Shown here in pieces: positions 1 through 38,659 of a stretch of 38,659 nucleotides of DNA. Position 1 is the stretch's first letter, and every line of letters begins with the position of its first letter. The DNA comes from a virus, in the IMG/VR virus record IMGVR_UViG_3300048029_000635, positions 1 to 38,659 of that record. One strand, written 5' to 3'. Under the pieces are notes generated by a model. That model saw only the letters and a program-made list of their open reading frames with translations. It did not search any database and was not told the origin of the DNA. A program made the position numbers and the translations under genes.

Positions 1-165
1 CTGATCCATGTAGTCCAAGTCATTCCAGTTATTGAATCCGTCACCTACCTTCATTCTCTTATTGGTTAGGTCTAGGCCTATTTCGCCCTGTCGTAGGGCA
101 GGATTGATGGACTCCCATTGCTCCGCAGTATCGCGCCTTTGCAAGATGCGTCTTAATTCTGCCAT
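1..165 (-). CDS. Tail fibre/tropism protein, N-terminal fragment (cut by window edge)
   Basis: Only the first 55 codons are inside the window; the gene runs off the left edge. The ATG is preceded by a strong GGAGGAG Shine-Dalgarno sequence. The visible residues carry the pattern LQRRDT at residues 8-13, then WESINPALRQGEIGLD, then KVGDGFNNWNDL. This is typical of the short N-terminal domain of phage receptor-binding proteins (the domain at the N-terminus of the Bordetella phage major tropism determinant and many fibre or hyaluronidase-like proteins), which attaches the fibre to the virion. Its start abuts the stop of the 81-residue gene (TAATG), so the two are probably translationally coupled. 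The receptor-binding part is not visible. Confidence 0.8.
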   Translation of the reverse strand, partial: MAELRRILQRRDTAEQWESINPALRQGEIGLDLTNKRMKVGDGFNNWNDLDYMDQ

Positions 166-410
166 TATGCTCCTCCTCCATCGATATCCAATGCCTCCAA
201 GTGTACGGTGTCCGCAACGCCACCATCTATTACAGCCCCGATCAATTCGGGAGGCTCTGCAATCCATTGGTTCGTAAGACTGTTGTACTGGAGTACACCT
301 AGGTTAACTGGGTTCGGGTTTACATCTAATAAACTCAGCAGAGTCTTATCGGCTATTTGCTTCTTAACTTGTGCAAGCCTTCTGCCTATCTCTGTGAGTA
401 TATTCTGCAT
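165..410 (-). CDS. Small tail-fibre-associated protein, 81 aa, function unknown
   Basis: This short protein lies between two fibre-region genes. Residues 1-30 look helical and amphipathic (GRRLAQVKKQIADK). The middle has LQYNSLTNQWIAEPP, similar to the short 'YNS-x-x-x-x-W' beta-repeats common in phage fibre proteins. The C-terminus is small and glycine-rich. Its stop overlaps the start of the next fibre gene by one base. The start has no clear Shine-Dalgarno sequence but sits 10 nt after a copy of the two-box motif at 421-442. A fibre adaptor or chaperone role is a guess from position. Confidence 0.7.
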   Translation of the reverse strand: MQNILTEIGRRLAQVKKQIADKTLLSLLDVNPNPVNLGVLQYNSLTNQWIAEPPELIGAVIDGGVADTVHLEALDIDGGGA

Positions 411-420
411 CTCGTATATT

Positions 421-442
421 GTAACCTATTTATATATGTAAC
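421..442 (-). promoter_or_regulatory. Two-box 22-bp motif copy (GTTACA-N11-GTTAC)
   Basis: Read on the minus strand, this is GTTACA, an 11-nt AT-rich spacer containing TATAAATA, then GTTAC, followed 10 nt later by the ATG of the 81-residue gene. Box spacing (17 bp start to start) matches the other copies in the window, but here both boxes read GTTAC instead of GTAAC. Confidence 0.5.
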
Positions 443-454
443 GCACTAAGAAAA

Positions 455-949
455 TTATTGCAATGCAGCAAGAAAGTCCTCGAGTGCTTTTTCAGCATCG
501 AAGGTAGATGTATCTCTTTGGGTTATCACAATGTCTGCCCCTGCACTAGGTGCATTTGTAAATGTTAATGTGTTTCCTGCTAAACTCACTTGGTAGTCAG
601 ATAGTGGATCCTGAACCAAACCATTAATGCTCACATCGTAGTTTGCTTCAGAGTCACTAGTCATATCAAAGCCTACAGTATATGAGGTTACCCCAGTGGC
701 AGTTATTTGATCTGTAGGCATTACAGAGGAATCATCCTGCAAATCTGTTATCTGATCTTGTATCTCATTAAATTGCTCAGAGTTTCGATAAATGGATAAG
801 TCCACAACTCTTTCAAGCTCTACTGCATCTTGCTTACGATTTACTTTCTCAGTTAATCTTGTAAGCACTTCAGGTAAATTGTTTTGACCCTCCTTAAATG
901 CTACATTCATTTCGTAGCGAACACGACCACTCTGTTTCCTACGAGCCAC
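455..949 (-). CDS. Putative tail fibre-associated structural protein, 164 aa
   Basis: The start is GTG, chosen because a GGAGG Shine-Dalgarno sequence lies 10 nt upstream; it overlaps the end of the 792-residue gene by 11 bases. Residues 1-80 are mostly helical and charged. Residues 85-150 contain a beta-rich segment with YDVSINGLVQDPLSDYQV followed by NTLTFTNAPSAGADIVI. This is the 'xxxNGxxQxPxxxYxxxxxxxxFxxAPxxGxxxxI' pattern of small beta-sandwich modules in phage fibre and baseplate proteins. It is likely a virion component near the fibres. No enzymatic motif is visible. Confidence 0.75.
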   Translation of the reverse strand: MARRKQSGRVRYEMNVAFKEGQNNLPEVLTRLTEKVNRKQDAVELERVVDLSIYRNSEQFNEIQDQITDLQDDSSVMPTDQITATGVTSYTVGFDMTSDSEANYDVSINGLVQDPLSDYQVSLAGNTLTFTNAPSAGADIVITQRDTSTFDAEKALEDFLAALQ

Positions 950-3317
950 TTTGTACTACCTCCGATGTCAGCTTGGTTCTTACACCTGAAACCTCTACAG
1001 TTCTACCTAATATTTTGAATGGCTGGTCTATACCTCTGAGGGTAATCACATCCTGGAAGTAATTACCCTGTGCAAATAATGGTATCATAACCTCATTACT
1101 TAAATCCTCCAGCTCTTGCTCTACTTCCTCTACCTCGGTTTGCTGGGTTGTGCTGAATGTAGATAGTTTTACATTAGCAATAACGGCGGTATCTGTGAAC
1201 TCATCTTCAACATAACCACCAGCCACATAGGTAGAATAGTCAAATATGTCCGACATATGTAGTGCATATGACCTCATTTTCTTCTCCGAAAACTTGTCTT
1301 GCAGGTCGGTTTTCCCAAACTTTAATGTACATGGATAATCTAATCCATTTCTAGAGAACTCTCTATATGGCCCACGATCCACTTCGCTTGAACCATATCC
1401 ATATCTTACAATTCTTGCCCCATAAAAATAAGTCTTACCTGCCTCAGGAGTAAAGTTTTCTGAATCAATAAACTTCTCAGGGGAGTAGGATATTGTGCCA
1501 TCAGAATTAATAGTTTTAGCACATAGATGTGTACCCATTATAAATCTTCGACTATTGATGGCATCAGTAGGAAATAATGCAGTCATTGCAGTCATTGCAA
1601 AATCTACCTGGGAGATAGTGCCTTGTAGCAAATCGTAACCAATCATGCCCCAATCCAATACAAGCGAAGTTTGATCTGCCACATAACCTATCGGGGCAGT
1701 AGTTAAAATCTCTTGCGTCATTGGATTCTCAGCAGAATAAACATATTCGATTTCTGCATTAGATATAAGCCTCCAAAACTCAGGCCCATTCATATATTGT
1801 GGGAATGGGATAGGCTCTATAGATGCAGGGCTTACAACAAACACACCATTAAATCCGGCAAACATCTGTCGTTGCTCATCAATATTTATAACGGTGTGCC
1901 TAAAGTCTGCCACACGCTCACCCTTATATCTCTCCTCATAGTAGAAAGCAGTATACTTATCCCCTCTACTTATAGAAAGATACCCCGTCTGTCTGTAAAC
2001 CATCAACTTATCACCAAGCTTAGACATCCGCAAGATACGCGACCCATCCTCAGGGAAAGCAATTGAATCAGATGACTCTCTTACCATTTCAAGCTCTGGG
2101 CTAAAAGTGTCGGGTTCTTTAAGTAATATAAAACTAGCTTTATCACCAACAGCTACATTCTGTGTGCTACCAGCTTGCTCATCTCCAGTACTTGTGACAA
2201 CGCCATCCGAAGTGTTATTGTAAGCTCCTTGTAATACAATAAAGGTCTTACCCATTATCCAGTTCGAATTTAAAGAAACAATATCTGCATCGTAAACCTT
2301 TGTTACTCCAAGTGAATCAGTTACCGTCATGCGTATTGAGTCGCCTGCAATAAATGTAGAATGAGAGTAATCTAAAGCAGCTAACTCAGACTCTGTGAAG
2401 TAGTAATATGGATTATGTGTAAAACTCTCATATCCCGAGGATCCTGTCTCACGAGTCCCACCAAGAGGATAATCTAAAGTAAGGGTGATAATTGCACCAT
2501 TACTCATTGCATGAACCTTAGCATCGTAGTTCTGCCCAAAAAGATTTGGTGCTGCCCTAGCCTCACGCTGATCATCTGCCAGCCTCCAGGACGAAAACTC
2601 TATTATGTGTGGGACTTTATAAGTTGTTACATAATCATCATAATCATAAAAGAACTCAGGAATGTCATAGGGAAAATTTGCAGCACCCATGAAATAACTG
2701 AAGTTGTTTTCGATGGTTTCATCAAAGTACTCAACGTCAGCAATAAAAAGCCTACCATCAAACTCTGATATTGTGCCTACTCTAACAATGCCCCTCTCTC
2801 TAAGTGAGAATAATGGGAAAGCACAGGGCCAACCGTCTCGGTAAAACAAAGGTAAATCTACACCATTATTCATGATGCAATAACCATCAATAGTAACAAC
2901 CTCCCAACGAGTTGCCTCTAGATTATATTTATTTGCGATGCCTTGCTTTGTAGGACTGTAGCCTATTTTGTCTAAATTAAATAGACCTTCGGCAATCAGT
3001 ACCCACTCCTTGGTATCCTCTTTAAATCTGTATATTTTATCTCTACAAGCTGCAACTAGAACCTTTACACCCTCTGACTCGAATTGATGTAACATACGAA
3101 TAGGAGCATCAGAACTATCTAGCTTAGATACTTCTGATCCACCCACACTAAAGTTACTCCAACCCTCTCGTCTAACTTCCCCATCCGTTTCTCTGCGGAA
3201 GTTAATCTTCTCTACATAATTATTAGCACCAGCAGTATCTTGTGAATTAGATCCTGATATTAGGTTTCCACCATCTGGCACCATCAATGAGTAGTGCTTG
3301 TATGCTTTTTTCGCCAT
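939..3317 (-). CDS. Large tail/nozzle structural protein (T7 gp12 / P22 gp10-like role), 792 aa
   Basis: The length (792) is very close to T7 tail tubular protein B (794). Near the N-terminus, NNYVEKINFRRETDGEVRREGW matches the typical 'coordinates with rules' start of these propeller proteins. It is followed by blade-like segments such as IRMLHQFESEGVKVLVAACRDKIYRF (about residues 70-95) and FDGRLFIADVEYF (about 185-200). Such proteins form the tail nozzle or plug that closes the DNA channel below the adaptor. The gene sits two genes below the adaptor-like gene, as expected, and starts in a TAATG overlap with the coiled-coil fibre gene. The family assignment is by architecture and synteny, not by a database match. 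Confidence 0.65.
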   Translation of the reverse strand: MAKKAYKHYSLMVPDGGNLISGSNSQDTAGANNYVEKINFRRETDGEVRREGWSNFSVGGSEVSKLDSSDAPIRMLHQFESEGVKVLVAACRDKIYRFKEDTKEWVLIAEGLFNLDKIGYSPTKQGIANKYNLEATRWEVVTIDGYCIMNNGVDLPLFYRDGWPCAFPLFSLRERGIVRVGTISEFDGRLFIADVEYFDETIENNFSYFMGAANFPYDIPEFFYDYDDYVTTYKVPHIIEFSSWRLADDQREARAAPNLFGQNYDAKVHAMSNGAIITLTLDYPLGGTRETGSSGYESFTHNPYYYFTESELAALDYSHSTFIAGDSIRMTVTDSLGVTKVYDADIVSLNSNWIMGKTFIVLQGAYNNTSDGVVTSTGDEQAGSTQNVAVGDKASFILLKEPDTFSPELEMVRESSDSIAFPEDGSRILRMSKLGDKLMVYRQTGYLSISRGDKYTAFYYEERYKGERVADFRHTVINIDEQRQMFAGFNGVFVVSPASIEPIPFPQYMNGPEFWRLISNAEIEYVYSAENPMTQEILTTAPIGYVADQTSLVLDWGMIGYDLLQGTISQVDFAMTAMTALFPTDAINSRRFIMGTHLCAKTINSDGTISYSPEKFIDSENFTPEAGKTYFYGARIVRYGYGSSEVDRGPYREFSRNGLDYPCTLKFGKTDLQDKFSEKKMRSYALHMSDIFDYSTYVAGGYVEDEFTDTAVIANVKLSTFSTTQQTEVEEVEQELEDLSNEVMIPLFAQGNYFQDVITLRGIDQPFKILGRTVEVSGVRTKLTSEVVQSGS

Positions 3318-4891
3318 TATGGGAAAATATACCCTGCTTGTGCATATGCTGTATTCTCAAGTGTCTCAACTCTGTCGAGTAAACCTTGGTAGGCTGCAGT
3401 AAGACTATTATTAGATGCAACAAGATTATTATAAGTAGTCTGAAAGGTATCAAGATTAGACTGGAAAGTAACATCTTGCGCTTCAAGTGCAGTTGCTCGA
3501 CCCTCTAAGCTAGTAGCTCGTGACTCTAAAGTGGTTGCCCTACCCTGCAATGCAGTAATATCAGAATCATTTGTATCTATCTGACCCTGTACGATTCCAA
3601 TCTGATTTGTAAGTTCTACTGCAGCATCTGAATCATTACTAACGATATGATCTTGCAGTTCTTTTAGCGTATCATACGCAGCACCTGCACCATTTAACAA
3701 ATTATCAATCTTAGTGTCGGTGTATGTATTTGAATCTAACTCAGCTTGAGTAATTGCAGAGGCATTACTCGATGTCTCTTGCAATGCTTCAGCTCTAACC
3801 GAAGCCAACTCTGCAAGCACATGCGATTGTGATGAGGCTATGGATGCAGAAGCATTAATTTGTACTTGGTCAATATTACCTTGAAGTGTAATTCTGCCAA
3901 GCTCAGCAGTTACTCTATTGGATTCAACCGTGCTATTTGTGTTGCCTATTGAGACTTCAACTTCTGCTCTTGTTGATGCAATTAATGATCTAACAGCATC
4001 GTCTTTAGCAACCTCCTCAGCCCTAACATTAGATATACTGACCTTAACCTCATTAGATGCAATATCAATTAACGGCTGCGTAATGCTCACCACCGTGGGA
4101 TTAAATAAACTGATTTGATCTGTTCTCCACCTAGCTACATGAAACTTCTGATCTACCTCATCCTTATCATAGAAGTTATCAAACAATACTGCTTCTAAAT
4201 TAAGGGTAACCTTATTCTCGTCAATTAATGCTTGAGTCTCAGCTGGCGTCATGAACAGCTCATCAAGTCCCGTTATTTCGCTTGCCTGATGCCCATGCAC
4301 TTCAGCTGCATACTTTGGCACATCATCGAGTGTAATAAAATTAGCTATTGAAACCTTCGTTGCATACTCGTCATGGAAATGCACCTCGGGTGCTTTAGAG
4401 TTTGCTAGCTCTTCTAGTTGAGTCTCTCTAGTATTTAAATCAGCAATTGTTGCGAAAGTGCTAGGTAATTGATCGACCTTGTAATTAGTGTCATCCCACT
4501 TTGCATCAAGCATCACTTCGTGTGCATCAAAGTTTGCTTGCAATGTTGACATCTGAGTTGTCAGTTCTGCATCTTTTGCAACCCTCTCAGATGACATCTG
4601 TGTAATGCTTGCATTTAAGGTGTTAGATAGCACTGCGTCTGCATCTTGCATCTCTGCCGTAGATGGATGTGTACCCATGTAGTCATCTAGCTCTTGCTTT
4701 GTTTGGTCAGCTAGTGATTGCAATGCTGCCATCGTTGTCTGTATAGCAGAAACAGATTCGCCGGAAGCCAATGCTCCGCTATTAACGTCATCTGTTAAGT
4801 GAGCTAAACTATCAATTAGTGTTGCAAAGGATGACTCACCAATTCTCTGACCAGCTGAGAAGGATGATTTTAACTGAGTGCGACTAGCCAT
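3317..4891 (-). CDS. Coiled-coil tail fibre-like protein, 524 aa
   Basis: The start follows AGGAGGATAAT, a very strong Shine-Dalgarno sequence that also encodes the C-terminus of the upstream gene. The protein is Ala/Ser/Thr-rich and mostly predicted helical, with long heptad-like runs. It includes HFHDEYATK and EVHGHQASEI, the His-containing turns common in phage fibre shafts, and LKELQDHIVSNDSDAA, a fibre signature preceding a coiled coil. The C-terminal third has near-repeats (ALQGRATTLESRATSLEGRATALE). This suggests a trimeric fibre or appendage connecting to the tail. No intramolecular chaperone or depolymerase motif is visible. Confidence 0.7.
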   Translation of the reverse strand: MASRTQLKSSFSAGQRIGESSFATLIDSLAHLTDDVNSGALASGESVSAIQTTMAALQSLADQTKQELDDYMGTHPSTAEMQDADAVLSNTLNASITQMSSERVAKDAELTTQMSTLQANFDAHEVMLDAKWDDTNYKVDQLPSTFATIADLNTRETQLEELANSKAPEVHFHDEYATKVSIANFITLDDVPKYAAEVHGHQASEITGLDELFMTPAETQALIDENKVTLNLEAVLFDNFYDKDEVDQKFHVARWRTDQISLFNPTVVSITQPLIDIASNEVKVSISNVRAEEVAKDDAVRSLIASTRAEVEVSIGNTNSTVESNRVTAELGRITLQGNIDQVQINASASIASSQSHVLAELASVRAEALQETSSNASAITQAELDSNTYTDTKIDNLLNGAGAAYDTLKELQDHIVSNDSDAAVELTNQIGIVQGQIDTNDSDITALQGRATTLESRATSLEGRATALEAQDVTFQSNLDTFQTTYNNLVASNNSLTAAYQGLLDRVETLENTAYAQAGYIFP

Positions 4892-4892
4892 A

Positions 4893-5627
4893 TTATCCTC
4901 CTAAAAGGAATCCTCCACCTTGGTCGAGAGACTCGACTGGATTCTGTGTTGAAAGCACCTCGGGCTTATTAACGGCAATTTTCCGCCTTTCCCTTTGGTA
5001 ATTTTGTAAGTTGGTCTGTGCTTGCGATGCGTCATCATTTACGTCCTTCATAAAATGATACTTCACAAAGTAGTGAACGGCCAAGGCCGCATCGTCACCT
5101 AAGTTGGTTTTATAAGATTTTTGTTCTGCTGTAGCCTCAAATAAAGGTTTATATACATACTCTTGGTTATAAAGTATGCTTAATGTCTCATTATCCACTA
5201 AGACTGGAGCAGTATAAAATTGACCCCTGTCAAAACTAATCTTTCCAGGGTAAGTAGCTGATCTTTTAGAATGCCCACCATCAAATATTGTGTGCCTCTT
5301 GTACGCAGGGTAAATATGAAGCCTATAATACTTTGATGTATCACCATCATCTTCTGGTAACTGCCTCAAGACTACATCGAGTATTCTTGCTGACTCTACA
5401 TCGAATTGACCAATCATACATTGCTTTTCACCATGCAACTCTAGCTCATCCTTACTAAACGACTCTTCCATGGGAGTTGTTCGTAGCTCAGGGATATACG
5501 CCATAAGGTCACGAACGCCTGCTACGACCATACGATCACGGAACTTTTCTACTCCACGACCCTTTCTTAAACCATCGACTAGTAAGAGGTCATTGACCGT
5601 ATCGTTAAATTCTTGCCAAGTCTTCAT
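4893..5627 (-). CDS. Putative head-tail adaptor protein (gp11-like), 244 aa
   Basis: The start is preceded by AGGAGG. Residues 25-50 (KFRDRMVVAGVRDLMAYIPELR) and the C-terminal region (DDAALAVHYFVKYHFMKDVNDDASQAQTNLQNYQRER, about 175-215) match the layout of phage adaptor proteins. In those, an N-terminal helical segment binds the portal and a late 'A-x-x-Y-x-x-K-x-x-x-x-D-x-x-x-A' helix precedes an arginine-rich helix. The position between capsid and nozzle-like genes, and a size close to T7 gp11 (196 aa), support a tail-tube adaptor role. The final codons double as the ribosome-binding site of the downstream fibre gene. Confidence 0.55.
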   Translation of the reverse strand: MKTWQEFNDTVNDLLLVDGLRKGRGVEKFRDRMVVAGVRDLMAYIPELRTTPMEESFSKDELELHGEKQCMIGQFDVESARILDVVLRQLPEDDGDTSKYYRLHIYPAYKRHTIFDGGHSKRSATYPGKISFDRGQFYTAPVLVDNETLSILYNQEYVYKPLFEATAEQKSYKTNLGDDAALAVHYFVKYHFMKDVNDDASQAQTNLQNYQRERRKIAVNKPEVLSTQNPVESLDQGGGFLLGG

Positions 5628-6088
5628 TTCCGGCCTCCTGGGGTGAAGTAAAATCCAAGTACCATAGGGGCGAGAACGATCACGAAATAAGCGCTTAAAT
5701 GTCCAGTGGTAACCATAATGGCCTGCTGTTTAACAGGAAATGTGATGAGTCCAAAGAGGAACTCGGTTGCTCCTTCTCCTGTGGGGTTACTGAGGGTAAT
5801 GATTTCTTGGCTGGGGAAAAGGGTGCAAAGTATGATTGTTGCCGACAAGGTGGAGACGAGGACGAGTGCGAGCAACCTCCTTGTGGCACGAGTGAAAGCC
5901 CCACCAGGACCGCTATTAAGTTGTTCTTGAAATTTAAGTGCAAATTCATTTCCTCTAGCCTCCCTAGCTAATTCTAATTCAAATTTTTGTTGGCGACTAT
6001 CAGCTACAGCACCAAACACCCCTTTTAAAACTGAACCCAAAGCTGCTGAACCGCCAGCAGTAAAGAACATTGTTACTAGCTCGATCAT
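5624..6088 (-). CDS. Putative 3-TM-type holin, 154 aa
   Basis: This is a small membrane protein. It has an N-terminal hydrophobic stretch (residues 1-28, small residues AGGSAALGSVLKG) and a charged helix (about 30-60, REARGNEFALKFQEQL). Then follow RATRRLLALVLVSTLSATIIL (about 67-87) and C-terminal hydrophobic segments ending FVIVLAPMVLGFYFTPGGRK. An amphipathic Q/E/R helix followed by a basic-led membrane segment is the organisation of the GTA/phage 3TM holins. The ATG has a GGAGGGAG Shine-Dalgarno sequence. A lysis role is inferred from topology, and no endolysin lies nearby in the window. Confidence 0.5.
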   Translation of the reverse strand: MIELVTMFFTAGGSAALGSVLKGVFGAVADSRQQKFELELAREARGNEFALKFQEQLNSGPGGAFTRATRRLLALVLVSTLSATIILCTLFPSQEIITLSNPTGEGATEFLFGLITFPVKQQAIMVTTGHLSAYFVIVLAPMVLGFYFTPGGRK

Positions 6089-6453
6089 CTATTAACTCCC
6101 TCCACCTTGTCTCTTAACCTATCTAGCTCTTTCTCAAGGTACTTGAGTCTCTCGAATTGCTGATGGTCTGATGTGATCGGTGAATCTTGCATTTCAACTA
6201 AATGATCAAGGTCTGCCTTGGCTTGCTCAGTAAACTTCTCTATATGCATAACTCTTGCAGATAAATCGCCCAGAAGTGTAGACTCATGCTGTACCCTACC
6301 CATCTGCATCTCCATGCTAGACATTCGGTTTGTAAGCTCACCCCAAAGCCAGACCCCACTAGCCACCGCTAGAATTAGTTTCCCAGCAAAAGCAGCATTG
6401 GTTTTCAACTGAGTGGACTCAGAAAAAGATGCCTCTGACTCATTTTTAGTCAT
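6085..6453 (-). CDS. Membrane-anchored coiled-coil protein, 122 aa (spanin- or holin-accessory-like)
   Basis: One membrane segment lies at about residues 20-38 (NAAFAGKLILAVASGVWLW), preceded by a polar N-terminus. A long coiled coil follows to the end (heptads around MEMQMGRVQHES and YLEKELDRLRDKVEG). The topology resembles inner-membrane spanins, and it is adjacent (4-nt overlap) to the holin-like gene. No lipoprotein partner is next to it. It could equally be a tail-associated membrane protein. Not recognised as a named family. Confidence 0.5.
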   Translation of the reverse strand: MTKNESEASFSESTQLKTNAAFAGKLILAVASGVWLWGELTNRMSSMEMQMGRVQHESTLLGDLSARVMHIEKFTEQAKADLDHLVEMQDSPITSDHQQFERLKYLEKELDRLRDKVEGVNR

Positions 6454-6465
6454 CTTGCCCGAAAT

Positions 6466-7395
6466 CTATGATCTGTAGTAACCGCTTACCTGACCATCTA
6501 CCTTAAACTCATCTAAGCTCTTAGTACAGAAATACTCCTTGGTTGTGCCTGCAATTAGGGTTTCACTAAAGTTATTAGCTTTGAAAACCTCGAACGAATC
6601 TATTTGTTGGACACCCCCACCTTCTGAAGCAAAACCTATTACATATGTGCTTAGGTTATCTATCTCGTCTAAAAGCCCTGCACCAATTGAGGTGTATGTC
6701 TCCCCTGATGCGATTAGAGATACAAACGCACCTGCTTCGTAGCGATCAACTTGGATGGTAAAATCACTATTTACACGTCGTATTATTGCTCTGTGCCAGA
6801 CATTAAGCTGTATGTCAGCAGAAGAAGCTGGCTCGAACTCAGTTTCGCCAACACGCGCTTTTATGGATAGATCGGGTTTAATCCTAATAGCAGCAGCAGG
6901 GAAATTAATATCTATACTAGCTTTCTTGGTGTAGACACCTAATGGCTGTAAATCATCCTGTATGCTTTTGATTTTAAATAATACGGTATAATTAAGCTCA
7001 GGTGATAAAGGTACAACTGGTACAGTTGCATAAGCAGAAGATCCTGCTTCGTAACTTAACTCAACTACTTGGCTATCCCCAAAGGGTGTCGTTTGCATGT
7101 TAGTATCGATTCTAACAGTGGGAGAATCAGGTGCGATGCCAACGGTTTCTTCATCAAAGTACCTAGAGAAGACCAATACTTTTTGCTCGACCAGTATGTT
7201 ATTACTAGTGGCATTTGTCATGCGAAATGACTTTGCAGTAATGGATGGCAAATGATCGTTATCAGCCTCGTAAGGCCCATGCACAGAAGGGTGTTGATTG
7301 ACAAGCAAGTGGTTGTCCGTAACCCCGATTATAGGATTAAAATCTTCAGACGAATACTTGTCCCTCCCTATTGCATTTATGTTAACGGTATTCAT
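6466..7395 (-). CDS. Putative LamG/concanavalin-like virion protein, 309 aa
   Basis: Beta-rich protein with no signal peptide. The central region has NYTVLFKIKSI (about 131-141), then VWHRAIIRRVNSDFTIQVDRYE (about 203-224) and VIGFASEGGGVQQIDSFEVFKA (about 256-277). This order of strands, with W-H-x-x-x-x-x-R followed by an x-V-D strand, is that of LamG/concanavalin-A-like lectin folds in phage appendages. It may be a capsid decoration or a carbohydrate-binding appendage. Its ATG overlaps the stop of the 48-residue gene (ATGA). The fold assignment is from the strand pattern only. Confidence 0.5.
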   Translation of the reverse strand: MNTVNINAIGRDKYSSEDFNPIIGVTDNHLLVNQHPSVHGPYEADNDHLPSITAKSFRMTNATSNNILVEQKVLVFSRYFDEETVGIAPDSPTVRIDTNMQTTPFGDSQVVELSYEAGSSAYATVPVVPLSPELNYTVLFKIKSIQDDLQPLGVYTKKASIDINFPAAAIRIKPDLSIKARVGETEFEPASSADIQLNVWHRAIIRRVNSDFTIQVDRYEAGAFVSLIASGETYTSIGAGLLDEIDNLSTYVIGFASEGGGVQQIDSFEVFKANNFSETLIAGTTKEYFCTKSLDEFKVDGQVSGYYRS

Positions 7396-7538
7396 TTCTC
7401 GCTAAGCTTTTTGTAAATGGCTATTGCCATGTAGATTGTCGTGAATGTTGCTGCAAAGCTAGCGGCAACTAAGTGGTATTCAGCTAGACCAAACGATGCC
7501 ACCCAGCCGACAGTTCCGACCGTAGTGTGCTGATCCAT
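7392..7538 (-). CDS. Small single-TM protein, 48 aa
   Basis: The ATG at 7538 follows directly on the TAA of the 135-residue gene, and the TGA overlaps the next ATG by 4 nt, so it fills the gap exactly. The peptide reads MDQHTTVGTVGW, then a hydrophobic segment at about residues 10-42 (GLAEYHLVAASFAATFTTIYMAIAIY) and a basic tail (KKLSEK). That is one membrane helix, probably N-out/C-in. Such peptides next to holin-like genes are often lysis-associated, but its function is unknown. Confidence 0.6.
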   Translation of the reverse strand: MDQHTTVGTVGWVASFGLAEYHLVAASFAATFTTIYMAIAIYKKLSEK

Positions 7539-7946
7539 TTACTTCTTACCTTTCTTAGCTTTAGGCTTTGGAGCAGGCTCTTCCTCTAATGGCTTTTCTA
7601 CCTCAACAACATCTACCTCAATTAAATCTTTTGGGTTATCCGAAGAAGATGGTTTTCCAGCTTCGCTCTTTATTTCCTCCGCATAACTTGCATTTGGGTT
7701 TTTCTCCGGCTCTTGCTTTATTGTTGCGAAGTTGCGAAATGCTATTTTCTCCCCCCCGACTTTTTTTTTGTACCAGTCCCAATCAGCTTCAGATAATTCC
7801 ATAACACCAGGAACATCTTTCAGCTCTTCAGCAACTTTATCTTCTACTTCAGCAAGACCTACCCAAGATGATCCAATGAGTACAGGTATAAAACCCTCAT
7901 ATCCGTTATAGTCTTTATTAGCATTTTCAAAATGTAAATATTTCAT
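7539..7946 (-). CDS. Hypothetical capsid-module protein, 135 aa, Lys/Glu/Pro-rich tail
   Basis: It directly follows the terminator behind the capsid gene. The N-terminal half (residues 1-70) is compact and mixed (FENANKDYNGYEGFIPVLIGSSWVGLAE, then LSEADWDWYKKKVGGEKIAF). The C-terminal 50 residues are low complexity (VDVVEVEKPLEEEPAPKPKAKKGKK). Small genes of this shape, downstream of capsid genes, often encode head-completion or decoration proteins with a disordered tail. Not recognised further. Confidence 0.65.
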   Translation of the reverse strand: MKYLHFENANKDYNGYEGFIPVLIGSSWVGLAEVEDKVAEELKDVPGVMELSEADWDWYKKKVGGEKIAFRNFATIKQEPEKNPNASYAEEIKSEAGKPSSSDNPKDLIEVDVVEVEKPLEEEPAPKPKAKKGKK

Positions 7947-7961
7947 AATCTATGTAAATAA

Positions 7962-7995
7962 GACGGGAGGCTCCGCATACGCAGCGCCTCCCGTC
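7962..7995 (-). terminator. Intrinsic terminator after the capsid gene
   Basis: A perfect 10-bp GC-rich stem (GACGGGAGGC / GCCTCCCGTC) with a 14-nt loop is followed on the minus strand by TTATTTACA. It lies 38 nt after the capsid stop codon. Attenuation here would keep capsid transcripts in excess over downstream tail genes. Confidence 0.75.
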
Positions 7996-8032
7996 CGTTC
8001 ATGAGTGATGAGATGTGGAAGGCTTAATCGAC

Positions 8033-9916
8033 TCAGAATGAGTGGGTCGTGCCACCCAATGTGAACTGTACCGAATCGGAAATGTTTTCCAAGATAAGGT
8101 GACGGTGTGGACGATCCATCATCGTAGTCCATTTTGTGGAACGAAGATTGAAGGTACGTTTCACCGAGTCCATACGGCAGCTGTAAAGACGATCAACTTC
8201 TGGATGAGGCTGTGTTCGTGTAACGCTGTTAGTGCCAGCGATTCCGATCTTAACGTCACTCCAATCAACGAGCCAAAGCATACGATGAGTTGAGGTGAAC
8301 TTGGAAGCATCTCCTCCGCTGAAGACATCATCGCCAGAGCGTGTGCCATCAATAAGGTACTTCTGACCAGAACCAACATTAAGGAGGTCATCGAACATTG
8401 GGTCATGGAAGACAGCCAACTGAACTCCAACATCAGGGATGTCGTAAACGTTGTAGTTGAAGAGAATAATCCCGTTATGCTCAATCGTCTGATTGATATT
8501 AGCATTACGCTGAGTCTCCCATCCGTAACGGAGTTTGTAGTAGGAGTTGAATGCCTCGAAGATTTTGACTGCGGTCAAACGGTCGGTCATTACGTCGATC
8601 ACCGAAATGGTGTCTCCGTCCTGCTCACGGTTACGCTTGAGGAAGTACAAGTCAGAGAACAAGGAATCAAGATCAAGAGCGTTTCCGCCATTGTCCTTAA
8701 TACGACCACCTTCACGAAGAAGACTCTTGATACCAAGCGCGTTGGCTTTGTACTCGAGTGTGCAGTTGGTGTCTTCTGGGTCAGCAACGCCAGGTAACTG
8801 CATGTAAGTCTCAGGCTTCTGAGCATCGCTGAGTGCTTGGTTGTACCATACAGCACGATTCCATTGATCTTGGGAAACCTTGGAAGCAATTTTGTTTTGC
8901 TCAGCCAATGGTTGGTAGACCATGGAAGAAAGATAAGGATTAACCTTGCCAGACATGATTTGCTCAAGAGTTTTCTTGTAGCTATCGTTGACCTCACGAG
9001 ATTCACGAGTGGTTTGCAACCAGTTGACAAGTAAGCGAACGCTCATGTCGGTTGGTTGATTTCTGCACCATGACTCATAGTCGTTGATGTTGTTGGCAAT
9101 GGTTTGAAGAATACCTGCGGTAGGTGCGAATTTAGCTTGCTCAGGCGCCGGAAGCGTAGAGAAACTAGCACTTGCTGGAACTTCTTTACCAGTTGGGCGA
9201 AGAATAACTTCAGCTTTAGCAATTGTTCCCGTGTTGCCAGAGTTAGCACCATCAGCGTTGGTAGCACCAACGATCATGAACTGAACCTCTACAACTGCTC
9301 CTCCACTTGTCCAGTGGTTAACAATAACATATCCACCAGGAAGGAAGTAACGTTCGATGTTGCCAATAGGAGTTACCCAATCAGAGCCACCCAAATTAAC
9401 GGTTATTTTATAATCACCAGCTTTATTAGTGTAAGAAGGATCATAGGCATCAGAACCTGAAGCACTTGAACCGCCCTCAATGGCAAAATAGTTTGCATTG
9501 ATAACAGAGCGTTGTCTGCGCTGAATGTATGGCAAGATGATTGATTGCTCAGCAATATTTTGCTTATTGATCAATGGCTTGATGTTCTGCACGGAAGAAG
9601 TAAGAAGAGTGGTAAGTCCACGTTCTTCAACCCCAAGGGTTTTGGCTTCAGCAGCAGATGCAATAACTCTTGCTAGGTCGATTTCCTTGTTACCAAGTGC
9701 TTCGAACTCACCAGGTGTTAAACCTTTGATGTGTGCCTTAGTTAAGGTGCAGCCCGTAGAGCTATCGACTTTAATAATACGAGGTAGGGCGTCATAACCC
9801 GAACCTTGTGATCCAGGAATTAAGGAACTTGGCGAAGACGCAGTAGGTTGCGCCATTGCTGTGTTCTGATACCCAGAAGTAGTAAATTGTCCTGAATTTG
9901 ATATTTCGTTTGCCAT
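8033..9916 (-). CDS. Major capsid protein, 627 aa
   Basis: Called from position (directly downstream of portal and scaffold-like genes), high expected expression (isolated unit with its own upstream motif and a strong terminator) and composition: no TM segment, mixed alpha/beta, many Asn/Gly/Thr. Recognisable stretches are LPYIQRRQRSVINANYFAIEGG (about 128-149), LTAVKIFEAFNSYYKLRYGWE (about 432-452) and the C-terminal RTFNLRSTKWTTMMDRPHRH. It is larger than typical HK97-type capsid proteins, so it may carry an inserted or extra domain (for example around residues 150-225). Codon use is regular, with few rare codons. Confidence 0.75.
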   Translation of the reverse strand: MANEISNSGQFTTSGYQNTAMAQPTASSPSSLIPGSQGSGYDALPRIIKVDSSTGCTLTKAHIKGLTPGEFEALGNKEIDLARVIASAAEAKTLGVEERGLTTLLTSSVQNIKPLINKQNIAEQSIILPYIQRRQRSVINANYFAIEGGSSASGSDAYDPSYTNKAGDYKITVNLGGSDWVTPIGNIERYFLPGGYVIVNHWTSGGAVVEVQFMIVGATNADGANSGNTGTIAKAEVILRPTGKEVPASASFSTLPAPEQAKFAPTAGILQTIANNINDYESWCRNQPTDMSVRLLVNWLQTTRESREVNDSYKKTLEQIMSGKVNPYLSSMVYQPLAEQNKIASKVSQDQWNRAVWYNQALSDAQKPETYMQLPGVADPEDTNCTLEYKANALGIKSLLREGGRIKDNGGNALDLDSLFSDLYFLKRNREQDGDTISVIDVMTDRLTAVKIFEAFNSYYKLRYGWETQRNANINQTIEHNGIILFNYNVYDIPDVGVQLAVFHDPMFDDLLNVGSGQKYLIDGTRSGDDVFSGGDASKFTSTHRMLWLVDWSDVKIGIAGTNSVTRTQPHPEVDRLYSCRMDSVKRTFNLRSTKWTTMMDRPHRHLILENISDSVQFTLGGTTHSF

Positions 9917-9924
9917 AATAATTT

Positions 9925-9946
9925 GTAACTTAGTTAATTTGGTTAC
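9925..9946 (-). promoter_or_regulatory. Two-box 22-bp motif copy before the capsid gene
   Basis: On the minus strand it reads GTAACC-N11-GTTAC, followed by AAATTATT and the capsid ATG. There is no Shine-Dalgarno sequence between the motif and the ATG. The outer boxes are also complementary (GTAAC/GTTAC), so a 5-bp hairpin is possible. It nearly duplicates the copy before the acidic gene at 14217-14238, including the A-rich run up to the ATG. Confidence 0.6.
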
Positions 9947-9993
9947 AAACAGAATAGCGTCTTACACATCAAAATTCTATAAACGCTGATTTT

Positions 9994-10044
9994 ACCCCTA
10001 ATTTAATGGGGGTGTATCTAGAATAGCTTTCTTAATTGAAAGCC
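9994..10044 (-). other. Two inverted repeats between scaffold-like and capsid genes
   Basis: The gap 9917-10056 holds the motif above and two dyads: ACCCC / GGGGT around a 9-nt AT loop (9994-10013) and GCTTTC / GAAAGC around a 6-nt loop (10027-10044). Neither has a clear U-tract on the minus strand, so they may be weak terminators, processing sites or operator dyads for the capsid gene. Confidence 0.35.
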
Positions 10045-10056
10045 AAAAGATGCATT

Positions 10057-11364
10057 TTATAATCCCAAGAGGGACAAAACCTTGTTCTCTCCTTGATCTG
10101 AATTACCTGTTTCCATGGATGGCCCAGGTCTTGGAGATGGGTTCATTCTTTTTGCAGATTGTTCTACTTGAGGAGTTTGCGTATTTTGCACTGGAGCTGA
10201 CTTCCTTACAAAACCAGATGACTGAAGCTCTTCCAAGCTCTTGGCTATCTGCTTACTCATGGAGTCACCTGCACGTTTAGCGAGAAGTTGCATCACATCT
10301 GAATCTGAAAAGGTATAGTATTTATTTCGGTCTGATTCAGGAACATGAGGGTATCTTTCTCTTCGCACAAAAGTTTTTCCTCCTCTTTTCGTTTTACCAG
10401 ATTGTATGAATGCTTCTTGCTCTTGATTGATCCAGTTAGACAATCGTATATGAACTGGATTCTTTTCGTCAAAATCAACAATGTCAGAAGCAATACCATG
10501 GAAAGCTTCAATCATTTTATTTGCATCCCCAAGAACACGATCAACTATCTTAGCTTCTAACCCATGAGTCTTAGTAAACTGAGGATTTTTCCTAAACTGC
10601 TCCATAATCTCTGCTGGCACAGCTTTAGCAACTAGCTTCTTCGATTCCTCTATAGCTTTCTTAGCTACAGGCTCTGCGCGCATACGATGCAACTCTCTTT
10701 GCTGTTTCTGTATTTCGGGAGTTAGCTTTTGCAAAGCATTCTCTTCTGCCTGCTTTTGTATTTTAGCTTCCTTAACTTGGTTAGCATTAAACTGAACTTT
10801 GTTCTGAGCTAAAAACCTTTTGTAATCTTCATCCTCTTGAAAATCTAAATCAGGATCCTCTTGGATTCTTTTCTCAAGGTAGTTTTTGTGATTCCTAAAG
10901 AACTGTAAGTACTCGGCATCTTTACCCTTAAAGCCATCAACATTTGAACTAGCCCACTTAGCTAACTCATATCTCTCTTTTTCAGCATCATTTAAAGCAC
11001 TTGTGTCTACATTAGTAGATCGTGGCTTTGGTGGTATTTTTGTTTGTGGCTTAAAGTCAGGATCTATAATTTTTTTCTTACGAGCTACTCTTTTCTTAGG
11101 AGCTTCTTTTACCTCCTCAGTAGCTTGTGGCTCTTCGGTAGCTTCCTCTTCTTGCTGTGGCTCATTCTCACCCACCTCTATATCATGCAATGCACTCTGC
11201 AAGCTACTGGGTGGAGTAAACTCTTCTTCCTCTTCCCCCTCCTCAGGCTCTTCCTTTTCAACGGCTTTAAATAAAGCATTAAAAATTGGATTAGAGGAAT
11301 CTTCCTCCTCTACTTCCGGCGTTTCCTCTACATTCTCGTTTTCTTTAACTTCTTCTTCGCTCAT
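10057..11364 (-). CDS. Putative scaffolding protein, 435 aa
   Basis: The first 90 residues are strongly acidic (long Glu runs, EEGEEEEEF) and are followed by a basic patch (KKRVARKKKIIDPDFKP). The middle is helical and charged with coiled-coil character (VKEAKIQKQAEENALQKL and further). The C-terminus is disordered and Pro/Gln/Ser-rich. Highly charged, helical proteins encoded between portal and major capsid genes are normally assembly scaffolds. Its ATG lies 3 nt after the portal stop codon. Confidence 0.65.
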   Translation of the reverse strand: MSEEEVKENENVEETPEVEEEDSSNPIFNALFKAVEKEEPEEGEEEEEFTPPSSLQSALHDIEVGENEPQQEEEATEEPQATEEVKEAPKKRVARKKKIIDPDFKPQTKIPPKPRSTNVDTSALNDAEKERYELAKWASSNVDGFKGKDAEYLQFFRNHKNYLEKRIQEDPDLDFQEDEDYKRFLAQNKVQFNANQVKEAKIQKQAEENALQKLTPEIQKQQRELHRMRAEPVAKKAIEESKKLVAKAVPAEIMEQFRKNPQFTKTHGLEAKIVDRVLGDANKMIEAFHGIASDIVDFDEKNPVHIRLSNWINQEQEAFIQSGKTKRGGKTFVRRERYPHVPESDRNKYYTFSDSDVMQLLAKRAGDSMSKQIAKSLEELQSSGFVRKSAPVQNTQTPQVEQSAKRMNPSPRPGPSMETGNSDQGENKVLSLLGL

Positions 11365-11367
11365 AAA

Positions 11368-13665
11368 TTATTGTGGTATCGGCTGTCCTTGCGGTGGAGG
11401 CGCACCTGCTGCTTGTGCAGCTTGCCCTGGGGGTAATGCTTGTTGTGGTGCTTCTCCTCCCCCAGGTAGTTGTGGTTGCCCACCTTGTTGACCACCTTGC
11501 ATTTGTTGCATGATCATTTGGAGCATCTGTTCAAACTGTGGAATCTTCTCCTTCAATCCAGCAATGAACTGCTCGTCTTCCATAGATAAGTCTTCAGCCT
11601 CATCTTGTTCGTCCATCTGCAAATTAAGATCATAACCTGCTCCTGACATACGGAAGATTTCGTTAAGTATACCAAATATCCTTTCCTTCCCTAAAGCTTG
11701 GGCTATTTCTTTCATGCCCAATACTTGTGAAAAGAGTTGTGTTAAGGTTTGCGCCGCCTGTGTGTCCCTTGACCTTTCTGATCCATCTCTTCCCGAGAAT
11801 AAGTACTCGTGGATTAAGTTCCTTGGGCCTCCAATAATATTCCTACCCTTTGGATTCTCATCCTGATCACCAGTGTCTTCTATCTCTAGTCCAGCATCGG
11901 TAATTGTTTTAAGGGAGAACCTTTGTTTCACAGGGACATTAAATTCTGTAGTGCTACAGCATACGAGATGCTCGTAGATCATCTTCTTGGCTGCAGCGCG
12001 CATCTCATCGATACCTTCTGAGATAAAAGCATAAATTGTATTAGTCGTGTTAGCTATCTCACTAACCTCGGTTGCAGATATTTCTCTTTGTGCAGCTTGC
12101 CCTAACTCTTGTGGAGAAAGTATCATTAACTTCTCAACTAAGTTAAGTAATTGGAATAAGGAATTAAGTGACATACTAATGCCCTGAGCTAATTCCCTAG
12201 ATACATCTACTACATTGATTATGTTTTTTGTATCAATTCCTAAGTCTGCAGCTTTAGCTCCTGAGTAGAACATAGCTTTTGGTTTCTGATAGAAATTATC
12301 TTCTGCCAAGGATGCCTGTAAGTATTCCTTCACATCTTCATCTAATGCATCCTGATCAATTGTCAGAATCTTAAACATAGATATTTTCATGTGATGAAGC
12401 ATCGCATAAACGATGTTATTCATTTGATCCTGATAAGGCATTAAGTCATGAGCGAACGAGCAGTTAGCCATACGATCATCATTCTGATTTATACCACCAT
12501 ATATGGCAGGTATGGAAGGCATCCACTCGCCATAGATAATTGTCTCATCAGATGCCACAACTAGTTTTAACCAGCAATCAAAAGGGTAATCCCCTAGCCC
12601 TTCGGCTTTAGGATTCAACTTCATGTAGATGGTAGATACGAACATTGCTTTGTCCTCATCCTCACCTGCATAGATTCCCTTGTTAGAAGTTCTGTCGTTG
12701 CCGAACGGAAACCAATCAGTCTTCTTAGGAAATGCTAATACCGATCCATCAAAATAGTAATCGAAGAAGTCTTTGTATGCATTAACCAAACCATGTAATG
12801 AATTGGTGTACTCAACTTCTCCAAGATTCCAATACCCAGGATTCTCACGTACATCTGAATATCGGACAATATCCCAATACCCTAACCAATTCGGCCCGAG
12901 ATTTGTATTCACTGCAGCTAACGGAGCAGAGTTGTCCCAGAATGTTCTAGTGGGATGTGGACTAATAAAATGTATACCTTCTTTCTCCACAAATGACTCC
13001 ATGCCGTCAGGGGATTCCCTCCAGTGGACTTCTCTAGTCCATGGCTCAGATGGGAACATGAGAGAGTATCCATACATAAACATATGCCGGATAGACTGCT
13101 CAAACTGATGTCTGTATCCGAACTGCTCAGCCATCATTTCAACACGTTGTGACAATACTTCTGCCCTAATCTTAGAAGGAATGTCAGTACCTCTTGCCTC
13201 ATACTTAAAGTATGGAAAGAGATTAGAAAACCTAGAGGTCTGTGCCGCAACTCTTCGAGTTACATAAGAACGTATTAAAGATACTGAAACCTCATACAAA
13301 CGCATAAGGTTAATATCTTTGATATCACCCTCATCATCATACTCTACGAACTTATCTTTCAGCTCAGGATCTATACCCTCAAGTTTCTGTTCGCATTGTT
13401 GGATATTGATTTTTCCTTGAGCATACTGAAGAAGAGGAATCGTAAACTTATTAATAGGGAGGCTGTCCCAAGCCAAGTCCACAGAGAGGTACAATGAGTG
13501 ATTTTTGCATGAGTGATAAATCCCCTCGTGGACTCGACTTCGGACTAAATCTGTTAAGCGTTCCTTAATCTTCCAATTCTTGGAATCGCTTTTCTTACAA
13601 CAAAATACTTCTCTAAGTCTCGCTTGGGTCGTTCCCGTCTTCTCTAGTATGTCTGGATGAACCAT
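11368..13665 (-). CDS. Portal protein, 765 aa
   Basis: The size and place between terminase and scaffold-like genes fit podovirus portals (about 530-760 aa). The N-terminal half has the expected alpha/beta segments with conserved-looking aromatic runs (SLIRSYVTRRVAAQ, FMYGYSLMFPSEPW at about 200, FWDNSAPLAAVNTN). A helical region follows, with LVEKLMILSPQELGQAAQREISATEVSEI (about 510-540), resembling the portal stem/crown region 'QQxTxxEVxxR'. The C-terminal 60 residues are Gln/Gly/Pro-rich and probably disordered inside the head. The start overlaps the preceding HTH-like gene by 53 nt, and no Shine-Dalgarno sequence is seen. Confidence 0.8.
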   Translation of the reverse strand: MVHPDILEKTGTTQARLREVFCCKKSDSKNWKIKERLTDLVRSRVHEGIYHSCKNHSLYLSVDLAWDSLPINKFTIPLLQYAQGKINIQQCEQKLEGIDPELKDKFVEYDDEGDIKDINLMRLYEVSVSLIRSYVTRRVAAQTSRFSNLFPYFKYEARGTDIPSKIRAEVLSQRVEMMAEQFGYRHQFEQSIRHMFMYGYSLMFPSEPWTREVHWRESPDGMESFVEKEGIHFISPHPTRTFWDNSAPLAAVNTNLGPNWLGYWDIVRYSDVRENPGYWNLGEVEYTNSLHGLVNAYKDFFDYYFDGSVLAFPKKTDWFPFGNDRTSNKGIYAGEDEDKAMFVSTIYMKLNPKAEGLGDYPFDCWLKLVVASDETIIYGEWMPSIPAIYGGINQNDDRMANCSFAHDLMPYQDQMNNIVYAMLHHMKISMFKILTIDQDALDEDVKEYLQASLAEDNFYQKPKAMFYSGAKAADLGIDTKNIINVVDVSRELAQGISMSLNSLFQLLNLVEKLMILSPQELGQAAQREISATEVSEIANTTNTIYAFISEGIDEMRAAAKKMIYEHLVCCSTTEFNVPVKQRFSLKTITDAGLEIEDTGDQDENPKGRNIIGGPRNLIHEYLFSGRDGSERSRDTQAAQTLTQLFSQVLGMKEIAQALGKERIFGILNEIFRMSGAGYDLNLQMDEQDEAEDLSMEDEQFIAGLKEKIPQFEQMLQMIMQQMQGGQQGGQPQLPGGGEAPQQALPPGQAAQAAGAPPPQGQPIPQ

Positions 13666-13975
13666 AAAAATCGAATAAGTTAGGGACGGAATCTGTTACG
13701 AAGTCTCCCATATATGTCTGTTCTAAGACGGTTAATAAAAGTGCGCAGGGTCCTGATATGCTTCCACGGAGATAACATGCCTTGAAGGCGGACATAGTAG
13801 TGTTTAATAAGGCAACTAACTCTTTCTCTGACATTCTTAGATAGCCCAATAATCTTTGTACTCGATTCCTGTCCCATATGTCGTTAACTCCGACGTGCCT
13901 GTAGTGATTTGTTATTAGAAGGGAAGCTGGAGAATAATCATTCTTCCTCAGCTTCTTCCTCTTCGTACTCCTCAT
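13613..13975 (-). CDS. Helix-turn-helix-like protein in the terminase-portal gap, about 120 aa (start uncertain)
   Basis: Residues from the middle onward form a convincing protein: NRVQRLLGYLRMSEKELVALLNTTMSAFKACYLRG, an HTH-like arrangement, then SGPCALLLTVLEQTYMGDFVTD. The C-terminus overlaps the portal start. The N-terminus is uncertain because the only in-frame ATGs lie inside the acidic C-terminus of the upstream gene, where this frame reads as a Lys/Arg-rich run. The ATG at 13975 is the last one before the credible part. It may be a small DNA-binding regulator or packaging helper. A CTG start nearer 13950 cannot be excluded. Confidence 0.55.
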   Translation of the reverse strand: MRSTKRKKLRKNDYSPASLLITNHYRHVGVNDIWDRNRVQRLLGYLRMSEKELVALLNTTMSAFKACYLRGSISGPCALLLTVLEQTYMGDFVTDSVPNLFDFYGSSRHTREDGNDPSET

Positions 13976-14207
13976 CTTCGTCTTCATCTTCATCTTCCTC
14001 ATAATCCTCGTCCTCTTCGAAGTCACCTGCCTCTTCCTCGACATTCACATCATCATGAACCATATCCACAGTTGCATTTAAACGTTCTTCATCAAGTTCC
14101 GAAATGGTTACCTCTAAAGTAAGCTTTACCTTATCTCCTGCGTTGATGCCTTCGAAAAGCTCGGCAACCTCTTCATCACCAAGCGAGAGTTGTAACAAGT
14201 CTTGCAT
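13938..14207 (-). CDS. Acidic-tailed small protein, 89 aa
   Basis: Residues 1-52 are ordinary (MQDLLQLSLGDEEVAELFEG, then VKLTLEVTISELDEERLNATVD). The last 35 residues are almost all Glu/Asp/Tyr. The ATG at 14207 is preferred over an upstream TTG because it follows the two-box motif exactly as in the capsid gene. Acidic tails of this sort occur in DNA mimics, capsid assembly helpers and chaperone-like phage proteins, but the function is unknown. It lies between TerL and portal. Confidence 0.65.
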   Translation of the reverse strand: MQDLLQLSLGDEEVAELFEGINAGDKVKLTLEVTISELDEERLNATVDMVHDDVNVEEEAGDFEEDEDYEEDEDEDEDEEYEEEEAEEE

Positions 14208-14216
14208 AATACTTTT

Positions 14217-14238
14217 GTAACCCAAAAGATTAGGTTAC
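14217..14238 (-). promoter_or_regulatory. Two-box 22-bp motif copy before the acidic-tail gene
   Basis: On the minus strand it reads GTAACC-N11-GTTAC, then AAAAGTATT and the ATG. GTAACC and GGTTAC can pair as a 6-bp hairpin here. The motif begins at the stop codon of the terminase large subunit gene, so it marks a gene boundary. Confidence 0.6.
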
Positions 14239-15777
14239 TCAAGCATTTATTTCAATAATGCTAGCTGACTTCACATTCGCATACGGTGTGCCTGACTTTA
14301 CATCGTAATACATAATAGGATAAGTAAGAGCATCGAAGGCATGAATATAAACACTCCTCTTTGGTTTAAGACCTAAATTTGGGTCATATTTGCCGTCCTT
14401 TTGCCTTTCCGATGAAAGATGCCTAACACTCTTTAAGACATCTGTACATTGTGCTGATATGATAATCTCTTCCTGTACAAGCTTAGCAATCATTAGCCTT
14501 ACCCTACCCTCAACTGAGCCTTGAAACTTTGGTGCAGCTTTCATACGAATAGGCTCTAGATCAAAATGATCGCACTTTTGCTTAGATATCTCCTCAAAGT
14601 CTCTGACATCATAGGATCCTGTCTTTGCCCTATATTGATTGAACGCACTATTATCTGAGATATGTACAAATTTTAGCTTTTGGCCGACATGATCATTCCA
14701 ATACTTCATCTTTCGATAGATCAAAGGAATTAAAGTAGTATAAGGAACTTTCTTATTTATTGTTACTAGTTCATCGAATACCGTCCATACCGACTTCTCT
14801 TTGCCTATGAGGCATTGCAAAAAGATCATAGCATTATTTACTGCCCCTGGGTCATATCCAATAATGACTGGGAAGTCTGGATTGGGAACTATACCTCTTT
14901 TGGCGTCACCGACCACATGAAGAGGTTTTGAGAAGTACGGAGCTAATATAGCGTCGCCCGATGGTCTATCTACCCACTCCCCCTCGAGCATTCGTTTTGC
15001 TTCAATGGGGTCATTGGAGACAGCCTCCATCACTCTGTCATAATATCCTTCGGGTAAGTTATCTACATTCTCGGCAATCCTTACATGCACTACATGATAA
15101 TCTTTATTGTAATTACCATCTTCATCTAGGGGATTTTCGAAAAATCTTTTATACACCCAGTGGGATGGCCCACTCGGATTGCAAGCAGCGCAATATTGCT
15201 GACAGCCCTCGATTCCCTGCCTTCTACCTAACTGCTGAACTATTGCCTCGAAGTAAGCTGGAGACTCCAAGTTCGTCAGCTCATCTACAAATACATAGCT
15301 TGGTTCAAATCCCTTTATTCGGTCAGACAATATATTTCCAAACGGAGCAGACATGAGGCTGATCCTAGACCAACCACCATATCGGTTCTGCACATCAATA
15401 TACGGAGCTTTCTGTAAGTCCATTTTCTCATCCGTATGCTCAAGACCAAGACCTTCTTTCCACTCGGGTAATATCTCGGTCTGCAATTTGTGCCAAACAC
15501 CACCCTGAGTTGCTTGTGACTTAATTCCCACAACAATCAAACAAAGTGCGTTAAAATTCTCATAAGCATGACGAACAAGTTTATGTCCACCCAACACAAA
15601 AGTCTTACCCGATGCCCTTTCCCCATAGGCTAGAATGTATTTAGAAGTACTCTCGAATAGTTCCTGCTGGCTACCCGATAGACTCGGTGACCAAGGTTCT
15701 ACATCTACCTCTTCTTCTTCTTCTTCATCGAATGCATCGATGAAAGCTTTTGGATCAATCTTCTTTAGCCTCGGCAT
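14239..15777 (-). CDS. terL: Terminase large subunit, 512 aa
   Basis: ATP-driven DNA packaging motor and nuclease. The start at 15777 (MPRLKKIDPKAF) is chosen because AAGGAG lies 8 nt upstream. Walker A is GERASGKT at residues 52-59. Walker B is YVFVDE at 161-166. The coupling region has CNPSGPSHWVYKRF at 199-212. The C-terminal RNase H-like nuclease begins with VIIGYDPG, catalytic Asp at 309. A Glu-rich linker occupies residues 18-26. The length is normal for the family. It overlaps the small-subunit-like gene by 23 nt. Confidence 0.95.
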   Translation of the reverse strand: MPRLKKIDPKAFIDAFDEEEEEEVDVEPWSPSLSGSQQELFESTSKYILAYGERASGKTFVLGGHKLVRHAYENFNALCLIVVGIKSQATQGGVWHKLQTEILPEWKEGLGLEHTDEKMDLQKAPYIDVQNRYGGWSRISLMSAPFGNILSDRIKGFEPSYVFVDELTNLESPAYFEAIVQQLGRRQGIEGCQQYCAACNPSGPSHWVYKRFFENPLDEDGNYNKDYHVVHVRIAENVDNLPEGYYDRVMEAVSNDPIEAKRMLEGEWVDRPSGDAILAPYFSKPLHVVGDAKRGIVPNPDFPVIIGYDPGAVNNAMIFLQCLIGKEKSVWTVFDELVTINKKVPYTTLIPLIYRKMKYWNDHVGQKLKFVHISDNSAFNQYRAKTGSYDVRDFEEISKQKCDHFDLEPIRMKAAPKFQGSVEGRVRLMIAKLVQEEIIISAQCTDVLKSVRHLSSERQKDGKYDPNLGLKPKRSVYIHAFDALTYPIMYYDVKSGTPYANVKSASIIEINA

Positions 15778-16423
15778 TTGACATCTCCTTGAGCGGTCGG
15801 AAGCCAGGCTTCCTCTTGTCTTGCTTCTTATCTTTATCACTCATCTTGATCATCAAATCTAACCCATGCAGTAACCTATCGTAGAACTTACCTTGTTGCT
15901 CGGTTGCTTGGAGAAATAACTTTGTCTTGAGTATTTCCTCCTCAGGATCCAACGAGCCTCCTGATATATCGTCTCTCAACTTCTCTCCAACCTCAAACAA
16001 AGCCATGTTTTGACGAATTGCTATCTTTTGAGTAACCTCTAGGGCATTGGACATTAAACGTCCTATACCTCCTTGGAGGTTATCAAATACTTTTAGCTTC
16101 TCAATATTGGCAGGGTTTTTTAGCATTCCCTCAATATCGTTCATGAAAACTTCTTTTCCGTTGGCTTTCAATGCACCAAGAAATTCCTTGTGGCTTGGAG
16201 CTTCCGGCGGTTCCGATCTAGCCATCAGTTCAACTTCAGTTGGTGCGTGACCTTGTTCGCCAGCTACTTGCCATAATGCTTTAAGCTTCGGATCACGCCT
16301 GACTTTCTCACGCAAATTATGCTCTGCAATACCTAATTCCTCTGCAGCTGTTCCATAGTTACCATCATGCTTGCGCATGAGAGTGGCTAACTCATCAGTA
16401 CTATACTTTCGACGTCGCGGCAT
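15755..16423 (-). CDS. Putative terminase small subunit, 222 aa
   Basis: The N-terminal 50 residues form a helix-turn-helix (YSTDELATLMRKHDGNYGTAAEELGIAEHNLREKVRRDPKLKALW) of the type that recognises DNA in packaging initiation. The rest is helical (FLGALKANGKEVFMNDIEGML, then RQNMALFEVGEKLRDDI), as in oligomerising TerS cores. The C-terminus is Lys/Asp-rich. It lies immediately before and overlaps terL. The assignment is from HTH plus synteny. Confidence 0.7.
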   Translation of the reverse strand: MPRRRKYSTDELATLMRKHDGNYGTAAEELGIAEHNLREKVRRDPKLKALWQVAGEQGHAPTEVELMARSEPPEAPSHKEFLGALKANGKEVFMNDIEGMLKNPANIEKLKVFDNLQGGIGRLMSNALEVTQKIAIRQNMALFEVGEKLRDDISGGSLDPEEEILKTKLFLQATEQQGKFYDRLLHGLDLMIKMSDKDKKQDKRKPGFRPLKEMSNAEAKED

Positions 16424-16796
16424 TTCTAAAAAATGACATTAACATTGGCTTGTATTTCTTCACCCAATCAGGGCTAGACCTAAGATAAGCAAAGCTACCG
16501 TTTGAGGCTAGTGCATATGCTGAATTTCTTACCTGCCAATCAAACAGATCAAAGTTACATCCCTGACAGAACCTTTTAGCTTCACCAACCTCGATATCAT
16601 CCCAGTTGTGTCGTTCGCTAAGTAATTTCACCTTATCAATATCTAGCTCTGAGTTGATAGCTATCTCTTCATCAGAAAGAACTCTAACTGCACTTGTCTT
16701 TCCGTTCTCATTTAGAATCCTCTCCCGAGCCAAAAGCCTAACAAAAATAGGCGGAAATTCATCAAATACTGCCCAACCTTTACGAATCTTCCTCAT
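16401..16796 (-). CDS. Hypothetical protein, 131 aa, upstream of terS
   Basis: It overlaps the small terminase gene by 23 nt and has a GGAGA Shine-Dalgarno sequence. The sequence shows a helical first half (FVRLLARERILNENG, ELDIDKVKLLSERHNWDD) and then FCQGCNFDLFDWQVRNSAYALAS with a CxxC pair. It has no TM segment and no enzyme motif that I recognise. The position suggests a packaging or late-regulatory role. Confidence 0.6.
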   Translation of the reverse strand: MRKIRKGWAVFDEFPPIFVRLLARERILNENGKTSAVRVLSDEEIAINSELDIDKVKLLSERHNWDDIEVGEAKRFCQGCNFDLFDWQVRNSAYALASNGSFAYLRSSPDWVKKYKPMLMSFFRNAATSKV

Positions 16797-16995
16797 TACT
16801 TTTCTCCACTAATCTACATATTTTGCCATGAATAGGCTTGAGTTTCTTATATTCTCCTGATGGGTCTTTGATGTCACCAAGACATCCTATGGAACTAATT
16901 TCCCCAGTATCAGCTTTAAAACCCACTAATAAAAATGTTGAGTAGTACTCCTTCAGCATCGGCTCAACGTTGTTTAAAATCTCTTCATCCTTCAC
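16780..16995 (-). CDS. Small hypothetical protein, 71 aa, first gene of the late leftward unit
   Basis: The start follows a GTGAAGG ribosome-binding-like sequence. It is compact and soluble (EYYSTFLLVGFKADTGEISSIGCLGD). It is transcribed divergently from the integrase, with the inverted repeat at 17009-17027 and the integrase-side motif in the 62-nt gap. Being first in the leftward virion unit it may be regulatory, but no DNA-binding motif is visible. Confidence 0.6.
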   Translation of the reverse strand: MKDEEILNNVEPMLKEYYSTFLLVGFKADTGEISSIGCLGDIKDPSGEYKKLKPIHGKICRLVEKSNEEDS

Positions 16996-17008
16996 GACTT
17001 TTAACTAT

Positions 17009-17027
17009 GAATCACTCTCTGTGATTC
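17009..17027. promoter_or_regulatory. Inverted repeat in the divergent gap (operator candidate)
   Basis: Perfect 7-bp arms GAATCAC / GTGATTC flank TCTCT, midway between the leftward 71-residue gene and the rightward integrase. The position suits an operator controlling both directions. Confidence 0.45.
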
Positions 17028-17034
17028 TTCAAGT

Positions 17035-17056
17035 GTAAACATAAAATATAGGTAAC
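17035..17056 (+). promoter_or_regulatory. Two-box 22-bp motif copy before the integrase
   Basis: GTAAAC-N11-GTAAC, then a single A and the integrase ATG. The spacer ATAAAATATAG is close to the spacer before the 678-residue gene. With the second box touching the start codon, there is no room for a Shine-Dalgarno sequence. Confidence 0.55.
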
Positions 17057-17057
17057 A

Positions 17058-17978
17058 ATGATCAAAAAAATACTTAAAACATTGACTAAGAAGGCGTTAC
17101 CAGGCATGCATGACACGCATGAGGTCGGCAGTTCGAATCTGCCATCTCCCACCAAGCCTAACTTAGTATCAAAGAATGACTTAGGGAGGCTTCCTGCACC
17201 TGACAAAGCTCACCGCATGTACCAGCATGCATGCGCTCAACGCAACTTGCGCAAGACTTCTTTAGTGACCATGCGACAGCGAGTTTCTGCCTTTATCACA
17301 TGGATTGGCGATAAAAAGTTAGATGAAATATCTCGGAAAGATGTAAAAACTTTTGCTGAATCTTTCTCAGGGAGATGGTCAAGAGTCGGTCATCGCAATG
17401 ATGTGTGCGTATTTTTGAATTGGTGTGGGCAAATGGGATGGATTAAGGAGGGTCAATTTTACAAAATTAAGCTTATGGAAGTTTTACAAGATGAGAATCC
17501 AATTGATATTTTGTCAGTAGAACAAGCTCAGAAACTGCTAAATGTTATGCCTGATCGATTCAAAGCTCGAACTGCGTTGCAGTTATTTGCAGGAATCCGA
17601 CCCTATGAATCCTTGAAAATCCAAAGTAAGGATTTAGATTTACAAGGAAAAAAGCTGTATTTGCTTGGGGAATATTCGAAGCTTAGGCGCACGAGAGTGC
17701 TTCATGATTTGCCTCCAAATTTAATAAAATGGCTAAAGAAATATCCATTACCAGACTCTTCTTACAATGCTTACAGATTGGCTCGCAGAAGATATTTTGG
17801 AAACATTGCACATGATGCTATGAGGCACACATTTTGCACTTATGCATATTTCAAAATGGGGATGGAAATGACCATGCGATACACTGGACATTCTAATTAT
17901 AAAACTTTCCATCGCCACTATTGCGAATCTTCTGCAAATGCAAAAGATGCTGAAAAATACTTCCGGCTAATCCCGTAG
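17058..17978 (+). CDS. int: Tyrosine-type integrase overlapping its own attP, 306 aa
   Basis: This site-specific recombinase inserts and excises the phage at a tRNA-Val gene. All catalytic residues are visible: Arg181 (AGIRPYESL), Lys208 in the beta-hairpin, His252-x-x-Arg256 (HDAMRH), His278 (TGHSN) and the nucleophile Tyr288 (HRHYCE). The core-binding domain occupies about 45-140. Residues 15-33 are encoded by the tRNA-derived att core at 17104-17154, so integration would detach the promoter and the first ~16 codons. An in-frame ATG (codon 17, 17106) inside the tRNA sequence could restart translation in the prophage. The gene is a little shorter than most phage integrases. Confidence 0.92.
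   Translation: MIKKILKTLTKKALPGMHDTHEVGSSNLPSPTKPNLVSKNDLGRLPAPDKAHRMYQHACAQRNLRKTSLVTMRQRVSAFITWIGDKKLDEISRKDVKTFAESFSGRWSRVGHRNDVCVFLNWCGQMGWIKEGQFYKIKLMEVLQDENPIDILSVEQAQKLLNVMPDRFKARTALQLFAGIRPYESLKIQSKDLDLQGKKLYLLGEYSKLRRTRVLHDLPPNLIKWLKKYPLPDSSYNAYRLARRRYFGNIAHDAMRHTFCTYAYFKMGMEMTMRYTGHSNYKTFHRHYCESSANAKDAEKYFRLIP
17104..17154 (+). other. attP: attP core: 3' half of a tRNA-Val(GAC) gene
   Basis: The sequence folds as the 3' half of a tRNA. It has anticodon stem CATGC/GCATG around a 7-nt loop ATGACAC with anticodon GAC, then variable loop AGGTC. The T arm is GGCAG-TTCGAAT-CTGCC, followed by 3' acceptor strand ATCTCCC, discriminator A and an encoded CCA. No 5' half precedes it, so it is not a working tRNA gene. 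It is the segment by which the phage would restore the host tRNA on integration. Confidence 0.85.
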
Positions 17979-17984
17979 CTCCAT

Positions 17985-18020
17985 ACGTGCAGACTACGGT
18001 ATATAACGTAGTTTCAACGT
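17985..18020. repeat. Phased ACGT element, copy A
   Basis: Directly after the integrase stop, ACGT-like tetramers start at 17985, 17996 (ACGG), 18006 and 18017, spaced 11, 10 and 11 bp (about one helical turn). The first 15 bases, TACGTGCAGACTACG, are identical to copy B at 31334, and the remaining positions keep the same spacing. The centre is an inverted repeat ACTACG / CGTAGT. It is likely a protein-binding array. Confidence 0.6.
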
Positions 18021-18036
18021 GTAAGCTTAATTTTCC

Positions 18037-18069
18037 GTTTTTAAAACCCTAGTTTTTATGCGGTTTTTA
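18037..18069 (+). repeat. Three GTTTTTA direct repeats
   Basis: GTTTTTA occurs at 18037-18043, 18052-18058 and 18063-18069. Short AT-rich direct repeats next to an integrase gene and attP are candidates for arm-type integrase or excisionase binding sites. This is an inference from position. Confidence 0.35.
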
Positions 18070-18084
18070 GCCGATTCTGGAACC

Positions 18085-18118
18085 ATTAAGGGGGGGACTA
18101 TAGGGGGGGATTAAGGAG
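18085..18118 (+). repeat. Twin G7 tracts in a polypurine stretch
   Basis: Two runs of exactly seven G, at 18090-18096 and 18103-18109, separated by ACTATA and flanked by ATTAA on both outer sides. A GGAGG follows. This is unusual in an otherwise AT-leaning genome; it could be a G-quadruplex or a recombination or excisionase-binding direct repeat. The stretch 17979-18210 holds no credible gene. Confidence 0.4.
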
Positions 18119-18210
18119 GCTAAGAAGCATAGATATAAAGTATAGCTAATTTCTTAGGAATAAAACCATACATACAAGGGAGAGGATTTTAAGGAGAGGG
18201 AGGTGAGATG

Positions 18211-18570
18211 CTATCTGCCTCTAATATGCTGTTTAGAGGGTTTTATTGCCAAAGCATTGCCAATCGGTTTCTCGGGTTGGATTAAGTGACCTTTTATGCC
18301 TCTCTCTCTCAACATTGTCTGCATCTCGATTTTCTCATGCTGGAGTCTTATAACCTCCTGTTTGTAATAACTTGATTCAAGTAGTGCTTTATCTAAATTC
18401 TCGTTATTAATATACCAACCAATAGAAACTCCAATCGTTAGTATCATAATGGCGATCAAAAAACTTTTTGATCGATAAAATCCTTTAACGGGAAAATCAA
18501 CCCAAAGTATAGGCTGATCAAATTCAACATTACGAGTTTCACCTTGTAGCTTAACTTCAATTTGGTTCAT
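18211..18570 (-). CDS. Single-TM protein with coiled coil, 119 aa
   Basis: The start MNQIEVKLQ at 18570 is chosen because it falls 5 nt after the RHH-like gene; longer starts would overlap it. One membrane helix lies at about 36-57 (SKSFLIAIMILTIGVSIGWYI). A coiled coil follows (ESSYYKQEVIRLQHEKIEMQTML), then a basic C-terminus. It is co-transcribed with the RHH-like gene in what looks like the lysogeny-side leftward unit, so it may be a superinfection-exclusion or immunity protein. That is inference; no family is recognised. Confidence 0.6.
   Translation of the reverse strand: MNQIEVKLQGETRNVEFDQPILWVDFPVKGFYRSKSFLIAIMILTIGVSIGWYINNENLDKALLESSYYKQEVIRLQHEKIEMQTMLRERGIKGHLIQPEKPIGNALAIKPSKQHIRGR
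18218..18244 (+). terminator. Terminator for the integrase transcript
   Basis: CCTCTAA / TTAGAGG arms with an 8-nt loop are followed by GTTTT on the plus strand. It overlaps the C-terminal codons of the convergent minus-strand membrane-protein gene. The stem is of moderate strength. Confidence 0.45.
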
Positions 18571-18575
18571 TGGTC

Positions 18576-18800
18576 TTATAATTTTTCTCCTTTGGTAAAA
18601 TCCAAAGCGTAGCGTCCTACCGCAATCCACTTTGGAACGGTTATTTCTTTATCTTTCAGCATCTCTAATGCTGATTCTATCGCATTCTGAGCAAAGTTAT
18701 TGACTGGAATACCTCCGAGCTTTTCACACATAGATAGAATTTCATCGTATGTTTCAGGCTTCACTCTAATGCCTATTGATTTTTCTGTGGTTTTATTCAT
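18576..18800 (-). CDS. Ribbon-helix-helix-like regulator, 74 aa
   Basis: The GAGGAA ribosome-binding site and ATG are clear. The N-terminus KSIGIRVKPETYDEILSMCEKLGGIPVNNFAQNAIESALEML follows the strand-helix-helix pattern of CopG/Arc-like DNA-binding proteins (strand at about 8-13, helices at about 16-28 and 34-49). It is encoded divergently from the Xis-like gene, with direct-repeat arrays between them. It is the best candidate in the window for the repressor of the rightward early genes, as no CI-like repressor is seen. Confidence 0.6.
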   Translation of the reverse strand: MNKTTEKSIGIRVKPETYDEILSMCEKLGGIPVNNFAQNAIESALEMLKDKEITVPKWIAVGRYALDFTKGEKL

Positions 18801-18883
18801 CGGTATTCCTCGATTTGGGCAAGCTGTGCATTTAACATTTTCCTACAAAAACATAAAAAAATTATCAAGGTCAATACTTTATT

Positions 18884-18937
18884 TCACTTTTTTTCACTTG
18901 TTTTTGTGGTTTGCTAAATTATTTTGCATTTTGCTAA
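18884..18937. promoter_or_regulatory. Direct-repeat operator candidates in the divergent early control region
   Basis: The AT-rich gap 18801-18982 contains TCACTT at 18884 and 18894 (10-bp period), and TTTGCTAA at 18910 and 18930 (20-bp period) with a further TTTTGC between them. One- and two-turn periodic half-sites suit cooperative binding by an RHH dimer array. The promoters for both directions probably lie here. Confidence 0.5.
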
Positions 18938-18982
18938 TTTTTTTCTTTTTTCAGGAAACGATATCCGCTAAAGATGTAAACC

Positions 18983-19195
18983 ATGAGTGAAAAAGTGTGT
19001 GGAAAACAGGTGAGATTGGCCGAAACTCTGAGTCTTAGCGAAGCAGCTAGGATTTTGAAGTTCGACTCATTCCGTTCTGTAAACGAACTGATTAAGGCAA
19101 AAAAGCTTCGTGCTTTCAAAACGCCTTTCAGCAGAAATAAACGCGTCCTCAAGTCAGAGATTGAGGCATTAACCGTAATGGAAGAAATTATATGA
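18983..19195 (+). CDS. Excisionase/HTH-domain protein, 70 aa
   Basis: LSLSEAARILKFDSFRSVNELIKAKKLRAFKTPFSRNKRVLKSEIEAL (about residues 15-62) is a winged-helix of the MerR/Xis type. It has helix-turn-helix, a wing with an aromatic and basic tip, then a final helix. It is the first gene of the rightward early unit and overlaps the Rad52-like gene by ATGA. It may act as Xis directing excision or as an early-promoter regulator. Confidence 0.65.
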   Translation: MSEKVCGKQVRLAETLSLSEAARILKFDSFRSVNELIKAKKLRAFKTPFSRNKRVLKSEIEALTVMEEII

Positions 19196-19668
19196 GTGAT
19201 ATTGAGACTAAACTAAAAAATCCTTTTCCAGCCAATGCAGTCCATTGGCGAGTCGGATCGACAACCAAAGATAAATCTAAGGGAACTGCCCTAGCCTACC
19301 TTAATGCTAGAGATGTCATGAAACGTCTTGACGAGGTTATTGGAATGGAAAACTGGAAAGACTGCTATGCAGAAACTGCTAGTGGAAGATTAATTTGTAC
19401 CCTTAAAGTTCGAATCGATGGTGAATGGATTGGGAAAACCGATGGTGCGGGTGACACCAACGTCGAAGGTGAAAAGGGTGCTATTTCAGATGCGTTCAAA
19501 AGAGCAGCAGTTAAATGGGGAATCGGAAGATACCTTTATTATTTGCCAGCAAAATGGGTTGAAATTGATCAGTATCGCAAGATAAAGAATCCACCTCAGT
19601 TGCCTAAGTGGGCTTTACCAAAAGACATCTCAGGTGAGAAAAGCGCAAACTTAGAAGGATGGCAGTAA
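19192..19668 (+). CDS. Rad52/Sak-type single-strand annealing protein, 158 aa
   Basis: The sequence has the Rad52/22 family layout: NAVHWRVGSTTKDKSKGTALAYLNARDVMKRLDEVIGMENWKDCY at about 15-59. GRLICTLKVRIDGEWIGKTDGAGD and the signature VEGEKGAISDAFKRAAVKWGIGRYLYYLPAKWVEID at about 91-127 follow. It anneals complementary ssDNA during phage recombination, here with the Cas4-like nuclease encoded immediately downstream (10-nt overlap). It replaces the usual RecT/Red-beta. Confidence 0.9.
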   Translation: MSDIETKLKNPFPANAVHWRVGSTTKDKSKGTALAYLNARDVMKRLDEVIGMENWKDCYAETASGRLICTLKVRIDGEWIGKTDGAGDTNVEGEKGAISDAFKRAAVKWGIGRYLYYLPAKWVEIDQYRKIKNPPQLPKWALPKDISGEKSANLEGWQ

Positions 19669-20741
19669 AAAGAGACGAGCGAGCATGGAACGGCGTTACC
19701 AAAATGTCTGGTAGCTCCGTTTATGAAAATATGCTCTGCCTTGCGAGATTCAAGGCATCCCAGAAGTTTAAGGATTACGACACTTCCGATGCTTCCGCAG
19801 GAACTCAACTTCATTCCTACATGGAAGACGGAGTGCCTCTTGATGAAATCATTGATAACAACGAGCGTTTCATCATACAGGAATGCCGTAGAATGGAAGA
19901 CATTGTAACCAAGAAATTTGGGTTAAAGGGTAGTGTTAGTCGCGAGCCTAGGTTGTGGCTCAAGGACGAAAAGGATGAGTTGGGCATCCTCTCTGGTCAG
20001 ATCGATAGGCTCGAGATTGACGGAGAGGATGCCTCCATTCTTGACTACAAAATGCTGTATGGCAATTACGAGGAGGCTCATCGGAATAAACAGCTTCAAG
20101 TGTATGCCATGCTCGTATTTGAGAATTATCCCGAAGTTCAACAGATTCAGCTAGCGTTGCTACAACCTGCCCTTGGTAAATGCACCACAGGTATAATGCA
20201 TCGTGACTTAGGAATAATCCTCAAGGGATTGATAAGGGAGTTATCTATTAAAGTAGAAGACGAAGAAGCAGAGGAAACTGCCGGCCCTAAACAATGTAAA
20301 TACTGCAAAGCGTTGGCTCACTGTCCAACAGCTTTCGAATACTTAAAAAATGAAACTAAAGAGATTGATATGGATAATATTTCAAATGACGAATTGGCTG
20401 AAAAGATGGGGCTTGTTGGCCTTATCGAACGTTTCGGCAAAAGTGTTAAATCTGCTACTAAGAGCCGTCTTGAAGCTGGGGTTGATGTTCCTGGATATAA
20501 GCTTAGGAACACTGGATCAACTACTTCCTTTGATGCTGCAGGTGCGGCAGAAATTCTATTTGGCTCGAATTTGCCTGTTAAGGAATTTCTACAAGCAGTC
20601 AAAATTAGCGAACCCGACTTGGTTACCATCTGGGCGGAATTTACGAAACAGGGAAAGGCTCAAGCTCGCAAAGACCTACGTCAGCGCCTTGAGCAGGTAA
20701 TGTTTCAGAAAGCAAAAGCTAAGTCAGTAACAGCAGAATGA
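19659..20741 (+). CDS. Cas4/RecB-like PD-(D/E)XK exonuclease with Fe-S cysteines, 360 aa
   Basis: Nuclease motifs are in order: His52 in AGTQLHSYME, Asp116 in SGQIDRLEI, Asp129 and Lys131 in SILDYKM, and QLQVYAM at 145-151. Cys27 together with Cys213, Cys216 and Cys222 (CKYCKALAHC) form the four-cysteine Fe-S cluster pattern of Cas4 and AddB. The C-terminal 130 residues are helical and unassigned. Paired with the Rad52-like gene it probably resects DNA ends for annealing-based recombination and concatemer formation. Confidence 0.88.
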   Translation: MAVKRDERAWNGVTKMSGSSVYENMLCLARFKASQKFKDYDTSDASAGTQLHSYMEDGVPLDEIIDNNERFIIQECRRMEDIVTKKFGLKGSVSREPRLWLKDEKDELGILSGQIDRLEIDGEDASILDYKMLYGNYEEAHRNKQLQVYAMLVFENYPEVQQIQLALLQPALGKCTTGIMHRDLGIILKGLIRELSIKVEDEEAEETAGPKQCKYCKALAHCPTAFEYLKNETKEIDMDNISNDELAEKMGLVGLIERFGKSVKSATKSRLEAGVDVPGYKLRNTGSTTSFDAAGAAEILFGSNLPVKEFLQAVKISEPDLVTIWAEFTKQGKAQARKDLRQRLEQVMFQKAKAKSVTAE

Positions 20742-21172
20742 ATGCATTTTTCATTAGTTGTAACCCACCAAGATCAACTGCTCAATCAACCAAGAGAATA
20801 GGAGTTAGAAAAGATGGAAAGCCATTTTCATTCACTACAGCGAAAGGAAAACAGCAAGAAGCCGACTTTATGTCACTCCTTATGCCGCATGTGCCTGAGA
20901 AGCCTTGCGAAGGCCCTCTTAAGCTTACGATTATTTATAAGCTTCCTTTTCTCTCTAATGAGAAGAAAGCGGTAAAAGAACGTGGCTGGGAATATCACAT
21001 CAAGAAACCTGATTCCGATAATTTGCTTAAATTATTTCAAGATACAATGGGTAAGCTCCTATTTTGGAACGATGATGCCCAAGTCGTGGAATTAGCGATG
21101 ATGAAGATTCGACATCAGCAACCTGGTATTTACGTACACCTCATAGAAATCGATGAAACGGATAGAGGTTAG
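20738..21172 (+). CDS. rusA: RusA-like Holliday junction resolvase, 144 aa
   Basis: KPDSDNLLKLFQDTMGKLLFWNDDAQVVELAMMKI (about 90-124) is the RusA active-site region, with Asp92, Asp94, Asp112 and Asp113 as metal ligands. The N-terminal 30 residues (NPPRSTAQSTKRIGVRKDGKPF) match the family's basic loop. It resolves branched DNA before packaging. It overlaps its neighbours by 4 and 20 nt within the recombination cassette. Confidence 0.9.
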   Translation: MNAFFISCNPPRSTAQSTKRIGVRKDGKPFSFTTAKGKQQEADFMSLLMPHVPEKPCEGPLKLTIIYKLPFLSNEKKAVKERGWEYHIKKPDSDNLLKLFQDTMGKLLFWNDDAQVVELAMMKIRHQQPGIYVHLIEIDETDRG

Positions 21173-21692
21173 ACTTTCGGATACGGTCGAAGCTCGCTTG
21201 GAAAACATGAAACAAATGTTCGGCATGGAAAAGCAACAGATATTATTAGCCGCTTTTGCCCAGTACATGCCGAACATCCAAGCACCTGAACCGAAAAAGG
21301 AATCGAAACGTAGACCCAATAGCAAGAAAAGTTTGGGTGAAGGTAATAAGCCAAAGAACATCAAAGAGGTCATCGATTACTTCAAGCAAAGAAGTGTTGC
21401 TGAGCCTCTTCAGCCAAAGGCTGAGCTATTCTTTGATCATTATCAATCCAAAGGTTGGGTTGTCGGGAAATCACCCGTCAAACATTGGGGTTCATGTCTT
21501 ACAATTTGGCTTAGAAATAATCCCGATTGGCGTCCTGTACCAGCAACGGAGAAAGAAACTATTTCACTAAATGATTTTCTATATTGGGCAGAGGATAAGC
21601 GTCCACCGATCTTCGAGAAATATCGTACAGCGAAATCAATTCAAGATATCGACCAATTGTACATCGATGAATATGCTGACAACAATAAGTGA
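21153..21692 (+). CDS. Putative replication organiser/helicase-loader-like protein, 179 aa
   Basis: The first 40 residues (RIEVRLSDTVEARLENMKQMFGMEKQQILLAAFAQYM) look like a ribbon-helix-helix or small DNA-binding domain. A basic linker follows. Residues 85-128 (PLQPKAELFFDHYQSKGWVVGKSPVKHWGSCLTIWLRNNP) match the 'A-x-x-F-x-x-Y-x-x-x-x-W-x-x-G-x-x-x-x-x-x-W-x-x-x-x-x-x-W' module at the ends of many phage primosome/initiator proteins. Its place directly before the helicase gene suggests it binds the origin or loads the helicase. Confidence 0.65.
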   Translation: MKRIEVRLSDTVEARLENMKQMFGMEKQQILLAAFAQYMPNIQAPEPKKESKRRPNSKKSLGEGNKPKNIKEVIDYFKQRSVAEPLQPKAELFFDHYQSKGWVVGKSPVKHWGSCLTIWLRNNPDWRPVPATEKETISLNDFLYWAEDKRPPIFEKYRTAKSIQDIDQLYIDEYADNNK

Positions 21693-22932
21693 TCCTGATG
21701 TCGAGCGAGGTTTCCTCGCTTGCTCAGCCAAGTCGATTGAATGCTTGGATGAAGCTATCTGCATGGGAATAAATACAGATTGGTTTTCAGAGCCATTTCA
21801 TCAGAAGGTTTGGACTCTTATGCTCGAGCATAAGGATTCCGAATGTATAGACATTGATGTAATTCTTTCCTTTAAAGAAGCTGAAGATCGTGACCGTGTA
21901 ACATCAATCTATGAGGCTTGTGAAACCTCAACAGGTTTTGGTTCTTTTGTTGAAGCCTTAAAGGAGCAGTACATCAAAAATGGGCTGAAAAAGATTTCTC
22001 TTCAGATTTCCAATGACCTAGCTAGTAATCAGCAGTCTAAGATTTTGATTGAGGAAATTGATCGTGAGCTAACTAAGCTGACTATCGATAACCAAGAGGA
22101 TGTTCGTTCTGCTCCTGAAATCATTGATTCCATGTGGGAACAGCTTCAAAAGCGCATGGAGCAAGATGGCATGAGTGGTATTTCAACAGGAATAAATAAG
22201 CTCGATCAGATGACTCATGGTTGGCAGCCCAACAATCTCATAGTGGTGGCAGCGCGAACCTCAGTAGGAAAGACTGCTTTTGGATGCGAGATGGCTCTGA
22301 ATGCAGTCAAGGAAGGTAAGAGAGTTTTGTTCTTCTCATTAGAGATGAAAGCTGAGGCAGTCATGCGTAGGCTTATTTCGAATAAATCAGAAGTTCCTGT
22401 AGGATACATAGTTGATAATACTGCTCGCCCCGAGGATATCGCAAAATATCAGTCGGCAATGGACTGGATGAAAGACCGAAGCTTTTGGGTAGATGATCGT
22501 GGAAACATAAATACAGCTCAAGTGAAAGCAAAGGCTAGGAAGTTTGCACGAAAAGGACTCGATATGATCGTTGTGGATTACGCGCAGAAAATGCGACCAA
22601 TCAATGCGAGAATCCCTCGAGAACAGCAAGTCGCTGAGATTGCAGGATCCATGAAAGACATCGCAATGGAGCTAGACATTCCAGTCATCCTTTTATCACA
22701 GCTAAATCGTTCGGCAGACGAATTGAATCGTAAGCCAAGATTATCCGACATGAGAGAATCAGGATCACTAGAACAAGATGCTGATGTCTGTCTCATGCTT
22801 TGGAGGAAAAACGATGACCCTGATGAAACAATTATATCTTTAGAAAAGCAACGCGACGGTGCATGTGGTGACATCGAAGTGTGCTTCAAACCAAAAATCC
22901 AGAAATTCACACCACGACCTGTATTACATTAA
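21667..22932 (+). CDS. DnaB-type replicative helicase, 421 aa
   Basis: Walker A is ARTSVGKT and Walker B is MIVVDYAQKM; counted from the second Met these are at about residues 194-201 and 298-307. The DnaB motifs LLSQLNRSADELNRKPRLSDMRESGSLEQDADVCLMLWR and EKQRDGACGDIEVCF follow. The N-terminal primase-interaction domain is present (DPDVERGFLACSAKSIE). The start is either ATG 21667 or ATG 21673; neither has a Shine-Dalgarno sequence, and both overlap the upstream gene. With no phage polymerase in view, it probably recruits host replisome proteins. Confidence 0.92.
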   Translation: MNMLTTISDPDVERGFLACSAKSIECLDEAICMGINTDWFSEPFHQKVWTLMLEHKDSECIDIDVILSFKEAEDRDRVTSIYEACETSTGFGSFVEALKEQYIKNGLKKISLQISNDLASNQQSKILIEEIDRELTKLTIDNQEDVRSAPEIIDSMWEQLQKRMEQDGMSGISTGINKLDQMTHGWQPNNLIVVAARTSVGKTAFGCEMALNAVKEGKRVLFFSLEMKAEAVMRRLISNKSEVPVGYIVDNTARPEDIAKYQSAMDWMKDRSFWVDDRGNINTAQVKAKARKFARKGLDMIVVDYAQKMRPINARIPREQQVAEIAGSMKDIAMELDIPVILLSQLNRSADELNRKPRLSDMRESGSLEQDADVCLMLWRKNDDPDETIISLEKQRDGACGDIEVCFKPKIQKFTPRPVLH

Positions 22933-22934
22933 TC

Positions 22935-23375
22935 ATGAGCGCATTAGCAAAAGCAACATTCATGGGTCGCCTTACAAGCGATCCGACAGAAAAAACGATT
23001 GGCGAGTCTTCCCTTGTGACTTTCAGCCTAGCCGTAAACCTCCCAGGAAAGGGTGGAGAGAAATCTGCCCACTTTTTTGATTTTGAGGCATGGCGTGGAG
23101 CTGGCGAGTACATTGCGAAGTTCGCAAAGAAAGGTGATTCCGTTTTCCTAGAAGCTGATCTTAGGATCGATACCTTCGAGGATAAGGATGGTAAGCCCCG
23201 TAAGAAAACTAAGTTTGTGGTTAAGCCCATGACCTTCATGTTTCAATCCGGCGCCCAAACCCCTAAAGGGAGCGATTCCGAAGGAATCGCTAGCAGTTCG
23301 CAATCCAAAGCCCGTAAGCCTCAGACTGCTGACAAGGTAGAGGATCCTGATCTGGGTGAGGATGTACCCTGGTAA
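22935..23375 (+). CDS. ssb: Single-stranded DNA-binding protein, 146 aa
   Basis: OB-fold SSB: KATFMGRLTSDPTEKTIGESSLVTFSLAVN at the N-terminus, then KSAHFFDFEAWRGAGEYIAKFAKKGDSVFLEADLRIDTFEDKDGKPR. The C-terminal linker is Ser/Gln-rich and ends in the acidic tip EDPDLGEDVPW, resembling the DDDIPF partner-binding tail of bacterial SSB. The start at 22935 is 2 nt after the helicase stop and is preferred over an upstream in-frame Met. Confidence 0.92.
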   Translation: MSALAKATFMGRLTSDPTEKTIGESSLVTFSLAVNLPGKGGEKSAHFFDFEAWRGAGEYIAKFAKKGDSVFLEADLRIDTFEDKDGKPRKKTKFVVKPMTFMFQSGAQTPKGSDSEGIASSSQSKARKPQTADKVEDPDLGEDVPW

Positions 23376-23563
23376 TGGCAACATTACTAACAAAAAATAT
23401 TTGTCGAGAGACTAACGTGGAAGATGGGAACGGTAGAAACTTGATAATCACAATCAATGCAGAAACTAACGAATTGGAGTTTAAGCCTAAAGGCAGAACA
23501 GCAAAGGCAATGGTTAGCCTTCCAATCTCGAAAGTTTACCAACTAATTAAAAACGCAAATTAA
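23375..23563 (+). CDS. Small hypothetical protein, 62 aa
   Basis: Starts in a TAATG overlap with the SSB stop. It has a beta-rich pattern (RNLIITINAETNELEFKPKGR) and a C-terminal helix (SKVYQLIKNAN). No motif is recognised. Being coupled to SSB it may be a replication accessory. Confidence 0.6.
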   Translation: MATLLTKNICRETNVEDGNGRNLIITINAETNELEFKPKGRTAKAMVSLPISKVYQLIKNAN

Positions 23564-23564
23564 T

Positions 23565-23804
23565 ATGGCGGAAGAAGAAAAAGCAGAGGCTCCTGTTCAA
23601 CAAACTGAAGAGGAAGCAAAACAAAAATGGGAAGCAATGTCTGTTGATGAAAAGATCAACACCATTGCCAATAACGCAATGTCTCGCCAAGAGGCATACC
23701 AACGGATGGAAGGAATCCTCGAAAAGGTACAGACCATAGCTGTCCGCCTCGAGAATCTTGAGCTGAAGCAAAAGCTTGAGGTTCAAGACGGTGGAAAGGA
23801 ATAG
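23565..23804 (+). CDS. Small coiled-coil protein, 79 aa
   Basis: Acidic N-terminus (MAEEEKAEAPVQQTEEEAKQKWEAM), then helices (VDEKINTIANNAMSRQEAYQRMEGILEKVQTIAVRLENLELKQKL) with heptad spacing of Leu/Ile/Val. No family is recognised. It probably forms a dimer or binds a replication partner. Confidence 0.6.
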   Translation: MAEEEKAEAPVQQTEEEAKQKWEAMSVDEKINTIANNAMSRQEAYQRMEGILEKVQTIAVRLENLELKQKLEVQDGGKE

Positions 23805-24027
23805 TTCTGACTCCTTTGATCATTCGAGTGGTAGGGAGGATAAAGGCCCTGCCACTCAGAATGATCGAGGCTACTGGTCAAGTTTGAAGAAAGAGGTGGA
23901 TGAGGCATGTGAATACTTTTGGTCACGTGATCAGATATGCGGATTTACCGATGACGGAAAAAGAATTGGTACAGGGATACCTAGACGGATGAAGCAATTT
24001 GCAGGAAGTCATGAATACTCGCTTTGA
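23791..24027 (+). CDS. Small hypothetical protein, about 78 aa
   Basis: There is no ATG; GTG at 23791 is the best start and overlaps the previous gene by 14 nt, while a TTG lies 15 nt upstream. The sequence is Ser/Asp-rich first, then YWSSLKKEVDEACEYFWSRDQICGFTDDGKRIGTGIPRRMKQF, which looks like a real folded segment. Function unknown. Confidence 0.5.
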   Translation: MERNSSDSFDHSSGREDKGPATQNDRGYWSSLKKEVDEACEYFWSRDQICGFTDDGKRIGTGIPRRMKQFAGSHEYSL

Positions 24028-24256
24028 GATTCATCACTTAGAGGCAAAAAGATTCTTACTTACAAGTTTAGCAAACCCTCAAAATGTCCACCTAGTAGAT
24101 TTAGACGAGTATGACGGCTATGGAGAATGCTCATGTGAATATTTTACGTTCAAGATTGGCCCGCAGTTAAAGAAAGGAAAAAAACCATTAAAACAATGCA
24201 GACATTTACGCTCAGTAAAGACATTAATTCGACAGAATTTACCTTCCCAAGATTAA
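24011..24256 (+). CDS. SWIM-type zinc-finger-like small protein, 81 aa
   Basis: The ATG at 24011 has GCAGGAAG upstream. The segment ECSCEYFTFKIG through PLKQCRHLRSVK gives C-x-C-x(n)-C-x-H, the ligand pattern of SWIM zinc fingers. RFEIHHLEAKRFLLTSLANPQNVHLVDL precedes it. These small SWIM proteins are common in phages, probably binding nucleic acid. It overlaps the dNMP kinase gene by 61 nt. Confidence 0.65.
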   Translation: MNTRFEIHHLEAKRFLLTSLANPQNVHLVDLDEYDGYGECSCEYFTFKIGPQLKKGKKPLKQCRHLRSVKTLIRQNLPSQD

Positions 24257-24735
24257 TTGGGCTTACCGGCCCGAAGGGTATGGGGAAGACTACTTTTGCT
24301 AATCGCATAGGTGGGGAAATTTTGAGTTTATCAACGCCGATCAAGCAGATGCTTGAACTTATAGTTCCGAAGATTTACATCTACGAGGAAAAGGAGAAGC
24401 AGATACCAGGATTCCCTGAAGGAATAACTGCAAGAGTTCTCATGCAACGACTAGGTACGGAATTTGGGCGAGCATGTTACCCAGATATTTGGGTTAATCA
24501 CACAAAGATAGAAGCTAATAGAAGGATAAAAGCTTTTGAGGCTGTGGGGATAGAAAGCGCACGAGTAATCGTTGATGACATTCGATTCAGGAATGAAGCA
24601 GATATGATTCATGAGCTTGGTGGAGAAGTATGGAAATTAAAACGAGAAGGATATTTACCGAAGGAAGATAGTCATTCATCTGAGGATGGCTTACCTGAAG
24701 AACATATAGATAAGGAGATTATTATAGATGAGTAA
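24196..24735 (+). CDS. Deoxynucleoside monophosphate kinase-like, 179 aa
   Basis: P-loop GPKGMGKT at residues 25-32 follows a short strand (RLIGLT). VIVDDIRFRNEADMIHELGG is the conserved 'DDxRFxNEA' signature of T4 gene-1-type dNMP kinases and similar phage kinases. A late DSHSSEDGLP matches the family's 'D-x-H-x-S-E-x-x-L'. It converts dNMPs to dNDPs for phage DNA synthesis. The length is shorter than T4 gp1 (241 aa) but close to many phage homologues. Confidence 0.85.
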   Translation: MQTFTLSKDINSTEFTFPRLIGLTGPKGMGKTTFANRIGGEILSLSTPIKQMLELIVPKIYIYEEKEKQIPGFPEGITARVLMQRLGTEFGRACYPDIWVNHTKIEANRRIKAFEAVGIESARVIVDDIRFRNEADMIHELGGEVWKLKREGYLPKEDSHSSEDGLPEEHIDKEIIIDE

Positions 24736-24889
24736 TGTAAAATCGGACTGGGGATTTATCTTACTATGCTTGGGGTTAGTTATGCTAGTGAGTTATTTGC
24801 TGGCTTCTTGCTCAAGTGTTAGTTGTGCGAAGAAATTATGTTGCCCGAAACCTGGGCATGGAAATTGCCCTATCTGCGAATACAAGTAA
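24728..24889 (+). CDS. Small Cys-rich lipoprotein, 53 aa
   Basis: The start overlaps the kinase stop by 8 nt. The peptide has a signal sequence (WGFILLCLGLVMLVSY) ending in the lipobox LLASC (Cys28 lipidated). The 25-residue mature part is rich in Cys (SCAKKLCCPKPGHGNCPICEY). Seven cysteines lie in or after the lipobox, with a CPxC-like end that may bind metal or form disulfides. It is probably displayed in the envelope; superinfection exclusion or lysis roles are typical of phage lipoproteins but unproven here. Confidence 0.6.
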   Translation: MSNVKSDWGFILLCLGLVMLVSYLLASCSSVSCAKKLCCPKPGHGNCPICEYK

Positions 24890-25203
24890 TGAAAGATTTA
24901 GTAAAAAAAGTAGAGCAATGGCATGAGGATCGGAATTTGATCTTAGGATCAACCGACAAGGATCAGGTCTTAAAATTAATGCAAGAGCTAGGGGAGTTGA
25001 GTGACTCTATCTGCAAGAAGAACTGCCCAGCTGATGATATAGGAGACATGTTGGTCATAATGATTAATATCTGTAAGCGAAACTTCATTACCTTAGAGGA
25101 ATGTTTAAATACTGCTTATAACGACATTAAGGACAGAAGAGGTGTGATGGTCGATGGTGTGTTTGTTAAGGAGGCAGACATGGATGAGCAAGTACAAGTC
25201 TAG
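24889..25203 (+). CDS. MazG-like nucleotide pyrophosphohydrolase, 104 aa
   Basis: Starts in a TAATG overlap with the lipoprotein gene. Glu33 and Glu36 in MQELGELSDSICK and Asp50 and Asp53 in ADDIGDMLVIMINIC form the MazG metal-binding pattern (E-x-x-E ... D-x-x-D in all-alpha NTP pyrophosphatases). It may hydrolyse non-canonical or stress nucleotides. It is encoded next to a dNMP kinase, fitting a nucleotide-metabolism pair. Confidence 0.8.
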   Translation: MKDLVKKVEQWHEDRNLILGSTDKDQVLKLMQELGELSDSICKKNCPADDIGDMLVIMINICKRNFITLEECLNTAYNDIKDRRGVMVDGVFVKEADMDEQVQV

Positions 25204-25375
25204 AGATTTTTGTGAGGGGGAGAAGCTTCCTAGAACTAGTCAGTTGAGTATAGCGATGACAGTAGATCAAAAGAAGGAGCTGATGCAAAATGCTCACAGG
25301 AAGAGGAAGAGTGTCTCGAGATATGTTCGAGACATATTGAAAAAGAATGGTTCTATCTCAGGGCCGAATAATTGA
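25184..25375 (+). CDS. Ribbon-helix-helix-like small protein, 63 aa
   Basis: The start at 25184 (MSKYKSRDF) overlaps the MazG-like gene by 20 nt. SQLSIAMTVDQKKELMQNAHRKRKSVSRYVRDILKKNG is a strand-helix-helix with the basic 'K-S-V-S-x-Y-V-R' second-helix start, typical of RHH DNA-binding proteins. It is a possible early regulator. Confidence 0.6.
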   Translation: MSKYKSRDFCEGEKLPRTSQLSIAMTVDQKKELMQNAHRKRKSVSRYVRDILKKNGSISGPNN

Positions 25376-25391
25376 AGAGAAAGGAAATAAT

Positions 25392-25703
25392 ATGAGCATG
25401 AGAAAGGTTTACCAACAAATTATTTCAGCAAATATGCTATCCGTTACAGTTGAGCATAATGGCTGTCACGGAGGAGATGCAGGACATGGAGGGTATGTTA
25501 AAGTAACACTTAAAGATGATGGGTGTACTGCCCTGGAGGTAGATGGTAAAGAATCTGATGGGGTAGAAATTATGCTTAGGGGAAGTACCGAAAGGGATAC
25601 ATTCATCCAAGCACTTATTGTAATACTCAGAGAGTTGCATGGCCCTATTTTTGATTTAAACGGCCCGATACCATACTTTGATGACCCTGATTCTACGGTG
25701 TGA
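25392..25703 (+). CDS. Hypothetical protein, 103 aa
   Basis: GAAAGGA precedes the ATG. Beta-rich middle (SVTVEHNGCHGGDAGHGGYVKVTLKDDG) with a His/Gly/Cys cluster, then a helix (STERDTFIQALIVILRELHG). No recognised family. The His-Gly loop could bind metal. Confidence 0.6.
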   Translation: MSMRKVYQQIISANMLSVTVEHNGCHGGDAGHGGYVKVTLKDDGCTALEVDGKESDGVEIMLRGSTERDTFIQALIVILRELHGPIFDLNGPIPYFDDPDSTV

Positions 25704-26206
25704 CTGGTCAGATCAAAATTGATCTAAACCAAGCTGAATGCGAAATAGTTCGCTTTATAGCTGAGGGGCGAAGATCGGAAAATCGTAAGTATGGGGTTAA
25801 AGACTTACTAGTTGCAAAGGAAGACCCTTTGCAAAGGGACATAGAAGGGTGTGGAGCAGAGTATGCATTTGCTAAGGTATACAATCTATACCCTCCGACT
25901 GATCTTCGCCCCAGGGCAGGTTCGCCGGACTTTATAGTTAAGGGCAGAACGATTGATATCAAGCAATCTGACTACGATAATGCTCGGCTAATTGTGCCTC
26001 CTTACAAGATGGATGATGCAAAAGTTTGCGACTCCTATGTGTTGGTCACTGGTAAATTACCCAATTATATACTAAGGGGATTTGCGAAAAAGCACCAAAT
26101 TTGTAACCAAAAAAACTTGATAACACTTAGGTCTTTGGTTTATGCTTTGAGTATCAAAGAGTTAAACCCAATGCCTAATTATGAACGTAGCAGCATATGC
26201 AGTTGA
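25700..26206 (+). CDS. Putative restriction-endonuclease-fold protein, 168 aa
   Basis: GTG start overlapping the previous TGA. The segment GCGAEYAFAKVYNLYPPTD, then SPDFIVKGRTIDIKQSDYDNARLIVPPYKMDD, follows the PD-(D/E)XK arrangement: Glu in the first helix, Asp before a strand, then I-D-I-K. VCDSYVLVTGKLPNYILRGFAKKHQI resembles the later strand-helix part of phage homologues of this fold. Probably a DNase or DNA-binding relative; activity untested. An isolated two-box motif match lies inside it (26103-26124). Confidence 0.55.
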   Translation: MTGQIKIDLNQAECEIVRFIAEGRRSENRKYGVKDLLVAKEDPLQRDIEGCGAEYAFAKVYNLYPPTDLRPRAGSPDFIVKGRTIDIKQSDYDNARLIVPPYKMDDAKVCDSYVLVTGKLPNYILRGFAKKHQICNQKNLITLRSLVYALSIKELNPMPNYERSSICS

Positions 26207-26372
26207 TTCGCCAAGCGAAACAATACAAGAAAGGGTAGCTTCTTTACGTAACTTCTTAAATGTTGTCATCGACATCGAAAGTGATGCTCGAAGAAAAGCA
26301 AATGAGATACGCAAAGATATAGAGCAATTAGAAGCTCCGAAGCTAGAAGAAGTAAATGACGATGAACTCTGA
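26181..26372 (+). CDS. Small helical protein, 63 aa
   Basis: Helical and acidic (SLRNFLNVVIDIESDARRKANEIRKDIEQLEAPKLEEVNDDEL). It overlaps both neighbours. No family is recognised. Confidence 0.55.
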   Translation: MNVAAYAVDSPSETIQERVASLRNFLNVVIDIESDARRKANEIRKDIEQLEAPKLEEVNDDEL

Positions 26373-26427
26373 AATCATAATCGTCACTATACTTACTATC
26401 CTTTTTTATATTACCGCTAGGCTATAA
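26362..26427 (+). CDS. 21-aa membrane microprotein (candidate)
   Basis: The ATG overlaps the end of the 63-residue gene. After MNSE comes one hydrophobic helix (IIIVTILTILFYITA), then RL and the stop, which overlaps the convergent HNH gene by 6 nt. A purely hydrophobic peptide with coupled start is suggestive but could be chance. Confidence 0.35.
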   Translation: MNSEIIIVTILTILFYITARL

Positions 26428-26703
26428 GAGAAATCCTTTTTCTCTCGCCCAGGCTGGGTTCTTATGAATCTGGTCATGGCATCCTCGGCAACTTGCCAAC
26501 CACGTGTCCACATCCAAATAGTATTTACCTCTTCCTTTTATGTGATGCACGTCCGTGCTTTTTGCTTTTCCACACACTTCGCATATGGACAATGTGGCTA
26601 GGAAGTTCCGGCGCAGTTCTGAGTATTTCTTCATATCTGTCGCCCTCTTCTTCGACACTCTCCTGAGTGGCGTTTTTCTTTTTAGAGGCCCGCTTCTTTT
26701 CAT
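26422..26703 (-). CDS. HNH endonuclease, 93 aa
   Basis: Zinc ligands Cys41, Cys44, Cys72 and Cys75 (CEVCGK, CRGCHDQIH) frame the catalytic HNH region with VHHIKGRG (His53, His54), then CHDQIHKNP (His76, His80, Asn82). Small phage HNH proteins nick or cut DNA at packaging or recombination. It sits apart from the terminase, at the end of a minus-strand group, and has a basic N-terminus (PLKRKTPLRRVSKKR). Confidence 0.9.
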   Translation of the reverse strand: MKRSGPLKRKTPLRRVSKKRATDMKKYSELRRNFLATLSICEVCGKAKSTDVHHIKGRGKYYLDVDTWLASCRGCHDQIHKNPAWAREKGFLL

Positions 26704-26894
26704 TTTTCAATAATATGGAAATCGTAAACTCTTATAATCTGTGGCATCACAGCCATCGCATGCTCGAGGCTGATTTCGTAAAAGTACCAAAAAGTATTCC
26801 AGTCAAAGCTTTCTCCGTTCACCTCCGCGATGATGAACGTTTCTTGCGAGTCCCAGATGAATGTATGGACTCTGTTTTTAACCATTGATTCCAT
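26700..26894 (-). CDS. Small hypothetical protein, 64 aa
   Basis: Aromatic-rich and compact (HTFIWDSQETFIIAEVNGESFDWNTFWYFYEISLEHAMAVMPQII). The ATG at 26894 could be replaced by ATG 26885; no Shine-Dalgarno sequence decides. It overlaps the HNH start by ATGA and the upstream gene by up to 76 nt. Not recognised. Confidence 0.5.
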   Translation of the reverse strand: MESMVKNRVHTFIWDSQETFIIAEVNGESFDWNTFWYFYEISLEHAMAVMPQIIRVYDFHIIEK

Positions 26895-27088
26895 TGGTCT
26901 AAATATATACCAGCATCCCCATGGTTGTCCGCTTTTGTGGGAATATCTGGTAATTTACCAGTCTTGCTCAATTTAGCCCCAATCTTTTGATAACCCATTA
27001 TCTCTGAGTAGTACTTTAAAGCCACCCCGTCCCCCTCTGAAATTGCTCTTATCTCCCTGACATAGGCAGGGGGCTTCACTCCCTTCAT
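26819..27088 (-). CDS. Hypothetical protein, 89 aa
   Basis: The start MKGVKPPAYV at 27088 overlaps the previous stop (ATGA). Helical middle (VREIRAISEGDGVALKYYSEIMGYQKIGAKL), then DNHGDAGIYLDQWNQWL and a basic Ser/Arg tail. The tail overlaps the start of the 64-residue gene in another frame. Confidence 0.5.
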   Translation of the reverse strand: MKGVKPPAYVREIRAISEGDGVALKYYSEIMGYQKIGAKLSKTGKLPDIPTKADNHGDAGIYLDQWNQWLKTESIHSSGTRKKRSSSRR

Positions 27089-27264
27089 TGTACAATAATA
27101 CCCCCCCAACGGGGTAGAGCATTCCTTACTGCTTCTTCAAGGGTATCAAAGACACCTTCTGCATTTTTCCATTTACCTTCGTAAATATGGATTTCTTCTT
27201 CGCCTACGAATACGCTTAATCCTCTGGAGCTTATCCGAGGCTGCCCAGCCAATTGGTCTGCCAT
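27085..27264 (-). CDS. Small hypothetical protein, 59 aa
   Basis: The start MADQLAG at 27264 is chosen for GGGGAAGAG upstream. SVFVGEEEIHIYEGKWKNAEGVFDTLEEAVRNALPRW reads as a small beta-helix fold. Its first 92 nt lie inside the C-terminal codons of the Cys-rich gene in another frame. Confidence 0.5.
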   Translation of the reverse strand: MADQLAGQPRISSRGLSVFVGEEEIHIYEGKWKNAEGVFDTLEEAVRNALPRWGGIIVQ

Positions 27265-27550
27265 AATATTCTCTTCCCCAACATTTGTCATAAATTATGT
27301 TACTGAATGGGACATAACACCCACATCCACGGTTCGATCCGTTACTTGGTCGGCATCTCTTCAATTCTGCATCATATATCGGGCATTTAAGGCATATTCT
27401 GAACCTTCTCTTCCATTCTCGAATATCTTCGGTAGTTTTGAGTGTTATATAAGGCAAAACCTTAAATATTCCCAATAATATGCGATAAGTAGCCAGTAGG
27501 CTTGGGTTTTCTATGCGAAATACCCGAATAAACTCCTTTATTCTCTTCAA
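27173..27550 (-). CDS. Cys-rich small protein, 125 aa
   Basis: The central CLKCPIYDAELKRCRPSNGSNRGCGCYVPFSN through YDKCWGREYYG holds six cysteines in a C-x-x-C-P ... C ... C-x-C ... C-W pattern. This is seen in small zinc-binding phage proteins of unknown role. The N-terminus is basic with a hydrophobic stretch (LLATYRILLGIFKVLPYI), and the C-terminus is Arg-rich. The ATG overlaps the 678-residue gene stop by 4 nt. Confidence 0.6.
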   Translation of the reverse strand: MKRIKEFIRVFRIENPSLLATYRILLGIFKVLPYITLKTTEDIREWKRRFRICLKCPIYDAELKRCRPSNGSNRGCGCYVPFSNIIYDKCWGREYYGRPIGWAASDKLQRIKRIRRRRRNPYLRR

Positions 27551-29583
27551 GCGAAAGCTTCTTCCTCTTCGTAAGCAAATATAGGCTGTTGCTCATTCTC
27601 GAATAGGTCAGAAGTCTTAAAGCCAGTAGAATTATCCTCAATCGCTTCCTGTATATCTACAGCATCCCCTGCCCCGACCATCTCATCTAAAACATCTGCC
27701 GATTCAACCGTAGGGGCTTTTTTTACACTTGTGCGATTACCCTGATTTGCGCCAATGCTTTCTGCAACTTGACTTCTATCTGCATCACTAGTCTCCAGAG
27801 TATCTGCATTCGCATTAGCCCTTGCACCAGTGGATTTGAGATTCAAATCAGACATCCTTTGAGCTAATGCACCCTCGCCATATTGATCAGCAAAATCATT
27901 TCTGTCACCTAGATCAGATAAATCATATTCAGTACCATCCTCAGTTGTTGTAGTTTCTCCCCCACCAGATCCTGTACCTTGGTTCTGCACACCATTTCCT
28001 AAACCTCTTTTGTTCCCTACAATAGGTACATTCTTACGAGCTTTCTTTTTCTTCTTTTTCTTCTTTCCACCTCCGCCACCACCTCCGGCACCAATAGTAA
28101 TATCTGCACCGAAAACATCTCTTGCTACAGAGAGAGGCATACTTAATGCATTACCCAAAACAGAAAGTGGTGCGCCAACAAGACCTTTCAAGCCTTGTCC
28201 AGCCATACCCAAGTTTCCGTATGCAAGACCTTGCCCCATAAGTGCAACAGAATCTGGCACACCCATAACTGTACCTAAAAGCGAATTTCTGTCACTAGAA
28301 CCAAAAAGATAATCACCCGATCCATCAATCACATTACCCATGTTCAGGATGCCTCTTCCAAGAAAATTATCACCAACAGCCTGACCCACACTTGCCAATC
28401 CTCCACCAACTGTATCAGTTACAAAGTTTAAGGGCTTAAGAAGCATTCCACCAAAATCACGGATTCCATCAGTAAAGGAATCTACCTTATCGTAGAATGT
28501 CGGAGTGCCTGCATAACGAACACCATTAACCATCTGATTAGGCTCACCATATTCATTGAAACCATATCTATCTCCTGCAATTCGTGAACGTGCTGTAGCT
28601 CGTGCAGCCGCACCAGATGAGATGCTCATCGGATCATTAAGCGCCTGTCCTATGTTTTGTGTCTGCCGAGGAAATACATAACCACCATTGGTAGCAGGAT
28701 CCGAAACATAGCCCTTCTTTGCACCAATATTATTGATGCCACTAGCAATCAAACTACCTATAAATGGCGTATTGCCCTCAGGACCAGCAACCATTGTTCC
28801 CTGGGGGATATACATATTCGACATAGGATCAACATACTTCTGTCCCTCAATCGTATTATAAGAATATGCACCCAATGGTATTTGGCTTTGCGCGTATGCA
28901 TCCTGGGCTTCATTCGAATATACACCACTTGCTACATCAGGACTTGTGAAATCAAAATAATCTAATCCAGCATCTGCAGCAGAAGCTAACTGACTAGCAG
29001 TATTTGTTATCTGACTCCTCTCCCAGTTACTCAAATTAGGGTCATTTGCTACCTCACCTAAAGCTGCAATAGCCTCATTCGAGTCAAAATTTACAGAACC
29101 ATCGTCATTATAAGTCAATAAACCATAATCTTCTAAGATATTCTGCTCTGTCTGGTTAATACTGGTTATATCCTCGAGAATACCTGCCTCCTCTAAGGTC
29201 AAATTCTCATTCGCAAAGAAATCTGTGTTCTTAAGGGTATCTGTACCCGTATCAAAGTTGTTTGTGAACCAAGATGGATCATAATCACCACCTGTATTGA
29301 TGACACCAGTCATCCAATCAAAAGAATCGGTAGTTTGACCAAATAAATCATTCTGCACCTTTGGCGAAAGGATGTAATTGTCCACAGGAACATTATAATC
29401 AGCAAATCTATCTATGCTGTTTATTGCATAATTACCTAAGTCAAACGAGCTAATCGGATCATACCCTCCGCCCCCAAAAGTATTACCTGCCCAAGTGTTA
29501 GCGAAGGTATCTTGAGGAGTATAGGCAGTAACCCCATCGTAATAACCTCCACCTCCGTAATCAGACATTGAATAACCAGCCAT
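27547..29583 (-). CDS. Putative internal virion / DNA-ejection protein, 678 aa
   Basis: Large, Asn/Asp/Gly-rich and low in Cys. The N-terminus has repeated Gly-Tyr (YGGGGYYDG, FGGGGYDP). A middle region (about 375-500) is Gly/hydrophobic and amphipathic (GMLLKPLNFVTDTVGGGLASVG, GQGLKGLVGAPLSVLGNAL), which could insert into a membrane. A run of seven Gly and eight Lys follows, then an acidic disordered C-terminus. This resembles injected internal virion proteins. The ATG at 29583 is preferred over an upstream TTG because a two-box motif ends exactly at it. Confidence 0.5.
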   Translation of the reverse strand: MAGYSMSDYGGGGYYDGVTAYTPQDTFANTWAGNTFGGGGYDPISSFDLGNYAINSIDRFADYNVPVDNYILSPKVQNDLFGQTTDSFDWMTGVINTGGDYDPSWFTNNFDTGTDTLKNTDFFANENLTLEEAGILEDITSINQTEQNILEDYGLLTYNDDGSVNFDSNEAIAALGEVANDPNLSNWERSQITNTASQLASAADAGLDYFDFTSPDVASGVYSNEAQDAYAQSQIPLGAYSYNTIEGQKYVDPMSNMYIPQGTMVAGPEGNTPFIGSLIASGINNIGAKKGYVSDPATNGGYVFPRQTQNIGQALNDPMSISSGAAARATARSRIAGDRYGFNEYGEPNQMVNGVRYAGTPTFYDKVDSFTDGIRDFGGMLLKPLNFVTDTVGGGLASVGQAVGDNFLGRGILNMGNVIDGSGDYLFGSSDRNSLLGTVMGVPDSVALMGQGLAYGNLGMAGQGLKGLVGAPLSVLGNALSMPLSVARDVFGADITIGAGGGGGGGKKKKKKKKARKNVPIVGNKRGLGNGVQNQGTGSGGGETTTTEDGTEYDLSDLGDRNDFADQYGEGALAQRMSDLNLKSTGARANANADTLETSDADRSQVAESIGANQGNRTSVKKAPTVESADVLDEMVGAGDAVDIQEAIEDNSTGFKTSDLFENEQQPIFAYEEEEAFA

Positions 29584-29605
29584 GTTACCTATATTACTTG
29601 GTTTC
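29584..29605 (-). promoter_or_regulatory. Two-box 22-bp motif copy before the 678-residue gene
   Basis: On the minus strand, GAAACC-N11-GTAAC directly touches the ATG. The spacer AAGTAATATAG shares its last six bases (ATATAG) with the integrase copy. The motif thus corrects the gene start from the longer reading frame. Confidence 0.55.
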
Positions 29606-29629
29606 ACTCCATTGGTCAAATCCTGAACG

Positions 29630-29719
29630 CTACCAAATGATTCCCAGTTTAGGAAAGTTCAGAAACGGTGCATATATATATACAGCCGCCGGATCCTGAT
29701 TCCCCCCAGGCACCCCCAT
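29630..29719 (-). CDS. 29-aa leader-like peptide (candidate)
   Basis: The ATG follows GTTAC of the palindromic motif copy with no gap, and the frame stays open for 29 codons (MGVPGGNQDPAAVYIYAP, then FLNFPKLGIIW). It lies just before the 678-residue gene. It could be a real microprotein or a translated leader; the main support is the motif arrangement. Confidence 0.35.
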   Translation of the reverse strand: MGVPGGNQDPAAVYIYAPFLNFPKLGIIW

Positions 29720-29743
29720 GTAACCTAATGCGTATTAGGTAAC
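29720..29743. promoter_or_regulatory. Palindromic two-box motif variant (N13 spacer)
   Basis: GTAACC-N13-GTAAC on plus (GTTACC-N13-GTTAC on minus). The inside is a palindrome ACCTAAT / ATTAGGT around GCG-T. It lies in the divergent gap between the 678-residue (minus) and 145-residue (plus) genes, so it may serve both strands. Confidence 0.5.
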
Positions 29744-29801
29744 ACATATGCTGTAAGTTGTTGATAGCCAATAAGTTTATTCGTGGCGTTTCTATAGTTG
29801 T

Positions 29802-29814
29802 CACCAAGTTGGTG
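29802..29814. promoter_or_regulatory. CACCAA-G-TTGGTG palindrome
   Basis: A perfect 6+1+6 dyad 37 nt before the ATG of the 145-residue gene, in the 29720-29851 gap. The location suits an operator near the rightward promoter. Confidence 0.4.
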
Positions 29815-29851
29815 CAATCAATATTAACAAAATCAAAATAAATAAAATATC

Positions 29852-30289
29852 ATGAACGATCTAATTATCTCAAATAATCAACAAAAAGCCTATGCATTAA
29901 AAACTCTTGCAAGCGGATTTAGCCAAGTGCAATTACTATCCCGAAAAGCCTATGGGGAAAAGTTTGACATCAAAGGAAAAGCCTTAAAGCGAGCGCACTC
30001 CAAATATCTTTTAGAAAGTGGAAAGAGTGCAAGTGCTGAAGTAGCCAAGCAAATAGTCGATGGTGATCTATTAACTAAAAAGATCACTGAAACGACAAAC
30101 GGCGCTCGCGTCGAGTTTGTAAGAAAGTCGGCGGTAACAAGCGCAAAGTCATTCGATAAGGGCGCTGAAAAAGAAATCGAATTGACAGAGGAAATGAAGC
30201 ACAAAGATAGCATCATGAACAAGCAATGGGATAAGCTTGTTGAGCTAGGCATGACTCCTGAAGAAATCGATCAGATGCTTAATAGCTAA
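29852..30289 (+). CDS. Hypothetical protein encoded just before the structured RNA, 145 aa
   Basis: Basic helical N-terminus (QQKAYALKTLASGFSQVQLLSRKAYGEKFDIKGKALKRAHSKYLL), then a helical, charged remainder ending in EEMKHKDSIMNKQWDKLVELGMTPEEIDQML. The upstream 30 nt are A-rich, without a Shine-Dalgarno sequence. It is the only protein gene immediately 5' of the RNA candidate, on the same strand and only a few bases away. Not recognised. A role with the RNA is possible from position and basic N-terminus only. Confidence 0.65.
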   Translation: MNDLIISNNQQKAYALKTLASGFSQVQLLSRKAYGEKFDIKGKALKRAHSKYLLESGKSASAEVAKQIVDGDLLTKKITETTNGARVEFVRKSAVTSAKSFDKGAEKEIELTEEMKHKDSIMNKQWDKLVELGMTPEEIDQMLNS

Positions 30290-30290
30290 G

Positions 30291-31298
30291 CCTTAAGGAT
30301 TCGCTACCCTAAGTAGCGTTGCCAAGCAATGGAAAGCCTCCACGTGGCGCTTGGTGGGTAACGCTAATTTCCATCCGATAGCCTAGGGTTACGCCCTTGG
30401 CGAGCGTGAAAGCGCAAAGAGTTATGCTCGGTTTCGGTTTGTTCTTTACTAGTCTATTCGCTTGCAATCCATGATCTACGTTGGATTTGGCACTTGGTTT
30501 GCAAGCTATCCATGAAGCAATTGAAAGCGCTTTTGAAATAAATAATTGGGAAACGCTTGCAGTAAGCATGCATGAACGTGATCGGAAACGCCATGGGTCG
30601 CCCATTCATTGGGGTTGGTTGAGCCTTTAGATTATTGGGAACGTACGTCACGCAACGATGCCATCTGTAAGAGATGTTTTAAAGTCCATGCGAACTAGAT
30701 TATTTACGTAGATGTAAGACTGACTTTCAGCATAGTAGTAGCACCGAAAGGTGGTGTTCAAGTGAGGGTAATGCCCTTGGGCGAACGATAAGACTATTAT
30801 TGTGTTCGGTACGTGAGCCGTACCATCGCAGACGTCTAGCAAGTGACAGCGCTTGTGGGATAAAGGGCATCGATATGGATAAGGGTACAATGATATATGT
30901 TCGGAGCATATGTTACGTAAACTAAATTTGGAGGCATCGGTTGCTTGGTTACCAATACTCATCACTTAGAATATTATTCGTCTGTAAGTCTTATAGGGTG
31001 TGCATATGTAAGGCTTTGCGAGTTGACTATTTTGATCTATGTATTGACTACCCGAAAAAACGAGAGGGGAATTGCTCGGATCGATGAAACTTGTTCGTGG
31101 AAACGCGTGTCACTTAGGAAACACAAACGAACTAACGGAAATTAAAGTGCCTAGGCGTGTAATGATTATTTAGAAGATGATATGCCTATCGGTTTGGTCA
31201 GCCGAAGAAATTATACTAAGGAGATAACCTAAATTATTATCAGTTGGATACCCTTATGGGTGTTCACTATTGTCGCAACGCAACCGCGTTGCTTTTTT
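30291..31298 (+). ncRNA. Large structured non-coding RNA candidate, about 1.0 kb (GOLLD/ROOL-like or new)
   Basis: No credible protein is encoded here, but hairpins follow one another on the plus strand. Examples are CGCTAC/GTAGCG at 30302-30318, GCTTGCAA/TTGCAAGC closing 30460-30506, CATCT/AGATG at 30662-30676 and CACC-GAAA-GGTG at 30742-30753. More are ACGATAA/TTATTGT near 30785-30803, GGTACG/CGTACC at 30808-30824, CAAGTG/CGCTTG at 30840-30855 and AAGTCTTA/TAAGGCTT at 30986-31016. A GTTCG/CGAAC junction (31093-31132) encloses a CGTG-GAAA-CGCG hairpin, and ATACCC/GGGTGT lies at 31248-31263. The region ends in an intrinsic terminator. GNRA loops recur. Size and phage context resemble GOLLD and ROOL; I cannot align it to either. 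The 5' end is uncertain. Confidence 0.7.
31275..31298 (+). terminator. Intrinsic terminator of the structured RNA
   Basis: Perfect 7-bp stem GCAACGC / GCGTTGC with loop AACC, immediately followed by six T. This is one of the strongest terminators in the window and defines the RNA 3' end. Confidence 0.88.
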
Positions 31299-31322
31299 GT
31301 TTATGAACCCGATGTGGTCTGT

Positions 31323-31370
31323 ACGTACTGAGCTACGTGCAGACTACGTCACAACACGTAGTTGGAACGT
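31323..31370. repeat. Phased ACGT element, copy B
   Basis: ACGT occurs at 31323, 31335, 31346, 31356 and 31367, spaced 12, 11, 10 and 11 bp. TACGTGCAGACTACG (31334-31348) is identical to copy A at 17984, followed after 7 nt by ACGTAGTT and after 2 more by AACGT, as in copy A. The centre is a 7-bp inverted repeat ACTACGT / ACGTAGT around CACAAC. It lies between two terminators and contains no gene. Confidence 0.6.
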
Positions 31371-31438
31371 AAACTACTTGCGAGCAAGAGAGAATCATAG
31401 GCAGTCAATCGCTGACGCACGTTCTACTACAAAACTTA

Positions 31439-31481
31439 GCCCTTCCAGAGCTTTTGTGCTTCTGGGAGGGCTTTTCTTTTT
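31439..31481 (+). terminator. Second intrinsic terminator before the right arm
   Basis: Stem GCCCTTCCAGA / TCTGGGAGGGC (one G-U pair), extendable by an inner GC/GC, followed by TTTTCTTTTT. With the RNA terminator 150 nt upstream it isolates the 31.3-31.44 kb segment; a short transcript from the ACGT element region may end here. Confidence 0.8.
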
Positions 31482-31539
31482 ACTAGTCACATTATTAATT
31501 CAATCGAGAGGTCTACTCGTTAAAACAGACAACATACAC

Positions 31540-31779
31540 ATGATTCTTAATAAAATTATGAAACTATTGGCTCACTTAGTTGAGCTAGATGAAGACAGAA
31601 AGTACATGATGTCTGATATTGCTTTGGAAGCTAATAACTCTAAGGCAAAGAACATCATGACCAACGCTATGGGTTTAGCTCATAGCATTGGTTGCACCAT
31701 TTGGTGTGATGCTAAGCGTGACCACACTAACTACCAATTGATTGGTTCTAAAGGAGCAGTCATCGATCAAACACGATAA
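31540..31779 (+). CDS. Small hypothetical protein, 79 aa, first gene of the right arm
   Basis: The start MILNKIMKLLAHLVEL at 31540 is chosen because any longer form would read through both terminators; ATG 31558 is an alternative. Helical N-terminus, then EANNSKAKNIMTNAMGLAHSIGCTIWCDAKRDHTNYQLIGSKGAVI. No family is recognised. It follows the isolated terminator segment, so a promoter must lie in about 31480-31540. Confidence 0.55.
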   Translation: MILNKIMKLLAHLVELDEDRKYMMSDIALEANNSKAKNIMTNAMGLAHSIGCTIWCDAKRDHTNYQLIGSKGAVIDQTR

Positions 31780-31798
31780 CCAATAGGAGGAAAATATA

Positions 31799-32071
31799 AT
31801 GACATTATTCCAAGCACTAAAAATATTGCTTCGCAACAAGGGCATCAAAGAAAACTTAGCTTATGCTTTTAGTAAGAAAACAGATAAGCTTGATGCGTGG
31901 CATTACTTCGAGAAATGCTCCGACAAGTGGTACAATCATTCGCTTTCTGTCACAGATGAAGATGAGGTAGACAGAGCCTTAGCAAGGTCATCTGCATTCC
32001 ACTTTATGGGCAGATTCCTTTTAAAACGAGGAACTATTCGTATCAATCTCAATAACTACAACGTAAGATGA
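31799..32071 (+). CDS. Hypothetical protein, 90 aa
   Basis: Strong AGGAGG 9 nt upstream of the ATG. Basic and helical (FQALKILLRNKGIKENLAYAFSKKTDKLDAWHYFEKC), then an acidic loop and FHFMGRFLLKRGTIRINLNNYNVR. Not recognised. Confidence 0.6.
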   Translation: MTLFQALKILLRNKGIKENLAYAFSKKTDKLDAWHYFEKCSDKWYNHSLSVTDEDEVDRALARSSAFHFMGRFLLKRGTIRINLNNYNVR

Positions 32072-32166
32072 TTGAATACATACTTAATCGCCCATCCATT
32101 CTCATACCTACCCTCTTCGGTGTGGGTATTCTCTCGGTCATACTAGATATGTGTGGCCTTCTGTAA
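32068..32166 (+). CDS. 32-aa membrane microprotein
   Basis: ATGA overlap with the previous gene. MIEYILNRPS is followed by a hydrophobic helix (ILIPTLFGVGILSVILDM) and CGLL. The stop is 2 nt before the two-box motif. A tiny membrane-targeted peptide of unknown function. Confidence 0.5.
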   Translation: MIEYILNRPSILIPTLFGVGILSVILDMCGLL

Positions 32167-32168
32167 AA

Positions 32169-32190
32169 GTAACCTATAAAACTAAGTAAC
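32169..32190 (+). promoter_or_regulatory. Two-box 22-bp motif copy at 32.2 kb
   Basis: GTAACC-N11-GTAAC, then TA and ATG. The spacer TATAAAACTAA contains a TATAAA run. It occupies nearly all of the gap between two genes. Confidence 0.6.
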
Positions 32191-32192
32191 TA

Positions 32193-32399
32193 ATGAAAGT
32201 AGTATACAATGGACAAAGGCGTAACCTACGCCACATCGATGGAATGATTAGAAGTCAGTACTCTGATTACTTCCATCTCGACATGAATGTTGGGGATGAG
32301 TCTCTCGTTCCCTCTATTCGCAAGCGGAAGTACAAAGCTCCTAAGCTTTCCTTCCCTAACTCAAAGACCAAGGAAAAGTGGGCAAGAAAAAGGAGTTAA
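32193..32399 (+). CDS. Small basic protein, 68 aa
   Basis: Basic C-terminal half (SIRKRKYKAPKLSFPNSKTKEKWARKRS) suggests nucleic-acid binding. The N-terminus is MKVVYNGQRRNLRHIDGMI. It ends just before the peptide deformylase start. Not recognised. Confidence 0.6.
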   Translation: MKVVYNGQRRNLRHIDGMIRSQYSDYFHLDMNVGDESLVPSIRKRKYKAPKLSFPNSKTKEKWARKRS

Positions 32400-32403
32400 A
32401 CAG

Positions 32404-32970
32404 ATGGAACTAGTAGAACTAACTAAGAACTTAGACTTCCTGAAGATCAAATCTGATCCTTGGAGAGAAGATAAATGGCACGATGGTGTGCTAGAAAACA
32501 TGGCTGATGAAGCGTTCAGAGTCATGAAGGCTAACGATGGTGTTGGCTTGGCTCTGAACCAAATCGGTGTCGATTGCTCATGCTTCATCATGGATGGAGA
32601 CTTCTTTCTTCCTAGATATGGAGTAAAGAAGGGAGAGTATGGGTATGAACTGACCATGGAACATATGATGTTCTTGGGTAATAACCTTAGAAAGGTAGAT
32701 GGAGAATACTATATGCTCTTTGTTAACCCTTGGTTTAAGGATCAACACAGAGGTATTTCTCGCAAGGCAGAGGGATGCCTCTCCTTGGGTGAGAAGTACA
32801 AGGTAGCAAGAGCCAAGTCAATCAGAGCGGGATGGCTTGGCATCGGTGATCGAGGAATCTCAGTACCACAAGATATGCCAATGAGTGGCGATCTAGCGAG
32901 GTGCTTTCAACACGAGTATGACCATACACAAGGCATACTCATATCTAACAAAGGAAAACTAATAAAATGA
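32404..32970 (+). CDS. def: Peptide deformylase, 188 aa
   Basis: Removes the formyl group from the initiator methionine of new proteins. All three motifs are present: GVGLALNQ at 46-53, EGCLSL at 123-128 (Cys125, metal ligand) and QHEYDH at 169-174 (His170 and His174 ligands, Glu171 catalytic). The start at 32404 follows AAGGAG; a longer in-frame start would overlap the basic protein. Motif 1 has Leu where most deformylases have Ala (GLAAxQ). The long insert at about 65-105 is unusual. Phage deformylases are best known from cyanophages and marine phages. Confidence 0.93.
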   Translation: MELVELTKNLDFLKIKSDPWREDKWHDGVLENMADEAFRVMKANDGVGLALNQIGVDCSCFIMDGDFFLPRYGVKKGEYGYELTMEHMMFLGNNLRKVDGEYYMLFVNPWFKDQHRGISRKAEGCLSLGEKYKVARAKSIRAGWLGIGDRGISVPQDMPMSGDLARCFQHEYDHTQGILISNKGKLIK

Positions 32971-33314
32971 GTAAAATGAGTGAACTACACATAGCTCAAT
33001 CCAATGTGATTGATGCTGTAAAAGAAATGCTTGGAGATGATGCCCATCTTTTGGATAGGCTCATCTCTACTAGAGGAAGTCGAAAAGGTTTCCTAAAGAA
33101 AACACCACCAAGGTGTGGAACTGAAGAGGAAGCTCTTCACCAAGCCATCATGCATGAGGCTAACCCATACCAAATATCTGTCGGGCGTGTCATGTTCATG
33201 CCTACAGAGCAACGCAAGAAGTTCGAGAAGTGGCGTGTAGCTTTCGATGGCTTCAAAGGCTTAGCATTACTCTGCAAAGATAGAGTATCACTAGAAATGC
33301 TAGGAGTCTACTAA
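32967..33314 (+). CDS. Hypothetical protein, 115 aa
   Basis: Overlaps the deformylase by ATGA. A conserved-looking core is KKTPPRCGTEEEALHQAIMHEANPYQISVGRVMFMPTEQRKKFEKW. Helical ends. No family is recognised; tight coupling suggests co-expression with the deformylase. Confidence 0.6.
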   Translation: MSKMSELHIAQSNVIDAVKEMLGDDAHLLDRLISTRGSRKGFLKKTPPRCGTEEEALHQAIMHEANPYQISVGRVMFMPTEQRKKFEKWRVAFDGFKGLALLCKDRVSLEMLGVY

Positions 33315-33391
33315 TGTTCTATAACACACCTAAACCCATAAGCGCAGAGATGATGCGTAGAATAATCAAAAGAAAGAAAAATAAATCATGA
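33314..33391 (+). CDS. 25-aa basic microprotein (candidate)
   Basis: TAATG start overlap and ATGA end overlap with its neighbours, so it fills the gap exactly. Very basic end (MMRRIIKRKKNKS). It may serve only to couple translation. Confidence 0.35.
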   Translation: MFYNTPKPISAEMMRRIIKRKKNKS

Positions 33392-34188
33392 GTGAATACC
33401 AATACAAACCACACAAAAAGATTCCCTTGCAGAGTAAGGCTATCAAGATCACGAGAAAAATTCTGAGCATTCTAGCAAGCCTTGATCGTGAACATAAGTT
33501 TGATGCCAAAGAATGCATGGAAGTAATTAACGATCAAATCCTCGAGTTCCAATACTACTTGGGTGAAACTTGTGGAGATAAAGCAACTCGTTGGTTCGGC
33601 TTTCCTGTGCATCATTGGCTTCTGGAGGCACATAAAGATGAGAATGCTCACGATAAGCTAGATGATGCGCTTATCATGGGTAACAAAAAGATATTGGAGG
33701 AAGAATGTGGGCTTTTCAAATGGCTCAATAATCTTATTGCCTATGGCGAATCATGTTATGGAGATTCTCAATATCTGCCTAGCACATTTGATCCAAGCAA
33801 GATTGATCTTGTGCATGATATGCGTTTACTGATGGAGCAACAACTAGGGTTGGTAGCCAAGCAACTTGATGAGGAGGCTTGTTTTGGTTGCAAAGATAGT
33901 TGGGTCTATGAAGTAGATGACTCACGTGGCGAAGAGTATGGCAAGTGGTGGTTTGCTATCTCTTGCACAAGTGAGACTAAGTACACCCAAGGCAAGCCAA
34001 TCAAAGAAGCAGATGGATCATATCGCAAGGATGAGTACGGAAGGATTCTCTACTCTGAGTATACACAATACGAACAAGCAGAGGAGACTATCGAAGTCAC
34101 TAAGTTCTTTGGCGAGGATGATAAATACTTTCGTCTATCAATACCATTTGGGGAGTTTCAAACATTCTTCAACGAGATGGTAAAGTAA
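33388..34188 (+). CDS. Hypothetical protein, 266 aa
   Basis: Soluble, acidic, aromatic-rich. Segments include CGDKATRWFGFPVHHWLLEAHKDE (about 62-85) and CFGCKDSWVYEVDDSRGEEYGKWWFAISCTSETKY (about 171-205) with a CxxC pair. It ends EYTQYEQAEETIEVTKFFGEDDKYFRLSIPFGEFQTFFNEMV. No catalytic signature is recognised. Its stop codon forms part of the next two-box motif. Confidence 0.6.
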   Translation: MSEYQYKPHKKIPLQSKAIKITRKILSILASLDREHKFDAKECMEVINDQILEFQYYLGETCGDKATRWFGFPVHHWLLEAHKDENAHDKLDDALIMGNKKILEEECGLFKWLNNLIAYGESCYGDSQYLPSTFDPSKIDLVHDMRLLMEQQLGLVAKQLDEEACFGCKDSWVYEVDDSRGEEYGKWWFAISCTSETKYTQGKPIKEADGSYRKDEYGRILYSEYTQYEQAEETIEVTKFFGEDDKYFRLSIPFGEFQTFFNEMVK

Positions 34189-34206
34189 CCCATAAATATA
34201 AATAAC
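34185..34206 (+). promoter_or_regulatory. Two-box 22-bp motif copy at 34.2 kb
   Basis: GTAACC-N11-ATAAC touching the ATG; the TAA in the first box is the stop codon of the upstream gene. The spacer is CATAAATATAA. Confidence 0.6.
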
Positions 34207-34818
34207 ATGAAGAAAATAATAATCAGAGCATGCAACATTGCTAGTGTGTGCAGAGTAAACATTGATGGTGTAGAGCAACGATACATCTACCTTAAGAAGG
34301 GTGATATTGTGCTAGCTGAAGTTCATAAGGAAGATGCCATTCCATTTGATAAGCTACCAATAGATGTAGCCAATGAGGTCGAGGCTCACTTCGATAAGCT
34401 ATTCGCAGTACCACTAGATCAACGTGGTAAGGCAGTAAATGATTCACCTGTGGTTGGCATCATGAAGGATGTCCATTGTGAGGCAGATGGTCTTGTTGAG
34501 ACTATCTCTTTGCTAGTAGATACACTTCATCCCGATCTACCACAAGATGAGCAGAATGAGCTAATCCATGAGGAAGGTGGGTACTTAGATACCTTCCGCA
34601 AAGATTACATGGAAGCCAATACATTTAGGCTGTCTGTCTTCGTTAAGGAAGCTCTTCCGTACCCATGTGATGTGTATCCATACCGCAAGGGCGATCCACT
34701 CAGAAAAGATGGGAAGAAGTATAGCCGACAAGATGTAGCAACTCTAATTATCAGCGCACCAAGAGGTGATCATGCTGATTACAAAATCATAACAACAAAG
34801 AAAATAACTAATGAGTAA
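34207..34818 (+). CDS. Hypothetical protein, 203 aa
   Basis: Mixed alpha/beta, acidic. RACNIASVCRVNIDGVEQRYIYLKKGDIVLAE forms an N-terminal beta unit; the centre is DVANEVEAHFDKLFAVPL; the end has YPYRKGDPLRKDGKKYSRQDVATLIISAPRGDHADYKII. Overlaps the next gene by 8 nt. Not recognised. Confidence 0.6.
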   Translation: MKKIIIRACNIASVCRVNIDGVEQRYIYLKKGDIVLAEVHKEDAIPFDKLPIDVANEVEAHFDKLFAVPLDQRGKAVNDSPVVGIMKDVHCEADGLVETISLLVDTLHPDLPQDEQNELIHEEGGYLDTFRKDYMEANTFRLSVFVKEALPYPCDVYPYRKGDPLRKDGKKYSRQDVATLIISAPRGDHADYKIITTKKITNE

Positions 34819-35320
34819 TCCATTCCAAATACTACAAATACTATCCATCGAGACGAAAAAACGATTAGATATGCTTAATGTCCACGAGATAGACAAGAGT
34901 CGCATGAGTGAAATCGATAGGCAAGGTATTGCTATCGAGATGCTCTATACTAAGTGGGGCAACAAGAAGTTCGAACTAACTACATCTCATGCTGAATACC
35001 ACATTGGCTATGAGACTACTAAGATCGTTAGGGAAACTATTGATAACCTATTCAATGCATGTCGGTGGTTTGCTTGTGGTCTTAATGCCACATGGTCATG
35101 TGAAGCATGGTGCTACACCTTTCGAATCTCTGATGTAGAGAGGGCAAATGGTTGTTTCTATGTACTAGACTACGAGGACGGCACATTTGGTGTAGCTAGG
35201 AGATGGTTCTCCAGAGAAGACAACGAAGTCGAGACTCTTGGTAAGCCATTTCAAAACAGAGCCATGGCTCAGAATTGGGTAGAGGACAACTATGAACAAC
35301 TAACAAGAAAGGATAAGTAA
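34811..35320 (+). CDS. Hypothetical protein, 169 aa
   Basis: Trp/Cys-rich core (LFNACRWFACGLNATWSCEAWCYTFRISDVERANGCFYVLDYEDGTFGVARRWF) with an N-terminal helical part. The C-terminus has a RAMAQNWVEDNY helix. Several adjacent genes share similar 'EDGxFGVARRW'-like short beta modules, which may reflect a family of small right-arm proteins. No function can be assigned. Confidence 0.55.
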   Translation: MSNPFQILQILSIETKKRLDMLNVHEIDKSRMSEIDRQGIAIEMLYTKWGNKKFELTTSHAEYHIGYETTKIVRETIDNLFNACRWFACGLNATWSCEAWCYTFRISDVERANGCFYVLDYEDGTFGVARRWFSREDNEVETLGKPFQNRAMAQNWVEDNYEQLTRKDK

Positions 35321-35496
35321 TGCGTATCAGAATTGATGTCATACAAGACAAGCGAGTGGTTCTTAGATTCACTCGCAAATACAAATGCTCAGATGAACAA
35401 GCTCATAACTTCGCCCAACGATGGGGAAGGAAACAAGCTCAAGATCAAGGGATAGATTATACAACAATACACACTAAAACAATGGAGGTAACATGA
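35320..35496 (+). CDS. Small hypothetical protein, 58 aa
   Basis: ATG overlaps the previous TAA; TGA overlaps the next ATG. Beta start (MRIRIDVIQDKRVVLRFTRKYK), then a helix (DEQAHNFAQRWGRKQAQDQG). Its last codons carry the GGAGGT ribosome-binding site of the next gene. Confidence 0.55.
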   Translation: MRIRIDVIQDKRVVLRFTRKYKCSDEQAHNFAQRWGRKQAQDQGIDYTTIHTKTMEVT

Positions 35497-35771
35497 GTGA
35501 AACAAAATACCTAGTGAGAAGAGAATATTGGGATGCCGAGAATGATCGGTGGATCCTGACTACATTAAATGCACATGGAGAAGCAGGTCTAAACTTTATG
35601 CAAGGTGATGACTATAAGACATTCAAGGGTCAGTTCGGTGAACCCGATCCTAAGCTTTCTGCATTATACAATGTAGTAATGGACAACAAGATCATTGATG
35701 ATGTTGTTCCTGAGATTGAGGCAATCAATCGAGTCTGTTGGGCATACCTTAAACTGAAGTTAGGGACATGA
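35493..35771 (+). CDS. Small hypothetical protein, 92 aa
   Basis: GGAGG 5 nt before the ATG. YLVRREYWDAENDRWILTTLNAHGEAGLNFMQGDDYKTF, then a helical C-terminus (IDDVVPEIEAINRVCWAYLKL). No family is recognised. Confidence 0.6.
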   Translation: MSETKYLVRREYWDAENDRWILTTLNAHGEAGLNFMQGDDYKTFKGQFGEPDPKLSALYNVVMDNKIIDDVVPEIEAINRVCWAYLKLKLGT

Positions 35772-35962
35772 TTGATATACATATCGACAGCATTGCTCAT
35801 GACTTGTGGGTTCTCTCTGCTCTTCAAGATGGAGAGGACTTTGAACTTGGATGTGCAACAGCAGAACCATCTAAACGCGAGGCTATTGAACTAGCTAAGC
35901 AATACAAAAAAGAAATAACCGCAGACAAGGTCTGCATAATCGTAGAAGGAAACGAAATATGA
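35768..35962 (+). CDS. Small hypothetical protein, 64 aa
   Basis: ATGA-coupled to both neighbours. IHIDSIAHDLWVLSALQDGEDFELGCATAEPSKREAIELAKQYKKE has the look of a small beta-alpha domain of the kind common in phage early regions. Confidence 0.6.
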   Translation: MIDIHIDSIAHDLWVLSALQDGEDFELGCATAEPSKREAIELAKQYKKEITADKVCIIVEGNEI

Positions 35963-36207
35963 AAATATATACATTCGGAATAACACTAAATAGGGATACG
36001 CTCATGGGCTATGGAAGGACTGCAAAGGGTGCAGAAGAGATGTGTCACAAAGCATACAAGGCAATCACTTCCACTTGGGATGAGGAATATGCCCCAAGAG
36101 ATTGGAGTAAAGCTAAGGAGTACTTCGGTATTGTCGCTAGAGAAGAGCTAGAAATCCCATGTGCAACATATGATCACGAACTAATCAAAAAGGAGGCATA
36201 CAAGTAA
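35959..36207 (+). CDS. Small hypothetical protein, 82 aa
   Basis: KIYTFGITLNRDTLMGYGRTAKGAEEMCHKAYKAITSTWDEEYAPRDWSKAKEYFGIVAREELEI shows one small alpha/beta domain. Overlaps the previous gene by 4 nt. Not recognised. Confidence 0.6.
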   Translation: MKIYTFGITLNRDTLMGYGRTAKGAEEMCHKAYKAITSTWDEEYAPRDWSKAKEYFGIVAREELEIPCATYDHELIKKEAYK

Positions 36208-36208
36208 T

Positions 36209-36967
36209 ATGAAACTACTAGATACTAATGGTGGTAACACCAAAATCAGAAAGAATAACGCAAACATCAATGATGGTGTATTTACTATGATTGGTGAGGT
36301 CATGGGCAAGAAGCCAAGTGGCATACGTGTCGCTGGATTGAGCCTAGCTCCATCCAATTGGGCATGCCCAGCAAGTATTGCTGCCGGATGTCAGAAACCA
36401 TGCCTCATGTCGGCAGGTTATGGCAAATTCGATAACGTTCGGATAGGTCGTGAGAAGAAAAGAGATTGGCTCAGAGATGATCGTGATTCTTTCTTGGCTC
36501 AGTTGACTAAGGAGTTACATAACTTCGAGAAGCTGACAACCAAGCAAGGTGTACAAGGAGTTGTACGTCTCAATGTCATCTCTGATATTGTATGGGAGAA
36601 TAAAAAATATGGGATACCTCAGCAGTTCCCAGGCTTATTCTTCTATGACTACACCAAGATCAGCAGTAGACTAGGTAAAACTCCTGATAACTATCCATTG
36701 ATGTTCTCATGGAGTGGTATGCCTAACTACCAACCTTCTGTGAAACGTGCCTTAACTACTGATGCTCCTATGGCAGTTGTATTTGATTGCGACTTTCCCA
36801 AGGAGTTTCTTGGTCGGGCCGTATTTGATGGAGATAAGTCTGACTTGTTTAACCTAACTAGAACTAATGGTATTATCGCTCTTAAGGCTAAGGGTGATGC
36901 TAGAGGTTCTAACGATCCATTTGTTGTGTCTAGTCGCAACGCTAACCGCCACCTTCTTGTGGCATAA
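36209..36967 (+). CDS. GP88-like Cys-motif protein, 252 aa
   Basis: The pattern NWACPASIAAGCQKPCLMSAGYGKF (about 50-74) followed by NVRIGREKKRDWLRDDRDSFLAQLTKEL is that of the phage/plasmid GP88 family, whose members carry a C-P ... C ... C-x-x-x-x-G cluster before a basic helix. Later blocks VVRLNVISDIVWE, FFYDYTKISSRLG and PLMFSWSG also match the family order. The biochemical role of GP88 proteins is not established. The three Cys could bind metal or an Fe-S cluster. Confidence 0.65.
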   Translation: MKLLDTNGGNTKIRKNNANINDGVFTMIGEVMGKKPSGIRVAGLSLAPSNWACPASIAAGCQKPCLMSAGYGKFDNVRIGREKKRDWLRDDRDSFLAQLTKELHNFEKLTTKQGVQGVVRLNVISDIVWENKKYGIPQQFPGLFFYDYTKISSRLGKTPDNYPLMFSWSGMPNYQPSVKRALTTDAPMAVVFDCDFPKEFLGRAVFDGDKSDLFNLTRTNGIIALKAKGDARGSNDPFVVSSRNANRHLLVA

Positions 36968-36969
36968 TT

Positions 36970-36991
36970 GTAACCCAAATAAATAGGAAAC
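36970..36991 (+). promoter_or_regulatory. Two-box 22-bp motif copy at 37.0 kb
   Basis: GTAACC-N11-GAAAC, then ATATAATC and ATG. The spacer is CAAATAAATAG. It lies in the 32-nt gap after the GP88-like gene. Confidence 0.55.
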
Positions 36992-36999
36992 ATATAATC

Positions 37000-37374
37000 A
37001 TGAGTGAAAATAGAATACTAATAATCAAATTCATAATAAATGCCATCAAGGATGTGCAAAGAACACTAGAGCTTGGTCATCTACATGACCCACAATACAT
37101 CGATGTAGCACGAGGTATGGTGCGTGGATTGTGCTTATCAATTCAACGAGTTGCCGAGCAGTTTGATGGTCAATCTTCAAGCGAGCTTGATGGCTTTTGC
37201 GCTTGGGGGACTATCCTTCTGATGAGGGACTATGAGCGTAAGGATATTGATGAGTCAATTGCCAAGGCATTGAAGAACTTCGAGTATAAACTCTATGTCG
37301 AGCAAGGTATTCTTGATCAAGAGGAGTCTGGCACCGAGGTAGCAGAAGCAAGAGAGGGTATACATAATGACTAA
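37000..37374 (+). CDS. Hypothetical protein, 124 aa
   Basis: Helical (RILIIKFIINAIKDVQRTLELGHL, RGMVRGLCLSIQRVAEQF, TILLMRDYERKDIDESIAKALKNFEYKLY) with an acidic C-terminus. No family is recognised. Overlaps the next gene by 8 nt. Confidence 0.6.
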   Translation: MSENRILIIKFIINAIKDVQRTLELGHLHDPQYIDVARGMVRGLCLSIQRVAEQFDGQSSSELDGFCAWGTILLMRDYERKDIDESIAKALKNFEYKLYVEQGILDQEESGTEVAEAREGIHND

Positions 37375-37567
37375 TTGTAAATGTGTACCAAAGAACCAAT
37401 GGGCAATAGTTCTTACATGCCCAGCAGTTGGTGGAATAGTTAGCGTTATCGGAAGCTTCGATGATCAAGAGCAAGCCTTCGATTATGCACAATCAGATAA
37501 GCAATGTAACTCTGACTACCACTATTTCATAACCCAATTCTTCGATAAGGAAGATGAGGACAGATAA
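37367..37567 (+). CDS. Small hypothetical protein, 66 aa
   Basis: MTNCKCVPKNQWAIVLTCPAVGGIVSVIGSFDDQEQAFDYAQSD is a beta-turn-helix like that of other small right-arm proteins; Cys residues are near the N-terminus. The stop lies directly before the next two-box motif. Confidence 0.6.
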   Translation: MTNCKCVPKNQWAIVLTCPAVGGIVSVIGSFDDQEQAFDYAQSDKQCNSDYHYFITQFFDKEDEDR

Positions 37568-37589
37568 GTAACCAAGATAAATAAATAAC
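37568..37589 (+). promoter_or_regulatory. Two-box 22-bp motif copy at 37.6 kb
   Basis: GTAACC-N11-ATAAC, then 13 nt including GAAAGGA and the ATG. The spacer is AAGATAAATAA. This is the copy farthest from its ATG, and the only one with a Shine-Dalgarno-like sequence after it. Confidence 0.6.
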
Positions 37590-37602
37590 GAAAGGAAAAA
37601 CA

Positions 37603-38343
37603 ATGAGTGATATAACCGTAGAACAAGCAGAACAACAACTAGCAGAGGCTAAGCAACGCGAAGAAGAAGCTAAGAAACCATGGGTACTCAAGCCACCCAC
37701 AATGGATGATATGCAGACCCTCAAGAATCTCATCGATGAGGTCGAGAGTAAGCATTGCGAATTAGAAGATGCAAGGAGTACTCTTCAAGACCAATGGAAT
37801 GATCAGGTGCGCGAATATAATGACTCAGTTGATGAGTTCAATTCTGCTCAAGCCAATCTAGCTGATCATATTAATCACAATACCAACTGGAGGGATAGTA
37901 TCGAAGATTACTTTGCCCAAGAGGAGGAGGTGAATGCCGTAGTGGTTAGTGATAAGTTGCGCGAGTTGCTAGTTAACATCAGCGAGAAGGTAGATGAGTT
38001 CTGCACTAATGATGTAGAGGGCGAGGATTCTGATAAGTACATCGAGGAGGCAGACATAGATGAGAGTCATGGCGTTGCTGCTGATGTCCATGCTCAACTC
38101 GAGACACTACAAGAATATCTAGACAATTGTACTCTGACCTCTGAAGAGAAGGAAGCCGTAGAGAGATGGGGCAATAACCATTCAGTATGGGAAGTCTATG
38201 ATGTGTTAAAAGAACTAGATAAGGAAGATAGGGATAAGCGTCTTAAGTATGCCCTCTCCTACTACAAACCTGAGGGTACAGGGTATGCAGAGATGCTCAA
38301 GGAAATGGCTAACGAGTTCGGGATTGATACAGATGAGTCTTAA
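37603..38343 (+). CDS. Acidic coiled-coil protein, 246 aa
   Basis: N-terminal helix TVEQAEQQLAEAKQREEEAKKPW. A coiled coil follows (ESKHCELEDARSTLQDQWNDQVREYNDSVDEFNSAQANLADHI), then an acidic C-terminal region (DVEGEDSDKYIEEADIDESHG). No enzymatic motif. It may be a scaffold or inhibitor binding a host protein. It overlaps the next gene by 11 nt. Confidence 0.6.
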   Translation: MSDITVEQAEQQLAEAKQREEEAKKPWVLKPPTMDDMQTLKNLIDEVESKHCELEDARSTLQDQWNDQVREYNDSVDEFNSAQANLADHINHNTNWRDSIEDYFAQEEEVNAVVVSDKLRELLVNISEKVDEFCTNDVEGEDSDKYIEEADIDESHGVAADVHAQLETLQEYLDNCTLTSEEKEAVERWGNNHSVWEVYDVLKELDKEDRDKRLKYALSYYKPEGTGYAEMLKEMANEFGIDTDES

Positions 38344-38557
38344 TTACGAACACATATCCGAGGAGGAGGTGACAGATTTACTCTGTCGCCTCCTTAATGA
38401 CTACGAAAAGAAACAAGAGGCTCTGTTTACTAGTGGTGGCTCACCCGATGTATTTCATTGGCAAGACTTAGTCAATGCATGCCGTGAGTTCATAGAGGTT
38501 TCTACCATGAATGCACCAATACGGAGCGGAGCTGATGATAGGAAGGAGGATAAATAA
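38333..38557 (+). CDS. Small hypothetical protein, 74 aa
   Basis: The start MSLNYEHISEEEVTDLLCRLLNDYEKK at 38333 is preferred; a longer in-frame reading would lie inside the previous gene. Helical and acidic. Ends in TAATG with the next gene and carries that gene's GGAAGGAGG ribosome-binding site. Confidence 0.55.
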   Translation: MSLNYEHISEEEVTDLLCRLLNDYEKKQEALFTSGGSPDVFHWQDLVNACREFIEVSTMNAPIRSGADDRKEDK

Positions 38558-38659
38558 TGGAATACACAAAAAGAAAAGTAACTGAGGAAGAGCTACATGA
38601 CCTACCTCATCTGTTCTTCAATACAGGTTGTAGATACACAAAGCATGGACAGCGCTTAC
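38557..38659 (+). CDS. Hypothetical protein, N-terminal fragment (cut by window edge)
   Basis: GGAGGA 7 nt upstream of the ATG. The 34 visible codons read MEYTKRKVTEEELHDLPHLF, then FNTGCRYTKHGQRL. The frame is open to the right edge. Confidence 0.6.
   Translation, partial: MEYTKRKVTEEELHDLPHLFFNTGCRYTKHGQRL

Follow-up and report, generated by a model that had tools for sequence, protein, structure and literature searches.

Locus, neighboring genes, and relatives

The window (the whole stretch of 38,659 nt analyzed here, positions 1 to 38,659 of the phage record IMGVR_UViG_3300048029_000635) contains a candidate noncoding region at 30291 to 31298; the corresponding gap, 30290 to 31300, is bounded by a gene for a 145-aa protein and by small plus-strand genes that begin at ~31540 (Table 1). 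The longest ORFs within the region, as listed by ORF calling, are 98, 105, and 66 aa, and none has a Pfam match above the curated cutoff. Minus-strand ORFs that overlap the region in the window are unrelated to those in the closest relative, and gaps of 2, 4, 2, 1, and 1 between these two homologues disrupt all reading frames. This agrees with an earlier note on this DNA, which saw no plausible protein here; the conserved reading frame that it named as the finding that would speak against a noncoding RNA is absent, because such gaps exclude a shared frame. The same note described the phage as temperate, a label whose support is a single integrase-like gene at 17058 to 17978 (PHROG E value of 3.7e-16, but under the Pfam cutoff).

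Table 1. Features of the RNA locus, in window coordinates
Feature	Position	Strand	Description and basis
Conserved intergenic element	29653–29800		Between divergent genes; GAAAGTTCAGAAANGGTGNATATA, inverted repeat TAACCTAATGCGTATTAGGTAA; 72–90% identity in relatives
Small protein gene	29852–30289	+	145 aa; directly upstream of the RNA; ORF call
Hairpin CGCTAC-CCTAA-GTAGCG	30302–30318	+	6 bp; ends two bases ahead of the predicted cleavage site; from sequence
Minimal (P4-less) HDV-like ribozyme, putative	30321–30374	+	Subthreshold Rfam matches and descriptor
HDV-like P1	30321–30327/30349–30355	+	7 bp with typical G-U closing pair
HDV-like P2	30329–30335/30368–30374	+	7 bp, perfect
HDV-like P3	30336–30338/30346–30348	+	3 bp, contiguous with P1; L3 TCCACGT
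HDV-like P1.1	30340–30341/30356–30357	+	CC/GG
HDV-like J1.1/4 and J4/2		+	GTAAC and CTAA; catalytic C at 30364, directly after GTAACG
Variable 5' part	30375–30729	+	Includes the 8-bp stem 30461–30468/30500–30507 of the earlier note; little alignable in relatives
Middle core	30730–30912	+	Multibranch element 30730–30805, hairpin 30808–30824, stem-loop 30825–30874, hairpin 30894–30912 (TGTTCGGAGCA)
3' domain H1	31061–31064/31075–31078	+	Hand alignment, three lineages
3' domain H2, outer	31093–31097/31128–31132	+	Hand alignment, three lineages
3' domain H2, inner	31107–31110/31121–31124	+	Hand alignment, three lineages
3' domain H3	31151–31158/31182–31189	+	Hand alignment, three lineages
Conserved 3' tail and terminator	31255–31298	+	GGGTGTTCA...TCGCAACGCAACC, then stem GCAACGC/GCGTTGC and T6
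Five ACGT-centered repeats	31321–31368		~11 bp apart; follow the RNA and precede the strong terminator
Strong terminator	31438–31482	+	−25.3 kcal/mol; z = −5.2

The closest relative, L003 (IMGVR_UViG_3300025137_000026), was reached through the protein encoded downstream of the RNA; it has a 1.26-kb gap at the equivalent place, with a blastn alignment to the window RNA of 164 nt at 71% identity. Further contigs were found through the conserved upstream intergenic element (GAAAGTTCAGAAANGGTGNATATA). L035 and L037 span the whole locus, L041 holds only the start of an L003-like copy, and L019 is a duplicate of L003. The position of the locus is the same in four lineages of IMG/VR phages (window, L003, L035, and L037): the 3' domain is common to the first three and the middle core to the window and L003, and similarity of L037 to the window RNA is limited to the last ~60 nt. 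A BLAST search of INPHARED phages and plasmids returned no relative of the RNA (a 39-nt match in Dulem virus 40 lies inside a coding gene and was rejected), and DNA-pattern scans (TGTTCGGAGCA..AATTTGG and CAAGTG..GGGCGNACGANAAGA) recovered only L003, its duplicate contig, and coding-sequence coincidences. A genome scan yielded two Pseudomonas matches, both coincidences in coding sequence.

The intergenic element is likely the control region of the transcription unit, as a candidate promoter or operator; its inverted repeat GTAACCTAATGCGTATTAGGTAACACATAT (29718 to 29748) is kept in seven loci. Most contigs that carry this element (G001, L019, L023, L026, L027, L029, L036, and L041) end 0.1 to 1.65 kb beyond it, at points scattered within the RNA or just ahead of it, probably as assembly breaks at a variable cassette beside the conserved element. 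The 145-aa gene is probably cotranscribed with the RNA. Its product has no Pfam or PHROG match and an AlphaFold pLDDT of 47; weak homologues occupy the equivalent place in L035 and L037, and in L003 and L041 the upstream gene belongs to a different protein family (209 aa). The upstream gene and the RNA 5' end may therefore swap together between lineages.

At the other edge, the 7-bp stem and T6 (31275 to 31298) given as the end of the RNA in the earlier note are present, but that note overlooked the strong terminator beyond them, which has a GC-rich stem with a T tail as its counterpart further on in all four lineages. The 3' tail motif is likewise kept in all four; the T-run occurs in the window only. 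These terminators point to the plus strand as the transcribed one. The ACGT repeats that precede the second terminator show similar phasing in the four lineages, less complete in L035, and their arrangement makes a protein-binding DNA array (operator, partition, or origin) outside the RNA fold probable.

Conserved pairing in the middle core and 3' domain

The complementary arms described in the earlier note exist: GCTTGCAA at 30461 pairs with TTGCAAGC at 30500, AAGTCTTA pairs with TAAGGCTT, and the CACC-GAAA-GGTG hairpin lies at 30742 to 30753. A further hairpin proposed there, CGTG-GAAA-CGCG (~31096 to 31107), conflicts with the covarying outer helix of H2. By themselves, such arms are not beyond chance: compared with dinucleotide shuffles, the folding energies of 200-nt windows across 30201 to 31200 gave z scores of +0.2 to +1.6, and the entire 1,011 nt gave −2.3. 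What exceeds chance is pairing conserved in relatives.

For the middle core, we compared two sequences, the window and L003, using a plain MAFFT alignment and RNAalifold. Of 55 consensus pairs, 14 are changed on both sides, none is mispaired, and one has a gap. The consensus energy is −55.0 kcal/mol, compared with −18.0 ± 4.0 kcal/mol in 300 column shuffles (lowest, −33.9), corresponding to a z score of −9.3. When the partner strand was shifted by 1 to 3 columns, paired cells fell from 100% to 34 to 46%, and the number of two-sided changes, 14 in register, fell to 0 or 1.

The 3' domain was aligned by hand on the anchors CTTG and TAACGG, because MAFFT misaligned this block (plain MAFFT with alifold gave a z score of −0.5 and no significant structure). 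In this alignment of the window, L003, and L035, which leans toward the structure, two-sided changes affect 15 of 22 pairs, and 2 of 66 cells are bad; a single G in a loop of L035 is missing from it by error, with no helix affected. The covariation that the earlier note had proposed to look for in homologues is thus found in two blocks. Together with the conserved position and the lack of conserved frames, it supports that note's main proposal of a structured noncoding RNA of ~1 kb in a phage: the region is a genuine plus-strand gene for a structured RNA. A covariance model for broader searches can be built directly from the conserved 3' domain.

Ribozyme-like motifs at the 5' edge

Missing from the earlier account of the region was a putative HDV-like ribozyme at its 5' edge, with a predicted cleavage site between 30320 and 30321. 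A permissive Rfam scan placed two HDV models at 30319 to 30419 (RF02682, 25.6 bits, E value of 0.041; RF00094, 24.8 bits), both under their gathering scores of 44 and 50 bits, respectively. A match above these scores is the usual test for HDV ribozymes but does not define the P4-less group; the models include P4, missing at 30321 to 30374. Other permissive matches (snoRNA and miRNA) are due to chance. A structural descriptor independently selected the same spot: across the window and six relative loci it matched nowhere else, and 3.9 Mb of shuffled sequence contained no match. The features that define minimal HDV-like ribozymes (PMC10879173) are present: a nested pseudoknot of P1, P2, P3, and P1.1 with the L3 and J1.1/4 motifs, catalytic C as the first base of J4/2, and no P4. 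The motif is seen in one sequence, the nearest contigs stopping just before the site. We conclude from its anatomy that it probably cuts the 5' end of the RNA free by self-cleavage, and the hairpin just ahead of the cut would cap the 3' end of the upstream mRNA.

P4-less, "minimal" HDV-like ribozymes are an established phage group active in vitro, and hundreds of theta ribozymes away from tRNAs sit in noncoding DNA with no role assigned (PMC10879173). The window motif shares with these ribozymes the P4-less fold, a phage host, a location in noncoding DNA, and the strand of the neighboring gene. It differs from theta ribozymes in not lying at a tRNA 3' end (the window has no tRNA), and its location, bordering a large structured RNA on the 5' side, is a new context for the minimal HDV-like group.

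In L035, the corresponding position, just past the stop codon of the upstream gene, carries a hammerhead-like motif (within ~5880 to 5780, minus strand of the contig; predicted cut after GGTGGGTA). It fits the hammerhead core CUGANGA/GAAA/UH with three stems and a GUA cleavage site, but its stem II has a U-U at the base, unlike that of known hammerheads, and neither RF00163 nor the Rfam scan detected the motif. Among all loci examined it was the only match to the hammerhead descriptor, which found one match in 7.9 Mb of shuffled sequence. The L035 phage thus seems to use a different ribozyme at this place, although the case is weaker than that for the HDV-like motif. In L003, L041, L037, and L027, searches with loosened hammerhead and HDV descriptors yielded no matches above chance. 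An identical hairpin with an 11-bp stem, CCTTTGCCTAGCGTTGGACTAGGCAAAGG, occurs in L003 (3473 to 3501) and L041 (~8433 to 8461) with differing flanks; it opens both RNAs, at the position taken by a ribozyme motif in other lineages.

Class and proposed function of the RNA

To our knowledge, very large structured phage RNAs are few. The model scans that the earlier note had suggested gave no match at threshold: no Rfam 15 family, including OLE, HEARO, and raiA, reached its gathering threshold in the window or in the six relative loci. At an E value of ≤10, GOLLD (RF02032) matched 0 of 4 records (the window and three relatives), with none in cmscan, and ROOL (RF03087) also matched 0 of 4, although the control genomes likewise gave no positive for ROOL. 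Of the two options offered in that note, a divergent GOLLD/ROOL member or a new class, the second is therefore the better one; the family is absent from Rfam.

GOLLD and ROOL are nonetheless the closest in kind. Like the window RNA, GOLLD is a large ornate RNA of phages and prophages with a conserved 3' and a variable 5' region (PMC12286853), a resemblance in plan only: here the 3' domain is kept in three lineages and the 5' part cannot be aligned. GOLLD, which forms a homo-oligomeric cage (14-mer), often lies near or contains a tRNA; the window RNA has a ribozyme motif at its 5' edge, no tRNA nearby, and no covariance-model match. ROOL is another large phage RNA (~0.6 kb) and is produced abundantly in one host; it differs from the window RNA in size and in its proximity to tRNAs. 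The ~800-nt ncRNA of phage ICP1 (gp139-gp140 gap; PMC7567579) is a very abundant transcript from a 1-kb, ORF-less phage region without tRNAs, but its sequence similarity to the window RNA is not above noise and it lacks an HDV or hammerhead motif. By analogy, a new class working like GOLLD and ROOL is plausible.

We consider it likely that the locus encodes a trans-acting phage RNA of ~1 kb that a ribozyme releases from a small gene's transcript. Rightward transcription would include the upstream 145-aa gene, and cleavage at the junction would part the hairpin-capped small mRNA from the RNA, leaving the latter with a uniform 5'-OH end. A terminator would supply the 3' end, giving a mature RNA of about 30321 to 31298, with possible read-through to ~31482. 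The RNA would fold independently and act in trans; of its parts, the 3' domain is conserved, the core partly so, and the 5' part replaceable. Its likeliest role, following the proposals for GOLLD and ROOL (PMC12286853), would be that of an architectural RNA or of a scaffold, built from RNA alone or from RNA and protein, that is produced in large amounts in the course of infection; this assignment, drawn by analogy, is tentative.

In one alternative, unlikely in our judgment, the RNA is real but both ribozyme-like motifs, HDV-like and hammerhead-like, are decayed or accidental, and a promoter or a host RNase generates the 5' end. Both motifs score under Rfam thresholds, stem II of the hammerhead-like one has the U-U at its base, and two lineages have no known ribozyme; yet every HDV core element but P4 is intact, including P1.1, the G-U pair closing P1, and CTAA, and shuffled sequence never matched. 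We regard it as quite unlikely that the region acts chiefly in cis, as a DNA or mRNA element (a replication origin, a partition or packaging site, or a long 3' UTR) whose hairpins serve DNA or mRNA-end functions. The phased ACGT repeats that immediately follow in every lineage, the many contigs that end at the region, and the terminators at its end would suit such an element, but neither the covarying core nor the 3' domain includes the repeats, and both the 5' ribozyme fold and the covariation across several hundred bases, which includes G-U pairs, fit RNA. Least probable of all is a GOLLD or ROOL RNA so divergent that the Rfam models miss it: size, phage host, and the GOLLD-like conserved 3' and variable 5' regions are consistent with this, but neither model matched the window or three relatives even at the permissive cutoff, and GOLLD's frequent tRNA neighbor is missing.

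The ribozyme-freed RNA that we favor adds to the large phage RNAs a family that Rfam lacks, its 5' end fixed by a predicted natural ribozyme step, and suggests a use for some non-tRNA phage ribozymes in freeing large RNAs from polycistronic transcripts. Whether the RNA represents a new giant phage class whose 5' ends are made by interchangeable ribozymes (HDV-like or hammerhead) between a small gene and the RNA we judge evenly balanced; if so, some "orphan" minimal HDV-like ribozymes in phage noncoding DNA would gain a role.

Downstream of the locus, the plus strand of the coding stretch 31601 to 33200 folds with unusual stability (z scores of about −2 to −6 in most 200-nt windows), which neighboring coding DNA does not; within it, 32287 to 32970 encodes a phage peptide deformylase (Pfam PF01327, E value of 1.2e-20).
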